Source: Aphrocallistes beatrix (taxonomy: Eukaryota; Porifera; Hexactinellida; Sceptrulophora; Aphrocallistidae). From it: a DNA stretch of 64,000 nt. The first letter of the stretch is position 1. Each line of letters opens with the position of its first letter. The stretch spans positions 2,232,001-2,296,000 of the forward strand of contig OY725496.1 of NCBI GenBank assembly GCA_963281255.1, in the 5' to 3' direction. Under the pieces are notes generated by a model that saw nothing but the letters and a program-made list of their open reading frames with translations, was not told where the DNA came from and searched no databases. Below are positions 1 through 64,000 of this stretch, piece by piece. The translations under genes were made by a program, and so were the position numbers.

Positions 1-259
1 CAGAGCATACAATTCCTACCTCTAAATTTGATGGTTCCCGAGTTATTGGTCAATTGTCACATTTTGTAAATTATCCAATTTTTTGAATGTCTAACTGTTA
101 TACTTTCTAAGATGTAACCGTAATTGCTGAAAATGGATCTTCTGAGCAACGATAGAATGTAGAAACATTCATTTGAAAATTTAAAACATTTCCGTATTAA
201 CTAAGAAGATCATACAAAAAGAATGCTTTAAAGTGTGCTTAAAAATAATTAGCTTTAAC
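1..259. other. Unassigned AT-rich DNA
   Basis: No open frame, RNA gene or recognisable repeat end was seen. It adjoins the Y-family remnant that begins near 260 and could be part of it, cut by the window edge. Confidence 0.4.
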
Positions 260-641
260 GCTAGTGACCGCGAAGTTCTATTACGTTATATGACTACTTT
301 CACAAACTATAGCTTAAATCTTAGTAGCTACTTTACTTTCAGTATGAAAAAGGCAAATTATAAGGATACCAGCTTACATATTTTAGAATCACGAAGGTAG
401 TTATTTTTAAATTGCATTTTTACGCTTCCATCATTTATAGTACAACCAATACTATTTTTCTCAATTACTCTATTTTAACTTTAATATAATATAGGTAATA
501 AAAACAGGTATCACGATTGAAAATTTTGATAATCTGTCATTATGTATGCTGAACGCCGATTTCTCGGGGTTTTTTGAAATTTCCAACATAATTCACACTA
601 ATTCGCGAAACAAAATTTAAAATAGAAAATCGGCTTGTTAG

Positions 642-1095
642 TAGGGCATTAGGATCTTTCGATCCATGATCGAAAGATCCGGATCGCGATCCTTTTTTTG
701 AGGATCGAGATCGGATCGACGATCCTTTTTAAAAGTAGGATCCTGATCGGGATCGGATCAAACTCTTACTGAATTCGATCCGATCCTTTTTCTTTTTAAT
801 CCCTAAGTTGGAGGTGAAAGTGTTGAAATTTATGTTGATTAAATATATTTTTTTAATGTGTTTTACGGTTTGAATACTAACTTAAGCACTAAGTACGCCC
901 CCAGGCTGCCGCAAACGGACGGATATTGCACGCCGTCCATGCCATAAGGCATCTCCTTCCAGGAGCTGTACAAAAAATGATAGTCCTCTGAATATTATTG
1001 AAAGGATCTTTTGGGGATCGTGATCTTATCGAAGATCCTTTTATAAGTTAGGATCGGGATCTGGATCCTTTTTTTGAAGATCGAATAATGCCCTA
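642..1095. mobile_element. hAT-type MITE, GATC-rich
   Basis: The ends TAGGGCATTAGGATC and GAATAATGCCCTA are imperfect terminal inverted repeats. Both sides carry the same 8-bp target duplication, CTTGTTAG (634-641 and 1096-1103). The uninterrupted sequence survives as reverse complement near 43370, where the same Y-subfamily DNA reads through. An 8-bp duplication and a TAGGG start are typical of the hAT superfamily. The interior holds about two dozen GATC motifs in 454 bp, many as GGATCG or CGATCC, in a clearly patterned arrangement. No coding capacity. Confidence 0.88.
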
Positions 1096-1643
1096 CTTGT
1101 TAGGAATGAAGTTCATCACCTATTACATGTTTTGGAATGTTTTAACCTTATATCTCAAACTTCTCTTGTAGAAAATATTTTTTGAACTATTCATTATTGG
1201 CATCATAAGATATTCGAGAAAACGGATGACAAATCAAAAAATATTTCCTGTTTGAAAAAAATGTTAAGAAAAATGTAAATGAGCTATTAAGGATAAATAA
1301 AAGCATTCATGGGCATTTATACTGATGAATCAGATATAATCCAAGCAAAATAGTAAAAGTATACTGATAATCCTAAAATTTCCTTGAGGCCCCTAACTCC
1401 CGATATATTTGAACCAATTGGGAAAATTAATTCATAGTCCTAGCACTACAAAGTATAATACATCGGTTTAGAATGAATAAAGAGCTTCTAAAAAGGATAT
1501 TTGGAAGATAGAGCTAGAGTCTACGACTTAAATTTTCAAATTTGGATTATGATACTATGCCATCACATAATAAAAATCTAAAACTTAGCATTCAATAAGA
1601 CGTAGTACAATTATTGTCATATAATAATATATATAGTACTGTT

Positions 1644-2284
1644 CATAGGCGTAAAGTTTTTGATTTTTTTTCTAAAAGTGTGGGGGGCCATTTCCCAAAA
1701 TCATGTTAATGCGTCAATATCTAATAGCATTGACTGATATAGGTATTATATTGAAAAAACAACCAGATACCCTTACTAATTATTATTCTCAAGGCTCATG
1801 TAATTTCCGTATATATTCATATACTATTTTCGAAAATTGGAGTATTTGTTTATTGAATTAGTGAAATATAACGAAAATATGATTTGAAAATCTAAAATTT
1901 CAATTTCCTATAATATTTAAGATTGAGATGACCATTCATTCATTTCCAATAATGAGGTTACAGCATTTCGATACAGCATTTTTTCGATACAGCATTTTTT
2001 TTCGATACAGCTACAGCATTTCGAAATCGATCCATCATAATAAGCAGATCTAGTTTTCAAAGTAGTATTGAATGTAAAATATTGCTGAGGAAATTTAATA
2101 CGAAAAGTAAATATATTTTGAAATATATTTACTAAAGATAACTAATGCTGAGATGATATCAATAATATGCTGTGAAACAGTTTCGACTAAAAACCAACTG
2201 TTATAAGTGTGGGGGGCCGCCCCCCACACTTTGAAGCGCTGTGGGGGGCCAGAACCCCACAACTAGGCTAAGTTTACGCCTATG
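1644..2284. mobile_element. hAT-type MITE with ends CATAGGCGTAAA
   Basis: Terminal inverted repeats CATAGGCGTAAA and TTTACGCCTATG are perfect over 12 bp. The 8-bp target duplication GTACTGTT is perfect (1636-1643 and 2285-2292). Removing the element restores a Y-family sequence. Near its right end are G- and C-runs that form a hairpin (GTGGGGGGC and its complement, about 2209-2228). No coding capacity. Confidence 0.88.
1961..2024 (+). repeat. Short tandem repeat of a CGATACAGCATTTT unit
   Basis: Four to five degenerate copies of a unit like CGATACAGCATTTTTT lie head to tail inside the hAT MITE at 1644-2284. This looks like replication slippage, not a functional array. Confidence 0.75.
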
Positions 2285-3091
2285 GTACTGTTATAAAAAG
2301 TATATTAGGAATTAAGAGCAAATAATTTTGGCATATATTTCCAGAGATATCCTCTATCTGTTTTTAGATCATAAAACATATTCCATGATTAGATTCGCCA
2401 TTTTATAATATATTCAAAGTTCTCCATAGAATTTGCATTACAATAAAATCAATGATAAGTCGAGAAATATTTAATTTTTGACAATGAGATGTTTGAGGAA
2501 CCTATATATTATCATATATATCCTTTCATTTAAGATTATAATATATTATATATCTTCAATAGTTTTTAAGATATGACATCAGCCTCAATCGGGACCATAG
2601 AGAAATATTATGCCCGAACTTTACCTATAATAAGCGATCTCACGAACAAATGGTCGGATCTGAACAATCTTTTTTAAAAAAATAATCAGAATTTTATTTT
2701 AGATACAATTGTCGCTAAATAGCTGATATCACACTGGCCATGTCCCGAGCATTTTAGAAATGAACTCCCTTATAAAGATATTGATTGGATTTTATATGCT
2801 TTTTTTCTAAATCTTTGTGTTTTATAATCTCTAAAGGGCCAAAACAATTTTGAGGTTCATCATTAAAAAATATCAAATAAGCAAGAAACTTATTGATGAA
2901 TGCGCCGAAGAACCACCAATAATTTTTCTATTTTTAGTAACGTTAAACTTTAGGAGGTTAACTTATAAAAATCAAAATAAATACCGTCCAAATAGTAAGA
3001 TTAGATGGTAGACCATTCAGTGATGCAATGGAATTGACAATTTTAAAACATTTTTTTATGTCAGGCAATGTCTTGAGGGCACTAGCGTTAT

Positions 3092-3683
3092 TAAATATTT
3101 CTATTGTGGAATAATATGGTCATTCTTAAAATTGATAACAGGTATGGGCACTTTGATATCATGTTTATATATGCTGTTAATAAATTCTTTAGGGCTATCT
3201 TGTATATTTTTCGACATTTACTTTTGTACTGATTATCACTATCGATTTTATCTTATTCCTGGTTAAAACCAAAAATGGCCTTATATTTAGAAAGCTATGA
3301 CATACACATATTATACATCATGTATGTGGTACTATGAGAACTACTATATTCCCAAATTTTATCTTAAAACACATTTACACGATTTTAAGCCAAAAGTATT
3401 GGCACACTAGGTTGTTTTGCATCATAAATAATACTAAATAGGTCACTCCATTTAGGTTAATTCATTAAAACCACGACAGCAACTGAAAATCTGACATCAA
3501 ATTCAAGATCTACATGATCGAATTACTCAGTTTAAAATTAATTATGCCTAAAAGATAATTAATATCGCTTGCGCCACCTTGATCCACTTGCTCTAAATAT
3601 ATTTAATGGTAATAACAAGTGGCGAGTGGCACATAGTGAAGGGTCAATATTTTAACTTTAAAACAACATAAGTAATAAAAACA
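3092..3683. other. Intergenic DNA with a decayed Tc1-like end
   Basis: No gene was seen. At about 3388-3440 the motif CAAAAGTATTGGCACAC followed by a 'ttgcatcataaataatacta' string resembles the terminal region of the CACTACCGGACAAAAG family at 34768 and 55570, and closely matches 24085-24130. The second terminus is not recognisable. Confidence 0.35.
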
Positions 3684-3722
3684 TTCAGATGATAGGCTCA
3701 GATTCTGAGCCTATCATCTGAA
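3684..3722. repeat. Perfect 19-bp inverted repeat (hairpin)
   Basis: TTCAGATGATAGGCTCAGA is followed by one T and then its exact reverse complement, giving a 39-base hairpin with a 19-bp stem and essentially no loop. No neighbouring gene or oligo-T run marks it as a terminator. It may be the centre of a recent foldback or the junction of an inverted duplication. Confidence 0.85.
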
Positions 3723-6072
3723 AGATGGGACAATTGGAGCCTGGAAATTTTGGGAAGTTATTGAACTTTATTGCCACTTGGTAACCTTAATTAAGGGGGC
3801 TATTCAAAAGTATTTTCTTTCAATCAAAAACGACTTTTTAAATTTATTAAATTCTTCCGATCTTAACAAGTGTTACTATAATTTTCTGGAAAGTCGAGAA
3901 ATTCCTTCTGACAATTTTAATGTAAATATAGTTGATAAACTAGAGTATAAATTATCATATATTATTCTATATTATATAATTAATATTGATTTCAAGAATT
4001 GGAGCAGATTTAGGTCTTAGAAAGATTAATATATGGTATATTCCATTATAATTTATTATTGCTGAATGATCGTAAAGTTCATAGCAAAAAACATAGGTTC
4101 ATATAAAAGAACATGACCTGAATTTTAATCAAGTTATAAATTAAAACTCCCTTCCCAAAGTATTCGTGTTCTACTCCAATTTTTGGCTTTAATAATGCTC
4201 TTCTATGTTTGGAATCATAATCAAGTAATCAAATAACAAATATTCATTATAAAAAATATGATAAAACTCGAAGAGCTATGCTGCAACAAAAAAATTTCTA
4301 AGTTGTTAATCAATGTGATTATTTTGGCATAGAAAAGGCCTTTTTGTATTTTTGGTGGATAATAAAGGTTAAACAATTTCTTCGCCGAAAAAGGCTTTTG
4401 TTTTTTTTTAAATTTTGTTTATTAACGAAAATTACCTTAAGCATGATATTATTCTTCAAAGAAATTTTTCTCCACCCATGATTGGCCCCTTTTGTCTGAC
4501 GACATCCGGAAAACGACACATCATGCACTATATCATCAAGTCCGCGCAGAACGCACCCTAGAACATTAATACTTTTTCTTTCCCCTTATCTCTGCCAACA
4601 ATAATCCAAACCTTTCTTCATTGGAGCCAAGACATTATCTAGGAGCGCGAGAAGCTCCTTTAGGCGTATGATATTTAAGCACGAAAGTGTTTAGGACCGT
4701 GAAAAATTTAGATTATTACCCAATTTATCCTATATTATAATGTTATTTATCGATTTAGGCGTTCGAAAATTTATGGGTTTAAGAGTAGGAGCGTATCTCT
4801 GGAGGACTGTATAATGCCCTGATTGGAGCATAATTAATTATTACTGAAAATCTTACATTTCCAGTTCTTAGTGACCCATAATCGATGGGAAGTAAGGCTA
4901 TTTTACAATACAAAGCTTCGTTTACCAGCAGTATCTCTAGGCCTTAATGATAAAATCATTTTCTATATACATATATAACTGCATTACCCATTAGATCATA
5001 ACGATAAAATGGCTTGTGTAGAGAAGACTGTGTAACGTCTTTTTGATACGGGAAATCCTACATCGTTTGCGTTTCTGCCACGAAGAATTGGGTTGGTATT
5101 TTAGGTAAAATACTCCGAAGGGTGAGGGTGCTTGGCTTCTTGTACGAAACTAATAATTTCAAAAAAAACTAGGATTTCCGTGGTTTTACTCCAGGTTAAT
5201 AGCTCCGCCCCTCTTGAGGAAATCCTGGTAACCTCCTTGGTTTTTAAAAGAATAGCTACCCCGAATAAACTGAGTTTGAGCGAGATGGTTTTTCAATTGA
5301 TGGAGGTCAAATTAAAATCCTCTGTACAATGTTTGACTGCAAAATGTATCAGCTTTTATCAGATACAGGTGATGAAATTTGCAAATGTATGCTGCATTAC
5401 ACGATGAAGTTAAAGACGTGGAATTTATTGTATCTTGATGTCGTCTTAACAGAACTTCATCGTACGTTAGCTATTTTCAGAGCCGATGATCGAGATGAAT
5501 TTTTCTCGCTTCCTTCAAAATAATGGTTTGGTCTGACGCATCGACCTTAATGTGATAAAAATCCTTTTTCAGCACCGCTTCTTCATACGCACATATCTGT
5601 TTTAGTTGGTTTCTGATTTTTATTTAATAGTATTTGCAATAAGGAAGCTAACATTGGAAGCCAACATCGAAACGTCAATGAAATCAATTACAATTCGCCG
5701 CAAGAAAAGACTGGTTTGAAAATTAATCAAACAAGTAGACGGAGGTACAGCATCAACAGGAAACAATGCTCAGCAATGCTTGAGAATAAGAATGATTTCA
5801 ATGATGGGAGTTCCACTCATACTCCTTTTGAATTTAGAGAACTAATACTCATTATTCAATCGAATATTTCATCAATATTACCTTTTTATAACTGTTATCA
5901 AAAGCATTTGAAACTTGGAGAGTAAATATCTTATAGAAAGATACGTATTAATTGATTTCGGGGCCTTTTCCTTGGGTCAACATAAATGCAATGCTTCAGG
6001 TTAATATAAAAATATTGATAAATAGAAAAGTTATAATGACTGGAAATTAATAATGACAAGCATCATAACTGA
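3723..6072. other. Unassigned region, weak open frames only
   Basis: Only short open frames are present: 3778-4020 (80 codons), 5132-5407 (91 codons) and 5329-5523 (64 codons, overlapping the previous one in another frame), all plus. None shows a motif I recognise. Base composition around 5000-5530 is slightly less AT-rich than the surroundings, so a decayed coding segment of unknown origin is possible. No repeat ends were found between 4030 and 5000. Confidence 0.35.
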
Positions 6073-6076
6073 TTAA

Positions 6077-7970
6077 AGATACCGCCCTCGAAAAACTTTG
6101 CTTGACGTAAAAAATACGGCAAAAGTTTGAATTGTTAATTCAATTGTATTACTGAGCGGTCTACCATCTGATGGTACTAGTTGGTATTTATTTTGATTTT
6201 ATGAGTTAACCCCTAAAGTTTAGAGTTACTAAAATTGAAAAATCATTGGAGGTTTTTGACGCATACATCAATTAGTTTTTACTTATTTGATATTTTTTAA
6301 ATGATATGGACCTCAAAAAGGTTTGGCCCAATTGGAGATTATATAACACAAAGATTTGGAAGAAAGGACAAATAAAATCATAGCTCTATAAGGGAGTTCA
6401 TTTATTTAATGCTCGGGAAATCGCCTGTTTGATATCAGATATTTAGCGATCATTGGATCAGAAATAAAATTCTGATCGTTTCAAAAAAATGTGTTCGGAT
6501 CCGACCATTTGTTGGTGAGATATCACTTATTATAGGTAAAGTTCGGGCATAATATCTCTCTATAGTCCCCGAAAGAGGCCGATGTCATATCTTAAAAACT
6601 ATGGAAGATATATAATCTATTATTATCTTTAATGAAAGGATATATATGATAATATATAGGTTCCTCAAACATCTCGTTGCCAAAAATTAAATATTCCTCG
6701 ACTTATCATTGATTTAATTGTAATACAAATTCTATGGAGAACTTTGAATATATTAGAAAGTGGCGAATCTAATCATGGAATATGAGTCCAAAGTAGCTAT
6801 TAAGCTAAACAATCAATGCAATTGTCGCAAATAATGTATACAGAAAAATTGGAGGACTTTTCATAATTATTTTGAAAGTTCTGGCCTTGGACTCCCATAT
6901 TCGGTCAAAAACCACCGTTTAGGTTCCAAAAAGAGATATCTCTCTATATCTGTAAATATAAGCACACATTCTTAGTTCTCACTGCCTAATATACTTTTTA
7001 TGAGGGTACATATATGATTCTTTGATAATAATTGCACTACATCCAATGGAATGCTCAGTTTTTAGATTTTTGTCATATGATGACGTAGCATTTTTTGAAA
7101 ATCGTAATTTAGAAAATAAAGGTCGTAGACCTTCGTTCTAACTACCTGATATACTTTTTCGAATGTCTTTATTCATTATAAACTGATGGGTTATACTTCG
7201 TGTTGCTAGGAATATGAATTATTATTCACAATTATCTCAAAATATTCGGGGTTAGGAGCCTCAAGGAAATTTGCGGATTTTCAGTGTACTTTTGCTATTT
7301 TACGTAAATATTTGGTTCGAATACCTAAATCATCAATATAAATGCGAATAAATGCCTGTGAAAGCTTTTGTTCATTTTTAATAACTCATTTTACATTCTT
7401 CTTAACATCTAAACTTAAAATCTCTATATCTCGGGACTTTAAAATTTCAAAATTGACCGTCTTTAAAAAACTTTAAGTCAAAATTGGTTTGGGTAGAGGT
7501 TTGAAAATTTCAATAGTTGTTCCTTATTATTAGGCGATGAACGTAGGACCACTCGATTTTCGATATCTTTATAACTTGGTGATTTTATTCCTAAGACGTT
7601 TTTCGCCGGTTTTTGGCAAAAAATTTCAGACACCAATAAAATTTACAGTTTTTGCCATTTATCAATTTTTTGGTCCTATGAGGTGGCAAATATGACAGAC
7701 CATCTATGATTCGATTTTTGAAGCATTTGTTTCCTTGGTATATCCTTAAAATCTTTTTTTGAGTGGCCCGATTTCTACCATTAAGATGTGCTAGCGATAA
7801 ACGAAAAAAACAGACTTTGAGACACTGTAAAACAAGAAATGAGAATCAAAAACGGTTTGGAGTGTGCAAGTCTTTCTAGACGGAGTTACGTGCCCTCGCT
7901 TAACATCTCATAGCTCTACTTTCATCGTATGCTGTAAGTCAAATCATATGGTTTTTCGAGGCCGGTATCC
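6077..7970. mobile_element. TTAA-site transposon, family Y, full-length non-autonomous copy
   Basis: Ends AGATACCGCCCTCGAAAAAC and GTTTTTCGAGGCCGGTATCC are inverted repeats, flanked by TTAA at 6073-6076 and 7971-7974. Length is 1.9 kb and there is no transposase frame. TTAA duplication is characteristic of piggyBac-type transposases, so this is best read as a piggyBac-like non-autonomous element; the superfamily is inferred from the target site only. It preserves at 6335-6353 the empty version of the site occupied by a Helitron in another Y copy at 62388. It lies immediately downstream of the channel gene, which is transcribed towards it. Confidence 0.8.
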
Positions 7971-8203
7971 TTAACGTGAAGCCATACAATATATAGGATC
8001 ACACCAATTGATCCTTAAATAAAAAAACCTATAGCAAACAATACATTTCAAGCGTCAACCCCATACCTTTAGCTTATTTTCCCTAAATCGTCTTTGTGAA
8101 ATCAATTTAATAAATGAATTAAATGCTATAATTGGGATTAAATGATATAAATGAAATGAACAGTCAATGGCTATTAGTTTCAGCAATAATATCAATTGAA
8201 AGA

Positions 8204-9337
8204 TTAATTAAAAAACTTTGGATTGAAATGTGCAGAATTTGGAGATTGAGTAAAATCAACAAGATCAACCAAAAGTGACATGGTTTCATGCTGGCCCTGG
8301 ATTGTGAAATGGCTAGCCTCAATCCCTGCTAAAATTTGTAAAACCAACTTCACAAAGTTTTCTTCCATGGGATTAGAATTTTTGACATTAAAGAAAATTT
8401 TTGAAGAATAATTTGGGTTTATAATATAACTCATTTCGTTTGAATTCTGACAGATAAAAGGATTATATGCATGTATTTCAACTCCAGATTTCTCTTCCAA
8501 AGCTGATCGTTGAGCTTTTGATAAATTATCGACGATAACCGCAACAAATAAATTGATAAATATAAAAGTTTCAGTGCCCATATAGAGGATAATATATATA
8601 TATAAATCTAAAGTACGGTTGGGATTTTTTTCTATTACAGAATGAAATATTGAGGCCCAATCATCCAGGGTAAGTAATTGGAAGCTCGTCACAATGGAAC
8701 GAAATATATTACCAAAATATTTAGGTGCTATATTTCCATAAAATCCTCGCCCAACAACAGCAAAGTTAAAAGCGACAAGGCCAATAAGAAGAAATAAGCT
8801 ACTGAAGGCTGGAACAGATCTTAGAACAGTCGTCACAATAATTTGCAATTTCCTAAGAAATCTAATGGCTCTTAAGGCTCTTATAGCACGAGTAGCCTTT
8901 AAAGCACGCAAAAAACTGAAAATATGGAAAATCTCGGAACCAATAATCTGGATATACATGGTTACGACTAACACTAGAAATTCTACATTCGCAGCTAATA
9001 CAATGATCAAATCAAAGATATTCCAGATATAACGAAAGAAATTAAGCCTAAATGCAAGAAATTTGATCACAATTTCGACTACATAGTAACTTAGAAAAAC
9101 ACAATCTGATAAGGATATATACCATCCGATTCTTGCTTTCAAATCTGGAATAGACTGAAGAGCTAAAAGAAGTGTATTGGATATTATTATTACCAAAGTA
9201 ATAAGATTAAATAAGCGTCCTTCAGCTAAAAATTTGGAATAACCTGATAGATTAGAATTACAACCATCAAATGTAGTCTTACAATTTTCTTTTTCGTTTG
9301 GTATATATTCAGAAAAGGAAAAATGGACACGTCTCAT
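8204..9337 (-). CDS. CatSper-type voltage-gated cation channel alpha subunit
   Basis: The 377-residue product has one six-helix ion-channel repeat: S1 about 43-63, S2 75-97, S3 104-131, S4 143-165, S5 176-199, pore loop about 213-230, S6 244-272. S4 has basic residues at three-residue spacing (R144, K147, R150, R153, R156, R159, R162). The pore carries TLDDW (223-227), fitting the CatSper filter pattern T-x-D/E-x-W. CatSper subunits form a Ca2+ channel of the sperm flagellum membrane. The pore FQLLTLDDW most resembles CatSper1, but the N-terminus is short and lacks a histidine-rich region, so the paralogue is uncertain. The first ATG at 9337 is 12 codons after an in-frame TAG. That TAG overlaps an acceptor-like TTATTATTCTAG, so an upstream exon cannot be excluded. 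The frame is intact and intronless, which is unusual for a CatSper gene. It sits between a Y and an X transposon copy. Confidence 0.85.
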   Translation of the reverse strand: MRRVHFSFSEYIPNEKENCKTTFDGCNSNLSGYSKFLAEGRLFNLITLVIIISNTLLLALQSIPDLKARIGWYISLSDCVFLSYYVVEIVIKFLAFRLNFFRYIWNIFDLIIVLAANVEFLVLVVTMYIQIIGSEIFHIFSFLRALKATRAIRALRAIRFLRKLQIIVTTVLRSVPAFSSLFLLIGLVAFNFAVVGRGFYGNIAPKYFGNIFRSIVTSFQLLTLDDWASIFHSVIEKNPNRTLDLYIYIILYMGTETFIFINLFVAVIVDNLSKAQRSALEEKSGVEIHAYNPFICQNSNEMSYIINPNYSSKIFFNVKNSNPMEENFVKLVLQILAGIEASHFTIQGQHETMSLLVDLVDFTQSPNSAHFNPKFFN

Positions 9338-9405
9338 TTCAAAAGTATAGAAGTGAATAATTAATACAAGTAAAGCCTAGAATAATAAATAGTTAGTTTG
9401 ATTAA

Positions 9406-10137
9406 GGTTGCCCTTTCCTATAATAGTTAACTTGTGACTTTTGCAACCGATTTATTCAATTGTTTCAGTGCAGATTTGAATCGCAGAGTTATCTAAAAAA
9501 CTGCATTAATAATCGAAATAATTCAACAGATAAAAAATTTTCCAAAAAAAATTGGTCAATTTACAAGGAAGAAATCGGACACAATATGCTTACAATCCTT
9601 TAGAAACTTTCCAAATTCTTTCATAAATGGATGATCTATCTAATGAACACACAGACTTTTGAAATTTGTCAAAAATTCACGCTAAACACCCGAGGAATTT
9701 TTTTAGCAATTTTGACACTATTTATTTCAGAATTCTCTTTTTATTCGTAATATCAAAATTCTGACTGTTGATTATGTTCTACTCTGGAAAACTATGAAAA
9801 ACGAGTTTTCGCTTCTACGCTGAATTTGCAAAAAGTTATCAGATTTATAATTGCTGAAAAAAAAGTCTCAGAAAATATGATTTAGGAAATATTTATATAT
9901 GTCCCTCAATTTCCATTAGTTTTACCTGGTTTAGAATATTAAATGACATACAAATATCCTTATTCGACAACTTATAGCAGTATCTAACTTCAAAATATGG
10001 TACATCAGAAATTTTCACCATCAAAAGTGTGAAAAATTGGTCATTGATGACTGGTCGCCCAAAAATAACCACATTCCGCAGGAATCCAAGATCAATAACT
10101 TCTATGAAAAACAAAACGCCCATAAGAAATGCCAACC
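9406..10137 (-). mobile_element. TTAA-site transposon, family X, internally deleted copy
   Basis: It starts after TTAA (9402-9405) with GGTTGCCCTTTCCTATAATA and ends CATAAGAAATGCCAACC. Compared with the complete X copy at 38817-39948 it lacks the central palindrome. It abuts the next X copy with only ATAA (10138-10141) between them, as if the two shared one target site. It lies 70 bp upstream of the channel gene and could hold its promoter region. No coding capacity. Confidence 0.7.
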
Positions 10138-10670
10138 ATAAAGTTGGCCTTTCCTATGGGCATTCTGTTTATTATCAAAAATTTGCCAAAAGTCCTTTTT
10201 ACTCATTTTTAGATCCCTAAAGGGGTTCTAAACTTTAATTTCGATTTTTGAATTTCAATGCTAATATTTCGCCACTTATAGCCACTTGTACCACCAGGTG
10301 TCGCTCAAAAAGGACACATTTTTGAAACGAAATGCCTCATATCCATAACTTCCAAGAACCACGTCAGATCATCATTATAATGCTGAATTCGTGCTCAGCA
10401 CTGAATTTCCAGCAATTTGACATAGATTGGACCCATTTGGAGATTTCTTAGGCTGCGGGTTCCTAGCAACGGCGAGGAATGTGAAAAAATTCCTGGTCGT
10501 TGCTAGGCACGGACAACCAAAAAATTCTCCAAATATGGTCAATATATATACAGTAGAGTTCGCTTATTAGCAAGTCGGGTTTTGCACGAGAAAAACTTGC
10601 TAATAAGCGGACTTGCTAATAGAGCAACTCAATTAATATGATAAACACAGTAAAACACTATTGTTGTATG

Positions 10671-10823
10671 CAGGGGGGGGCATCCGGGGCATTTGCCCCG
10701 AGTTTGATTCTGCGGCCCCGGATTTCATTCAACCACCTAAGCCAAAATCATAGTAAGGCCCCCGGATTTTTTTCCTTTGGCCCCGACTCGCCCCGATTTG
10801 GAAAATTCCTGTGACCGCCCCTG
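10671..10823. mobile_element. Small GC-rich hAT MITE inside Tigger
   Basis: Ends CAGGGGGGGC and CCGCCCCTG are flanked by a perfect 8-bp duplication GTTGTATG (10663-10670 and 10824-10831). The 153-bp body is GC-rich, unlike its surroundings, and contains GGGGCATTTGCCCC-type hairpins. No coding capacity. Confidence 0.85.
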
Positions 10824-10945
10824 GTTGTATGTACACGTACGTACATACGTGTATGTGATAATATAATACGTATAAGGATTCCTGTAGTCTACGTATGTGT
10901 ATGTCCTAAAGAGTTCGAGGCTAATACTACAACTGATCACAAGAT

Positions 10946-12458
10946 CTAGTTGTCTGATTCAGTATAGCTTGTGATTGACAACTGCTTTGTGGGTTTTCTG
11001 AAAGTCACATCTGTAATATAGTCTTCAATTTCATAGAGAAAATTCAAGAACTTGGAGGAGTCGTCTTGACTTTCTAAGAAAACCCTTAATGTTTTCAGTG
11101 AGGCTGCGGCTGACTCACGTGTTGATTTAACTTCATGAATCACATCAATAATTTCATCGTCTTTATCATCAGTCAATGTATTATCACCTAGGATATCGTG
11201 TACAATTGAATCTTCGGTTACAACATCTGTAGTGGATAAATGGTAATCAGTTTCAAGATATTCAGCCAAGTCTGTGTTAGGATAGTGCTGCTGCGATAAT
11301 GAATCCCTAAAAATGATGCTGGTTGTATCCTCTTCAAAAACAAAAGGTTCGCCACTTTGAATAAATCTAACATGCTTGAAACAATTCTGAATCGTTTCTT
11401 CTGTGACCTTTTTCCAAGATTTATCTACAAAGTATATCGCCTGCAACAAGTTAAAATTCTTGGTTATTATCAATTGCAGCAATCCTACGTCTGACAATAT
11501 CCAGTTTATAATGATATTTGAAATTGCGGATAACACCCGATCCATAGGCTGTGTAAATGCAGTGGTGTTCGGAAGAAGAAACATTAATTTTGTATTCCTT
11601 AGATTCTCTATTTGTGGATGGCATGGACAGTTGTCAACAATAAGAACGATTTTCCTGCTAGAGGCATCCATTTTGGTCAATTTTGCGAACATAGCTGGTG
11701 AATAGGTCTGAATTCATCCAGACCTTAGAATTAGATTGGTAATCGATCGGAATGTGGGAGTTAGCAAAACATCTTGGTTTTTGGGATTTTCCGATAACCA
11801 TCAGCGGTAGCTTTTCGCCGAGGGCACTAGCCCCAACTAATATTGTAATCCTGTCCTTAGCGTGCTTGTCACCCTTACAATCCATTCCTTTAAATTGAAG
11901 GGTACGTTCAGGCAGTAATTTCCAAAAGAGACCCGTTTCATCAATATTGAAAATGTTTCCCATCTGAAATTTCTGTGTTATTCCTGGGGGATAGTTTCCT
12001 TCCACATAGAAACTTGGTCTAAAGGCGGAGGCTGATTCACCATGAATTCTTTTCGCGATGATAGAATGCCGTGCTTTGAAACGGTTTATCCAATTTATGT
12101 CAATTTTATTCTGGAATTCCTCGCTAAACCCTAGCATTTTGGCGAACTGAATAGCTTTTTCAAGTAGAATAGTTCCCACTAAGCTAGGTTGTGCAGCATT
12201 TACCTGGAACCATTCCAGCAACGCTGTATCAACTAACTCCAAATCTATCGTTCTCTTTCTCTTAGTAGAAATACTAACTCGGCCAAATGCATACTGTTCA
12301 GTGACGTTATCCTTGTTCTTCTTCAATCGACATATCGTAGACTCGTTTACATCATACTTTGAAGCCAACTCTCTCTGCTTCCATCCTTTATCTATGAGTT
12401 TTAGAATTTCATATTTCGTTTTCAAGTCAATGTCATTCCTTGACATTTTAGTTGCCAT
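10946..12458 (-). pseudogene. Tigger/pogo transposase, one frameshift
   Basis: Two overlapping frames make one protein: 12458-11658 gives the first 266 codons and 11692-10946 the last 248, with one frameshift near 11690-11700. Residues about 12-55 form a CENP-B/psq helix-turn-helix (KYEILKLIDKGWKQRELASK), followed by a second DNA-binding domain about 80-140. The DDE core shows IDETG (first Asp), LIVDNCPCHP (second Asp) and LPNTTAFTQPMD (third Asp), with 30 residues between the second and third Asp, as expected for this family. The C-terminus ends near KQLSITSY, resembling the PCNA-binding motif reported for pogo-type transposases; that function is inferred. Apart from the single frameshift the frame is well preserved, so the element is young or the shift is recent. 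Confidence 0.9.
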
Positions 12459-12546
12459 AGCGGTATCGCGAAAGCCAATCGATGAAATAGACTCTAAGTA
12501 AGTTAGTAATAAATATAAAATATCATTACATACCCATGGGAGTACT

Positions 12547-12672
12547 CCGGCGTAGGCACCGGTAGGGTTGGTGGGGCTGTTGCCCCACCAATAATTTTAC
12601 TTTCTCTATAGACACTAATACAAACATGTAAGGATGGTCCTACCAATCCGCACCCCAAGTCTACGCCCCTGA
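12547..12672. repeat. GC-rich hairpin segment, possible MITE
   Basis: A GC-rich island upstream of the Tigger transposase contains the hairpin GGTGGGGC, loop TGTT, then its complement (12570-12589). GGCGTAGGC at the left and GTCTACGCCCCTG at the right resemble hAT MITE ends, but no target duplication was found, so the identity is uncertain. Confidence 0.4.
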
Positions 12673-14044
12673 ATTATACCAAAATGCCAATTGAATCCTC
12701 TTATAGACTAACATAAGATAACCTTTTGAAAGCCTATATATAGAAAACTTTTAAATTTATACATACATATAATACTTACGAAACTTTCTACTCTATTCAA
12801 AAGCAACCACAATTTCCTCCAAATTGAAGAATGTAAATTAATTAATACATAATACAGAATCATCTCTATTAGCAAGTTCTTGCTAATAAACGAACTAAAG
12901 TTTGCTTATTAAGTTATTAGCAAGTCGTGTTTTGCACGAGAAAAACTTGCTAATAGGCGAACTTGCTAATAAGCGAATCTTGCTAATAAGCGAACTTGTT
13001 TATACATAAATCCCTATACCTTTGCTCTGTGCACTGAAAAAACTTGCTAATAAGCGAATCTTGAAAATAAGACAATTGCTAATAAGCGAACTCTACTGTA
13101 TCAAATTGCTGGAAATTCAATGCAGGACACGAATTCAGAATTCAAATGATGATCTGACATGGTTCAAAGAAGTTATAGATCTGGGATTCCGGTGGATACT
13201 ATCAAAGTGGTTATTTTGGGGGGCCCAGTAATCAATGACCAGTTTTACACACTTTTGATGGTGAAAATTTTTGATATACCATATTTTGAAGTCAAGTACT
13301 GCTATAGGTTGTTGAGTAAGGATATTTGCATGTTATTTAATATTCCAAAGCAGTTAAATCTAATGAAAATTGAGTGATATGTATAAATATATTCTGAGAC
13401 TTTTTTTTCGGCAATTATAAAGGTGATAACTTTTTGTAAATTCAACATAGGGATGAAAACTCAACGGCTTTTGATAGATCTCGTAGAGGAGAACATAATG
13501 TACAGACAGATTTTTGATATTACAAATAAAAAGAGAATTATGAAAAAAATAGTGTTAAAATTACTAGAATAAAATTCCTCGGGTGTTTTGTTGTGAATTT
13601 TTAACAATTTTCAAAATTTCAAAAATCTGTCTAATCATTAGATAGATCATCGATTTATGAAAGAATTTGAACAGTTTCTAAAGGGTTGTAAGCATATTGT
13701 GCCCGATTTCTTCCTTCTAAATTGACCTTTTTTTTGGAAAAAATTAGTCATTTTGCAAGGAAGAAATCGGACAAAATATACTTACAACCCTTATTTAAAA
13801 GATTTTCAAATTTCTTCATAAATGTGTGACCTATCAAATGAATATACAATCTAAAAATTTTTTTAAATTGGTAAAATTCACACTAAACACCCGAGGAATT
13901 ATTTTAGCAATTTTGAAACTATTTTTTCAGAATTCTCTTCTTATTCATATTATCAAATGTCTGTCTGTTCATTTTGTTCTGCACTTCGAGATCTATTAAT
14001 GGTAAATAGTAGATACCTCATAATCCATCTCGGTATTACCACAA

Positions 14045-14613
14045 CAAGCGCGCTTCGCTTGCTTGCGCTGCGCGGCTGGCGGACACTTTGTGTCCGCTGG
14101 AGGCTCCCTTCGGTCGCCTGGAAGTGACATTGGTTAATTATAATGGAGATATCATATCTAAATATGTCCATCTTAGTTTTGAAATCGATATCACTCGAAA
14201 AAACACTTGTCAATTGAAAATTTGTTAAACACTTTTGTCAAGTGAAAATTTGTCAATTTTAAAAATTTTGATGAGTAATGATGACGTCATAGCAACGTGA
14301 GTCATCATTGAGTCATCATTTTTTGATGATAGTTGCATCATATAGTTGCATCATACTATAATGGCTGAGTTATGCCCGAATAACTGTGTTACTTAACTTT
14401 TAAAAATGTTACAATGACGTCATAATTCCATGATGAGTCGACATTTTCGTCTGAGCTCAGAACTTACTGGAGCCATAGCCAAAATACTCCCACATGCCAA
14501 AAATTAGCTTTCTATGACCGGCAGTTTCTTCAATCAATTCGTTACAGATATATAGATAGATATATAATTATATATACACACACATACACATTAATCGAGT
14601 TTTAATAGTTGGA
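14045..14613 (-). mobile_element. Helitron-like non-autonomous element H1
   Basis: Read on the minus strand it starts TCCAACTATTAAAACTCG, a slightly decayed 5' end, and ends AGCGAAGCGCGCTTG. The flanks are A before the 5' end and T after the 3' end, without target duplication. The 3' part has serial hairpins including GGACACAAAGTGTCC. Two TGACGTCA sites lie inside. No Rep/helicase coding capacity. Confidence 0.82.
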
Positions 14614-15240
14614 TATAGTGTGATCAATGTTAGGAAACTGCTGTTTCTGTAGCTCATAAGGTTGGCCTTTCCAATGGAAATATTGTTTTTTATCAAAAAT
14701 TGCCTAAAGTCCTTTTTTATCATTTTTAAATCCCTAAAGAGGTTCAGAACATTAATCTCGATTTTCAGAATTTCATTGCCAATATTTCGCCACTGAGAGC
14801 CACTTGTACAACCTGGTGTCGCTCAAAATACGACACATTTTAGAAGCGAAATGTCTCATATCTATAACTTTTAATCATGCCAGATCATTATTTACTGCTA
14901 AATTCGTGAGCAGCACTAAATTTCCAGCAAATTTTATATATCTATTGGACACATTTGGAGAAATTTTTGCTGGGGGTTCCTACCAACGGCCAGGAATGTT
15001 TAAAAAAATCCTGTCCGTTGCTTAGCACGGACAACCAAAAGATTCTCCAAATATGGTCAATAAAAACAGTTGAACCCCGCTTAACGGCCACCCCGGAATA
15101 GCGGCCACCCCGATATAACGGCCACTTTTCGAAGTCCCGGACAACTTACAATAGACATTAACATTAATTTGCTTCAGAATTCCGGCCACCCCGCTATTCC
15201 GAATTCCAGCAATCCTTTTTGGAACGAAACCCTATTTTAA

Positions 15241-17180
15241 GGATACCGCCCTCGAAAAATCTTGCCTGGCGTAAAAAAAAACTGAAAAATGTTTTATTGC
15301 TAATTTCATTGTATTACTGATCGGTCTACCATCTGATAGCACTATTTGGACGGCATTTTTTTGTATTTTTTGCGAAATAACCCCCTAAAGTTTAGCGCTA
15401 ATAAAAATTGAAAAATTATTAGAGGATTTTGACTCATTTACCAATTAGTAATTAACTTATTTGATATTTTTTAAATGATATAAACCTTAACATTGTATTA
15501 GCACCTTTGGAGATTATAAAACACAAAGATTTAAAAGAATGGGCAAATAAAATCCAAACAAAATAGCTCTATAAGGGAGTTCATTTATATAATCCTCGGG
15601 AAATCGCAAGTTTGATCTCAGATATTTAGCGATCACTGGGTCAGAAATAAAATTCTGATCGTTTCAAAAAAAAATTTGTTCGGATCCGACCATTTGTTCT
15701 TGAGATATCGCATATTATTGGTAAAGTTCGGCCATAATATCCCTCTAAGGTCCCAAAAGAGGCTGATGTCATATCTTAAAAACTATTGTAGATATATAAT
15801 ATATTATATCCTTAAATAAAAGGATATATGCGAAAATATATAGGTTCCTCGAACATTCCTTTGTCAAAAAATAAATAATTCTCGACTTATCATTGATTTA
15901 ATTGTAATACAAATTCTATGGAGAACTTTGAATCTATTAGAAAATGGCGAATCTAATCATTAAATATGTGTCCAAATTTAGCTATTATGCTAAATAGTGA
16001 ATACAATTGCCGTTAATAATATGTACAGAAAAATTGGAGAACTTTTGATAATTATTTTAAAAGTTCTGGCCTTGGACCTCGCAGAATCGGTCAAAAACCC
16101 CATTTAGGGTCCAAAAAGAGATATCTCTCTATCTTTGTAAATACAAGTCCAAATTCTTAGTTCTCACTTCCTAATATACTTTTTATGAGTGTACATATAT
16201 GATTCTTTGATAATAATTGCACTACACCCGATGGAATGTTAAGTTTTAGATTTTTGTCATATGATGACGTAGCATTTTTCGAAAATCCTAACTTCGAAAC
16301 TAAAAGTCGTAGACTTTCGCTCTAACTTCCTAATATACTTTTTGGAAGCTCTTTATTCATTCTAAACTGATAGATTATACTTCGCAGTGCCAGGAATATG
16401 AAATAATATCCACAATTATCTCAAAATATTCGGAGTTAGGGGCCTCAAGGAAATTTGTGTATTTTCAGGGTACTTTTGCTATTTTTGGTAAATATTTGGC
16501 TTTAATATACCTAAATCAGCAGTATGGATGCGAATAAATGTCTGTGGATGCTTATGTGCATTATTAATAACTCATTTTACATTCTTCTTAACACCTAAAC
16601 TTAAAATCTCTATATCTCGGGACTTTAAAATTTCAAAATTGACCGTCTTTACAGAATTATTTCTCAAATTTGGTTTGAGATAGAAGTTTGAAAATTTCAA
16701 GAGTTGTTTCATATCATTAGGCGATGAACGTAGGACCACCATTTTTTGGATATATTCTAACTCGGTGATTTTATTCATGATTTCCCAAAAAAAACAGACA
16801 TTTTTCGCCGTTTTTTGGCCCTTTTTTTTCGGACACCGATAAAATTTACAATATTTGTCATTTTAACTTTCTTCTGGTCCTATGAAGTTGCAAATATGGT
16901 AGACTATCTATGATTCGATTTTGGAAGCGTTTGAATCCTTGGTATGTCCTAAACAATTCATTGAGTGCCTAAATTTCTACCATTAAGATGTGCTAGCGGA
17001 AAATTTAAAAAACAGACTTTGAGACACTGTATCTCAAAATCTAGAAATGAGAATCAAAAACGGTTTGGAATGTGCCAGTATTTCTTGATGGAGATACCTC
17101 CCCACGCTTAACATCTCTTATAGCTCTACTTTCATCGTATGCTGTAATGCAAATCATATGTTTTTTCGAGGGCGGTATCC
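15241..17180 (+). mobile_element. TTAA-site transposon, family Y, inside the pogo-like element
   Basis: TTAA (15237-15240) precedes GGATACCGCCCTCGAAAA, and TTTTTTCGAGGGCGGTATCC is followed by TTAA (17181-17184). Length is 1,940 bp, close to the copy at 6077-7970 and aligned with it along the whole length. No transposase frame. Confidence 0.88.
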
Positions 17181-17350
17181 TTAACCTCAGAATTACGACC
17201 AATCTTAACAATAGGGAATCATTATTGCAGGTTTGAAAACGGAAACAATTTCTTGACAATTCAATAACAACACACTCAATTGTATAACGTATACATATAA
17301 ATGCAGATCATATTAATCAGTAAGAAATTCATACATTTATTAATCTCAAG

Positions 17351-17485
17351 GCATTCTTGAAAGACAAGTCAATGACAGACGACCTAACCATGATATCTTC
17401 TATTGAAGATAGAGTTATCGAAAAGGCCATTTCCGCACGTTTTTCAGATTGCAAACAATCAACACTAGATGCATTTTTGAACTAA
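17351..17485 (+). pseudogene. C-terminal tail of a pogo-type transposase
   Basis: A 44-codon frame with no start ends ...KQSTLDAFLN then TAA. QSTLDAFL resembles the QxxLxxFF PCNA-interaction box found at the C-terminus of pogo-family transposases, and the preceding acidic-basic stretch fits. Its position just inside the right end of a pogo-like element supports the call. The rest of the transposase is gone. The PCNA link is known for the family and inferred here. Confidence 0.55.
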
Positions 17486-18164
17486 AATTTATGTATTAGC
17501 TTGTTATAATTAGCATAGTATGGTTAATATTAATGGAATATGGTTTCTTACAAAAAGTTTCAGAATTACGACCACCCCGAAATTACGGCCATTTTTCTCG
17601 GTCCCAAGGGTGGCCGTAATTCCGGGGTTCCACTGTATATCAAATTGCTTGTAATTCAATGCTGGACACGAATTCAGAATTCAAATGATAATCTGGCATG
17701 TTTGAAAGAAGTTATTGATCTGGGATTCCGGCGGATACTATTGGATGTGATTATTTTTGGGTGGCCAGTCATCAATGAACAGTTTTTCACACTTCTGATA
17801 GTGAAAATTTTTGATATAAAGCACTGCTATAAGTTGTCGAATAAAGATATTTGTATGTCATTTAATATTACAAAGCAGGTAAAACTAATGGAAATTGAGG
17901 GACATATATAAATATTTCCTAAATCCTATTTTCAGAGACATTTTTTTCAGCAATTATAAATGTGAACTTTTTGTAAATTCAACATAGAGGCGAAAACTTT
18001 GTTGATAGATCTCGAAGAATAGAATAAAAAGAACAAACAGATTTTTGATATCACGAATAAAAAGAAAATTATGAAAAATAGTGTCAAAGTAACTAAAAAA
18101 ATTCCTCTGGTGTTTTGGTGTGAAATTTTAACAATTTTCAAAATTTCAAAAATCTGTCTGTTAA

Positions 18165-18281
18165 CCCTACTTTGCCGAGGAATGTTGAATTGAAATTGAA
18201 AGTTAATTCATTTTCAATTGAAATTGAAAATGAAAGTGGGGTCATTTCTATTTATACCTTTGACCCCACGTCAAATTAGGG
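18165..18281. mobile_element. 117-bp TTAA-site MITE
   Basis: CCCTACTTTG at the left and CAAATTAGGG at the right are inverted repeats flanked by TTAA (18161-18164 and 18282-18285). CCCT ends with TTAA duplication fit piggyBac-type elements. A sister of identical length lies at 61406-61522. The interior contains repeated TTGAAATTGAAA-like words. Confidence 0.82.
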
Positions 18282-18520
18282 TTAATTTGATAGATCATCC
18301 ATTGATGAAATAATTTGAAAAGTTTCTGAAGGATTGTAAGCATATTGTGTCCGATTCTTTCCTTGTAAATTGACCAATTTTAAAAAAAGAATGTATCTGT
18401 TGATTTATTTCAATTATTAATGCAGTTTTGCAGATAACTCTGCGATTCAAATCTGAACTGAAAAAAATAATTAAATCAGTTGAAAAAGTCAAAACTTAGC
18501 TATTATAGGAAAGGCCAACC

Positions 18521-19019
18521 TTAAGCGCTAAAGCTAAACTCTAACACATGTAAGTTATATTTCAACGCACTGTTAAATGTGAAAATTTTGTCCGTACTGC
18601 GTGATGATTTATAAGTTTTGAACGGATCGTCCGATTTGAAAAATCTTTTCTTCTACGTATGTAGTATATTGCGAGTCTTATTTTACATTTTCACAGCATA
18701 TAATATCTATCTTTAGTTGATTTCACCGATTATAAGTCATTCCAAAGAGAATTTGAATAAAGATCGGAATTTTGGACTTCGGAGGGCTAAAAATTGTCTT
18801 CCGAAACTGGGCTTTGGATATGTTTTTAAGGATACTATTGATTAACTTCACTGATATTTTGAATTTTTGGGTTTTCGTCGATTATTCCTGGACTAATAGT
18901 GATGAGTCATCTTTTTTTGTGATTTCATATATGAGATATATTGATATACACATTCTATTAAATTTCAGCCTTCTATCACCTAAAATGGCTGAGTTATAGT
19001 CGAAAAACTGAAATTTCAA
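18521..19019. other. Unassigned AT-rich DNA
   Basis: A short plus-strand frame at 18772-18999 has no recognisable motif. The text 'ctatcacctaaaatggctga' near 18970 matches the body of the Helitron-like family, so part of this stretch is probably an old Helitron fragment without ends. Confidence 0.4.
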
Positions 19020-19705
19020 ATTACTAATGATAGTGAAAATAGGATATCTTCGATTTCTCCATTGTATTCCTTAGGGAATCAGCTGCCAATTTATATTTTG
19101 GTTTATTTCAAGAGGACAGTTATTGTTGTTCTTACATTAGATTTTTGCACATTGTTTACAGCAGTGTCGAAAAGTAGGAATCTTCCCTTTGAAAATGGCT
19201 CAAAACTATTATTTGGAAAATAAAAATTGTGAAAATCTTAGAATTAGATCATTAAAAGGTTAAATGATTAAGAACCAATGTTTAAAAGTAAACGGGAGGT
19301 GTTCAATGTGTTGTTCCTGTTGATAAAATATCATGCCACTTTTAGTGGACTTATGGCAAATTTTCGCCACTTAAAAAGTGGGACAAAAGTAAAAGTAGTA
19401 GACCACTTCAAAACACAATATTCCTTAGCCTAAAACTAGAATACTTTAGAGCAGTAAATCTATATGTTAGTCGATGCGTAGATCGATGGAGGGATCAGTT
19501 TAAATTTACTCAGAACTGAAATATATCAAAGGGAACCCGAAAAATCACGCTCAAAGGGACTAACTTAAAACGATGTACAAAAATCTAATGTAGGAACTGC
19601 AATAATTGTCCTTTTAAAACAAACCAATATACAATTTGGAAGATGATCCCCTAAGGAATACAATGATCAAATCGAAAATATCCTATTTTCACTATCATTT
19701 GAGAT
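19020..19705. repeat. Long inverted-repeat element
   Basis: About 140 bp at 19020-19160, containing TGTATTCCTTAGGG and ACATTAGATTTTTG, recurs as reverse complement at 19560-19705. The spacer is about 400 bp without coding potential. The arrangement looks like a foldback element or MITE; terminal target duplications were not established. Confidence 0.6.
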
Positions 19706-19809
19706 ACATATTTTGGGATTTGAACTTTTTGAACGCCCAACGTATAAAAAAGGTAAGATTCGAACTTTCGAATTTTTTTAAACATATGTAGAGTGTGTCG
19801 AAAACGAAA

Positions 19810-20870
19810 AAGTTTTAATCTTTAGATGATTACCCTTTAAATAGTTTGCTTTGATCACCAAATGTTCACCATAAAAAATTCAAGCAATTTGGAGATGATT
19901 TACTGGTCGCACAAGGTAGGCTTCTCCAAGTGCAGTTTTATAATGGAATTTTTCGGTTTAGGGATAAAATTGCAAAAAGAGTACTTCTGATGTAAGCAAT
20001 GGATCTAACAACCTTGTATTGAGATATTTGTGTATGGTTTTATATCAGCCAATAATACATTTTGATGGGGGCTAAAATCTGCCGGTTCCGAGATATTGGT
20101 GAAAACAGTTGGGACCAGTAATAATTTCAAGTATGAAGGCTGGTCCTTACTGTTTCTACCAATATCTCGGTACCAGTAGATTTTAGGTTATTAAAATGTA
20201 TTAGCTGATACAAAACCACCCTCAAATATCACAAAAATCAAGTTACTAGTTAATTTAAATGTCAGAAGTGCTTTTTTACAACTTTTGGCCTCAACTCGGA
20301 CATATCCCTTTATAAATTAGTACGAGGGGGAGGCTATCTTGCGCGTCCACTAAACCATCCCCAAATTGCACGAAAATTTTATGGTGAATACTTGGTGATC
20401 AAAGTAAACTATTTGAAGAGTGTGCATCTAAAGATTTAAACTTTCGAAAAAAATCAAGCAAATTGGAGATGATTTAGTAGTCGCGCAAGGTAGGCTTTTA
20501 CAAGTGCAGATTTATGATGGTATTTTTCCCGTTTATGATAAAATTGCAAAAATAGTACTCCTGATATAAGCAAAGGATCTAGCAACTTTGTATTGAGATT
20601 TTTGGAGGTGGTTTTAAATCGCTAATAATACATTTTAATGTCCTAAATCTACTGGTTTGGAGATATCAGTGAAATCTGTTGGTGCCAGCAGTCATACTTG
20701 TAATTATTAGTGGCCCCAACTGATTCCACCAATAACTCCAAACTGGTAGATTTAAGCCCATCATAGTGTATTATTAGCTGATATAAATCACCTCGAAATA
20801 TCTTAATACATAGTTGCTAGATCCTTCGCTTATACGTATCAGTACTCTTTTTGCAATTTAAGTCTAAAAT
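19810..20870. repeat. Compound direct and inverted repeat block
   Basis: The segment starting 'ttggagatgatttactggtc' near 19890 is repeated in direct orientation near 20464 and as reverse complement near 20310-20400. Each half also contains an internal palindrome around CTGTTTCTACCAATATCTCG (near 20150) and its complement. This is consistent with two foldback units in tandem. No coding content. Confidence 0.6.
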
Positions 20871-22057
20871 TATAAATTGATCCATAACTGTATAACTGTT
20901 ATATTTAGAGAGATACTATAGTGTATTATTAGTAAATAGGAAGTCGCCTATTGCCTACCGGATGTTAACATTTATTGGCGTTTAGCATTAGCAATTTTCG
21001 AGATATAGCCCAAAATAGTCAAATTACATTTCCTTAGTAACGCAGGAATGTGTCAACATTCCGATGAAAATTTCCACATATTTCTAAACAACTGGTTCCA
21101 AAGTCAGATTTATTTGATAATTAGACATGAATGATGGATTATTACGGTATAAAACAGGTGAGGAAAATGCCTAAATTTCCTCAAAAAAGGGTCGTAGCGC
21201 AATATGATGATGACAATGCACATTTTGATTACGGATTCGGGGACTCTGATAGGTGGTTTATATATGCTGGTAATACATTTTTAAGGTCTATCTATCGTTT
21301 CTATAGGAAAAAACTTTGGTTCATGTTGTGAAATTCCCTGACTACACTAGTCCATCCCTGGTCCAAGTTTTCTTGAGCGCGGCATTGTAAATTTTAGAGA
21401 GATCCGAAAAAGGGACCAAAACATCCCAAAAACGTCCGTTCTTTTTGGTAGATCAGCTATAAATCACTAAGTAATAGGACATCGAAAATCGAGTGGTCCT
21501 GTTTCATTGTAACATGATACTCACAATGGATATTCAGCATATATTGTGACTTAACACGCTACTAGTCCATAGTTGTTCTTAACTATGCTATGCCATCTTA
21601 ACTTGACACGCATTATTATATTATTATATACTCTAGTCTACCATCGTAACTTGACACGCATTATTAATAATACACGCGAGTCTACCATCGTACTTGACAC
21701 GCATTATTAATATGCCCTAGTCTGTAAAACTTGATATAATTCGTTAATCCAATCAGTCAAAACCCACACCAATTCGGCTGAACCCCCCTTATCTTCACAA
21801 TCAGAACCACCTATAATTAGATACAAGGTCTTAAAAATGACAAAAATACTTCATATGATACGTAGATATTTCTATAAAACGGTTAAGAACAGGGGGATCT
21901 AGAAATTTCAGGTATTCACAGCTTTCTAGGGAGTATAGTGGTATTCTAGATTTTTTCTCTGATTGATTCCACTGATTTTAGGATACTGAACTCATCGCCG
22001 TGATAGTTATGTTAGAAATTTAGCTATTATAATACTCATTATTAAACTTTAACAGTC
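20871..22057. other. Unassigned DNA with a small tandem array
   Basis: Apart from the tandem repeat at 21585-21725 nothing was recognised. A 66-codon plus frame at 21131-21331 has no motif. A Y-like word near 21470-21500, 'gacatcgaaaatcgagtggt', suggests an old Y fragment. Confidence 0.4.
21585..21725 (+). repeat. Tandem repeat, about 48-bp unit, three copies
   Basis: A unit with AGTCTACCATCGTA, then CTTGACACGCATTATTA, then an AT-rich tail occurs about three times with small length differences. Copy number is too low for a satellite and the units are directly contiguous, so it is not a CRISPR array. Confidence 0.7.
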
Positions 22058-22616
22058 CAGGGTTGCCATCTCCTCAGTCATAAAAAAAAGGACACTCAGG
22101 GATAGATCGAAGATTTAGAAAAACGATGTAAAGAGAGAGCGTAGCGAACGACAATAATGGCTGTCTGGATGCTAGCACCCCAAGGAATTGTTTTGAATGT
22201 TTTTAGTGTGCTTCTATATCATGATATTGGATCTCTGATCCAATATAATGTTATAGTAGCACAGTTCTAAAATGAGTGCTGGTGTCAGGCCGTATGTGGT
22301 GTACAGACCTGAGTTTAAGAGATATCGGTTTGAATTTTTTTGTGAAGCTGCGGACATATATGTAAATTCTCACCTAGGGTTTCGATTTCCAAAATATGCT
22401 AAATCATCATGATAGCCATTCTAGTATATAATCTACAAGTAAAACGTAAAAGGACAAGAATGAGTTTATAAGAACAAAAGGGACAAAAGGCGGAAAAAAA
22501 AGGACAATAAGGACAAAAAGCGAAAAAAAAGGACAAAAAGGACAGCATATTTTAAAAAGGACAGGTAGCAAAAAAGAAGGACTGTCCTTTCTAAAAAAGG
22601 ACGTATGGTAACCCTG
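22058..22616. mobile_element. hAT-type MITE with AGGACAAAA repeats
   Basis: Ends CAGGGTTGCCAT and GGTAACCCTG are inverted repeats typical of hAT elements. TTTAACAG on the left and TTTAACAC on the right are a likely 8-bp duplication, offset by two bases on the left. The right half has many tandem AGGACAAAA-like words (22450-22600). Open frames across it are purely repeat-encoded. Confidence 0.72.
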
Positions 22617-24556
22617 TTTAACACGCATATTTGAAAGAAACAAGTTTTCAAAATTGACATCATGAGTTAAGAAATGAAACTAATATCATCATCAAAATGC
22701 ACTGAAGAGTTTTCACAGTGTTTATGCGAGGTGTAAATTTCAAATACTACGTAACTAAAAATGACCAAGTCATTATTAGAAATGCAATCATCAACAAAGT
22801 CCTGTTACATGCTAACCAAGTATGTTATTAATTAAACACCAAAAATTCTTAGAATGTACTACTACTGATGATCAAAATGAATAGATATTATGTTTATCCT
22901 AAAGTTTTTGAACAAGCAATAATTGAAGAAATGATTTCGAAAAATATCAATTTGTTACTACTAATAAATTAATTAAGCAACCCCGGTTTTGATAAAATAT
23001 TTTTCTAAATTCTAACTGGAATATATTGTTGACTTTCATATTTGCATAACTAGTCGATAAGTCATACTAAGAAATTATGAGGTGTACTGAAAGGTTCATT
23101 AGATTAGATCAAGTGATGTCACTAGGATTGTCTAGCTTAAAGGATTCGTATTCGAGTTAATTAGGCGAATGACTGGTTCATAATGAGTGTGATGTATATT
23201 GGATATATAGAGGCAGACACTTTGGGGATCTCTGATTCTAAATAGCCTGAATATCAGTTCCAGATGGTTCGCGTCCTGAGCTTGTTGGCATCGTATTGTT
23301 CAGTGGAGATGAAAATATCAGAAGTCAGCATGCATGATATGGCTAGCACTTCGACATCCGTTTACTAATAGTCCTGAGATAGCGGTTGATAATCGGTTTT
23401 CCTCGAGTCACCATATATCTACATACTTCTTCCTAAGTTTAGTATAATGCTTTTCACTGCCTGATATAATCTTAGATATACTCCGAATAAAACCCAATTC
23501 CCATCCATCCCAATCTTCTCCGTCTGCCATGGAATTAATTTAGAGAGAAGAGATCCAGTGAGTGTAGGTTGTTGTTCAAAGTTCTCAATAAAATCAATTC
23601 AAAGTTCTACATTTCTCTTTTTGTTATGTGCCCCAACAAGATTATTGCTTTGGGGATAATATGCAGTGGTACGCCTGTCATCAACCACTAGCTGTTTATG
23701 TAGATCTTTGAACTCCTGTTAAAATATAGTATTAATTGATTTCGTAAATATTTTTAAGAAAATAACATTGGTACTTGAATAATTAATACAATTTCTGATT
23801 ATATACCCTAATCGGACAAAAGTATTTGAAATCTTTAATTAGTTATAAAGTGGGTCTATTCATGAGTGAAATGTAATCAAACTGTTACAGATACTATGTA
23901 CGTATAATTTCGATTTCAAATTCATATTCTACACATTCGAATTACTCAGGTTAGATGCCTTCTATTGATTTATTCATTTCCATGATTAAGATTCATCAAA
24001 CTGTGTCACTTTGTGCCACTCCTCGTCATCATGTCTAATTGTAATGGGAGTGAAAATGGGCACAAAGTTACATGCACTGCCTGGCCAAAAGTATAGGAAC
24101 ACCAAATTGCTTTGCATCATAAGTAATACTAAAATGGGTCTATTTATGGACGCCAATCAATTAAAACCACCAAGCTTAATGAAATCTAACTTCAATTTCG
24201 AAATATACACACTCGAATAAATCAATCTAGAAGTTTCCTATAGATAATCCATTCCAAAGCGTAGTTACTAGTATCGGTATCATCTTGTGCCACTTGCCAC
24301 TATTATATAATTGCTAATCTCTAATCTACATAAAAAGTGTATTTTATTTATTCTGCTCTCTCTAAAAACTAAACTCTCTTCTTATTGAGTGCCTACCTAT
24401 TGCAACTATAATAACTAAACCTAATAACAGCTACTGCAACGCACTGGGACTTGATATCTTTGCCAAATTGTTTTGGAATGGTAATGCATTTTTCATGGAA
24501 CAGTTTCATGCACTGTTGATATTGAAACATTCTGCCGTCCTCAGGTAAGCGGCAAA
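22617..24556. other. Unassigned DNA with decayed Tc1-like ends
   Basis: No convincing gene. At 23808-23850 (CGGACAAAAGTATTTG) and 24083-24150 (GGCCAAAAGTATAGG) there are motifs matching the termini of the Tc1-like MITEs at 34768 and 55570, so one or two old copies are likely between 23800 and 24250. Region 22617-23800 shows no repeat ends. Confidence 0.4.
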
Positions 24557-24564
24557 TACAAAAC

Positions 24565-25474
24565 GAGGCTGGATTCGGTTAACCGGTTAACCGGCTAACC
24601 GCCGTCGATCTCGGTTGACGGTTAAGAAAATCTTAGATCGGCTAGCCGATTTGCTTTATTTTCTAAATATTTACACTAATTTCATTGTTTTTCGACAGAG
24701 ATTCAGGAATATTACTTCTAAAAAATTAATAATCCTTACTATTAAAACTCGATGATTGTATATATATATATATATATATCTGTAACGAATTGATTGAAGA
24801 AACTGCCGGGCGCAGAAGGCTGATTTTTGGCATGTGGGAGTCTTTTGGCTATGGCTCCAGTAAGTTCTGAGTTCAGAGCAAAATGTCGACTCATCATGGA
24901 ATTATGACGTCATTGTCACATTTTTAAAAGTTAAGCAACACAGTTATTCGGGCATAACTCAGCCATTATTGGAGATAGAAGGCTGAAATTTTAATAGAAT
25001 CTGTATATTAACATACCTCACATATGATGCGACTTTCAAAAAATGATGACTCATCACTTTGTTATGACGTCATCATTACGCATCAAAAAATTTAAAATTG
25101 ACAAATTTGGTGATTTTTCGAGTGAAATCGATTTTAATAATTCACTAAGATGGACATATTTAGATATGTTATCTCCCTTATAATTAACCAAAGTGAACCC
25201 AGGCGACCGAAGGGAGCCTCCGGCGGACACGAAATGTCCGCCAGCCCCGCAGCGCAAGCAAGCGAAGCGTGCTTGTACATTATAATTTCTATTTTTAATC
25301 ATATAGTATATTTCGAGATAACTGAAAATTATCAAATTAATCACTAGCAGGTTAAATATTTGTCTAAAAATCCATATCTCAACCAATTAATATTGACATC
25401 GGTTAACCGGTTAACCGCCCTAGAGGAAACCAAAATAACCGAGCCCTAAAATCGGTTAACCAACCCCAGCCCTG
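24565..25474. mobile_element. hAT-type MITE with GGTTAACCG arrays, split by a Helitron
   Basis: Left end GAGGCTGGATTCGGTTAACC and right end GGTTAACCAACCCCAGCCCTG are inverted repeats. Flanks TACAAAAC (24557-24564) and TACAAAAT (25475-25482) form an 8-bp duplication with one mismatch. Without the Helitron at 24733-25275 the element is 367 bp. Subterminal GGTTAACCG palindromes are repeated. Confidence 0.83.
24733..25275 (+). mobile_element. Helitron-like non-autonomous element H2
   Basis: It starts TCCTTACTATTAAAACTCG and ends GCGAAGCGTGCTTG, inserted between A and T inside the hAT MITE. A TA microsatellite follows the 5' end. It carries two TGACGTCA sites and the 3' serial hairpins, with one arm partly mutated. 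Confidence 0.85.
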
Positions 25475-25826
25475 TACAAAATATTTTAAATCATAATTAT
25501 CCGTTTGGTTTTTGCACCATTATCTGCCTTGGAAAAGGGGTGATTTGACTACTCTCGAGAGATTTAAGGAAATGGCTTCTGAACTTATGTTGTACATAGC
25601 TTACTTGTGCTGCATCCTCTCCAACGCAGAGTGATGTCGCATAGTCCAGAGCGAACAGACCACAGTCATTACCTCCTCGCTGTTCATGAACTGATGGAAT
25701 TTTTAGTATAATTTTACTCCTGAGAAAACAATATAGCAGCAATCTGCTCCCTTAATTAAACGAGTACTAGGTACTCTGTAATTGTTAACTGAAAAGGAGT
25801 AATCTTGGTGGAATTGTGCCTAGAAG

Positions 25827-28214
25827 TAGTGATCGACCGGGGGGAGAATTTAGCCGGGGCCGGGCTGGACTGTTTTTGGGCGGGACCGGGGCCGGGGCCA
25901 GGTTTGATGCTAAATAAAATACAAGTTGCGTTAGTAACCTTATAAAAATATAACACCGCAATTATAATGAGCAATAGTGAGCACGAATAGAATCGTAACT
26001 GTAATCAAATGTCTGAATTCTGAATACATAGTAATCCCATCGTATCCATATTAAAAAAGCGTCAAAAGGTAAATATCATAGAATATAATAAATAGTACCA
26101 TTAATTGTTTCGAATTACTATTCATATTAATGGCCAAAAGGTACGCATCTGGGGTTTGGAATTTTTATGATATTGATTTTGCAGATGAATCAATTGCCAA
26201 TTGTAACATTTCAGTATGTCACGGGAAAACGAGAAAGATACGACGGGGTACTCATGGAGGGTCAAAAAAGTCTTTTTCAACTAAGTCACTTTGGAGTCAT
26301 TTGGAATCGTATCATCCTACCGAATACAAGGACGCAATGATGATGCGAAAAGCTGATGAAGCAAAGCGGTACAAAAGAGATGAGGAGAATTCGAAGCAAC
26401 AGTCTATCTACGTTTTGGCTACTCCAGGTTCACAAAAACAACTGAGTCTAGAAGAAACATTCGAGTTGAAAAACAAATGGCTGCCTGATCATCCTGATCA
26501 AATCAGCGGAAATTATTTATTGGCTGAATGGATTTGTGATTCGCTTCTCCCTTACACTACAGTCGAAAACGAGAGATTCAACTTTTTTATTAGTCATTTA
26601 AATCACAAGTTTCAAGTGAGAAAGTACTCCGCTAAAAGATTATTCCAGGTATATACAGACGCGTACAATTCAAAATCATGGAATTGTTGCACAATAATAT
26701 CGGAGATTATTGTAGTGCAACGACTGATATTTGGACATCAAAGAGTCAGCACGCTTTTATTAGCTTCACGCTGCATTTCATCAACAAGGAAGGGGAGCGA
26801 AAGGCAATTGTGCTTCGTTGTTTTCCCTATGATGTGGTACATACAGCTGATTCGATTGCCAAGACGTTAAGCATGATAGTTTCTGATTGGAAATTAGAAG
26901 GAAAGATCCACTTGATAGTGCGAGATAATGCCCTCAATATGGTGAATGCGATGTTTCTCAACAAACAGGATAATGCAGGTTGTTTTTTACATATGATACA
27001 TCTGGTGGTCATGAATTCTATTTTTGAACAAAGTGGAGTTAAATCCATGATCGGACGTGCCACCAAATTGATTTCTTTTTTTCGAAAGAGTCCGAAGGCG
27101 ATGGGAATTCTCAGAGGTCATCAAGTAGATCACAATGGGGTTCCTGGATGCACTTTGATTTTAGGCGAGAAAACACGCTGGAGTTCTTACTATAATATGT
27201 TAGTCCGGTTAATGCAGCAGAAACGTGCTATTCGTTGTGCATATCAACTAAATATCAACTAAATCCAAATGACTGGATGCTCATCCCAAAGGTAATTCGT
27301 TTATTAAAACCATTCTCCGATGCAACATTGGATGCAGAGCACGAATATGCTTGCATTTCCGATACCATACCATTAATCAAGAAAATATTTTATGAGTTGA
27401 ATGCTATTGATTAATTTGGAATTGGTACCATGAAAAACGAAATGGTCGTACAAATGAACCGTTATTTCAGGGGGCAAGATCCCCGAGTGCATTTCGTTGA
27501 TGTCGAAGTTAGTGAAGTGCATGCAGTGGTCACTCTCCTGGATCCTAGATATAAAACGTCTGGCTTTACGGACAAAGTGAAAGCAGAAGAGGCAAAAGTG
27601 AAATTGACTAGTTTTGCTTCTAATATCATTGAAGGGTCCCCAGCACAAACCAGTTTTAAATTGAAGCCAATTCCAGCGCGAACAGTTGTTGGGATGAAAT
27701 TTTAAGCGATTCAGATGATAAATTCGATTCGGTAAGTAATTCTACCATTGGTGGTGAGATGGATACGATCAGAGACAAGTTAAAAAAGAAATATTCCTCT
27801 ACTTCGCTGACAAGAGAATTCCCAGAGAGCTAGATCCATTGTGGTACTGGCGCATGAACTTGAACCTATATCCAATTTTGTCAAGACTTGCCTTTCGGTA
27901 TTTGAGTTCACCTTGCGGATCAGTTCCAAGTGAACGAGAATTTAAAATAGCGAGCAAGATTTCTCAAGGTGATAGGATCCGTTTGCTCCCTCCTAACATA
28001 GAGAAGCTGTTGTTTCTAAAATACAACCTTCGAACCATTGGGTTTGGTTCGTTCAAGCTACCTCAGCCACCTCCTGAAGTTGATCTTCCAAACCCAACTC
28101 AGAAATTGATGTGATGAAAGTTCGGCTTAAAAATTTGTTAGTATAGGTAGATAGTAGATTCGTTAGTATAGGTAGTTAGTGCAGATTTGTTAGTACAAAT
28201 TCATAAAATTGGTA
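25827..28214 (+). mobile_element. hAT transposon with BED-finger transposase
   Basis: Left end TAGTGATCGACCGGGG (25827) is preceded by CCTAGAAG; TCTAGAAG lies at 28215-28222, a probable 8-bp duplication with one mismatch. The left subterminal part is rich in GGGGCCGGG. The right inverted repeat is not recognisable, so the right boundary rests on the duplication and on resumption of the interrupted integrase gene at about 28225. Confidence 0.65.
26130..28114 (+). pseudogene. hAT transposase (BED finger, hATC domain), multiply broken
   Basis: Frame 1 (26130-about 26680) starts MAKRYASGVWNFYDIDF and contains a degenerate BED zinc finger (WNFY..., C-x4-C, H-x4-H within residues 10-65). A one-base shift leads into 26678-27262 (YCSATTDIWTSKSQHAFI, then IVRDNALNMV and CFLHMIHLVV of the hAT RNase-H core). 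An 11-bp tandem duplication (atatcaactaa) near 27240 shifts the frame again. A TAA interrupts near 27414, and a further shift near 27830 precedes the hATC dimerisation domain (SSPCGSVPSEREFKIASKI, within 27839-28114). The order and motifs match Ac/hobo transposases. At least four lesions make it inactive. Confidence 0.88.
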
Positions 28215-29123
28215 TCTAGAAGGTTGTTGAATTCCCTTCCCCAATCAGATGTTATTATTTGAGGAAGACCCATCCGCATTAAAATCTATAAACCATTTAG
28301 TAGGACGCTATTAAATGTATCTAAATTTAAGGCTCATACCTTGAAGAACCTTAGCTACTGTAGAAGCTTCCTTGTTGGGAGTTCCAATAGCCTTGACCCA
28401 CTTGGAAAAATAGTTACTCATGGTTAGAATGTAATTGTTACCGTCAGAAGCAGTGGGCAAAGGACCAACAAAATCTAGACCCAAATGGTACCAGGGGCTA
28501 TGAATTTTGACAGGATGCAATTATGGTGTACCTGGAGTCAGTTTGCAGTTCATTCTCTGACAAACATCACAATTCTCAATCTGTTTAAATTTCAGAATTA
28601 ACATGCAGAATCACATAATAAACTATAAAAGAAAATGCCGTTCAGAGGGGAAAGCACAATAAAAGATCTTCAACAGAATTTCAAGAGATGTTTTACAGGA
28701 GATATTTGAAAATTTTCTACTTCTTCGAGATCGAGATCTATTGATACGACCAGTGGAAATAATTGAGACTAAAATGATTCTTAACTAATCACCTCAATAT
28801 ACGTGTATGTAGATAGAACAAAATCATTAACTTTACATCCTGGACGATTTCATGCCACAGAACCTTTCCTTTATTCGAAACATTGTTCTTGTCTTTCCCA
28901 GGTGGCCAGAGGTTGGATGTACATGATACACAGCTAAGATCTTTACTTTTTCATCTTTATTTGTAATAAGAAGTATTTGCACCTCATGCTTTCCAGAGTA
29001 AAATATGAGAAATAGTATAATACTGACAATAATGACATACTGCAGCAAAAAAATCTTGATGCAGGAGGGGGAGCTATGACAAGTTTCATATTAATTAACA
29101 GTGGCCTCACCTTATTGATATTA

Positions 29124-29200
29124 CAAGCGCGCTTCGCTTGCTTGCGGTGCGCGACTTGCGGATACTGTGTGTCCGCAGAGTTACCTAGTGAGCACTTGGG
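29124..29200 (-). mobile_element. Helitron-like 3' end fragment
   Basis: CAAGCGCGCTTCGCTTGC followed by GCGCGACTTGCGGATAC matches the 3' end of the second Helitron subfamily at 51891. T follows the end on the minus strand, as in other copies. The remainder of the element cannot be followed beyond about 29200. Confidence 0.6.
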
Positions 29201-29789
29201 GATATTTGAGAAACAATACATCGCTTTCTTGTTCTCTACTGAGTATGCTGAAAGGTCATTTGTCTGCAGTAACTTTAATGAAATCAGAACTGTAGCAGAC
29301 AATTTTAGGTTCGTGATGAATAGAATTTACTTCGTAATAAGTAAACTAATCCTGAATGTAAGGTCAATTTGAATCCACAAAGTTCACATTACTAAAGGTA
29401 TTATACCCGAATAATCAACCAATTTCAGTTCATGTCGTTAACAACAATTAAAGTGTGTTATATGCTATGATAAATCAATTAGATCATATAAATTAACTTT
29501 AAACAATCAAATTATAGACTCAAATAGCTGTATTTTTTACCATTCTGAATGCAACTGAATATTATTATCGGACCAATTTTCCACAGGGCTACTGCTTTCC
29601 CGATTATCTCATCAGGTTCAATATTTGGGGATGAATTAGCGCCAGTGATCTCGTCAGGATTTTTTATATTAAATTTAAGAGTACATGACACCATAAATAT
29701 GACGTCATCTCTAATACGCCTTTTATAATTACATAATAAGTTCGTCTCCATATGGTTTTCACTCGTTGCTATGTAGCCTCTTCCTAGCT
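29201..29789. other. Unassigned DNA
   Basis: No repeat ends or coding motifs were recognised. The minus frame 29512-29751 has no known domain. Confidence 0.4.
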
Positions 29790-29791
29790 AT

Positions 29792-30492
29792 ATGCCACCA
29801 AAGAAGAAGGCAAAAATTATTGATGTTCAGCAAAGGTTTACCTTCAGTCTAGAACAGATCTCACTTCTCCCACATTGCACAAATGACTCTACAAAATCCC
29901 TGACGAATCAGAATGTACGATTTCGACGAGTTCGACAGCACGCAGGGAAAATGTTTTTCCTGGCGATCCTTTGCTAACAGCAGTGGCGGGATAAGCATCC
30001 ACAAGTTTAATTCACTAGGAATGTGAATAAAGCTTCTCTATGAGCTAAAAGTGAATTTGGAGAACTTAGGAGCATTGATAGTGTGAAATTGTGGCATGAA
30101 TTCATTGTTTATCGAAATTTGCTCAGCGGTATCCGGATATTTCGGCGGTTGTGAGAAGAGTTTGGGCATAGAAACAAAGAAGCAATGGCTTGTGCATTTC
30201 CACTGTCTCTGACTTAATGACTCGGCTTGCTATACTTCCAGCATCCAGTGCACATGTAGAAAGATTGCTTCAAACAATGAAAATGGTTAAAAATGCTCAA
30301 CGGAACATATTGAAAACAACTACCACACTTGATAATCCTATTCGATTCTCAACTGAAGAACCCTCATTAAAAATCTTAGGGGAAGAGGTGTTTCTTTACC
30401 AGCATTTGCGGTACAAACCAGCTGGCCAGCAAAGTGAAAGAAAAAACCAGCATTTTGTTCAGACTAGTGTTTTGACTCATCATGACCAGTAA
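29792..30492 (+). pseudogene. hAT-type transposase remnant, N-terminus and C-terminal dimerisation region
   Basis: 29792-29977 starts MPPKKKAKIIDVQQRF, plausible as an N-terminus. About 30115-30492 reads PDISAVVRRVW in one frame and then LPASSAHVERLLQTMKMVKN and ALRN-like QRNILKTTTTLDN in another. The A-S-S-x-x-V-E-R-x-F/L-S-x-M pattern is the hATC signature of ZNF862-like hAT proteins. The central catalytic region is absent and the frames are broken. The last part, from 30398, is inside the left arm of the large inverted duplication. Confidence 0.7.
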
Positions 30493-30887
30493 GTCATCTC
30501 CGTCAAGCATATTATCTATCACATTGCGAGACCATTGAGCTACAAAATGTAGTTATTGAAGGTTGCTGACATCATATATATGACTACCACAGTAAAACTT
30601 GAGTCATTTTCCTTTTAATGGATACTATATTTGCTCTCATTTCAGGGTTAGCAGAAGTTAACTAAGGGTGGTTTAGCAAAAACCAGATTTGAAAAAGTGG
30701 CAAGGCAAAGTTGTGGTTTTGCAATACCTGCAATACAAATTATATCGAAGGAGTGCTAAATGCCGCATCCGCTACCGCTTGCTCAGGCATGCATTTAGAT
30801 TTACCATGATTATACGAATAAAAATATTGAAACAGATTTTTAGATTTATTGATCGTCTAAAATATAATTTGATAGATAGACTGTTTA

Positions 30888-31417
30888 TCCTTACTATTAA
30901 AACTCGATTAATATTTGTATATATATATATCTTTTACGAATTGATTGAAGAAACTGCCATGCGCAGAAAGCTGATTTTTGGCATGTAGGAGTCTTTTGGC
31001 TATGGCTCCAGTAAGTTCTGAGCTCAGAGCAAAATGTCGACTCATCATGGAATTATGACGTCATTGTCACATTTTTAAAAGTTAAGCAACACAGTTATTC
31101 GAGCATAACTCAGCCATTATAGGAGATAGAAGGCTGAAATTTTAATAGAATCTGTAAACTAACACATATGATGCAACTATCATCAAAAAATGATGACTCA
31201 TCACTTTGTTATGACGCCATCATTACTCATCAAAATTTTAAAAATTGACAAATTTGGTGATTTTTGAGTGATATCGATTTTATAACTAAGATGGACATAT
31301 TTAGAGATTATATCTCCCTTATAATTAACCAGTCTCACCTCCAGGCGACCGAAGGGAGCCTCCGGCGGACACAAAGTGTCCGCCAGCCGCGCAGCGCAAG
31401 CAAGCGAAGCGCGCTTG
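30888..31417 (+). mobile_element. Helitron-like non-autonomous element H3
   Basis: It starts TCCTTACTATTAAAACTCG after A and ends GCGAAGCGCGCTTG before T, 530 bp long and uninterrupted. It is the cleanest copy of the consensus together with H11. One of the two TGACGTCA sites is changed to TGACGCCA. Confidence 0.88.
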
Positions 31418-31437
31418 TAATAATTAAATGTGCTAAA

Positions 31438-32058
31438 TTTTGTATCCGGAATTTTTGAGGAAGTGGGTGCTATTGGTGCGGAAATAGGATGAGGAGGTCA
31501 AAGGCCGAATTTTAATGGAGGAATGGAGCTCGAAACCAGGTGTAAAGGAGGAATTTTGAGGTGGAGAATTTAACTACTCACGTCATATCACGGGATTTTA
31601 GGCGCATGACAATGTACTCATGCGATTTTGCACAACAACCGTAGCATATGTACTAGCTAGTACAGTCTGTAGCTGATTGGATTTTAGTCGCTATGACTCG
31701 AAATCATCCGAAATATGGTAAATATAGGAAAAATAGGACAATGCCTACATCTCAAATCGGGACAAATGCCTACATCTCAAATCCGGATAAATACCTTAAT
31801 ACGGTATCGGACAAATGCAGGCGCTCCGATTTATATATCAATGTTATCTTGCAATAAGACATAGCCAACAATCAGGGGTGGCGCCAGGAATTCCACTACA
31901 GAGGGGATAAATTAGAGTATCTTTTCTAAATTTCTCCCAATTCTTTCCCAGACAGATAATTAATTTTTTCCCGACGGAGGGGCTAGCATAAATCCCAACT
32001 TATGGAGTGTTCAAATGCTGGTCCTGTTGTGCTATCGCTGTCAATAATTATACATATA
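31438..32058. other. Spacer of the inverted duplication, unassigned
   Basis: Short direct repeats of ACAAATGCCTACATCTCAAAT occur near 31738-31790. No gene was recognised. The motif AGGGGTGGCGCCAGGAATTC at 31874 might be a MITE end but has no partner. Confidence 0.4.
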
Positions 32059-32648
32059 CAGGGTGTCTCAAAAGTTCCTCAACAAATTTTGCTGATGTAT
32101 TATACATAGACAAATAGATCGAATATCCGATACCTCTTTTTAATAAAAAATAGGGAGGATTATCTTAATTATTTTGCATTCCCAATGGCCTGCTTTTCTC
32201 AATTTATTTGCAATAATGGATTATATATATCGTTGTCTCATAAAGAATATTTTTTATCTTAATAAAAAAACTCATATCCATGGTACTTTTTACGGCTATA
32301 CTTAAAAATACTCGATCTTATCGAATATTTCTGTTGCATAAATCAAAAGTAATAATATTATATTAGTATTATGAATCAATTACAGAATATAGAAGTGATT
32401 TATGTAATATTTCATCAGAAAAATTGAGATCTTCAAACTTGACACTTTTGAGTTCCAAATTTTGTAGTCAATGGTATGTAATTATTTAAAATTTTATAAG
32501 AAATGTCTTTTGCGTAATGAGTTGAGCTCATTTCTATGCAAGAAGGGTGCAAGATTTCATTTATGGAGGCTAATTTGGACTAAAACCAAGTGATCTTAGT
32601 CAAATTAACAAAGTAAAATTGGTTGTTGCAGAACTTTTGAGACACCCT
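32059..32648. mobile_element. Tc1/mariner-type MITE with ends CAGGGTGTCTCAAAAGTTC
   Basis: CAGGGTGTCTCAAAAGTTC at the left and GAACTTTTGAGACACCCT at the right are inverted repeats; TA flanks the left end and the right end continues ATAT, with one base changed. About 590 bp with no transposase sequence. It lies in the spacer of the inverted duplication. Confidence 0.78.
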
Positions 32649-33173
32649 ATATGTATATGCTAGCACATTTAATTACTACAAGCGCGCTTCGCTTGTTTGC
32701 GCAGCGCGGCAGGCGGACACTTTGTGGCCGCCGGAAGCGCCCGGCGCCTGGGGTCAAAATGGTTAATTATAAGGGAGATAACATCTCTAAATACGTCTGT
32801 CCTACAGTTATAATCGATATCACACGAAAAATCACCAAATTATCAATTTTTTAAATTTTGATGAGTAATGATTACATCATAACAGAGTGATGAATCAACA
32901 TTATTTGATGACGGTTGTATCATACGTTAGATATATTAAAATACACATTCTATTAAAATTTCAGCCTTCTATCACATAAAATAGCTGAGTCAAGGTCTCA
33001 AAACCGAAATTTCTAATTATTAAAAAGGTGACAATGACGTCTTAATTCCATGATGGGTCGACGTTTTCGTTTGAGGTCAGAACTCAGTGTAGCCATAGCC
33101 AAAAGACTCCCAAATCCAAAAAAATCAGCTTTCTGTGCCTGGCAGTTTCTTCAATCAACTCGTTACAGATATA

Positions 33174-33936
33174 CAGTGGAACCTGTATATAACGGCCACT
33201 CAAGGGCCTGGACAAAATTTGCCGTTATACACAGGTGATTGTCTTAATCCCCAAAAGGTATCAACGTAGTGCAATAAATATAAGTTTTTAGAAATTCATT
33301 ATTTTAAGTAAATACATGAAACTTGTTTATCGTTCGTAACAGGTCCTGCTCCTAGGCGTCGGAAATGGGCCCGCTGGCCCTTTGGGCCACCCGGCCCGAA
33401 GACATAAATAAATATCACACTCACAATTCACTAACATAACTAAAACTATATAGAAATCGATTATCCTTTCTGCTTTCTCCGGTCGTCCGTCATTATGTCA
33501 GTTGCTATGTTTTAGTGGATACAGTAGTTAAACTGCATGATACACGGTTCTTGGACTTTGGGAATGTATCAGGTAAGCTTGGACCAGCCAGGTAGGCCCT
33601 CCTGGCATATCCGGCCCATAGCCGACGATGCCGGGTAGAACCGGGCATGGACCGGGTAGAGCCGGGCAACCCCTTAGGACCGCCCGGCCCATGCCGGGTG
33701 GCCGGGTGGGCCCGACGCCTATGGTCCTGCAATAAACACATAAAAAGGTGATGGCCGTCATTGACAGGTAGTGGCCATTCTACACAGTTTTAGGGTCATT
33801 AAGGGACTACAAACGGGTGGCCGCTGGCCGCATTGAGCAGGTGACCGCTATACACAGGTTCAATATTATGGAATTTCGGACGGGACTGTTCATTGGTGAC
33901 CGCTATATAGATTGGCCGTTATAGCAGGTTCGACTG
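33174..33936. mobile_element. pogo-like MITE A, ends CAGTGGAACCTG / CAGGTTCGACTG
   Basis: Flanked by TA, inserted in the TATATA tract of H4. Subterminal motifs AACGGCCACT, GACCGCTATA and variants repeat on both sides. It is interrupted by the hAT MITE 33350-33722; without that it is about 390 bp and similar to MITE B. Confidence 0.85.
33350..33722. mobile_element. GC-rich hAT MITE inside pogo MITE A
   Basis: TCCTAGGCGTCGG at the left and CCGACGCCTAT at the right are inverted repeats, flanked by a perfect 8-bp duplication GGTCCTGC (33342-33349 and 33723-33730). The uninterrupted site is seen in MITE B (CAGGACCTG near 34188). The body has GGGCCC- and CCGGGT-rich repeats, so open frames across it encode only Pro/Gly/Arg-rich nonsense. 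Confidence 0.87.
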
Positions 33937-33950
33937 TATATATATACGTA

Positions 33951-34381
33951 CAGTCGAACCTACTATAACGGTCACCTGGCTATAGCGGTCACCAATGAAC
34001 AGTCCCGCCCGAAATTCCATAATATTGAACCTGTATATAGCGGTCACCTGCTCAACGCGGCCAGCGGCCACAGGTTTATAGTTCCTGACTGGCCCTAAAA
34101 CTGTGTATAACGGCCATCACCTGTCTATAACGATCACTACCTGTCTATAACGGCCATCACCTTTTTCACCTTTTATGTGTTTTATTACAGGACCTGTTAC
34201 GAACGATAAACAAGTTTCTTGTAATTTACTTCGTGATGGATTTCTAAAAAATTATATTTATTGCACTAGTATGTCGATACCTTTTGGGGATTAAGACAAT
34301 CACCTGTATATAACGGTCACCTGTGTATAACGGCCAATTTTGTCCAGTCCCTTGGGTGGCCGTTATATACAGGTTCCACTG
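33951..34381. mobile_element. pogo-like MITE B, inverted sister of MITE A
   Basis: Ends CAGTCGAACCTACTATAACG and AACGGCCAC...GGTTCCACTG. Nearly the whole length is the reverse complement of MITE A without its hAT insert, and TA lies on both sides. The 14-bp gap between A and B is TA-rich. Two inverted copies next to each other could fold into a long hairpin. Confidence 0.86.
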
Positions 34382-34767
34382 TATATATATATTTATACAT
34401 ATATATTTACATTAATCGAGTTTTAATAGTAAGGATAAGCAGTATGATAAACAATATTTTAGATGATCAATAAATCTAATAATCTGATTCAATATTTTGT
34501 TTGGTACAATCATGGTAAATCCAAATTCAGGCCTGAGCATGCGGTAGCAGATGCGGCATTCAGCATATTTTCATAGAATTTGTATTACAGGTATTGCAAA
34601 ACCACAATTTTGCCTTGCTACTTTTTCAAATATGATTTTTGCTAAACCACCCTTAGTTACCTTCTGCCAACCCTGAATGAGAGCAAATATAGTTTTTTTT
34701 GAAACGAAAATGACTCAAATTATTCTGTGGTAGTCATATATATGATGTCAGCAACCTTCAATAGCTA

Positions 34768-35243
34768 CACTACCAGGACAAAAGTATTTGCACACTTCAT
34801 TATCTTACGTGCATTTAATACTAAAATGGGTTTATTCATAAAGATTAAAACTCCGAAACGGTAAGTGATACAACTATTCGGGTTGCAAATTCGAAATCTT
34901 TGCATTCGAATTAGTTATTGTAAGATATTTCTGATCAATTACTAATTCCCAATTATTTCAAATTATCAATCACTGCCACCTTGTGCCACATATGTCCCTT
35001 TTATCACTATACATGATGGTGATGTACTACCCCTTGTGCCACAGGTTGATAATTTTACTCATTGGTTGAGCCATTTGTTAGAAATCTTCAACTATTACTA
35101 ATTCGAATGTGAAGATTTCGAATCTTAAATCAGAGTCTTAATAGCTCTTAGAGTTTGAATACTTTTCCCTTCATGAAAAGATCAATTTAGTACTATTTGC
35201 ATGAGGAAGAATATAGTGTACAAATACTTTTGTCCGGTTAGTG
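34768..35243. mobile_element. Tc1-like MITE with ends CACTACCAGGACAAAAG
   Basis: CACTACCAGGACAAAAGTAT and ATACTTTTGTCCGGTTAGTG are inverted repeats flanked by TA (34766-34767, 35244-35245). The opposite arm of the inverted duplication (near 30540-30550) preserves the empty site GAGCTACAAAATGTAG, showing insertion at TA after the duplication formed. Confidence 0.86.
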
Positions 35244-35384
35244 TACATTTTGTTGCTCAATGCTCTCGCAATGTGATAATATGCTTGATGGAGATGGTTT
35301 ACCGGCCATGATGAGTCAAAACTATAGTCTGAATAAAATGGTTGCTTTTCATTCACTTTACTGGCCAGCTGGTTTGACCGCAAA

Positions 35385-35779
35385 TGCTGGTCAAACCAGC
35401 ATCTGGCAGGTAACGGGTGATTCTCATCACCTCATGACTCTCATCACCCAAACATAATTTCAATGTCTTTTGTTTTTATATTAGATTTGTTTTTCTTTAA
35501 TATACAAAGTGTGTTCCAGTTTAGTTACATGTGTATAATTTTAGCATATGGTTTCCAAGCACAACTATGCGAAATTGGAATTTAATAGAACTTATGACAG
35601 CTTGACGAAGTAATAATTATAGTAGATACGAATTATTAACTGTAGAACGCCCAGCATTGATATGGATTCGAACTTTTATGGCTTCAGTTGCATAGAAAAT
35701 GGTTGGGAGACATTCGCGATATCGGGAACACTGTATCCCCAGTGGGCATTCTACGCTTAAGGAATCATCATAACCCAAA
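35385..35779. other. Unassigned DNA
   Basis: No gene or terminus was recognised. A 10-bp stem hairpin (TGGTTTGACC and complement) straddles the end of the duplicated arm at 35376-35403. Confidence 0.4.
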
Positions 35780-36284
35780 AAAGGGCACATTTGGAACCGA
35801 AATGTATCATATCCATAACTTCTTTGAATCATGTCAGATCATCATTTTAATGCTAAATTCGTGCTCAGCACTAAATTTCCAGCAATTTGAAATATATTGG
35901 ACACATTTGGAGAAACCTTTTGGCTGTGGGTTCCTAGCAACGGCCAGGAATGTAAAAAAATTCCTGGCCGTTGCTAGGCACGGACAACCAAAAAATTCTC
36001 CAAATATGGTCAATATATATATCAAATTGCTGGAAATTCAATGGGGGACACGAATTCAGAATTCAAATGATGATCTGACATGATTCAAAGAAGTTATTGA
36101 TCTGGGTTCCCGGCGGATACTATCGAATGTGGTTATTTTTGGGTGGCCAGTCATCAATAACCAGTTTTTACACTTTCGATGGCGAAAATTTTTGATATAC
36201 CATATTTGGAAGTTAAGTACTGCTATAAGTTGTCGAATATGGATATTTGCAAGTTATTTAATATTCCAAAGCAGTTAAAACCTA
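35780..36284 (+). mobile_element. Family X fragment with intact central palindrome
   Basis: It matches the middle of the complete X copy (38817-39948), including the mirrored GCAACGGCCAGGAATG core. At 36005-36030 it keeps the uninterrupted TATATA site that is occupied by pogo-type elements in two other X copies. Both X termini are missing. Confidence 0.75.
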
Positions 36285-36641
36285 AGTTGACTAATTCACG
36301 AATTAATAAATTATTAGAATAATTCGAATAATTCATAATTCATCAGGCCAGAGAAGAATTATTCAAAATTGTAATTTTTTACAAGAAAATATCATTAATT
36401 ATATGAATGAATTTTTCGAATAATTCATAATTCAGGATTCTGAACTTTCAAACAATTCATAATTCCTGAATTATGAACTATTCGAATAATTCCTATTTCA
36501 GGAATTATGAATTATTCGAATTTTTCAATAATTCATGAATTAGTAAACCTAGCTTATGATTGACTAATTCATGCTTGAATTATCAATTATTCGAATAATT
36601 CATAATTCTTTGCCATTTTTTAATGAATTAATCAACTTAGG
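36285..36641. mobile_element. MITE rich in AATTCGAATAATTC palindromes
   Basis: The ends ACCTAAGTTGACTAATTCA and TGAATTAATCAACTTAGG are inverted repeats. The interior is a run of variants of GAATTATTCGAATAATTC, each a palindrome. TTAA-containing flanks lie on both sides (GTTAAAA at left, TTAA at right), which suggests but does not prove a TTAA target. Confidence 0.65.
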
Positions 36642-36963
36642 TTAAGGATACCGCCATCGGAAAAACATATGATTTGGCTTACAGCATACGATGAAAGTAG
36701 AGCTATAAGAGATGTTAAACTTGGGGAGGTATCTCCATCAAAAAATATTGGCACAATCCAAACCGTTTTTAATTCTCATTTCTAGTTTTTGAGATACAGT
36801 GTCTCAAAGTCTGTTTTTTTAGTTTTCCGCTAGCACATCTTAATGGTAGAAATTTGGGCACTCAAGTAATTGTTTAGGACATACCAATGAATCGAATGCT
36901 TCCAAAATCGAATCATAGATAGTCTACCATATTTGCAACTTCATAGGACCAGAATAAAGTTAA

Positions 36964-39900
36964 GGATACCGCCCGTGAAAAATCCATAGGTTTGGCTTAC
37001 AGCATATATCAAGAATAGAGATATATAAGATGTTAAGCGTGGGCAGGTAGTGCAATTAAAAAATATTGAGACATTCCAAAGAGTTTTTGGCTCGCATTTC
37101 TAGTTTTTGAGTTACAGCGTCTCAAAGTCGTTTTTTCCCTTTTTTCCCTAGGACATCTTAATGGTAAGCCCTCCTCCACTCTGTGATTTTATTGAAACAC
37201 CTGTTTGGATCAAATGCTTCGAAAATTTATTCATATATAGTCTATAAAATTTGCAATCGCATAGAACCAAAAGAAAGTTAAAATAACCAAAATTGTTAAT
37301 TTTATAGGGGTATGAAAAAAATTTGCCAAAAAACGGCGAAAAAAGCCCGATTTTCTTTGGAAATCAGCAATAAAATCACAAATTTATAAGATATCAAAAA
37401 TCGAGTGGTCCTACGCTCATCGCCTAATGATATAGGTCAACTCCTGAAATTTTCAAACGTTTATCTCAAAGCAATTTTGAGTTAAAATTTTTGAAAGACG
37501 GTCAATTTTGGAATTTTAAAGTCCCGAGATATAGGGATTTGAAGTTTTGATGTTAAGAACGATGTAAAATGAGCTATTAACGATAAATAAAAGCATCCAT
37601 GGGCATTTAATCGCATGTATGCTAATGAATTAGATGTATTCCAACAGATTTTGGTGAAAATAGCAAAATTATACTGAAAATTCACAAATTACCTTGAGGC
37701 CTTTAACCCCGAATATTTTGGACCAATATTCCTAGCACTATAAAGTATAATTCATCGGTTTAGAATGAATAAAGAGCTTCTAAAAAGTATATTAGGAAGT
37801 TAGAGCGAGAGTCTACGACTTTTAGTTCTCAAGTTAGGATTTTCGAAAAATGCTACGTCATCACGTGATAAAAATTTAAAATTTAGCATTCCATTCCATG
37901 TAGTACACTTTTTATTTAAGAATCAGATATATACCGTCTTGAAAAGTATATTAGGAAATGAGAGCTAGGAATTTGGGTGTATATTTCCCGAGATATGGAG
38001 GAATCTGTTTTTGGACCATAAATGGGGGGCTTTGACCGAATTTTTGAGGTAAATGCTTTGAACTTCCAAAATAATCATGTTGAGTGCTTCAAAATTTCTG
38101 TATACATTGCTAGTGACTATTGCATTGTTTTTTGAGTATAATAGCTACTTTGGGAACTTATTTCATGACAAGATTCGCCATTTTCTAATATATTCAAAGT
38201 TCTCCATAGACTTTGTATTACATTAAATCGATGATAAGTCAAGAAATATTTATGTTTTGACAAAGAGATGTTTGAGGAACCTATATATTATCATATATAT
38301 CCTTTCATTTAAGATTATAATAGATTATACTATATCTTCAATAGTTTTTAAGCATTGACATCGAGCAATTTCGGGGCCATAGAGAGGTTTGATGACCGAA
38401 CTTTACCTACAATATACTATAACTTACGAACTAATGGTCGGATCTGAACAAATTTTTTTTTTAACTGTTCAGAATTCTTTCCTATACACGATAGGTAATA
38501 TCACAACGGCCATTTCCCGCGCATTTTAAAATGAAGTCCCTCATAAAGATATTTTTGATTGGATTTTAAGTGCCTCTTTTTCTAAATTCATCTGTTTTAT
38601 AATATTTAAAGGGGCCAAAACCATTTTGAGGTTCATATAATTGATAAAATATCAGATAAGTTAGAAAATAATTGATAAATGCGCCGCAAAACCACGAATA
38701 ACTTTCCGATTTTTAGTACGACTGAGCTTTAGGTGCTCAGTTCTAGAATATCAAAATAAATACCGCCCAACAAGTACGATTAGATGGTAGACTACTCAAT
38801 AATCCGATGGAATTAAGGTTGGCCTTTCCTATGGGCATTTTGTTTTTTATCAAAAATTTTCCAAAAGTCCTTTTTAATCATTTTTACATCCTTAAAGGGG
38901 TTCTAAACATTAATTTCGATTTTTAGAATTTCAATGCTAATATTTCGCAACTTAGAGCCACTTGTACCACCTGGTGTCGCCCAAAAAGGGACATATTTTT
39001 AAAGCCAAATGTCTCATACCCATAACTTCCTTGAACCATGTTAGATCATCATTTTAATGCTAAATTCGTGCTCAGCACTAAATTTCCAGCAATTTGATAT
39101 ATATATTGGACATATTTGGAGAAATTCTTTGACTGCGGGTTCCTAGCAACGGCCAGGAATGTGAAAATATTCCTGGCCATTGCTATGCACGGAAATCCAA
39201 AAAATTCTCTAAATATGGTCAATATATATATCAAATTGCTGGAAAATTAGTGCTGAGCACGAATTTAGTATTAAAATGATGATCTGACATGGTTCAAAGA
39301 AGTTATTGATCTCGGATTACGACGGACACTATCGAATGTGGTTATTTTTGGGTGGCCAGTCAGCAATGACCAGTTTTTCCAACTTTTGATGGAGAAAAAA
39401 TTTGACTTACCATATTTTGAAGTTAATTACTGCTATAAGTTGTCGAATAAGGATATTTGCATGTTATTTAATATTCCAAAGCAGTTAAAACTAATAGAAA
39501 TTGAGGGACTTAAATAAAAATTTGTAAATCCTATTTTCTGAGACTTTTTTTTCAGCAATTATAAAGGTGATAACAGACAGATTTTTGATAATACAAATAA
39601 AAAGAGAATTATGAAAAACAAATTGCCAAAATTACATAGAATATAATTCCTCGGGTGTTCTGGTATGAATTTCTAACAATTTTCGAAATTTCAAAAGTCT
39701 GTCTGTTCATTAGTTAGATCATCGATTTATGATTGAATTTGAAAAGTTTCTAAAGGATAGTAAGCATATTGTGTCTGATTTCTTTCTTGTAAAATGACCA
39801 AATTTTTTCAAAAAAAAATTTATCTGTTGCAATATTTCAATTATTAATGCAGTTTTTGAAGATAACTCTGCGATTCAAATCTGCACTGAAAAAATTTAAT

Positions 39901-40011
39901 GAATCGGTTGAAAAAGTCAAAAGTTAGCTATTATAGGAAAGGCCAACCTTAACAATAAAAAATTTCACCATTTTTTTTAATGTCATGCGATGTTTTTCGA
40001 GGGCGGTATCC
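36964..40011. mobile_element. TTAA-site transposon, family Y, inner copy inside another Y
   Basis: Ends GGATACCGCCCGTGAAAAA and TTTTTCGAGGGCGGTATCC, with TTAA on both sides (36960-36963, 40012-40015) duplicated from the host Y sequence. Other Y copies, for example near 44015-44030, show the same host sequence uninterrupted. It contains the complete X copy 38817-39948; without that it is about 1.9 kb. Confidence 0.87.
38817..39948 (+). mobile_element. TTAA-site transposon, family X, complete copy
   Basis: GGTTGGCCTTTCCTATGGGC and ATTATAGGAAAGGCCAACC are inverted ends, with TTAA on both sides (38813-38816, 39949-39952). The empty site GATGGAATTAACAATAA is inferred from related Y copies. At 39023-39306 there is a near-perfect palindrome of about 280 bp centred near 39164 (ACGGCCAGGAAT and complement). 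No transposase. Confidence 0.88.
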
Positions 40012-41626
40012 TTAAAATGATAAAAATTGTAAATTTGATCGGTGTCCAAAAAAAAACAGCCAAAAAACGGCCAAAAATGTCTGTTTTTTTGGGAAATCAG
40101 GAATAAAATCACCGAGTTAGAATATCTCAAAAAAATGGTTGTCCTACGTTCATCGCCTAATGATATGGAACAACTCTTTTCAAACTTCTATCTCAAACCA
40201 AATTTGAGAAATAATTCTGTAAAGACGATCAATAATGAAATTTTAAAGTCCCGAGATATAGAGATTTTAAGTTAAGGTGTTAAGAAGAATGTAAAATGAG
40301 TTATTAATAATGCACATAAGCATCCACAGACATTTATTCGCATCCATACTGCTGATTTAGGTATATTAAAGCCAAATATTTACCAAAAATAGCAAAAGTA
40401 CCCTGAAAATCCACAAATTTCCTCGAGGCCCCTAATTCCGAATATTTTGAGATAATTGTAGATAATATTTCATATTCCTGGCACTGCGAAGTATCATCTA
40501 TCAGTTTAGAATGAATAAAAAGCTTCTCAAAAAGTATATTAGGAAGTTAGAGCGAAAGTCTACGACTTATAGTTTCGAAGCTAGCATTTTCGAAAAATGC
40601 TACGTCATCATATGAAAAAAATTTAATACTTAACATTCCATAGGGTGTAGTGCAATTATTATCAAAGAATCATATAAGTACACTCATAAAAAGTATATTA
40701 GGAAGTGAGAACTAAGAATTTGGACTTGTATTTATAAAGATAGAGATATCTCTTTTTGGTCCCTAAATGGGTGTTTTTGACCGAATCTGCGAGGTCCAAG
40801 GCCAGAACTTTCAAAATAATTATCAAAAGTTCTCCAATTTTTCTGTACATATTATTAACGGCAATTGTATTCACTATTTAGCATAATAGCTAAATTTGGA
40901 CACATATTTAATGATTAGATTCGCCATTTTCTAATAGATTCAAAGTTCTCTATAGAATTTGTATTACAATTAAATCAATGATAAGTCGAGAATTATTTAT
41001 TTAATGACAAAGGAATGTTCGAGGAACCTATATATTTTCGCATATATCCTTTTATTTAAGGATATAATATATTATATATCTACAATAGTTTTTAAGATAT
41101 GACATCAGCCTCTTTCGGGACCTTAGAGGGATATTATGGCCGAACTTTACCTATAATATGCGATATCTCAAGAACAAATGGTCGGATCTGAACAAATTTT
41201 TTTTTGAAACGATCAGAATTTTATTTCTGACCCAGGGATCGCTAAATATCTGAGATCAAACTTGCGATTTCCCGAGGATTATATAAATGAACTCCCTTAT
41301 AGAGCTATTTTGTTTGGATTTTATTTGCCCATTCTTTTAAATCTTTGTGTTTTATAATCTCCAAAGGTGCTAAAACAATGTTAAGGTTCATATCATTAAA
41401 AAAATATCAAATAAGTTAAAAACTAATTGGTAAATGAGTTAAAAACTTATATTTTTTCTATTTTATTAACGCTAAACTTTAGGGGGTTATCTCACAAAAA
41501 ATAGAAAAAAATACCGTCCAAATAGTGCTATCAGATTGTAGATCGATCAGTAATACAATGAAATTAGCAATAAAAAATTTTATTTTTTTTACGCCAGAGA
41601 AGGTTTTTCGAGGGCGGTATCCTTAA

Positions 41627-42979
41627 AACATAGCATTCTAATACACTAAGGCAATGGCGCAGACCTTTTTTTCTGGACCATGGATTGGTTAAACGAGCTA
41701 AGTGAATTTATCACTAATTATCAATTTAACATTTATTCGCTTTCTATTTGTCCACCACATTACTAAAGTCATATCATTTAGCCCAAAAGGTTAAGTACTT
41801 AATAAATGAGCGATTATAATCATAATATTAATTGCAAACAAACAAATACATTCGAAATAGATTCATAGCACAGCACGGCAAGACTAACAAATAGACAATA
41901 AGTAGGAATAATCATTATTGAAATGGTGAATTACATGAATTAAAATTAGTAAACTGAAGGATGTTATGAAGAGAAGATAATATTCTACTAATGAGATTAA
42001 GGAAGATCAAAACGTTGTTATTCCGTTAGACATCACTTCTCTTTCTTCATCCCTTATCTGGTCTTGTCACACCATTCCTACGAAAGAGAAGAATTATTAC
42101 ACTTCACAACAACACAATTCTCTTACACATATCAATCCATTTGTCATCAACTATGATTAAAATTAATACTAGTAATTTAGTACGAGTTGAACCGGGATAA
42201 AACTGTTTTCTAAGAACTTGAGAGTTAGCAATTTGATGAAAGCTTTATGGATAATACAAGTAGTAACGCAGTCGATAACAGCAATATATGGATACATACG
42301 TGACCCCTGTCTAATAAATCTATGATAATTTATTGAGATCCTTTATCAGTTGTTAAATAGGTTATATTTTTTGTATAATAGAAAACTGCACACCCAGCCA
42401 CGTTATTTAGGTACTCAATTTGTGAATGATTAAATACATTTCATTAAAATCCCTGCAAACTATTCAAATATTCTTCAAGAGCTATGACTACTGTTAATAG
42501 TAAAGTTGTTTCAGCTCTAAAAAGACCTTCAGTGGGGATGCGGGCAGGCGTTATATCATGACCAGTATCTCATTATTTTATAATATAATCAAGGCTGATA
42601 ATTTGATATATAATTGGCTACAAACATTCAATTGACGCATTGAAGTCTCAATAACCATCAATATATTTTGAAATGCTGGTATATCGACTCGATCTCTAGC
42701 AATAAACCCTTGTACCTGAAATATAATGGGATACTGATCCCAAATGACATAATATATGCGGTAGCTGAATATAGATGCGGGCGAGGAGAAACACGGTCCT
42801 AATTAAAAGTCCAATACTAGGATTATTGGAATGTTTTTTGATCGAAAAAAAATTGAGATGATTGGATAATTCAAGTCGACGTTCACTATCCAAAATTTGA
42901 CAATAAGAAATATTATATAGTCAGGATCGCTTATTGTGAACCACCAAGAGACCAACAAATCTGTTCATTATATACTTTA
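41627..42979. other. Unassigned intergenic DNA
   Basis: No repeat termini, coding motifs or RNA genes were recognised. The stretch has fewer recognisable transposon traces than the rest and may be unique host sequence. Confidence 0.45.
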
Positions 42980-44548
42980 TATTAAATGATAAATTCGTGC
43001 TCAGCACTAAATTTCCACCAATTTGATATACGTAGTATATATTGGATACATTTGGATAATATTTTTGGCTGCCGGTTCCTAGCAAGGGCTAGGAATGTGA
43101 AAATTTTTTTGCTATTTTGCGTGTATTCTATATAATTCATCACTATAAATTCCCATGAATGCTTTTATTTATCGTAATAGCTCATTTACATTGTTCTTAA
43201 CATTTTTTTCAAACAGAAAATCTTTTTTGTTTTTTCATCTGTTTTCTCGAATATCTTATGATGCCAATAATGAATAGCTAAAAATTATTTTCAACAAGAG
43301 ATGGTTTGAGATATAGTGTTAAAACTTTCCGAAAACATGTAATAAGTGATGATTTATATATTTAACGAAGCCGATTTTCTATTTTAAATTTTATTTCGCG
43401 AATTAGTGTGAATTTTGTTGAAAATTTCGAAAAACTCCTGAAAATCCTGCGTATAGCATACATAATGACAGATTATACAAAATTTGGGAAGAAAATGGCT
43501 TAAATGCTTCGCATTGTCTTTCTAATATTCCATTTAAACAAATTAGAAGCTGAAACATTTATTGCATTGTATAGAGTAATTGAGAAAAATAATATTGGTT
43601 TTATTCTAAAAGATGTAAGCGAAAAAATGCAATTTAAAATTAACTACCTTCGTGATTCTAAAATATGTAAGCTGATATGCTTATAATTTGCCTTTTTCAT
43701 ACTGAAAGTAAAGTAGCTACTAAGATTTAAGCTATACTTCCAGATTGTGAAAGTAGTCATATGACGTAATAGAACTTCGAGGTCACTAGCGTTAAAATTG
43801 ACCGTTTTTACAAAAATTAATTCAAAATTGGTTTGAGATAGAGGTTTAAAAATTTCAAGATTTCCATATCATTAGGCGATGAACGTAGGACCACTTTATT
43901 TTCGATTTCTTATAACTTGGTGATTTGATTCCTGATTTTCCAAAAAACAGACTTTTTTGCCGTTTTTTGGCCATTTGTTTTCAGACACCGATAAAATTTA
44001 CAATTTTTGTCATTTTACCTTTCTTTTGGTCCTATGAAGTGGCAAATATGATAGACTATCTATGATTCGATTTTGGAAGCATTTGATTCCTTGGTATGTC
44101 CTAAACTATTTTTAGTGTGGCCGGATTTCTACCATTAAGATGTGCTAGCGATAAACGAAAAAAACAGACTTTGAGACACTGTATCTCAAAAACTAGAAAT
44201 GAGGATCAAAAACGGTTTGGAAAGTGCAAGTATTTCTAGACGGAGATACCTGCCCACGCTTAACATCTCTTATAGCTCTACTTTCATTGTATGCTGTAAT
44301 CAGGGGTTTATCTAGGTGCTCGGGCGGCACTTTTAGGTGCCAGTCTGGTGTCGTCGGAGGAGCCAAGGTGCTTGCAGTGTGATTCGATTTTGGTGCTGGG
44401 TTTCCATCACCCCTGGAATTACAAGATAACTCCCTGTTTGGGTGCCATATAACTTTTATCACCTCCAAAAAAGGGCAAGACTGGAAAATCCTAGATAAAA
44501 CCATGGCTGTGACCCAAACATATGGTTTTTCGAGGGCGGTATCCTTAA
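42980..44548. mobile_element. Family X fragment followed by a Y-subfamily copy
   Basis: 42980-43105 matches the X palindrome region (GTGCTCAGCACTAAATTTCC). 43106-44548 is Y; its right end TTTTTCGAGGGCGGTATCC is followed by TTAAC. The part 43130-43790 is the alternative internal segment also present as reverse complement at 260-1400. A hAT MITE interrupts at 44301. Confidence 0.7.
44301..44505. mobile_element. 205-bp hAT-type MITE
   Basis: CAGGGGTTTATCTAGG and CCTAGATAAAACCATG are inverted repeats. Flanks GCTGTAAT and GCTGTGAC are a diverged 8-bp duplication, and other Y copies (near 7930, 17140) show the uninterrupted GCTGTAA-CAAATCATATGG sequence. The body is GC-richer than its surroundings, with GGTGC-type repeats. 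Confidence 0.77.
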
Positions 44549-44940
44549 CATTCCATTGAATGCAGAGCAATTATTATAGTTGAATCATAAATATATGGGT
44601 ATAAAAATAATACTAGCAATTGAGAGCTAGGAATTTCAAGATATAGAGAGATATCCCTTTTTTGAACCTAAATGATTGGTTTGGACTGAAATTGGAAGGT
44701 CCAAGGCCAAAAATTCCAAATTAATTATGTAGTGTGTTCAAATTTTCTATGCCAATTATCACCAACATTGTAAAGATTGTATAGCTTCATATCATCACTA
44801 GGACACACATTTCTTGATTTGATTCACCATTTTCTCATACGTATATTCAAAATTCTTCATAGAATTTGTTTTACAATAAGTCGAGACATATTTGTTTTTG
44901 ACGAAGAGATGTTTGAGGAACCTGTATATTATCATATATA

Positions 44941-45879
44941 CAGGGTGCGATTTATGTTCTGTCCCCAATTTAGACTACTGACTCTAGAACTCAAAGTTTC
45001 CGAGTTTTCAATCCGCAAAGTTGTGAAAATCTGTTTAGGGATGCGAAGTTATAAAAGAAAGAAGATTCATTTCCTTAGTGAGCAGGTTAAAGAGAAGAGA
45101 TTACTGAGAAGTGAGGGAGAACTTGGTCGGCACGCTACTTGTGGTCTGGAAAATATCCTGCTATCAGATGAGAAAATTTTCACAATACACGAGGTTTCTA
45201 TAATAGTCAAAATGACAGAATAATATCACTCACGACATGTAGCAATAAAGAAATGTTCAGATATGTCCCTAGGTTGCAAAAGCCTCTCTCAGTGATGGCT
45301 TGACCTAGAATATCCGCTAGTGGACGGACACATCGGGTTTTTGTCCCCAGTGGGGTTAAAATCAATGCTCCCACCTACCGTGAGTTGATTTTACAGCCGG
45401 TTGTGAAGAACCTAGGGCAAACAATATTAAATGGGAGGTCCTTCGTCTTCCAACAAGATAGAGCTCAAGGCCATACCGAAAATTCTACTCAAGATTGGCT
45501 TCGCAGCAATATTCCGGGGTTCATCAGTGATGACCAATAGACTTCGTACAGCCCAGACCTAAACCCCATGGGTTATTCCATTGGACCTTTCTCGAAACAA
45601 ATGCCTGTAGTTAATCTCATTAAAATATTGAGTCTTTGAAATGATATTTGGTAGCAGAATGGGAGAAGGTTCCCCAAGAGGTGTTACGTGCCGCCGTAGG
45701 GGCTTTAGCATGCAGAATAAAACCTGTAATTAAAAACAAAGGAAGATACATTGAATAGCAATTCATAATTCGTATTGTAACATGATCTCTAATCTAGACG
45801 TGAATTTTCAATGATACAAAGTGATTATTCACAAAGTTATGGGTAATTATAAATGGGACAGAACTTAAATCGCACCCTG
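44941..45879 (+). mobile_element. Tc1-like transposon lacking its 5' coding part
   Basis: CAGGGTGCGATTTATGTTCTG and CAGAACTTAAATCGCACCCTG (21-bp) inverted ends are flanked by TA. Other Y copies (38295-38305, 6646-6660) show the same site as an unbroken TATATATCCTTT-like run, confirming TA duplication. The coding part starts almost directly at the left terminus, so the first third of the transposase was lost by internal deletion. Confidence 0.88.
44970..45758 (+). pseudogene. Tc1-like transposase, N-terminally truncated, with shifts and stops
   Basis: Readable segments in order: FSIRKVVKICLGMRSYKRKK (end of the DNA-binding part), LSDEKIFT (first catalytic Asp), VPSGVKIN and YRELILQPVV, FVFQQDRAQGHT (second Asp), RSNIPGFIS, SPDLNPMGYSI (third Asp) and a C-terminal NKGRYIE before a stop near 45758. 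The order is that of Tc1/IS630-type DDE transposases of invertebrates. At least three frame changes and several stops separate the segments. The helix-turn-helix start is missing. Confidence 0.85.
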
Positions 45880-46449
45880 TATCCTTTCATTAAAGATTTT
45901 AATGGATCTTCTATTTTCAATAGTTGTTAAGATATGACTTCCGCTTAACTCACGAACCAATGGACTTTTTTCCAAATGATCAGAATATTATTTCTGATGC
46001 AATATCACTAGATTTTAACTTTTCTGCCTACTATTCCCCGATTATTATTGGAAGGTATTCTCTTTTAAATCTCTTTTGAAGGGATTTTAATGGTCTTTAT
46101 TCCAAATTCTTGCACTATTTAATCTCCAAATGGGCCAAAAAATTGTTTGATATAGATATAATTAAAAAATATCAAATATGTAAAAACTAACCGATAAATG
46201 CGTCAAAACCCTCCAATTATTTTCAGTTTTTAGTTGCTCTAAATTTTAGGGAGTAAAATCATAAAAATCAAAATAGGATATGCAGGAAGTAGCACTTCGT
46301 TGCCTGGAAGAGTTGATTCGTCGATTTGACGTGAAAATTCCGTCGTTCTATATATGTCACAAGGTGAATTTTGACATCAGTTGCTATTATATTTATTCAC
46401 CTTGCAACCCTATCATTGCTCAGAGGAATGTACTGTATTACCTACTAAT

Positions 46450-46654
46450 CAGGCTTTCTTCCAGGCGTACTGGGCGCGCCTAGAGGCGCGTATTTGATCC
46501 CATGGATCATAATTAGGCGTATGATTTAGGCGCGCGGCATACGCCTACTTTGGCGCGTGGCATAAAACAAGTATAAAAATGCAGAGTTTAGGCGCGTGGA
46601 AAAATGGTGGCGCCCATTTAGGCGTATGACTTCGGAAAGCTGGATGAAACCCTG
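46450..46654. mobile_element. 205-bp hAT-type MITE rich in TAGGCGTATGA/GGCGCGTGG words
   Basis: CAGGCTTTCTTCCAG and CTGGATGAAACCCTG are inverted ends. CTACTAAT (46442-46449) and CTACTGAT (46655-46662) form an 8-bp duplication with one mismatch. The interior repeats TTAGGCG-ATG and GGCGCG words and is GC-rich. Confidence 0.8.
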
Positions 46655-46765
46655 CTACTGATCATATTAATTCATTGACAGTAGTCACTACTTGAATTGC
46701 GAGAAGAATGAATTTTCACTGATAAAATGTGGCTTTCAGTTTTTGCTTTATAGCGAATGTTGTAC

Positions 46766-47908
46766 TAGGGCATTCAAAAAGTCTTGCGGGTCATACCATA
46801 AAATAATAAAGAAATGTCATAGAATATGTTTCAATGTATTATTTATTCGAAATACCCCCCTCCTAATTCTACACAGCGTTTCAATCTTTCCACCTACTTT
46901 ATGAATGCATTTCTGTACTCTTCTTCGGGGATGGATTTGAAGCAGTGGTACAGGGCCGACCCGAGGGTTTGTTTCGGCTCAAGTTCCCTGCCTGAAGGTA
47001 GATTTTGAGCTTGGGGAATAGCCAAAAATAACAGGGAGCTAGGTCTGGTGAGTAGGGTGGGTGGGGAAGTAAATCTAACCCCTCTGATTCCAAGAAATTT
47101 TAGTGAGCTTGGCTGTATGGGAGCTAGCATTATCTATCAATAATTTTATTCCCCTCGTTTTAGCCTTGGCTCGGAGCTCTTCCGCGTTTTTGATTAGGTT
47201 TGGAAGTACTTTCTCTGTAAAAAACGTTGCGTTTACTGTTTTACCACTTTCAGAAGGTATTTGCAAGACTATTCCACTACTATTGAAGAAAATCGGGTAC
47301 ATGACCTTCGGTTTTCTGAAGTCGGGCCTAGGAATTTGGGCCGGTCTTTCGTCCCCTCTCACCCATGATCGCATTTTATACTTGCCGTAAGGGGTTGAAT
47401 AATAGACCCAAGTCTCATCTCCGGTTATAACTTCAGCTAGGCGTCTAGGATCACAACCGTCATAGGTTTCCAGGAGTTTCTTGGCAGTCTTTACACGTGC
47501 GAGCTTTTGTTGATCGCCGAGGTTATGTGGGACCCACTTACCGCAAATGGATCGGAAACCAAGCTGAGTAGTCAGAATGGAATTAATGGCCCCCGATGAA
47601 ATCTCCATACTCTGCTCTAACTGCTCGATTGTTATACACTTATCTTCCCTGACTTTGCTCTCGATTAGAGCAACATTCTCTGGGGTGCTGACGGACACCG
47701 GTCTCCCAGATCGAGGTAGATCTGACACGTCTGTATTTCCAGACTGAAATCGTGCAGCCCATTGCTCAACCGTTGATCTGGAAGGGCAGTCCATGCACAA
47801 TACCTCCTGCAACTCGTTGTAGATGAGTACCGGCTGGATGCGGAGTTTTGTGCGAAACTCAATGTAAGCTCTCCATTTCAGATTAAAATTGTCATCCTTG
47901 GAAGCCAT
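46766..47908 (-). pseudogene. mariner transposase, two frameshifts, one transposon end visible
   Basis: It starts MASKDDNFNLKWRAYIEF at 47908. Residues about 10-110 are the paired DNA-binding domain, with SRSTVEQWAARFQSG and LPRSGRPVSV. The catalytic core shows VITGDETWVYY (first Asp) and LLIDNASSHTAKL (second Asp). After a shift near 47090, LLPHPPYSPDLAPCYFWLFP (third Asp) follows in a new frame, and after a second shift SIPEEEYRNAF. The motif set is that of the mariner family. Past the C-terminus, at 46766, TAGGGCATTCAAAAAGTCTT is a mariner-like terminus. The matching terminus beyond 47908 was not found, so one end is deleted or diverged. Confidence 0.88.
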
Positions 47909-49639
47909 AATTTTACCAGTATGTTGAAATGATGTGTGAATAAATTGATCAGAAATTTGTAATTTTCATTCAATCAAGCTAAGATTTTCAGTAAATCAAG
48001 CTAAGATATAAGGTTGTGTTATAGATGAAAACTGATTAGTTTACTATTATAGTCTGCGAAATATACCATGATATTACGTAAATATACCATGATATTACGT
48101 ATTACGTAACCAAGCCGTCCATGTTTCGTTTGTCCACTTTTCCAAACATTCTGCCCATCGTGTTGCGATTGTATCGCATGTTTTTGAAAAATTCGACATC
48201 ATAACTGCCTTGTATTAAATGAACAATCAGCTATCAATATTCTTTGATCGAGTTTATCAGATTCTATTTAATTAACTTTGTTTATGTAGTTATGACATAT
48301 TCATTGTTTGCGAAAAATAAATTGGTGAGCATGATTTTTCTTATCGGGTGAGCAATCACCAGTATAATTATGTTATTGATAAATAATCAACAAATGAAAT
48401 TGATTATTTTATTCATTACTTATTAGCAAAGACTATTGGTTATTCATTTCAAGAATATCCTGTTACTAATTGTATAGTTCGATCTTTGTCAGATGTTTTG
48501 CTACCTAAACCCATGGCAAGGTCAGATTTATTTTTGGCAACACCACGCTTAGAGATGCTCTTCACACTTGTGCTATCATAGCAACGTCTCAAAAATTTGT
48601 GAAAATTCAGGTTCAATCTGATCAAGACATCTTTTATTTCGATACGATGGTAAGAGCATTGATGGATCCAATATAATATAGACCCACAAATTATTCATAG
48701 TTCAAATCCATAGTGAGATGCTCTAGTATCATAGTGAAATGCTCGTGGCTCGAGCTATCTGTTGTTTCGTTTATAATCACTAGAAAGGACTATTTCAGAA
48801 GTTTAGCTATATCTCTAAGGATCTGATGTCCCATCAAATAAAGGATGGTGCTTTTAGATGGAATTCAACGACTGCCTTGTACAAAACAAAGTTTTTGAGA
48901 TTTAGAAATCATCACAATTGAACAGACAATACACTGTACTAAATTTAGGGATATTTTCAGTATAAAAGCCTCGATCAAGGTTGAACAACGCCCGTCGATT
49001 CAAAATTTGGAAATAGTGAAAAAAGCAGCCATTTGAAATAGGAAGGTTAAGATTTGGTATTATATACCAAAAAGCATCTTAGATACCCTTCTTTGACTAT
49101 TTCTCACCCAAAACCCCACCAGATCGTTCAATTTTGAGCCTAAAATCTTTGTTATTCACTTTAACTCAAGGGTTAATCATTGTATTAAAAGATCCTCCTA
49201 ACCAAAATTCCCTTACAAAATGACACTTTTAGAATTTTTAAAATTGAGAAGACAATTCTGCAGGGTTTCGTCCACTCTGATTGCCAATCCTTTTCTATCC
49301 AGAAAACGAAATGGAAGAGTGGATCTGTTACAGTTCCTGTCTACTTTTCAATTCTGTGTAGTATGTTGCTGATAGAGTTGTTCTCCTATGTCAAGTGTAG
49401 TTGAGGGAGATGTGATGGTCATCTGAACAGATTCACAATGAGAAACAGTCTTCTCATGGTTTCTAAAAGCAGTAGTACCATCTTTCCAATTGCTGAATCT
49501 TCGTTTAAGCTACAATAAAATATCAGTCAAAAATTATTATAAACTAACTATTATTATACAATTAATATACACTTGTTAAATATTTAGCAAGTTATGCTGC
49601 GAAAAATCAAAGAAGTCAGCAGTGAAGCTTTTGATATAC
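47909..49639. other. Unassigned DNA
   Basis: A short duplication (ATATACCATGATATTACGTA, near 48060-48110) is the only structure recognised. The part just before 49640 may be further decayed hAT sequence, but no motif could be read there. Confidence 0.4.
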
Positions 49640-50590
49640 GAACACTATGTCCTGGACAGTTCATTTAGATTCGTTGGCAAGCATTGTATCAAATTATGAC
49701 AATCTCTTACTGTTGTGGGACTATAACCTTACAGCTACCTCAAACACAGAGATCAAGGTAAGAATTAATGGCATAATATTACAGATTCACACGTTCTGGG
49801 ATCTGTTTGGTCTCTTCCTCTCACAAATGATTTTACAATACAGACAAACTTAGCAGCGCCCTTTAGCAATCCGAGTTCTCCTCTGTAGCAGGTCATGAGT
49901 TTCAATGCTGACTGTTCAGACGCTTCAAGGGGTGTATACTGAGAGAGTTTTCGACTTGTTCTGAGAAAAAATTGAGACAAATAGAACACAGTTTGGAGTG
50001 GAGGAGCCAATTTTTCCCAGAAGAAGAAAGTGCCTAATTGGCTGGAAGATGAGATGGCTTCAGTTAAATTATCTGATTCTATCATTGATTGATACAGGCA
50101 ACAGCATAATATGGTGCTTGATCTGGATGTTTCATCCATCAAATCCAGCTTTGATCAGAAAGGATATCAAATATTTTCCCATTTAGAACAAAGGCTCTTC
50201 AAGGCTAGTACCGGATCATCTGTTTAAGAGCATCTCAATACTGTTTTCGATTTCTTTGAAGGCGAATTTAACAAGGGAGTGATGGCTCCAGGATTCTGAG
50301 TACTTAGATAACTCTTCTCCTATGCATTTGGAGAAAAAAGCACTCTCTGAGATTATTCAAGAATCCGTTGATCCAGTTGACTAGTGGCCAAAGGTCGCTT
50401 ATTAGAATTGATTGGCGTCTGTTCCAGCTCTTGCTTTCTGTTACCAGCCACCAATGACATTACAGGACGCATATTTTCCGCATTGCGATGGTTGAAATTT
50501 TAGATAAGGTGCAGTATGTCACAAAAGTCGGCTGAACCAATTAATGATTTCGCATTATCACCATGATAGAACAGACTAGTTCCAATTTTT
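49640..50590 (+). pseudogene. hAT-type transposase remnant (ZMYM1-like family)
   Basis: Readable plus-strand pieces: 49663-49800 SLASIVSNYDNLLLLWDYNL and TSNTEIKVRING, then FWDLFGLFLS; near 49998-50035 EEPIFPRRRKC; about 50125-50210 SIKSSFDQKGYQIFSHLEQR; about 50440-50500 LLPATNDITGRIFSALRW, the hATC-type dimerisation motif. Order and wording fit the hAT lineage that includes zinc-finger MYM-type 1-like proteins of animals. Pieces are in different frames with stops between them. N-terminal part and element ends were not recognised. Confidence 0.75.
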
Positions 50591-50820
50591 TGAGTCCATT
50601 TTTGATGCATATGTGGGAAGGAATTATACTTAAAATCAAAATTATCTGTCTCAGTTATTATTACAAGTATTTATATTTTCTTATACTACATACAGACTGT
50701 AATCATTTAATAATTATATAATACTAATTTACATTTTACCCAAGACATAGCATGTAATCATGCTAAAATTGTTCATAAATAGAAATATGTAAATATTTGA
50801 ATGATACACTTTTTTAATTA

Positions 50821-51480
50821 CTAATAGTAGTCACCTGAAATTATTTTTGGCTCCCTACATATGATGATAGATTCGAGATAGGAAGAAGGCTGTTCGAGCA
50901 AGGTAGAGACAGAGATATAATGGTTTTTGGAGAAAGGAGATCTGTTGATAATAATGGTACTTAGGTGTATATCTTTAGAATAAAGGCTCCAGTCAGAGAT
51001 TTCAAAAGAATAAAATTCTCCAGGAGAATTGCACTTGATTGTGATGCTATCTCGGTACAGTATTGATGTACCATCACCCTGACGTGGTGTGAACCTCATG
51101 TGATCAAGGAGCATGTAACTCGACGGTGTACATTCTGCTCTCGCAGCTGTATCTCTTGATCTAAATCTCAGTGATGGCAACAATGTCAGGTTGATGGTCA
51201 GCAACAATCGAAAAAGTGAGTGCACTTCATTCTATGATTGCGAGCATTAACACGATGAAAGGAAAGATAGTTTGAGTGTTTTAGAGGGACACTATGCTGA
51301 AGTTTGATGGATATGACTTAGATGGATTTCGAGTCGATAGAATTGGGATAGGACGATTGGTAACTCGGGTAGGGATTAATAAAGAGAAGATGGTACAAAG
51401 CACCAAATGCTGATATGTTGGATTTGGTAGGGATGGGAAGCAGGTCTGAATAGTGGTTGGAAGAGGGGAAGGATGCATGA
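50821..51480 (-). pseudogene. LINE endonuclease-domain fragment (CR1/Rex-like)
   Basis: Read on the minus strand: 51480-51281 is a leader-like segment rich in Ser/Pro; near 51190-51160 DIVAITET, the motif of the apurinic endonuclease of LINE ORF2; then RSRDTAARAECTPSSYMLLD, FTPRQGDGTSILYRDSITIK, a block matching the beta-strand core, and KIISGD near 50830 (catalytic G-D of the phosphohydrolase fold). Frames shift at least twice. Reverse transcriptase is absent, so the fragment is not the usual 5'-truncated insertion but an internal or 3'-deleted piece. Confidence 0.72.
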
Positions 51481-51890
51481 GTGGTGGATGAGAAGGTTAC
51501 CAGTCTATTAATACTAAATGGAAAAGTGGGAATAGTAAGAGAGATAGGGCTATATATATAGAAGAGAATAGAATCTGAGCTGCTCAGAATTGTGATCCGA
51601 GGATTGTGTGAGTTTCAGTGTTTTATAGTTCAACACGACAGGATTGAGAGCCCCATTAACATTGTGAAAATACCTTATTGGATATAGTTGCCTTTTCAGT
51701 CCAGCTCCTACTATAGGAGATGCCTTATGTCATGATCTGCGTGCGACGTCGTCTATCCGTCCGTACGTCCGTCTGCTCGCTCCCGGAAATTCTATTGGAC
51801 CAAATTGCACCAAATTTGGACCATATATTTCTTATATGGTAGATATTTGAACCTAGGTCTATGTGACAAATGTAGTGATTTTATTAACCA
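51481..51890. other. Unassigned DNA next to a Helitron end
   Basis: A CCGTCCGTACGTCCGTC run at 51757-51775 followed by CTATTGGACCAAATTGCACC is reminiscent of interspersed repeats in other invertebrates, but no termini were found. Confidence 0.4.
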
Positions 51891-52645
51891 CAGGCGCGCT
51901 TCACTTGCTTGCGCTGCGCGGCTTGCGGACACTTTGTGCTAGCAGAGTTTCCCTGTGGGCGCCTGGAATTACTCAATCTAGCATATTTTGGGAATTTGAT
52001 TACTTTATATAAATATTGTAAAGAAAGTTTAACAAATAATTTCTCATATATATTCAAAAGTATGATATTCGAACTTTACAACCCTGAAAAAAACATTATC
52101 TAGCCTCTTTTTGTAATTTATTTACTTTAGTATCTAATGTGAACAGAAATATACAAATAATTTATCATATTCATCTGAAATATAATATTCGAACTCTACA
52201 CCACTGAAAACCCCATGTCAACCGTTGGAAGCTAGTCTCTAGCGGATTTTTTAAAATTCATCAAATAGTGCTAAAATACTATGTATAAAAGGTTTGAAAA
52301 TATATATAAACCGTTTTTATTGCTATACACTATAACATAATTGAAACATCTATATAAGTTATTGCTTTGAAGTATTAATAACAATGACCACATACAATAG
52401 TGTCGTACAATGATTTCTAATATGAGAGTGAAGCCGTACTTAGTATTGTATAGAAAAGGTGTGAAAAATTGTTTTTCATTTTCTTTGCAGAGGTGTGAAA
52501 ATTTCGCTTAGATCTTCGAATTTAATTGTAAATTCATCATTTGACACCTGCATGCAAATTTTTCGTAGCGCTACGACTTGCCAATTCTTCAATCAATTCG
52601 GACAAACAAACAAACAAACAAATCCTAGCGTTTTAATATATAAGA
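51891..52645 (-). mobile_element. Helitron-like element, second subfamily
   Basis: On the minus strand it starts TCTTATATATTAAAACGC and ends AAGCGCGCCTG, between A and T. Near the 5' end a (CAAA)n microsatellite replaces the TATATA tract of the first subfamily, followed by the shared GAATTGATTGAAGAA. The 3' hairpin region is shared too, while the interior of about 600 bp is different. No coding capacity. Confidence 0.75.
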
Positions 52646-53503
52646 TTAGGAATTAGACATAACTCAATGTAGGTATGTAAATAGATCCAAATTAGTCCCT
52701 AAAATAAAAAAAGTTCATAAATATAACACCGCTGACCATTGAAATTGCAGTGTTTTAATATTTCAGTTGCCTTTGATTTTATTGACCAATAGGGATTAGA
52801 CATAATTCAATGCACATATTTAAACAAGTTAGAATCACTCTCTAAACTTGAAATTTGATTCGATGAAAAATTATTTGAAACTCAATTAAGGATTTATATC
52901 ATGCAAATGCCCTACGAGCTCTTAATAGGGCTGCACTATCGGTCAGTCGACCGACACTTTTGAACAGGAGGACCACACACGAGGATGAAGGCCATAGAGA
53001 CCAAGTTTGAGGCGATCCGATTGGCTCATAAAAGTAGTCCAATTTAAACTAACCCAATCTTATAGAATGGTCCTTTTTGGGATTAAATTGATCAAAAGTG
53101 ATCAGGTTAAAACCGGACCAACCGGGCTGCTGAATACTGATCAGACTGTTTGAACCCCGAAATTGTCCTTAGATTTCAAAGGTTCGACGCCCCTCTACAG
53201 TAATACTGTATAACAATATAAACAATGGGAAATCATAATAAATAACTGGAATGGACTATAATTAATCAGATTTATTAAATAGATTTTGAATAGTTTTCGA
53301 GTATAATTAAAAGATACTAGGCCACTAGACAACATCACTTGTTTTAGAACTGTTCACATGTGATATTTTATAGAATCATAGATCCTACATAATAGTTTAA
53401 GAAACACACTTAAAAACAAATTTTAATTGTGATTAGGATTTTCTATTTATTACAATCACATTTAAACTGTAAACTAATCTGATAACTTATGCTACTAGTA
53501 GTA
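52646..53503. other. Unassigned DNA
   Basis: No gene. A palindromic GGTCAGTCGACCGAC occurs near 52939. No repeat termini were recognised. Confidence 0.4.
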
Positions 53504-53541
53504 TCCTTACTATTAGAACTCAATTAATATATATATATATA
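53504..53541 (+). mobile_element. Helitron-like 5' end fragment, outermost layer of a stack
   Basis: TCCTTACTATTAGAACTC plus its TATATA tract, cut by the next Helitron at 53542. The remainder of this copy should resume after the stack but was not found there; it was probably lost with the hAT MITE region near 56612-56778. Confidence 0.75.
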
Positions 53542-54433
53542 CAAGCACGCTTCGCATGCTTGCGATGCGCGGCTGGCAGACACTTTGTGTCCGCCGGAGG
53601 CGCGGTGCGGGCACCTGGGGTTACATTGATGAATTATAACGGAAATAACATCCCTGAATATGTTTGTCCTACTGTTATAATAGATATCGCATAAAAAATC
53701 AACAAATTTCCCAATTTTAAAATTTTGATGCGTAATGATGACGTCATAACAGAGTGATGAGTCATCATTTTTTGATGATAGTTTTATCATATGTGAGTTA
53801 TGTTAGTATACAAATTCAATTAAAATTTCAGTCTTCTATCTCCTATAATGGCTGAGTTATGCACGAAAAACTGTATTGCTTAATTTTAAAACATGTGACA
53901 ATGACGTCATAATTCCATGATGAGTCATCATTTTGCTCTGCGCTCAGAACTTAGTAGAGCCATAGCCAAAAGACTCCCGCATGCCAAAAATCAGCTTTCT
54001 GTGCCTGGCAATTTCTTCAATCAATTCGTTACAGAAATAGATATATAGTATTCAAGCGCGCTTCGCTAGCTTGCGCTGCGCGGCTGGCTGACACCTGGTG
54101 TCTGCAGGAGGCGCCCTCTGGGCGCCTGGGGTCACATTGATTAATTATAAAGGAGATAACATCTCTAAATACGTCTATCCTACTGTTATAATCGATATCG
54201 CACGAGAAATAACCAAATTATCAATTTATAAAATTTTGATGAGTAATGATGACGTCATAACAAGGGGATGAGTCATCATTTTCGTCTGAGCTCAGAACTT
54301 ACTGGAGCCATAGCCAAAATACTCCCACATGCCAAAAATCAGCTTTCTGCGCCCGGCAGTTTTTCAATCAATTCGTTACAGATATATACATATCCTTACT
54401 ATTAAACTCGATTAATGTATATTTATTTATTTA

Positions 54434-55546
54434 CAAGCGCGCTTCGCTTGCTTGCGTTGCGCGGCTGGCGGACACTTTGTGCCCGCCAGAGGCTCCCTTT
54501 GGTCGACTAGGGTCACATTGGTTAATTATAAGGGAGATAGCATCTCTAAATATGTCTGTCCTACTGTTATAATCGATACCACTCGAAAAATACCAAATTT
54601 GTCAATTTTAAAATTTTTGATGCGTAATGATAACATCATAACAAAGTGATGAGTTATCATTTTTTGATGATAGTTACATCATATGTGAGGTATGTTAGTA
54701 TACTTATTCTATTAAAATCTCAGCCTTCTATCTCCTATAATGGCTGAGTTATGCTCGAATAACTGTGTTGCTTAACTTTTAAAAATGTGATAATGACGTC
54801 ATAATTCAATGATGAGTCGACATTTTACTTTGCGCTCAGAATTTACTGGAGCTATAGCCAAAAGACTCCCACATGCCAAAAATTAGCTTTCTATGACCGG
54901 CAGTTTCTTCAATCAATTCGTTACAGAGATACTATATATATATACAGGTATCCCTCGCCGTTCGCGGGGGTTACGTTCCAGAGAATTGTCGCTAATGGCA
55001 AAATCGTGAACGGCAAGACGTTAGTTCAATGAGAATAGTGGGGTTACGTTCCTAGATTATAAAAACGACGCTAGATACAGTTTGAAAATACGCTATTGAT
55101 TCAATAGTTAAGCTGTAACACTGATACAAACACTGGCACAAGTGAAATGTTAATAAATGAAGTGATAAATGAAAGATATAGATCCCCTAGTAGCAAACCT
55201 AAGTGCCATACCTAAATAGTAAAGTCTAGCCTTACAATCACCAACCAATTTCCTCTTAGGCATGATGTAATTATTAGGTAGAAAATTATAAGTATCGAGA
55301 CAATAGGAACAGTAAATGCTTTTTCCAGGATAATATGTAGATACGTATAAGGTTATGAACTTAAGGTAGTTCATGAAACTACTGAAGAGAGTACCGAAAA
55401 CCGCGAAAAGTCGAAGGAACGAGTCGCGAATAGCAAAACAAGACTCAAAATATTTTCCGCGAATAGTCGAAACCGCGAATGGCAAACCCGCGAACGGCGA
55501 GGGTTACCTGTATATATATACAATAATCGAGTTTTAATAGTAAGGA
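54434..55546 (-). mobile_element. Helitron-like element H7, with a pogo-like MITE in its TATA tract
   Basis: 3' end CAAGCGCGCTTCGCTTGC at 54434, 5' end CGAGTTTTAATAGTAAGGA ending 55546. The host target ATTTA|TTTAT on both sides belongs to H8. Without the MITE at 54945-55510 the element is 547 bp. Confidence 0.87.
54945..55510. mobile_element. pogo-like MITE with ends CAGGTATCCCTCGCCGTTCG
   Basis: CAGGTATCCCTCGCCGTTCG and CGAACGGCGAGGGTTACCTG are inverted ends, flanked by TA. Subterminal CGCGAAT/CGCGAACGGC words are repeated several times. No transposase. It is the innermost layer of the Helitron stack. Confidence 0.83.
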
Positions 55547-55569
55547 TTTATTTATTTATATAGTATATA

Positions 55570-56038
55570 CACTACCCGGACAAAAGTATTCGACCACCAC
55601 GAAAACTTCCATACAAATAGTATTAAATTAGATCTTTTAAAAAAGGAATATGTGCTTAAACAGTAGAAAATTTTTAGTTCAAATTCGTAATCTACACATT
55701 CTAATTACTCATAATTGAGAGTTTCAACTCAATTACTTATTCTTATGTTGAAAATTATCAACCATGCCCCTTTGTGTCACTAAACGCCATTATAAATAAT
55801 GGCTGTGACTTGGGACAAGTAGCATCAAGTAGCAATTGTTGATATTTATTAACTTGGGAGTTAGTAATTAAGCTGAGTCTATCAATAATGAGTAATTAGA
55901 ATGTGTAGTTTACGAATTTGAAATAAAAAATAGAGTATTCAATACAGTTTGAGAACATATTCCTTTATGAATAGACCTACTTTAATACTATTTCTATGGC
56001 GGTTTCTGTGGTGGTCGAATACTTTTGTCCGGGTACTG
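55570..56038. mobile_element. Tc1-like MITE with ends CACTACCCGGACAAAAG
   Basis: Inverted ends CACTACCCGGACAAAAGTAT and ATACTTTTGTCCGGGTACTG are flanked by TA. It is the same family as 34768-35243. The inverted repeats extend beyond 35 bp. No coding capacity. Confidence 0.85.
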
Positions 56039-56611
56039 TATATATATATATATATATATATATGTAACGAATTGATTGAAGAAACTGCCGATCATAGAAA
56101 GATAATTTTTGGCATGTGGGAGTCTTTTGGCTATGGTTCCAGTAAGTTCTGAGCTCAGAGCAAAATGTCGACTTATCATGGAATTATGACGTCATTGTCA
56201 CATTTTAAAAAGTTAAGCAACACAGTTATTCGAGCATAACTCAGCCATTATAGGAGATAGAAGGCTGAAATTTTAATAGAATCTGTATACTGGCATACCT
56301 CAAATATAATGCAACTATAATCAAAAAATGATGACTCATCACTTTGTTATGACGTCATCATTACTCATCAAAATTTTAAAAATTGATAAAGTTGGTGATT
56401 TTTCGTGCGATATCGATTATAACAGTAGGAAAGATGTATTTAGAGATGTTATCTCCCTTATAATTAACCAATGTGACTCCAGGGGACCGAAGGGAGCCTC
56501 CGGCGGACACAAAGTGTCCGCCAGCCGCGCAGCGCAAGCAAGCGAAGTGCGCTTGTATATATATATACATTAATCGAGTTTTAATAGTAAGGATAGAGAT
56601 TAATCGAGTTT

Positions 56612-56778
56612 AACAGCTCAAATTGGGCTGTTAACAGCAAAAAAAATTACTTTAAAAGCTCAAATAACAGCAGAGCTAGACTGTTAATTGTTTGGAAATT
56701 GTAGCTGTTAACAGCGAATTGTGAGCTGTTAACAGCAAACAGCCAAAGTGGCTGTTATCAGCATTTACACCATCCCTG
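56612..56778. mobile_element. hAT MITE fragment with GCTGTTAACAGC repeats
   Basis: Several GCTGTTAACAGC palindromes and the terminus CCATCCCTG at 56778 match the complete element at 61032-61549 in reverse orientation. Its other end is missing. Confidence 0.78.
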
Positions 56779-57236
56779 TGAATGTGTCAAAAACCTCCAA
56801 TAATTTTTCAATTTTTAGAAACGCTAAACTTTAGGCAATGGTTTTGGAAGATCTCATCGAGTAGAAACGGATGAGTTGAAAAGATTTTCGATTTTACTTT
56901 TGAAAAATGTTAAGATATTTTTCCATACGAAAATCTGTTCGTAAATATTGTAGCTAGTGAAAAGTAAACAAAAATTTAAATAGGTTAAAATTGAAAATTC
57001 TGCTTCATCATATATTTTATTCAACCATTTTGTGCAAGAATAATTGAATAAAAGGGACATAAGGTATTAAATTTTCTCGAATGTCCTTCACAAATTTGGT
57101 GATTCTCAAAAAAGATTTTTTCTTACTTCATGGGCTCACAAAAGTGTGTTTTTGGATTTAACTCATCGACAGTTCACCCAAAAAATTCATTAGAAAATAG
57201 TTAAAAATTTTTAGGTTAGTTCTGGAAGGAAAAGCT
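56779..57236. other. Short Y fragment, then unassigned DNA
   Basis: 56779-56836 matches the Y family (AACCTCCAATAATTTTTCAA, GCTAAACTTTAGG). From 56840 to 57236 nothing was recognised. Confidence 0.5.
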
Positions 57237-57665
57237 AACGTTAAGATTTCATATTCTCAAAAAATCTTAATATTATGGTCTTTAGAGATTATAATACTTC
57301 TGTGAAAATGTCTTCATAATCCATGACGCTACGATACCTTTCACTCACCATGGAAATATTCCACAAATCCATTGAATTCATTATCAGAAATGAAAGTATT
57401 TCTATAAATTTAGATTGTTCGAGGAAAATGTATGAGCTAATTTTCCTAGAATTTGAAAGCTCTGGAGAGATAATTTGAAAAGCTGTGGGCCTGATTCGAG
57501 ATTTTCGCAGTGTGCCAGGACACAATTTTCTTCAAAAGACAATACAAAACACAGTTCTTGGTCTTAGACACGAAAATTGTTTGAAGTCAGAAATATATGA
57601 ATTACAATCTCTAAAGACCACAATAATTAATATTGTTTGAGGATAAGAAATTTTAATGCCTAACG
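57237..57665. repeat. Inverted-repeat element, about 430 bp
   Basis: About 55 bp at 57237-57292 (CGTTAAGATTTCATATTCTC ... GGTCTTTAGAGATT) recurs as reverse complement at 57608-57665 with some mismatches. The interior has no recognised domain. Probably a MITE; the target duplication is undetermined. Confidence 0.6.
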
Positions 57666-57971
57666 AAGCTTGTATTACAACTTACCGATTACCCTGTACT
57701 AAACACTGAGTATAAGGCGTTTAGTTAAGTTTGGGCTCAACGAAATCGAATGAATAATGAATGGGTGTTTAGGGTGATCTTGTTGTAAAAATTACACCAC
57801 AATTTTTGGGAGTTACAATGGGTCGGCAGCTGCAGCGTGAGCAAAAATAATTTCGGATTAATCCTGTGAAAATAGACAAACAAATTACAAATTTATTTAG
57901 CCCTAATATATTGTCTAAAAATTTCAATTTATTCTCGTAAGATTGTGAAGAAATTAGTTTTCATATAATTA
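57666..57971. other. Unassigned DNA
   Basis: Nothing recognised between the inverted-repeat element and the next Helitron-like element. Confidence 0.4.
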
Positions 57972-58409
57972 CAAGCGCGCTTCGCTTGCCTGCGCCGAGC
58001 GGCTGACGAACACAAAGCCGGAGGCGCACTTTGGGCGCCTAAGCTCACAGTAAATCATAAGGTCAATAACATCTCTAAATAAGTATGTCCTGCTATAATA
58101 ATCGATATTGATGCGTAATGATGACGTCATAAGAGAGTGATGAGTCATCATTAATTGATGATCGTTGTATCATATTTGAGATTTATTGATGTACACATTA
58201 TGTTAAAATTTCAGCCTTCTATCAACTAAAATGCCTGAGATAAAGTCAAAAAACTGATATTTCTAATTCTAAAAAGACAATGACGTCATAATTCCAAGAT
58301 GAATCAACATTTTCGTCTGAGATTAGAAATTAGAGCCATATCCAAAAGACTCCAACATACCAAAAATCAGGTTCTGGTTCTGGCACTTTCAACAATCAAC
58401 TCGTTACAG

Positions 58410-58440
<31 letters not shown>

Positions 58441-58464
58441 CACATTAATCGAGTTTAAAAAGGT
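57972..58464 (-). mobile_element. Helitron-like non-autonomous element H9, diverged
   Basis: 3' end CAAGCGCGCTTCGCTTGCC (plus strand) at 57972; 5' end ATTAATCGAGTTTAAAAAGG is degenerate at 58464. A TA microsatellite precedes the 5' end. Several hairpin arms are mutated, so this is an older copy. Confidence 0.77.
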
Positions 58465-58548
58465 AGATTGGCTCATTGTGAAAAAGAATTAAATTTGATT
58501 GATTTGTGGTTAATTTTACCAACATTTCTCACAAACTGTTGTGCTCTA

Positions 58549-58854
58549 CAGTAGAACGTCAGTTATCCGAACTTCAGTTATCCGAACACTTCAGTTATCC
58601 GAACCCCTTGGTTGACCAAACTAAAATATAATAAATGTATAAATGATGCATCCTGAGTTGATAATTGAAATTATTACACTGCCATCATTTTATATACTAT
58701 TGATGATACCTACATAAGCTAATAAGTATTTTATCCATATTCATCATTATGACTACTTAGTGCTACTGACCAAATTTTCTATAGAATCACATAACAACTT
58801 CAGTTATCCGAACCCCCTCGGTCCCAACCCGTTCGGATAACTGACGTCCTACTG
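58549..58854. mobile_element. pogo-like MITE with ends CAGTAGAACGTCAGTTATCC
   Basis: Inverted ends CAGTAGAACGTCAGTTATCC and GGATAACTGACGTCCTACTG are flanked by TA. CAGTTATCCGAAC occurs three times near the left end and again inside the right end. 306 bp, no transposase. Confidence 0.86.
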
Positions 58855-59231
58855 TATTATAAAACAACATTATAGATCATCAATGTAACTTATGCGGATA
58901 TCGTGACACTACCACTACTAATTCACGCATGCAGGTAAAAAAATAGGATTTTTGATTGACAGTCTGCGCATTTAAATAGTTTTTCTATACAGTTCTGATT
59001 CAAATAACAACCGTTATGTCTTCTAACAAACATTCTGTTTCCAAGCCACCTTTCCACAATTCAGGCGAGCCTGGACGGTTGTTAAGCGTTTAAGGATGAA
59101 ATTGTCGCCATAATCAGCGTGCACTGGACTTGCCTTGGCCTCAACGGAAAAGCTCTCCAGACTTTCCTAATACGGAGCGTTTTCATGGAATGTTGCTACA
59201 TTCTAGCGTTGTTATGGAAACGCATTTTAGT
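58855..59231. other. Unassigned DNA
   Basis: No gene or terminus recognised. Slightly less AT-rich near 59050-59170. Confidence 0.4.
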
Positions 59232-59530
59232 CAATTGAGGTTATAGCTTGAAAACCGTAAAGACTGGACATTAAAATTTGATCTTATTTGAAAGCCAATA
59301 GACTTTCCTTTTAAGCGATAATAGAACTTCTACTTTTAAATTCAATCGTTTACGAGTTATTAGACAAATGATCAAATATGACCAATATGATAAATTGTTG
59401 TAAAAACTCGTTTAACCATTGAATTTAGAAGTAGAAATTATACTATCGCTTAATAGGTAGTCTATTCGCTATCAAAGATAAATTGAATGCCTAGTCTTTG
59501 CGGTTTTCAAGATACAACCTCAACAGCCCA
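59232..59530. repeat. Inverted-repeat element, about 300 bp
   Basis: The left half (TTATAGCTTGAAAACCGTAA, ... CTTCTACTTTTAAATTCAAT) and the right half (ATTGAATTTAGAAGTAGAA ... GCGGTTTTCAAGATACAAC) are complementary almost throughout, with the turn near 59385. A foldback MITE is likely; boundaries are approximate. Confidence 0.65.
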
Positions 59531-59606
59531 AAATGAATCTAGCAAAATTCCATGAAAAATCTTATAACATTATTGAAAGAATTCGAATTACAATCTCTAA
59601 AAACCA

Positions 59607-59642
59607 TCCTTACTATTAAAACTCGATTAATGTGTAGATATA
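59607..59642 (+). mobile_element. Helitron-like 5' end cut by a Tc1-like element
   Basis: TCCTTACTATTAAAACTCG followed by a TA-containing tract that is entered at 59643 by a Tc1-like element and again at 60941 by Helitron H10. The rest of this copy was not found. Confidence 0.75.
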
Positions 59643-59839
59643 CAGGGTGTCCCAAAGTCTTGGCCGGTATATTTCGATTGGTTATTTTGCATTTACTTTT
59701 AAATCATTATAGTCTCATTGTATCTACTTTGTTTACTGAATTCATTGTTGATATTCATAATTTATCCTACTCTAACTATTTGATTCTACTTTCTATTTCA
59801 GTTTTACCGGCTATTTTCCATCTTCTGGGATTATCCTCC

Positions 59840-60795
59840 CAAAATGAATGTGCCAGATCATGGGATTTACCGGGTATATTGAATCAGAATTTCTTGCCAA
59901 AATTCGATCATTTTGGAGGTTAGTCGATGCAAATAACTCGAAAGGAGATTCATCCGCCCTGAGAACCTTTTACCACCCCTCAAATGTCCAATTGCTCCGT
60001 TCGTGGGCGAATCGAAGATAGTTTATATGATTCGGTCTGAAATTAGGGGGATTTGCGGCGTTTATAAGGGTGGGCACCAAGACTTTCAGTTAAATGCCGA
60101 TGTATAGTGGATTTTGATATAGATTAGCTCTCATTCTTGAGTGTTCTAGAGATCCTTCAAGTAGATTGCCATTGTTTTCCCATTGATTTGTTAATAATCA
60201 GTTTAGGGACGCGGATTAACTTTTTCGGACGCCCAGGCCGGGGCTTGGTTTCCATTGAAGTGCCAGTTCTATGGTTGTACAGTACACCCTCGATAGTCCG
60301 AACCTCGCCAATCCGAACCCTCGCTAATCCGAACATTTCATTCTTAAAATCCGAACACCCAAAATATAATATTATTCGCCTTTATGCTTTGAATAAACGT
60401 TTATAAACTTAAATATATCAATAAGATTGAGAAACCTCGTTAAATAAGCAATCACAGCGAAATAATATCCATAATATTCTAACAATACAAATTTATAATA
60501 ATTAATGCCCTATTGAATTAGTGTTATTTCTCTAATCGGAACAAATTCACTAATCCGAACGATTTTTTCGATCATTGGAACAGAGCAGTTCGGATTAGCG
60601 AGGGTGTACTGCACCACCATCTTCGAACCGATCGTTCTCCAACCTCAAGGCAACTTCTCTTTGCGCCAAACCCCCTTCAATCATTTCAATTACCAGAGAG
60701 CGAACTGAAATCCCATTATCTGGCACATTCATTTTGGGAGGATAATCCAAATGATGGAAAATAACCGATAAAACTGAAATAGAAAGTAGAATCAA
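59840..60795 (-). pseudogene. Tc1-like transposase, N-terminal half, split by a MITE
   Basis: Minus strand: near 60720-60640 MNVPDNGISVRSLVIEMIEG and LAQREVALRLE (helix-turn-helix), then RFEDGG. After the MITE 60280-60611 the gene continues METKPRPGRPKKL, the GRPR-like linker, then near 59990-59925 WTFEGW.KVLRADESPFELF with the first catalytic Asp, and NLQNDRI. The second and third catalytic residues are absent. The order matches Tc1 transposases. Stops and shifts are present. Confidence 0.8.
60280..60611. mobile_element. pogo-like MITE with ends CAGTACACCCTCGATAGTCC
   Basis: CAGTACACCCTCGATAGTCC and GGATTAGCGAGGGTGTACTG are inverted ends. CGCTAATCCGAAC and variants are repeated on both sides. 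The left flank is TA and the right CA. 332 bp, no transposase. Confidence 0.83.
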
Positions 60796-61031
60796 GTAGT
60801 TAGATTAGGAAAAATTACGAATAGTAACAATGAATTCAGTAAGCAAAGTAGACAAAATGAAACTTCGGTTTAAAAATAAATGCAAAATAACCAATCGAAA
60901 TATACCGGTCAAGACTTTTGAGACAGCCTGTATATACATACAAGCGCGCTTCGCTTGCTTGCGCTGCGCGGCTGGCGGACAATTTGTGTCCGCTGCTTTG
61001 GGCGCCTGGGTTCACATTGATTAATTATAAG

Positions 61032-61549
61032 CAGGGATGGTGTAAATGCTGTTAACAGCCACTTTGGCTGTTTGCTGTTAACAGCTCACAATTGGCTGTT
61101 AACAGCTACAATTTCCAAACAATTAACAGTCTAGCTCTGCTGTTATTTGAGCTTTTAAAGCAATTTTCTTTTGCTGTTAACGGCCCAATTTGAGCTGTTA
61201 ACAGCCAATTCGAGCTGTTAACAGCCAACAGCCAAATAGTAAATATTTACATAACAGTCAAGGTTAAGCTATATGGTTCTATAATAATATCTATATTTTT
61301 GAATAATTTATCTCAAATTTAGATTATAAAAATAGATAGACAGATATAAATTAAAATTTAGCGATAGCTGTTAACAGCCACAATTTTGCGTTGGCTGTTA
61401 ATTAACCCGAGCACGTCCAGGAATGTTGAATTGAAAGTGAAAGTTAATTGAAAGTAAACTGAAAATGAAAATGAAAGCTGGGTCATTTCTATTTATACCT
61501 TTGACCCCAAGTAATCCTCAGGTTAACAGCTTAGCTATTTCCATCCCTG
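61032..61549. mobile_element. hAT-type MITE with GCTGTTAACAGC arrays
   Basis: CAGGGATGG and CCATCCCTG are the inverted ends; the 8-bp duplication ATTATAAG is perfect (61024-61031 and 61550-61557) and derived from the Helitron body. The palindrome GCTGTTAACAGC occurs many times near both ends. It contains a 117-bp TTAA MITE at 61406-61522. Two further truncated copies are at 56612 and 62045. Confidence 0.88.
61406..61522. mobile_element. 117-bp TTAA-site MITE, second copy
   Basis: TTAA (61402-61405 and 61523-61526) flanks a 117-bp segment starting CCCGAGCACG and ending AATCCTCAGG. Its middle (CCAGGAATGTTGAATTGAAA, TCATTTCTATTTATACCTTT) matches 18165-18281, which has exactly the same length. 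The termini have diverged. Confidence 0.78.
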
Positions 61550-62044
61550 ATTATAAGGGAGATAACATCTTACTGTTAAAACGATATCGTGCGAAAAATC
61601 ACCAAATTTGTCAATTTTTGAAATTTTCATGCACAATGATGACGTTATAACATAGTGATGAGTCAACACTTTTTGAGTATAGTTGTATCACATGTGAGGA
61701 ATATTAATATACACATTATATTAAAACTTCAGTCTTCTATCACCTAAAATGGCTGAGTTACAGTCAAAAAACTGACATTTCTAATTATTATAAAGGTGAC
61801 AATGACGTCATAATTCCATGATGAGTCTACATTTTCGTCTGAACTCAAAACTTAGTGGAGCAATAGCCAAAAGACCCCCACATGCCAAAAATCAGCTTTC
61901 TGTGCCTAGCAGTTTCTTCAATCAATTCGTTACAGATGACGACTCATGGAATTATGACGTCAATTTTGTATGATTAGAAATATCAGTATTTCGACTATAA
62001 CTGAGCCATTTTTGGTGCTAGAAGGCTGAACACAAACAAAACGA

Positions 62045-62301
62045 GTTTTAATTTAACAGCCAATTCGAGCTGTTACAGCCCAATTTGAGCTGTTAACAGC
62101 CAACAGTCAAATAGTAAATATTTACACAACAGTCAAGGTTAAGCTATATGGTTCTATAATAATATTTATATTTTTGAATAATTTATCTCAAATTTAGATT
62201 ATAAAAATAGATAGACAGATATGAATAAAAATTTAGGGATAGCTGTTAACAGCTGCAAGCTGTTAATAGCGCTATTAAAAGCTTAGCTGTTTCCATCCCT
62301 G
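62045..62301. mobile_element. hAT MITE fragment with GCTGTTAACAGC repeats
   Basis: From TTAACAGCCAATTCGAGC to CCATCCCTG it matches the right two-thirds of 61032-61549 but lacks the TTAA MITE, so it shows that element before the TTAA insertion. The left end is missing. Confidence 0.75.
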
Positions 62302-64000
62302 CACATTCACCAATTAGTTTTTAACTTATTTGATAGTTTTTTAATGATATGGACCTTAACATTGTTTTGGCACCTTTGGAGATTCTATCCTTACTATTAA
62401 AACTCGATTATTGTTTGTTTATATATATATATGTAACGAATTGATTGAAGAAAATACTCAGCACAGAAAGCTGATTTTTGGCATGTGGGAGTCTTTTGGC
62501 TATGGCTCCAGTAAGTTCTGAGCTCAGACAAAATGTCGACTCATCATGGAATTATGACGTCATTGTCACATTTTGAAAAGTTAAGCAACACAGTTATTCG
62601 GGCATAAATCAGCCATTATAGGAGATAGAAGGCTGAAACTTTAAGAGAATCTGTATACTAACATATTTCACATATGATACAACTCACATCCAAATATGAT
62701 GACTCATCACTCTGTTATGACGTCATCACTACGCATCAAAATTTAAAAATTGATAATTTTGGTGTTTTTTCGAGTGATATCGATTTTAAATCTAAGATGG
62801 ACATATTTAGAGATGATATCTCCCTTATAATTAACCAATGTCACCTCCAGGCGACTGAAGGGAGCCTCCGGCGGACACAAAGTGTCCGCCAGCCGCGCAG
62901 CGCAAGCAAGCGAAGCGCGCTTGTAACACAAAGATTTAAAGAATGGCCAAATAAAATCCAAACAAAATAGCTCTATAAGGGAATTCATTTATTTAAAGTT
63001 CGGGAAATCGCATGTTTGATTTCAGATATTTAGCGATCACTGGATCCGAAATAAAATTCTGATCGTTTCAAAAAATAATTTGTTCGGATCCGACCATTTA
63101 TTCGTGATATATCGCTTACTGCATGTAAAGTTGTAAAGTTGTAAAGTTGCATGTAAAGGCATAATATCTCTCTATGGTCCCGAAATATGGCGATGTCAGA
63201 TCTTAAAAACTATTGAAGATATATAATCTATTATATATTCTTAAATAAAAGGATATATGCGAAAATATATAAGTTCCTCCAACATTCCTTTGTCAAAAAA
63301 TAAATATTTCTCGACTTATTATTGATTTAATTGTAATACATATTATATGGAGAACTTTGAATATATTAGAAAATGGCGAATCTAATCATTAAATATGTAC
63401 CCAAATGTGGCTATTATGATAAATAATGAATACAATTGTCGTTAATAATGTGTATAAAAAATTGGAGAACTTTTGATAATTATTTGAAAATTCTGGCTTG
63501 GATCTCCCAGATTCGGTCAAAAACCCCCATTTAGGGTGCAAAAAGTGAAATCTCTATCTCTCTAAATATAAGCCCAAATTCTTAGTTCTCACTTGCTAAT
63601 ATACTTTTTATTAGGGTGCATATATGATTCATTAATAATAATTGCACTATATCCTATGGAATATAAGTTTTGGATTTTTGTCATATGATGACGTAGCATT
63701 TTTCGAAAATACTAACTTGGAAACTAAAGGTCGTATACTTTCGCTCTAACTTCCTAATATACTTTTTGGAAGCTCTTTATTCGTTATAAACTGATAGACT
63801 ATACTTCGTAGTGCTTGGAATATGAATTTTTATTCACAATTTTCTCAAAATATTCGGGGTTAGTAGCTTTAAGAAAATTTGTGGATTTTCAGGGTACTTG
63901 TGCTATTTTATGTAAATGTTTGGTTTGAATATACATAAATCAGCAGTATAAATGCGAATAAATGTCTGTGAATGATTTTGTTCATTATTAATAACTCATT
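62302..64000 (+). mobile_element. TTAA-site transposon, family Y, cut by the window end
   Basis: From CACCAATTAGTTTTTAAC onwards it follows the Y copies at 6270-7400 and 15440-16570 to the last base of the window. Its left terminus is missing. Helitron H11 interrupts it at 62388-62923. No coding capacity. Confidence 0.82.
62388..62923 (+). mobile_element. Helitron-like non-autonomous element H11
   Basis: TCCTTACTATTAAAACTCG to GCGAAGCGCGCTTG, 536 bp. The flanks GAGATTCTA and TAACACAAAG join to give the sequence present uninterrupted at 6335-6353 (GAGATTATATAACACAAAG, one difference). This shows insertion between A and T with no duplication and no loss. The body contains two TGACGTCA and one TGACTCA site and three 3' hairpins. 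Confidence 0.9.

Follow-up and report, generated by a model that had tools for sequence, protein, structure and literature searches.

The window, meaning the whole 64,000-nucleotide stretch of DNA analyzed, carries 5' ends and bodies of Helitron-like elements on both strands between positions 53504 and 56611. The locus raises the question of whether these pieces represent elements inserted one inside another and, if so, what would lead later copies into earlier ones at a single internal position.

Family structure and terminal sequences

The elements belong to a high-copy family of non-autonomous Helitrons of ~540 bp, with ends A/TCCTTACTATTA...hairpin...CTTG/T and an A^T target (a slash marks a boundary or joint). 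A solo copy is laid out as A/TCCTTACTATTAAAACTCGATTAATG, a (TA)n tract, TAACGAATTG..., a body of ~490 bp, the hairpin, and CTTG/T, with the TA tract starting ~25 bp inside the 5' end. In the window, solo copies read A/TCC...CTTG/T:

24733..25275, plus strand: solo un-nested member, which served to fix the ends
30888..31417, plus strand: solo member
62388..62923, plus strand: solo member
14045..14609, minus strand: solo older member (K2P of 0.087 from the consensus)

Family heads with at most one mismatch numbered 4847 in the 100.5-Mb genome (control 0). Solo copies have the 5' terminal TC, and their flanks, judged from occupied sites, display A^T insertion without target-site duplication. In the notation used below h is a 5' head, b a body, and the sign the strand; A preceded TCC in 95/95 h+/h+ rows and, counted by eye, in 97 among 100 b-/h+ matches listed of 172. 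The last 26-55 bases fold into a hairpin whose 3' arm almost touches the terminus rather than lying several bases inside it. The 3' terminus was CTTG in solo copies, in the consensus, and in the autonomous relative described below, and not the canonical CTRR, which counts against the explanation favored here; 3' terminal CTRR is given for the canonical Helitron subgroup in the accessible text of PMC3789558. The A^T target also differs from the TT insertion preference that the accessible part of PMC4067079 ascribes to Helentron/Helitron2 (DINE-1-like) elements. A TIR or foldback transposon was ruled out, as the inverted heads next to bodies belong to separate elements. The window was also scanned for Rfam families and tRNAs, with no match.

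Autonomous relative

An autonomous relative of ~9.5 kb was found in the same genome at C2:3994039-4003543 (L043:709 to L057:543). Its 5' head is the same as that of the short family, its first ~480 body bases are 89% identical, and its 3' end has the same hairpin-CTTG. A 1958-aa ORF within it had domain matches to Helitron_like_N (E 1.8e-59), PIF1 (4.2e-74), and Pif1_2B. When the 3' side was compared with a copy on C3, likeness stopped one shared T past CTTG and gave way to a different flank. The original prediction of Helitron identity is thus borne out by the ends, the A^T target, and a Rep/PIF1-helicase partner having both ends in common with the family, which on sequence grounds places the family among putative RepHel elements. 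Because the 9.5-kb element has the same head, body start, and hairpin-CTTG, the short family is most simply viewed as its internal-deletion derivative, and the partner protein presumably moves the short copies.

In the autonomous relative, tandem ~77-bp repeats (L043:7500-7910) separate the helicase ORF from the 3' end. L044 and L045 were ruled out as autonomous partners since their head differs (TCTTATATATTAAAACTCTAG), marking another Rep/Helicase Helitron family; they have some subterminal sequence in common with the family studied here (CGAATTGATTGAAG). L050 is a further Rep/Helicase relative, ~71% over coding stretches, without the family head.

Organization of the nest

Read from left to right, the tokens of the nest are h+(53504), b-A(53542-54031), b-B(54053-54378), h+(54393), b-C(54434-54923), a pogo-like MITE (54945-55510), h-(55524-55546), a Tc1-like MITE (55570-56038), b+D(56065-56555), h-(56569-56593), and a partial h-(56599-56611). 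A bracket parse placed C in D, D in B, B in A, and A in the 53504 head, giving four elements one inside another at 53542-56611 (A minus, B minus, D plus, C minus). Bodies previously numbered H5, H6, H8, and H7 correspond to A, B, D, and C, respectively, by a mapping made in this analysis. The features are as follows:

53504..53541, plus strand: outermost layer, which consists of a 5' head with its TA tract and lacks a body; 35/38 identical to the model head
53542..54052, minus strand: layer A (H5), body and inner tract part; K2P 0.103 from the consensus
54053..54392, minus strand: layer B (H6), body with internal deletion and inner tract; a repeated motif makes the two pieces of the body overlap by 34 bp
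54393..54433, plus strand: layer D (H8), 5' head and outer tract, from the restored alignment
54434..54944, minus strand: layer C (H7), body and inner tract; K2P 0.062
54945..55510: pogo-like MITE in the tract of C; 24-bp inverted ends (23/24 identical), TA on both sides
55511..55546, minus strand: layer C, outer tract and 5' head, from the restored alignment
55548..55569, plus strand: layer D, tract stretch between guest C and the Tc1-like MITE, from the restored alignment
55570..56038: Tc1-like MITE in the tract of D; a near-palindrome that matches its reverse complement at 77%, with TA on both sides
56039..56555, plus strand: layer D, inner tract and body up to the CTTG end; K2P 0.046
56556..56593, minus strand: layer B, outer tract and 5' head, from the restored alignment
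56594..56611, minus strand: layer A, 5' head remnant with the first 12 bases gone; 56599-56611 correspond to head positions 13-25
56610..56779: hAT-like MITE, right-hand fragment where the nest breaks off on the right; 97% to 61032-61201

With guests lifted out, A, B, D, and C each aligned continuously with the family model across their junctions at 90-96% identity. Restored D (580 bp) was 95.7% identical over 536 aligned bases to the model element, C (547 bp) 94.4% over 536, B (378 bp, with its internal deletion) 93.8% over 372, and A (529 bp, with the first 12 head bases lost) 90.3% over 524. The order and orientation originally proposed (53504 plus, H5 minus, H6 minus, H8 plus, H7 minus) agree with the bracket parse, and the restored alignments put the pogo-like MITE in H7 and the Tc1-like MITE in H8 as had been read. 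The expectation of ~540 bp for each restored copy held for C and roughly for D but not for the truncated A or the internally deleted B. Likewise, "at least five" nested elements, each resuming on the far side of its guest, holds for four restorable layers; the fifth, at 53504, is a head only and does not resume. No plus-strand body for this head lies beside the nest, the next b+ match in the window being a fragment at 61944-62030. At 56610 the truncated head of A abuts the 170-bp hAT-like MITE fragment, and the simplest account would be one deletion that took the 5' end of A, the outermost body, and part of the hAT-like MITE. Layer B has lost ~165 bp at 54249-54282; the loss runs from one copy to the other of an internal ~34-bp repeat (body ~103-136 and 266-299).

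The MITEs are ones that we take to be pogo-like, Tc1-like, and hAT-like from their end sequences and duplications. TA is the target of Tc1- and pogo-like MITEs. A second copy of the pogo-like MITE of the nest was not found elsewhere in the window; two adjoining pogo/CENP-B-like transposase ORFs (DDE_1, HTH_Tnp_Tc5) lie on the minus strand at 10946-12458 and are of a type that could move pogo-like MITEs. A complete hAT-like MITE copy occupies 61033-61550, with an 8-bp ATTATAAG duplication; this family (61033-61550, 56610-56779, 62053-62301) has CAGGGATGG ends and many GCTGTTAACAGC motifs, and one copy interrupts another Helitron body at 60941-61932. Elsewhere in the window, a CatSper-like ORF (8204-9337) has its closest named match, at 65%, in the glass sponge Oopsacas minuta, and on this one protein the host is probably a glass sponge as well.

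Divergence of the layers

The original prediction treated the nest as a relative clock in which inner layers are not older than outer ones. K2P distances from a single consensus follow this order for A (0.103), B (0.081), and D (0.046) but not for C (0.062), the innermost layer being slightly more diverged than its host D by a small gap (29/490 vs 22/491 differences). Across loci, with seeds selected by similarity to D so that young guests are favored in the comparison, the host was the more diverged in 11/13 scorable pairs (of 14) and in 5/5 pairs where neither member was a seed; adding C in D, which falls outside the pair gap rule and runs the wrong way, gives 11/14. The guest was clearly more diverged than its host at L003 (39/491 vs 14/490) and somewhat more so at L007 (32/491 vs 23/491). 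At L020, a further pair was excluded as its right side runs past the end of the locus; it, too, went the wrong way (host 0.033, guest 0.066). The order of nesting gives a reliable relative order of insertion; divergence from a single consensus is not a clean measure of age, probably because copies stem from different subfamilies.

Nesting across the genome

Exact-motif searches of the 100.5-Mb genome for four types of nesting junction yielded h+/b- 122, b-/b- 28, h+/h+ 95, and b-/h+ 172, a total of 417, with 0 in every reversed-pattern control; these counts take in some duplicated segments (the L020/L025/L027 nest enters three times in h+/b-), so independent events are fewer. A search for a single full nesting junction (47 bases, at most 3 mismatches) gave 12 sites and was too strict for counting. 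Self junctions (h+/b+, gap 4-18) numbered 107 (control 1), an under-count as most intact tracts are longer than the allowed gap, and b+/h+ matches (gap 0-14) numbered 167 (control 0).

Locally, neighboring tokens with complete edges and a gap of at most 80 in 27 loci plus the window comprised 33 self, 52 nesting, 10 side-by-side, and 2 forbidden junctions (n=97); the 27 loci were picked by closeness to D, which biases nesting rates to young copies. Removal of inner elements left complementary outer halves in 9/14 cases at a self-gap of at most 80 and in 14/19 at a self-gap of at most 700. Five enclosed cases in either run lacked complementary flanks, which counts against the favored explanation; in the stricter run, four of these had a flank not facing a tract and one (L030) was a true mismatch. 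L020, L025, and L027 (C7, C11, C13) hold one and the same nest with ~1.5 kb of upstream flank at 99%, and L025 and L027 were left out of all local tallies (neighbors, flanks, K2P, pairs, 3' and 5' ends, TA runs). A mobile composite of nested copies was considered but is not proven by these three loci, which, with flanks 99% alike, look like duplicated segments dispersed in the genome or like pieces of a larger repeat or mobile unit; L027 parts from the flank likeness of L020 and L025 after ~2.2 kb.

TA tract as the insertion target

The common insertion point first noticed in the window, the TA tract inside the 5' end, is supported by the restored layers and by nesting genome-wide. Among seed copies (n=27, those closest to D and hence young), the 3' end lay in the tract of another member in 17, abutted a member in 2, and was placed otherwise in 8. 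In the 27 loci plus the window, a family tract was faced by 31/77 classified 3' ends and 19/68 5' ends. In the window alone, the corresponding values were 4/13 and 2/9, all in this nest; the 3'-end value weighs against the favored explanation.

TA runs were tallied over 165.5 kb, comprising the window and 19 loci not picked by body similarity, some of them overlapping. Runs of at least 12 bp numbered 8 at family tracts and 1 elsewhere, and those of at least 10 bp numbered 10 and 10; at 8 bp or more, 14 were at family tracts and 32 elsewhere (n=46), which again counts against the favored explanation.

A mechanism can be proposed in which the Rep/Helicase partner would move the short copies and insert them between A and T, favoring (TA)n runs. 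Each family copy would bring its own TA run, beginning ~25 bp inside its 5' end, and with sampled long TA runs being nearly all family tracts, each insertion would provide an additional landing pad. Later copies would then enter earlier ones at the same internal point, repeatedly, like nested dolls, and the Tc1- and pogo-like MITEs would use the same TA pad. As judged from sequence patterns, a preference for long TA runs combined with a built-in run very probably accounts for the recurrent insertion point, and we hold TA-run targeting with a built-in pad to be, with high probability, the account of the nesting as well. We infer that TA-run preference alone would suffice for targeting.

Orientation of guests

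An excess of guests inserted opposite to their hosts was unforeseen and is not accounted for by TA-run preference; because TA runs are symmetric, that preference alone yields no orientation bias. Genome-wide, the odds ratio of opposite to parallel junctions, in which differences in motif conservation among junction types cancel, was (122x172)/(95x28)=7.9, or 2.8-fold per junction (Fisher p ~4e-20, a value that overstates certainty, as junctions at the same locus and in duplicated segments are not independent). The excess recurred among local junctions in the 27 loci plus the window (38 opposite vs 14 parallel) and among complete nests (10 vs 4).

This excess speaks for targeting by protein, in which a transposase on the resident 5' end would guide newcomers to the adjacent tract, so that the tract would be preferred more than its TA content explains and one strand would be favored. 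The distribution of classified 3' ends (n=77), with 31 in family tracts vs 6 in other TA-rich DNA, points the same way. However, the longest TA runs are themselves family tracts, so that length alone may account for the preference, and parallel nests are direct repeats that may vanish by deletion, leaving the same bias; we consider targeting by protein unlikely. A self-targeting Helitron in the wider sense, in which transposase bound to a resident 5' end, or DNA left strand-exposed as that end is copied, would steer newcomers into the adjacent (TA)n pad on the opposite strand, may be entertained as a tentative, minority reading; much of the spread would then be confined to the family, and host genes spared. 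The bias would reflect either a non-random choice of the target strand or deletions between direct repeats that remove parallel nests. The 2.8-fold opposite-strand excess offers a testable handle on how Helitrons choose their target strand.

Concatenation, recombination, and assembly

Tandem rolling-circle concatemers, instead of nesting, could place heads and bodies of several copies side by side. Joints of CTTG directly to TCC without an intervening base occurred in 57 among 100 listed of the 167 b+/h+ matches and made up 5/10 local side-by-side junctions; L046, L047, and L048 (C1:1708706, 3309195, 3726394) are head-to-tail dimers of this kind. Such joints are a rolling-circle hallmark, as read-through would give. 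They lack a TA tract, however, and in the nest studied here orientations are mixed, junctions contain tract sequence, and heads lie 0.6-2.5 kb from their bodies; the bracket parse and restored alignments also contradict concatemers at this locus, making them a very improbable source of its structure. The family thus nests and concatenates, and the TA tract tells the two apart; concatemers exist but do not build the nest in the window.

Exchange between the TA tracts of different copies, by recombination or template switching, has a possible trace in the forbidden b-/b+ junctions, of which 16 rows were found genome-wide (control 2 rows), equal to 8 sites as the pattern is palindromic. These eight sites, which could be products of tract-to-tract recombination or of inner deletions, lie outside simple nesting, need later deletions, and are counted against nesting into TA pads. 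Nesting junctions join a tract to an outer terminus (A/TCC or CTTG/T), which tract-to-tract exchange cannot produce, and they outnumber these sites by 417 to 8; the other forbidden joint, h+/h-, was found in 0/97 local junctions, and recombination is scarcely credible as a general explanation. An assembly artefact of a repeat-rich region, the locus being known here from the assembly alone, deserves almost no weight, as the same grammar recurs at hundreds of sites, junction bases mostly obey the A^T rule, and layers 4-10% off the model are not one sequence repeated.

Comparison with known systems

A transposon that carries its preferred target represents a built-in sink for its own insertions, and such a sink could help to account for the tolerance of copies in such numbers, 4847 near-exact heads having been counted in 100.5 Mb. 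From the nests an insertion order can be read directly, with no need for a molecular clock, and subfamilies can be ranked. The searches made, in literature lying mostly outside subscription journals, turned up no Helitron described as inserting repeatedly into an internal TA tract of its own; no glass-sponge genome literature on Helitrons was found, and none of the hexactinellid assembly or transposable element papers concerned own-tract nesting by title.

A^T insertion, head-to-tail junctions, and tandem arrays have been reported for Helitrons (Grabundzija et al. 2018, PMC5876387, accessible text). As described there, Helraiser and canonical Helitrons resemble the sponge family in the Rep/Helicase protein, the A^T target without duplication, and the 3' hairpin, whereas the sponge family ends in CTTG, has an internal TA pad, and shows deep self-nesting at one site. 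FoHeli of Fusarium oxysporum likewise inserts into itself, giving nested or composite Helitrons with multiple 5' termini, but the accessible part of that report (PMC5148889) has one nested example as against hundreds of junctions at one internal position in the sponge family. Nested maize Helitrons have been described and nested intermediates proposed, although no single internal target tract is described in the accessible portion of the source (PMC3288121).

Beyond Helitrons, the SaTar MULE arrays of guayule and rice are similar in that short non-autonomous elements become arrayed through microsatellite targeting; according to the available text (PMC5907723) they are Mu-like and their arrays are uniformly non-nested, unlike the sponge family with its nesting junctions. 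MuTAnT of Medicago also has TA microsatellites as its target, with nested insertions or rearrangements in 20 copies, but is Mutator-like and not rolling-circle, and the accessible text describes no self-nesting system (PMC4486113). Helitron self-insertion and tandem Helitrons are already known, and what is new in the sponge family is the use, on such a scale, of a landing pad that the element itself carries.
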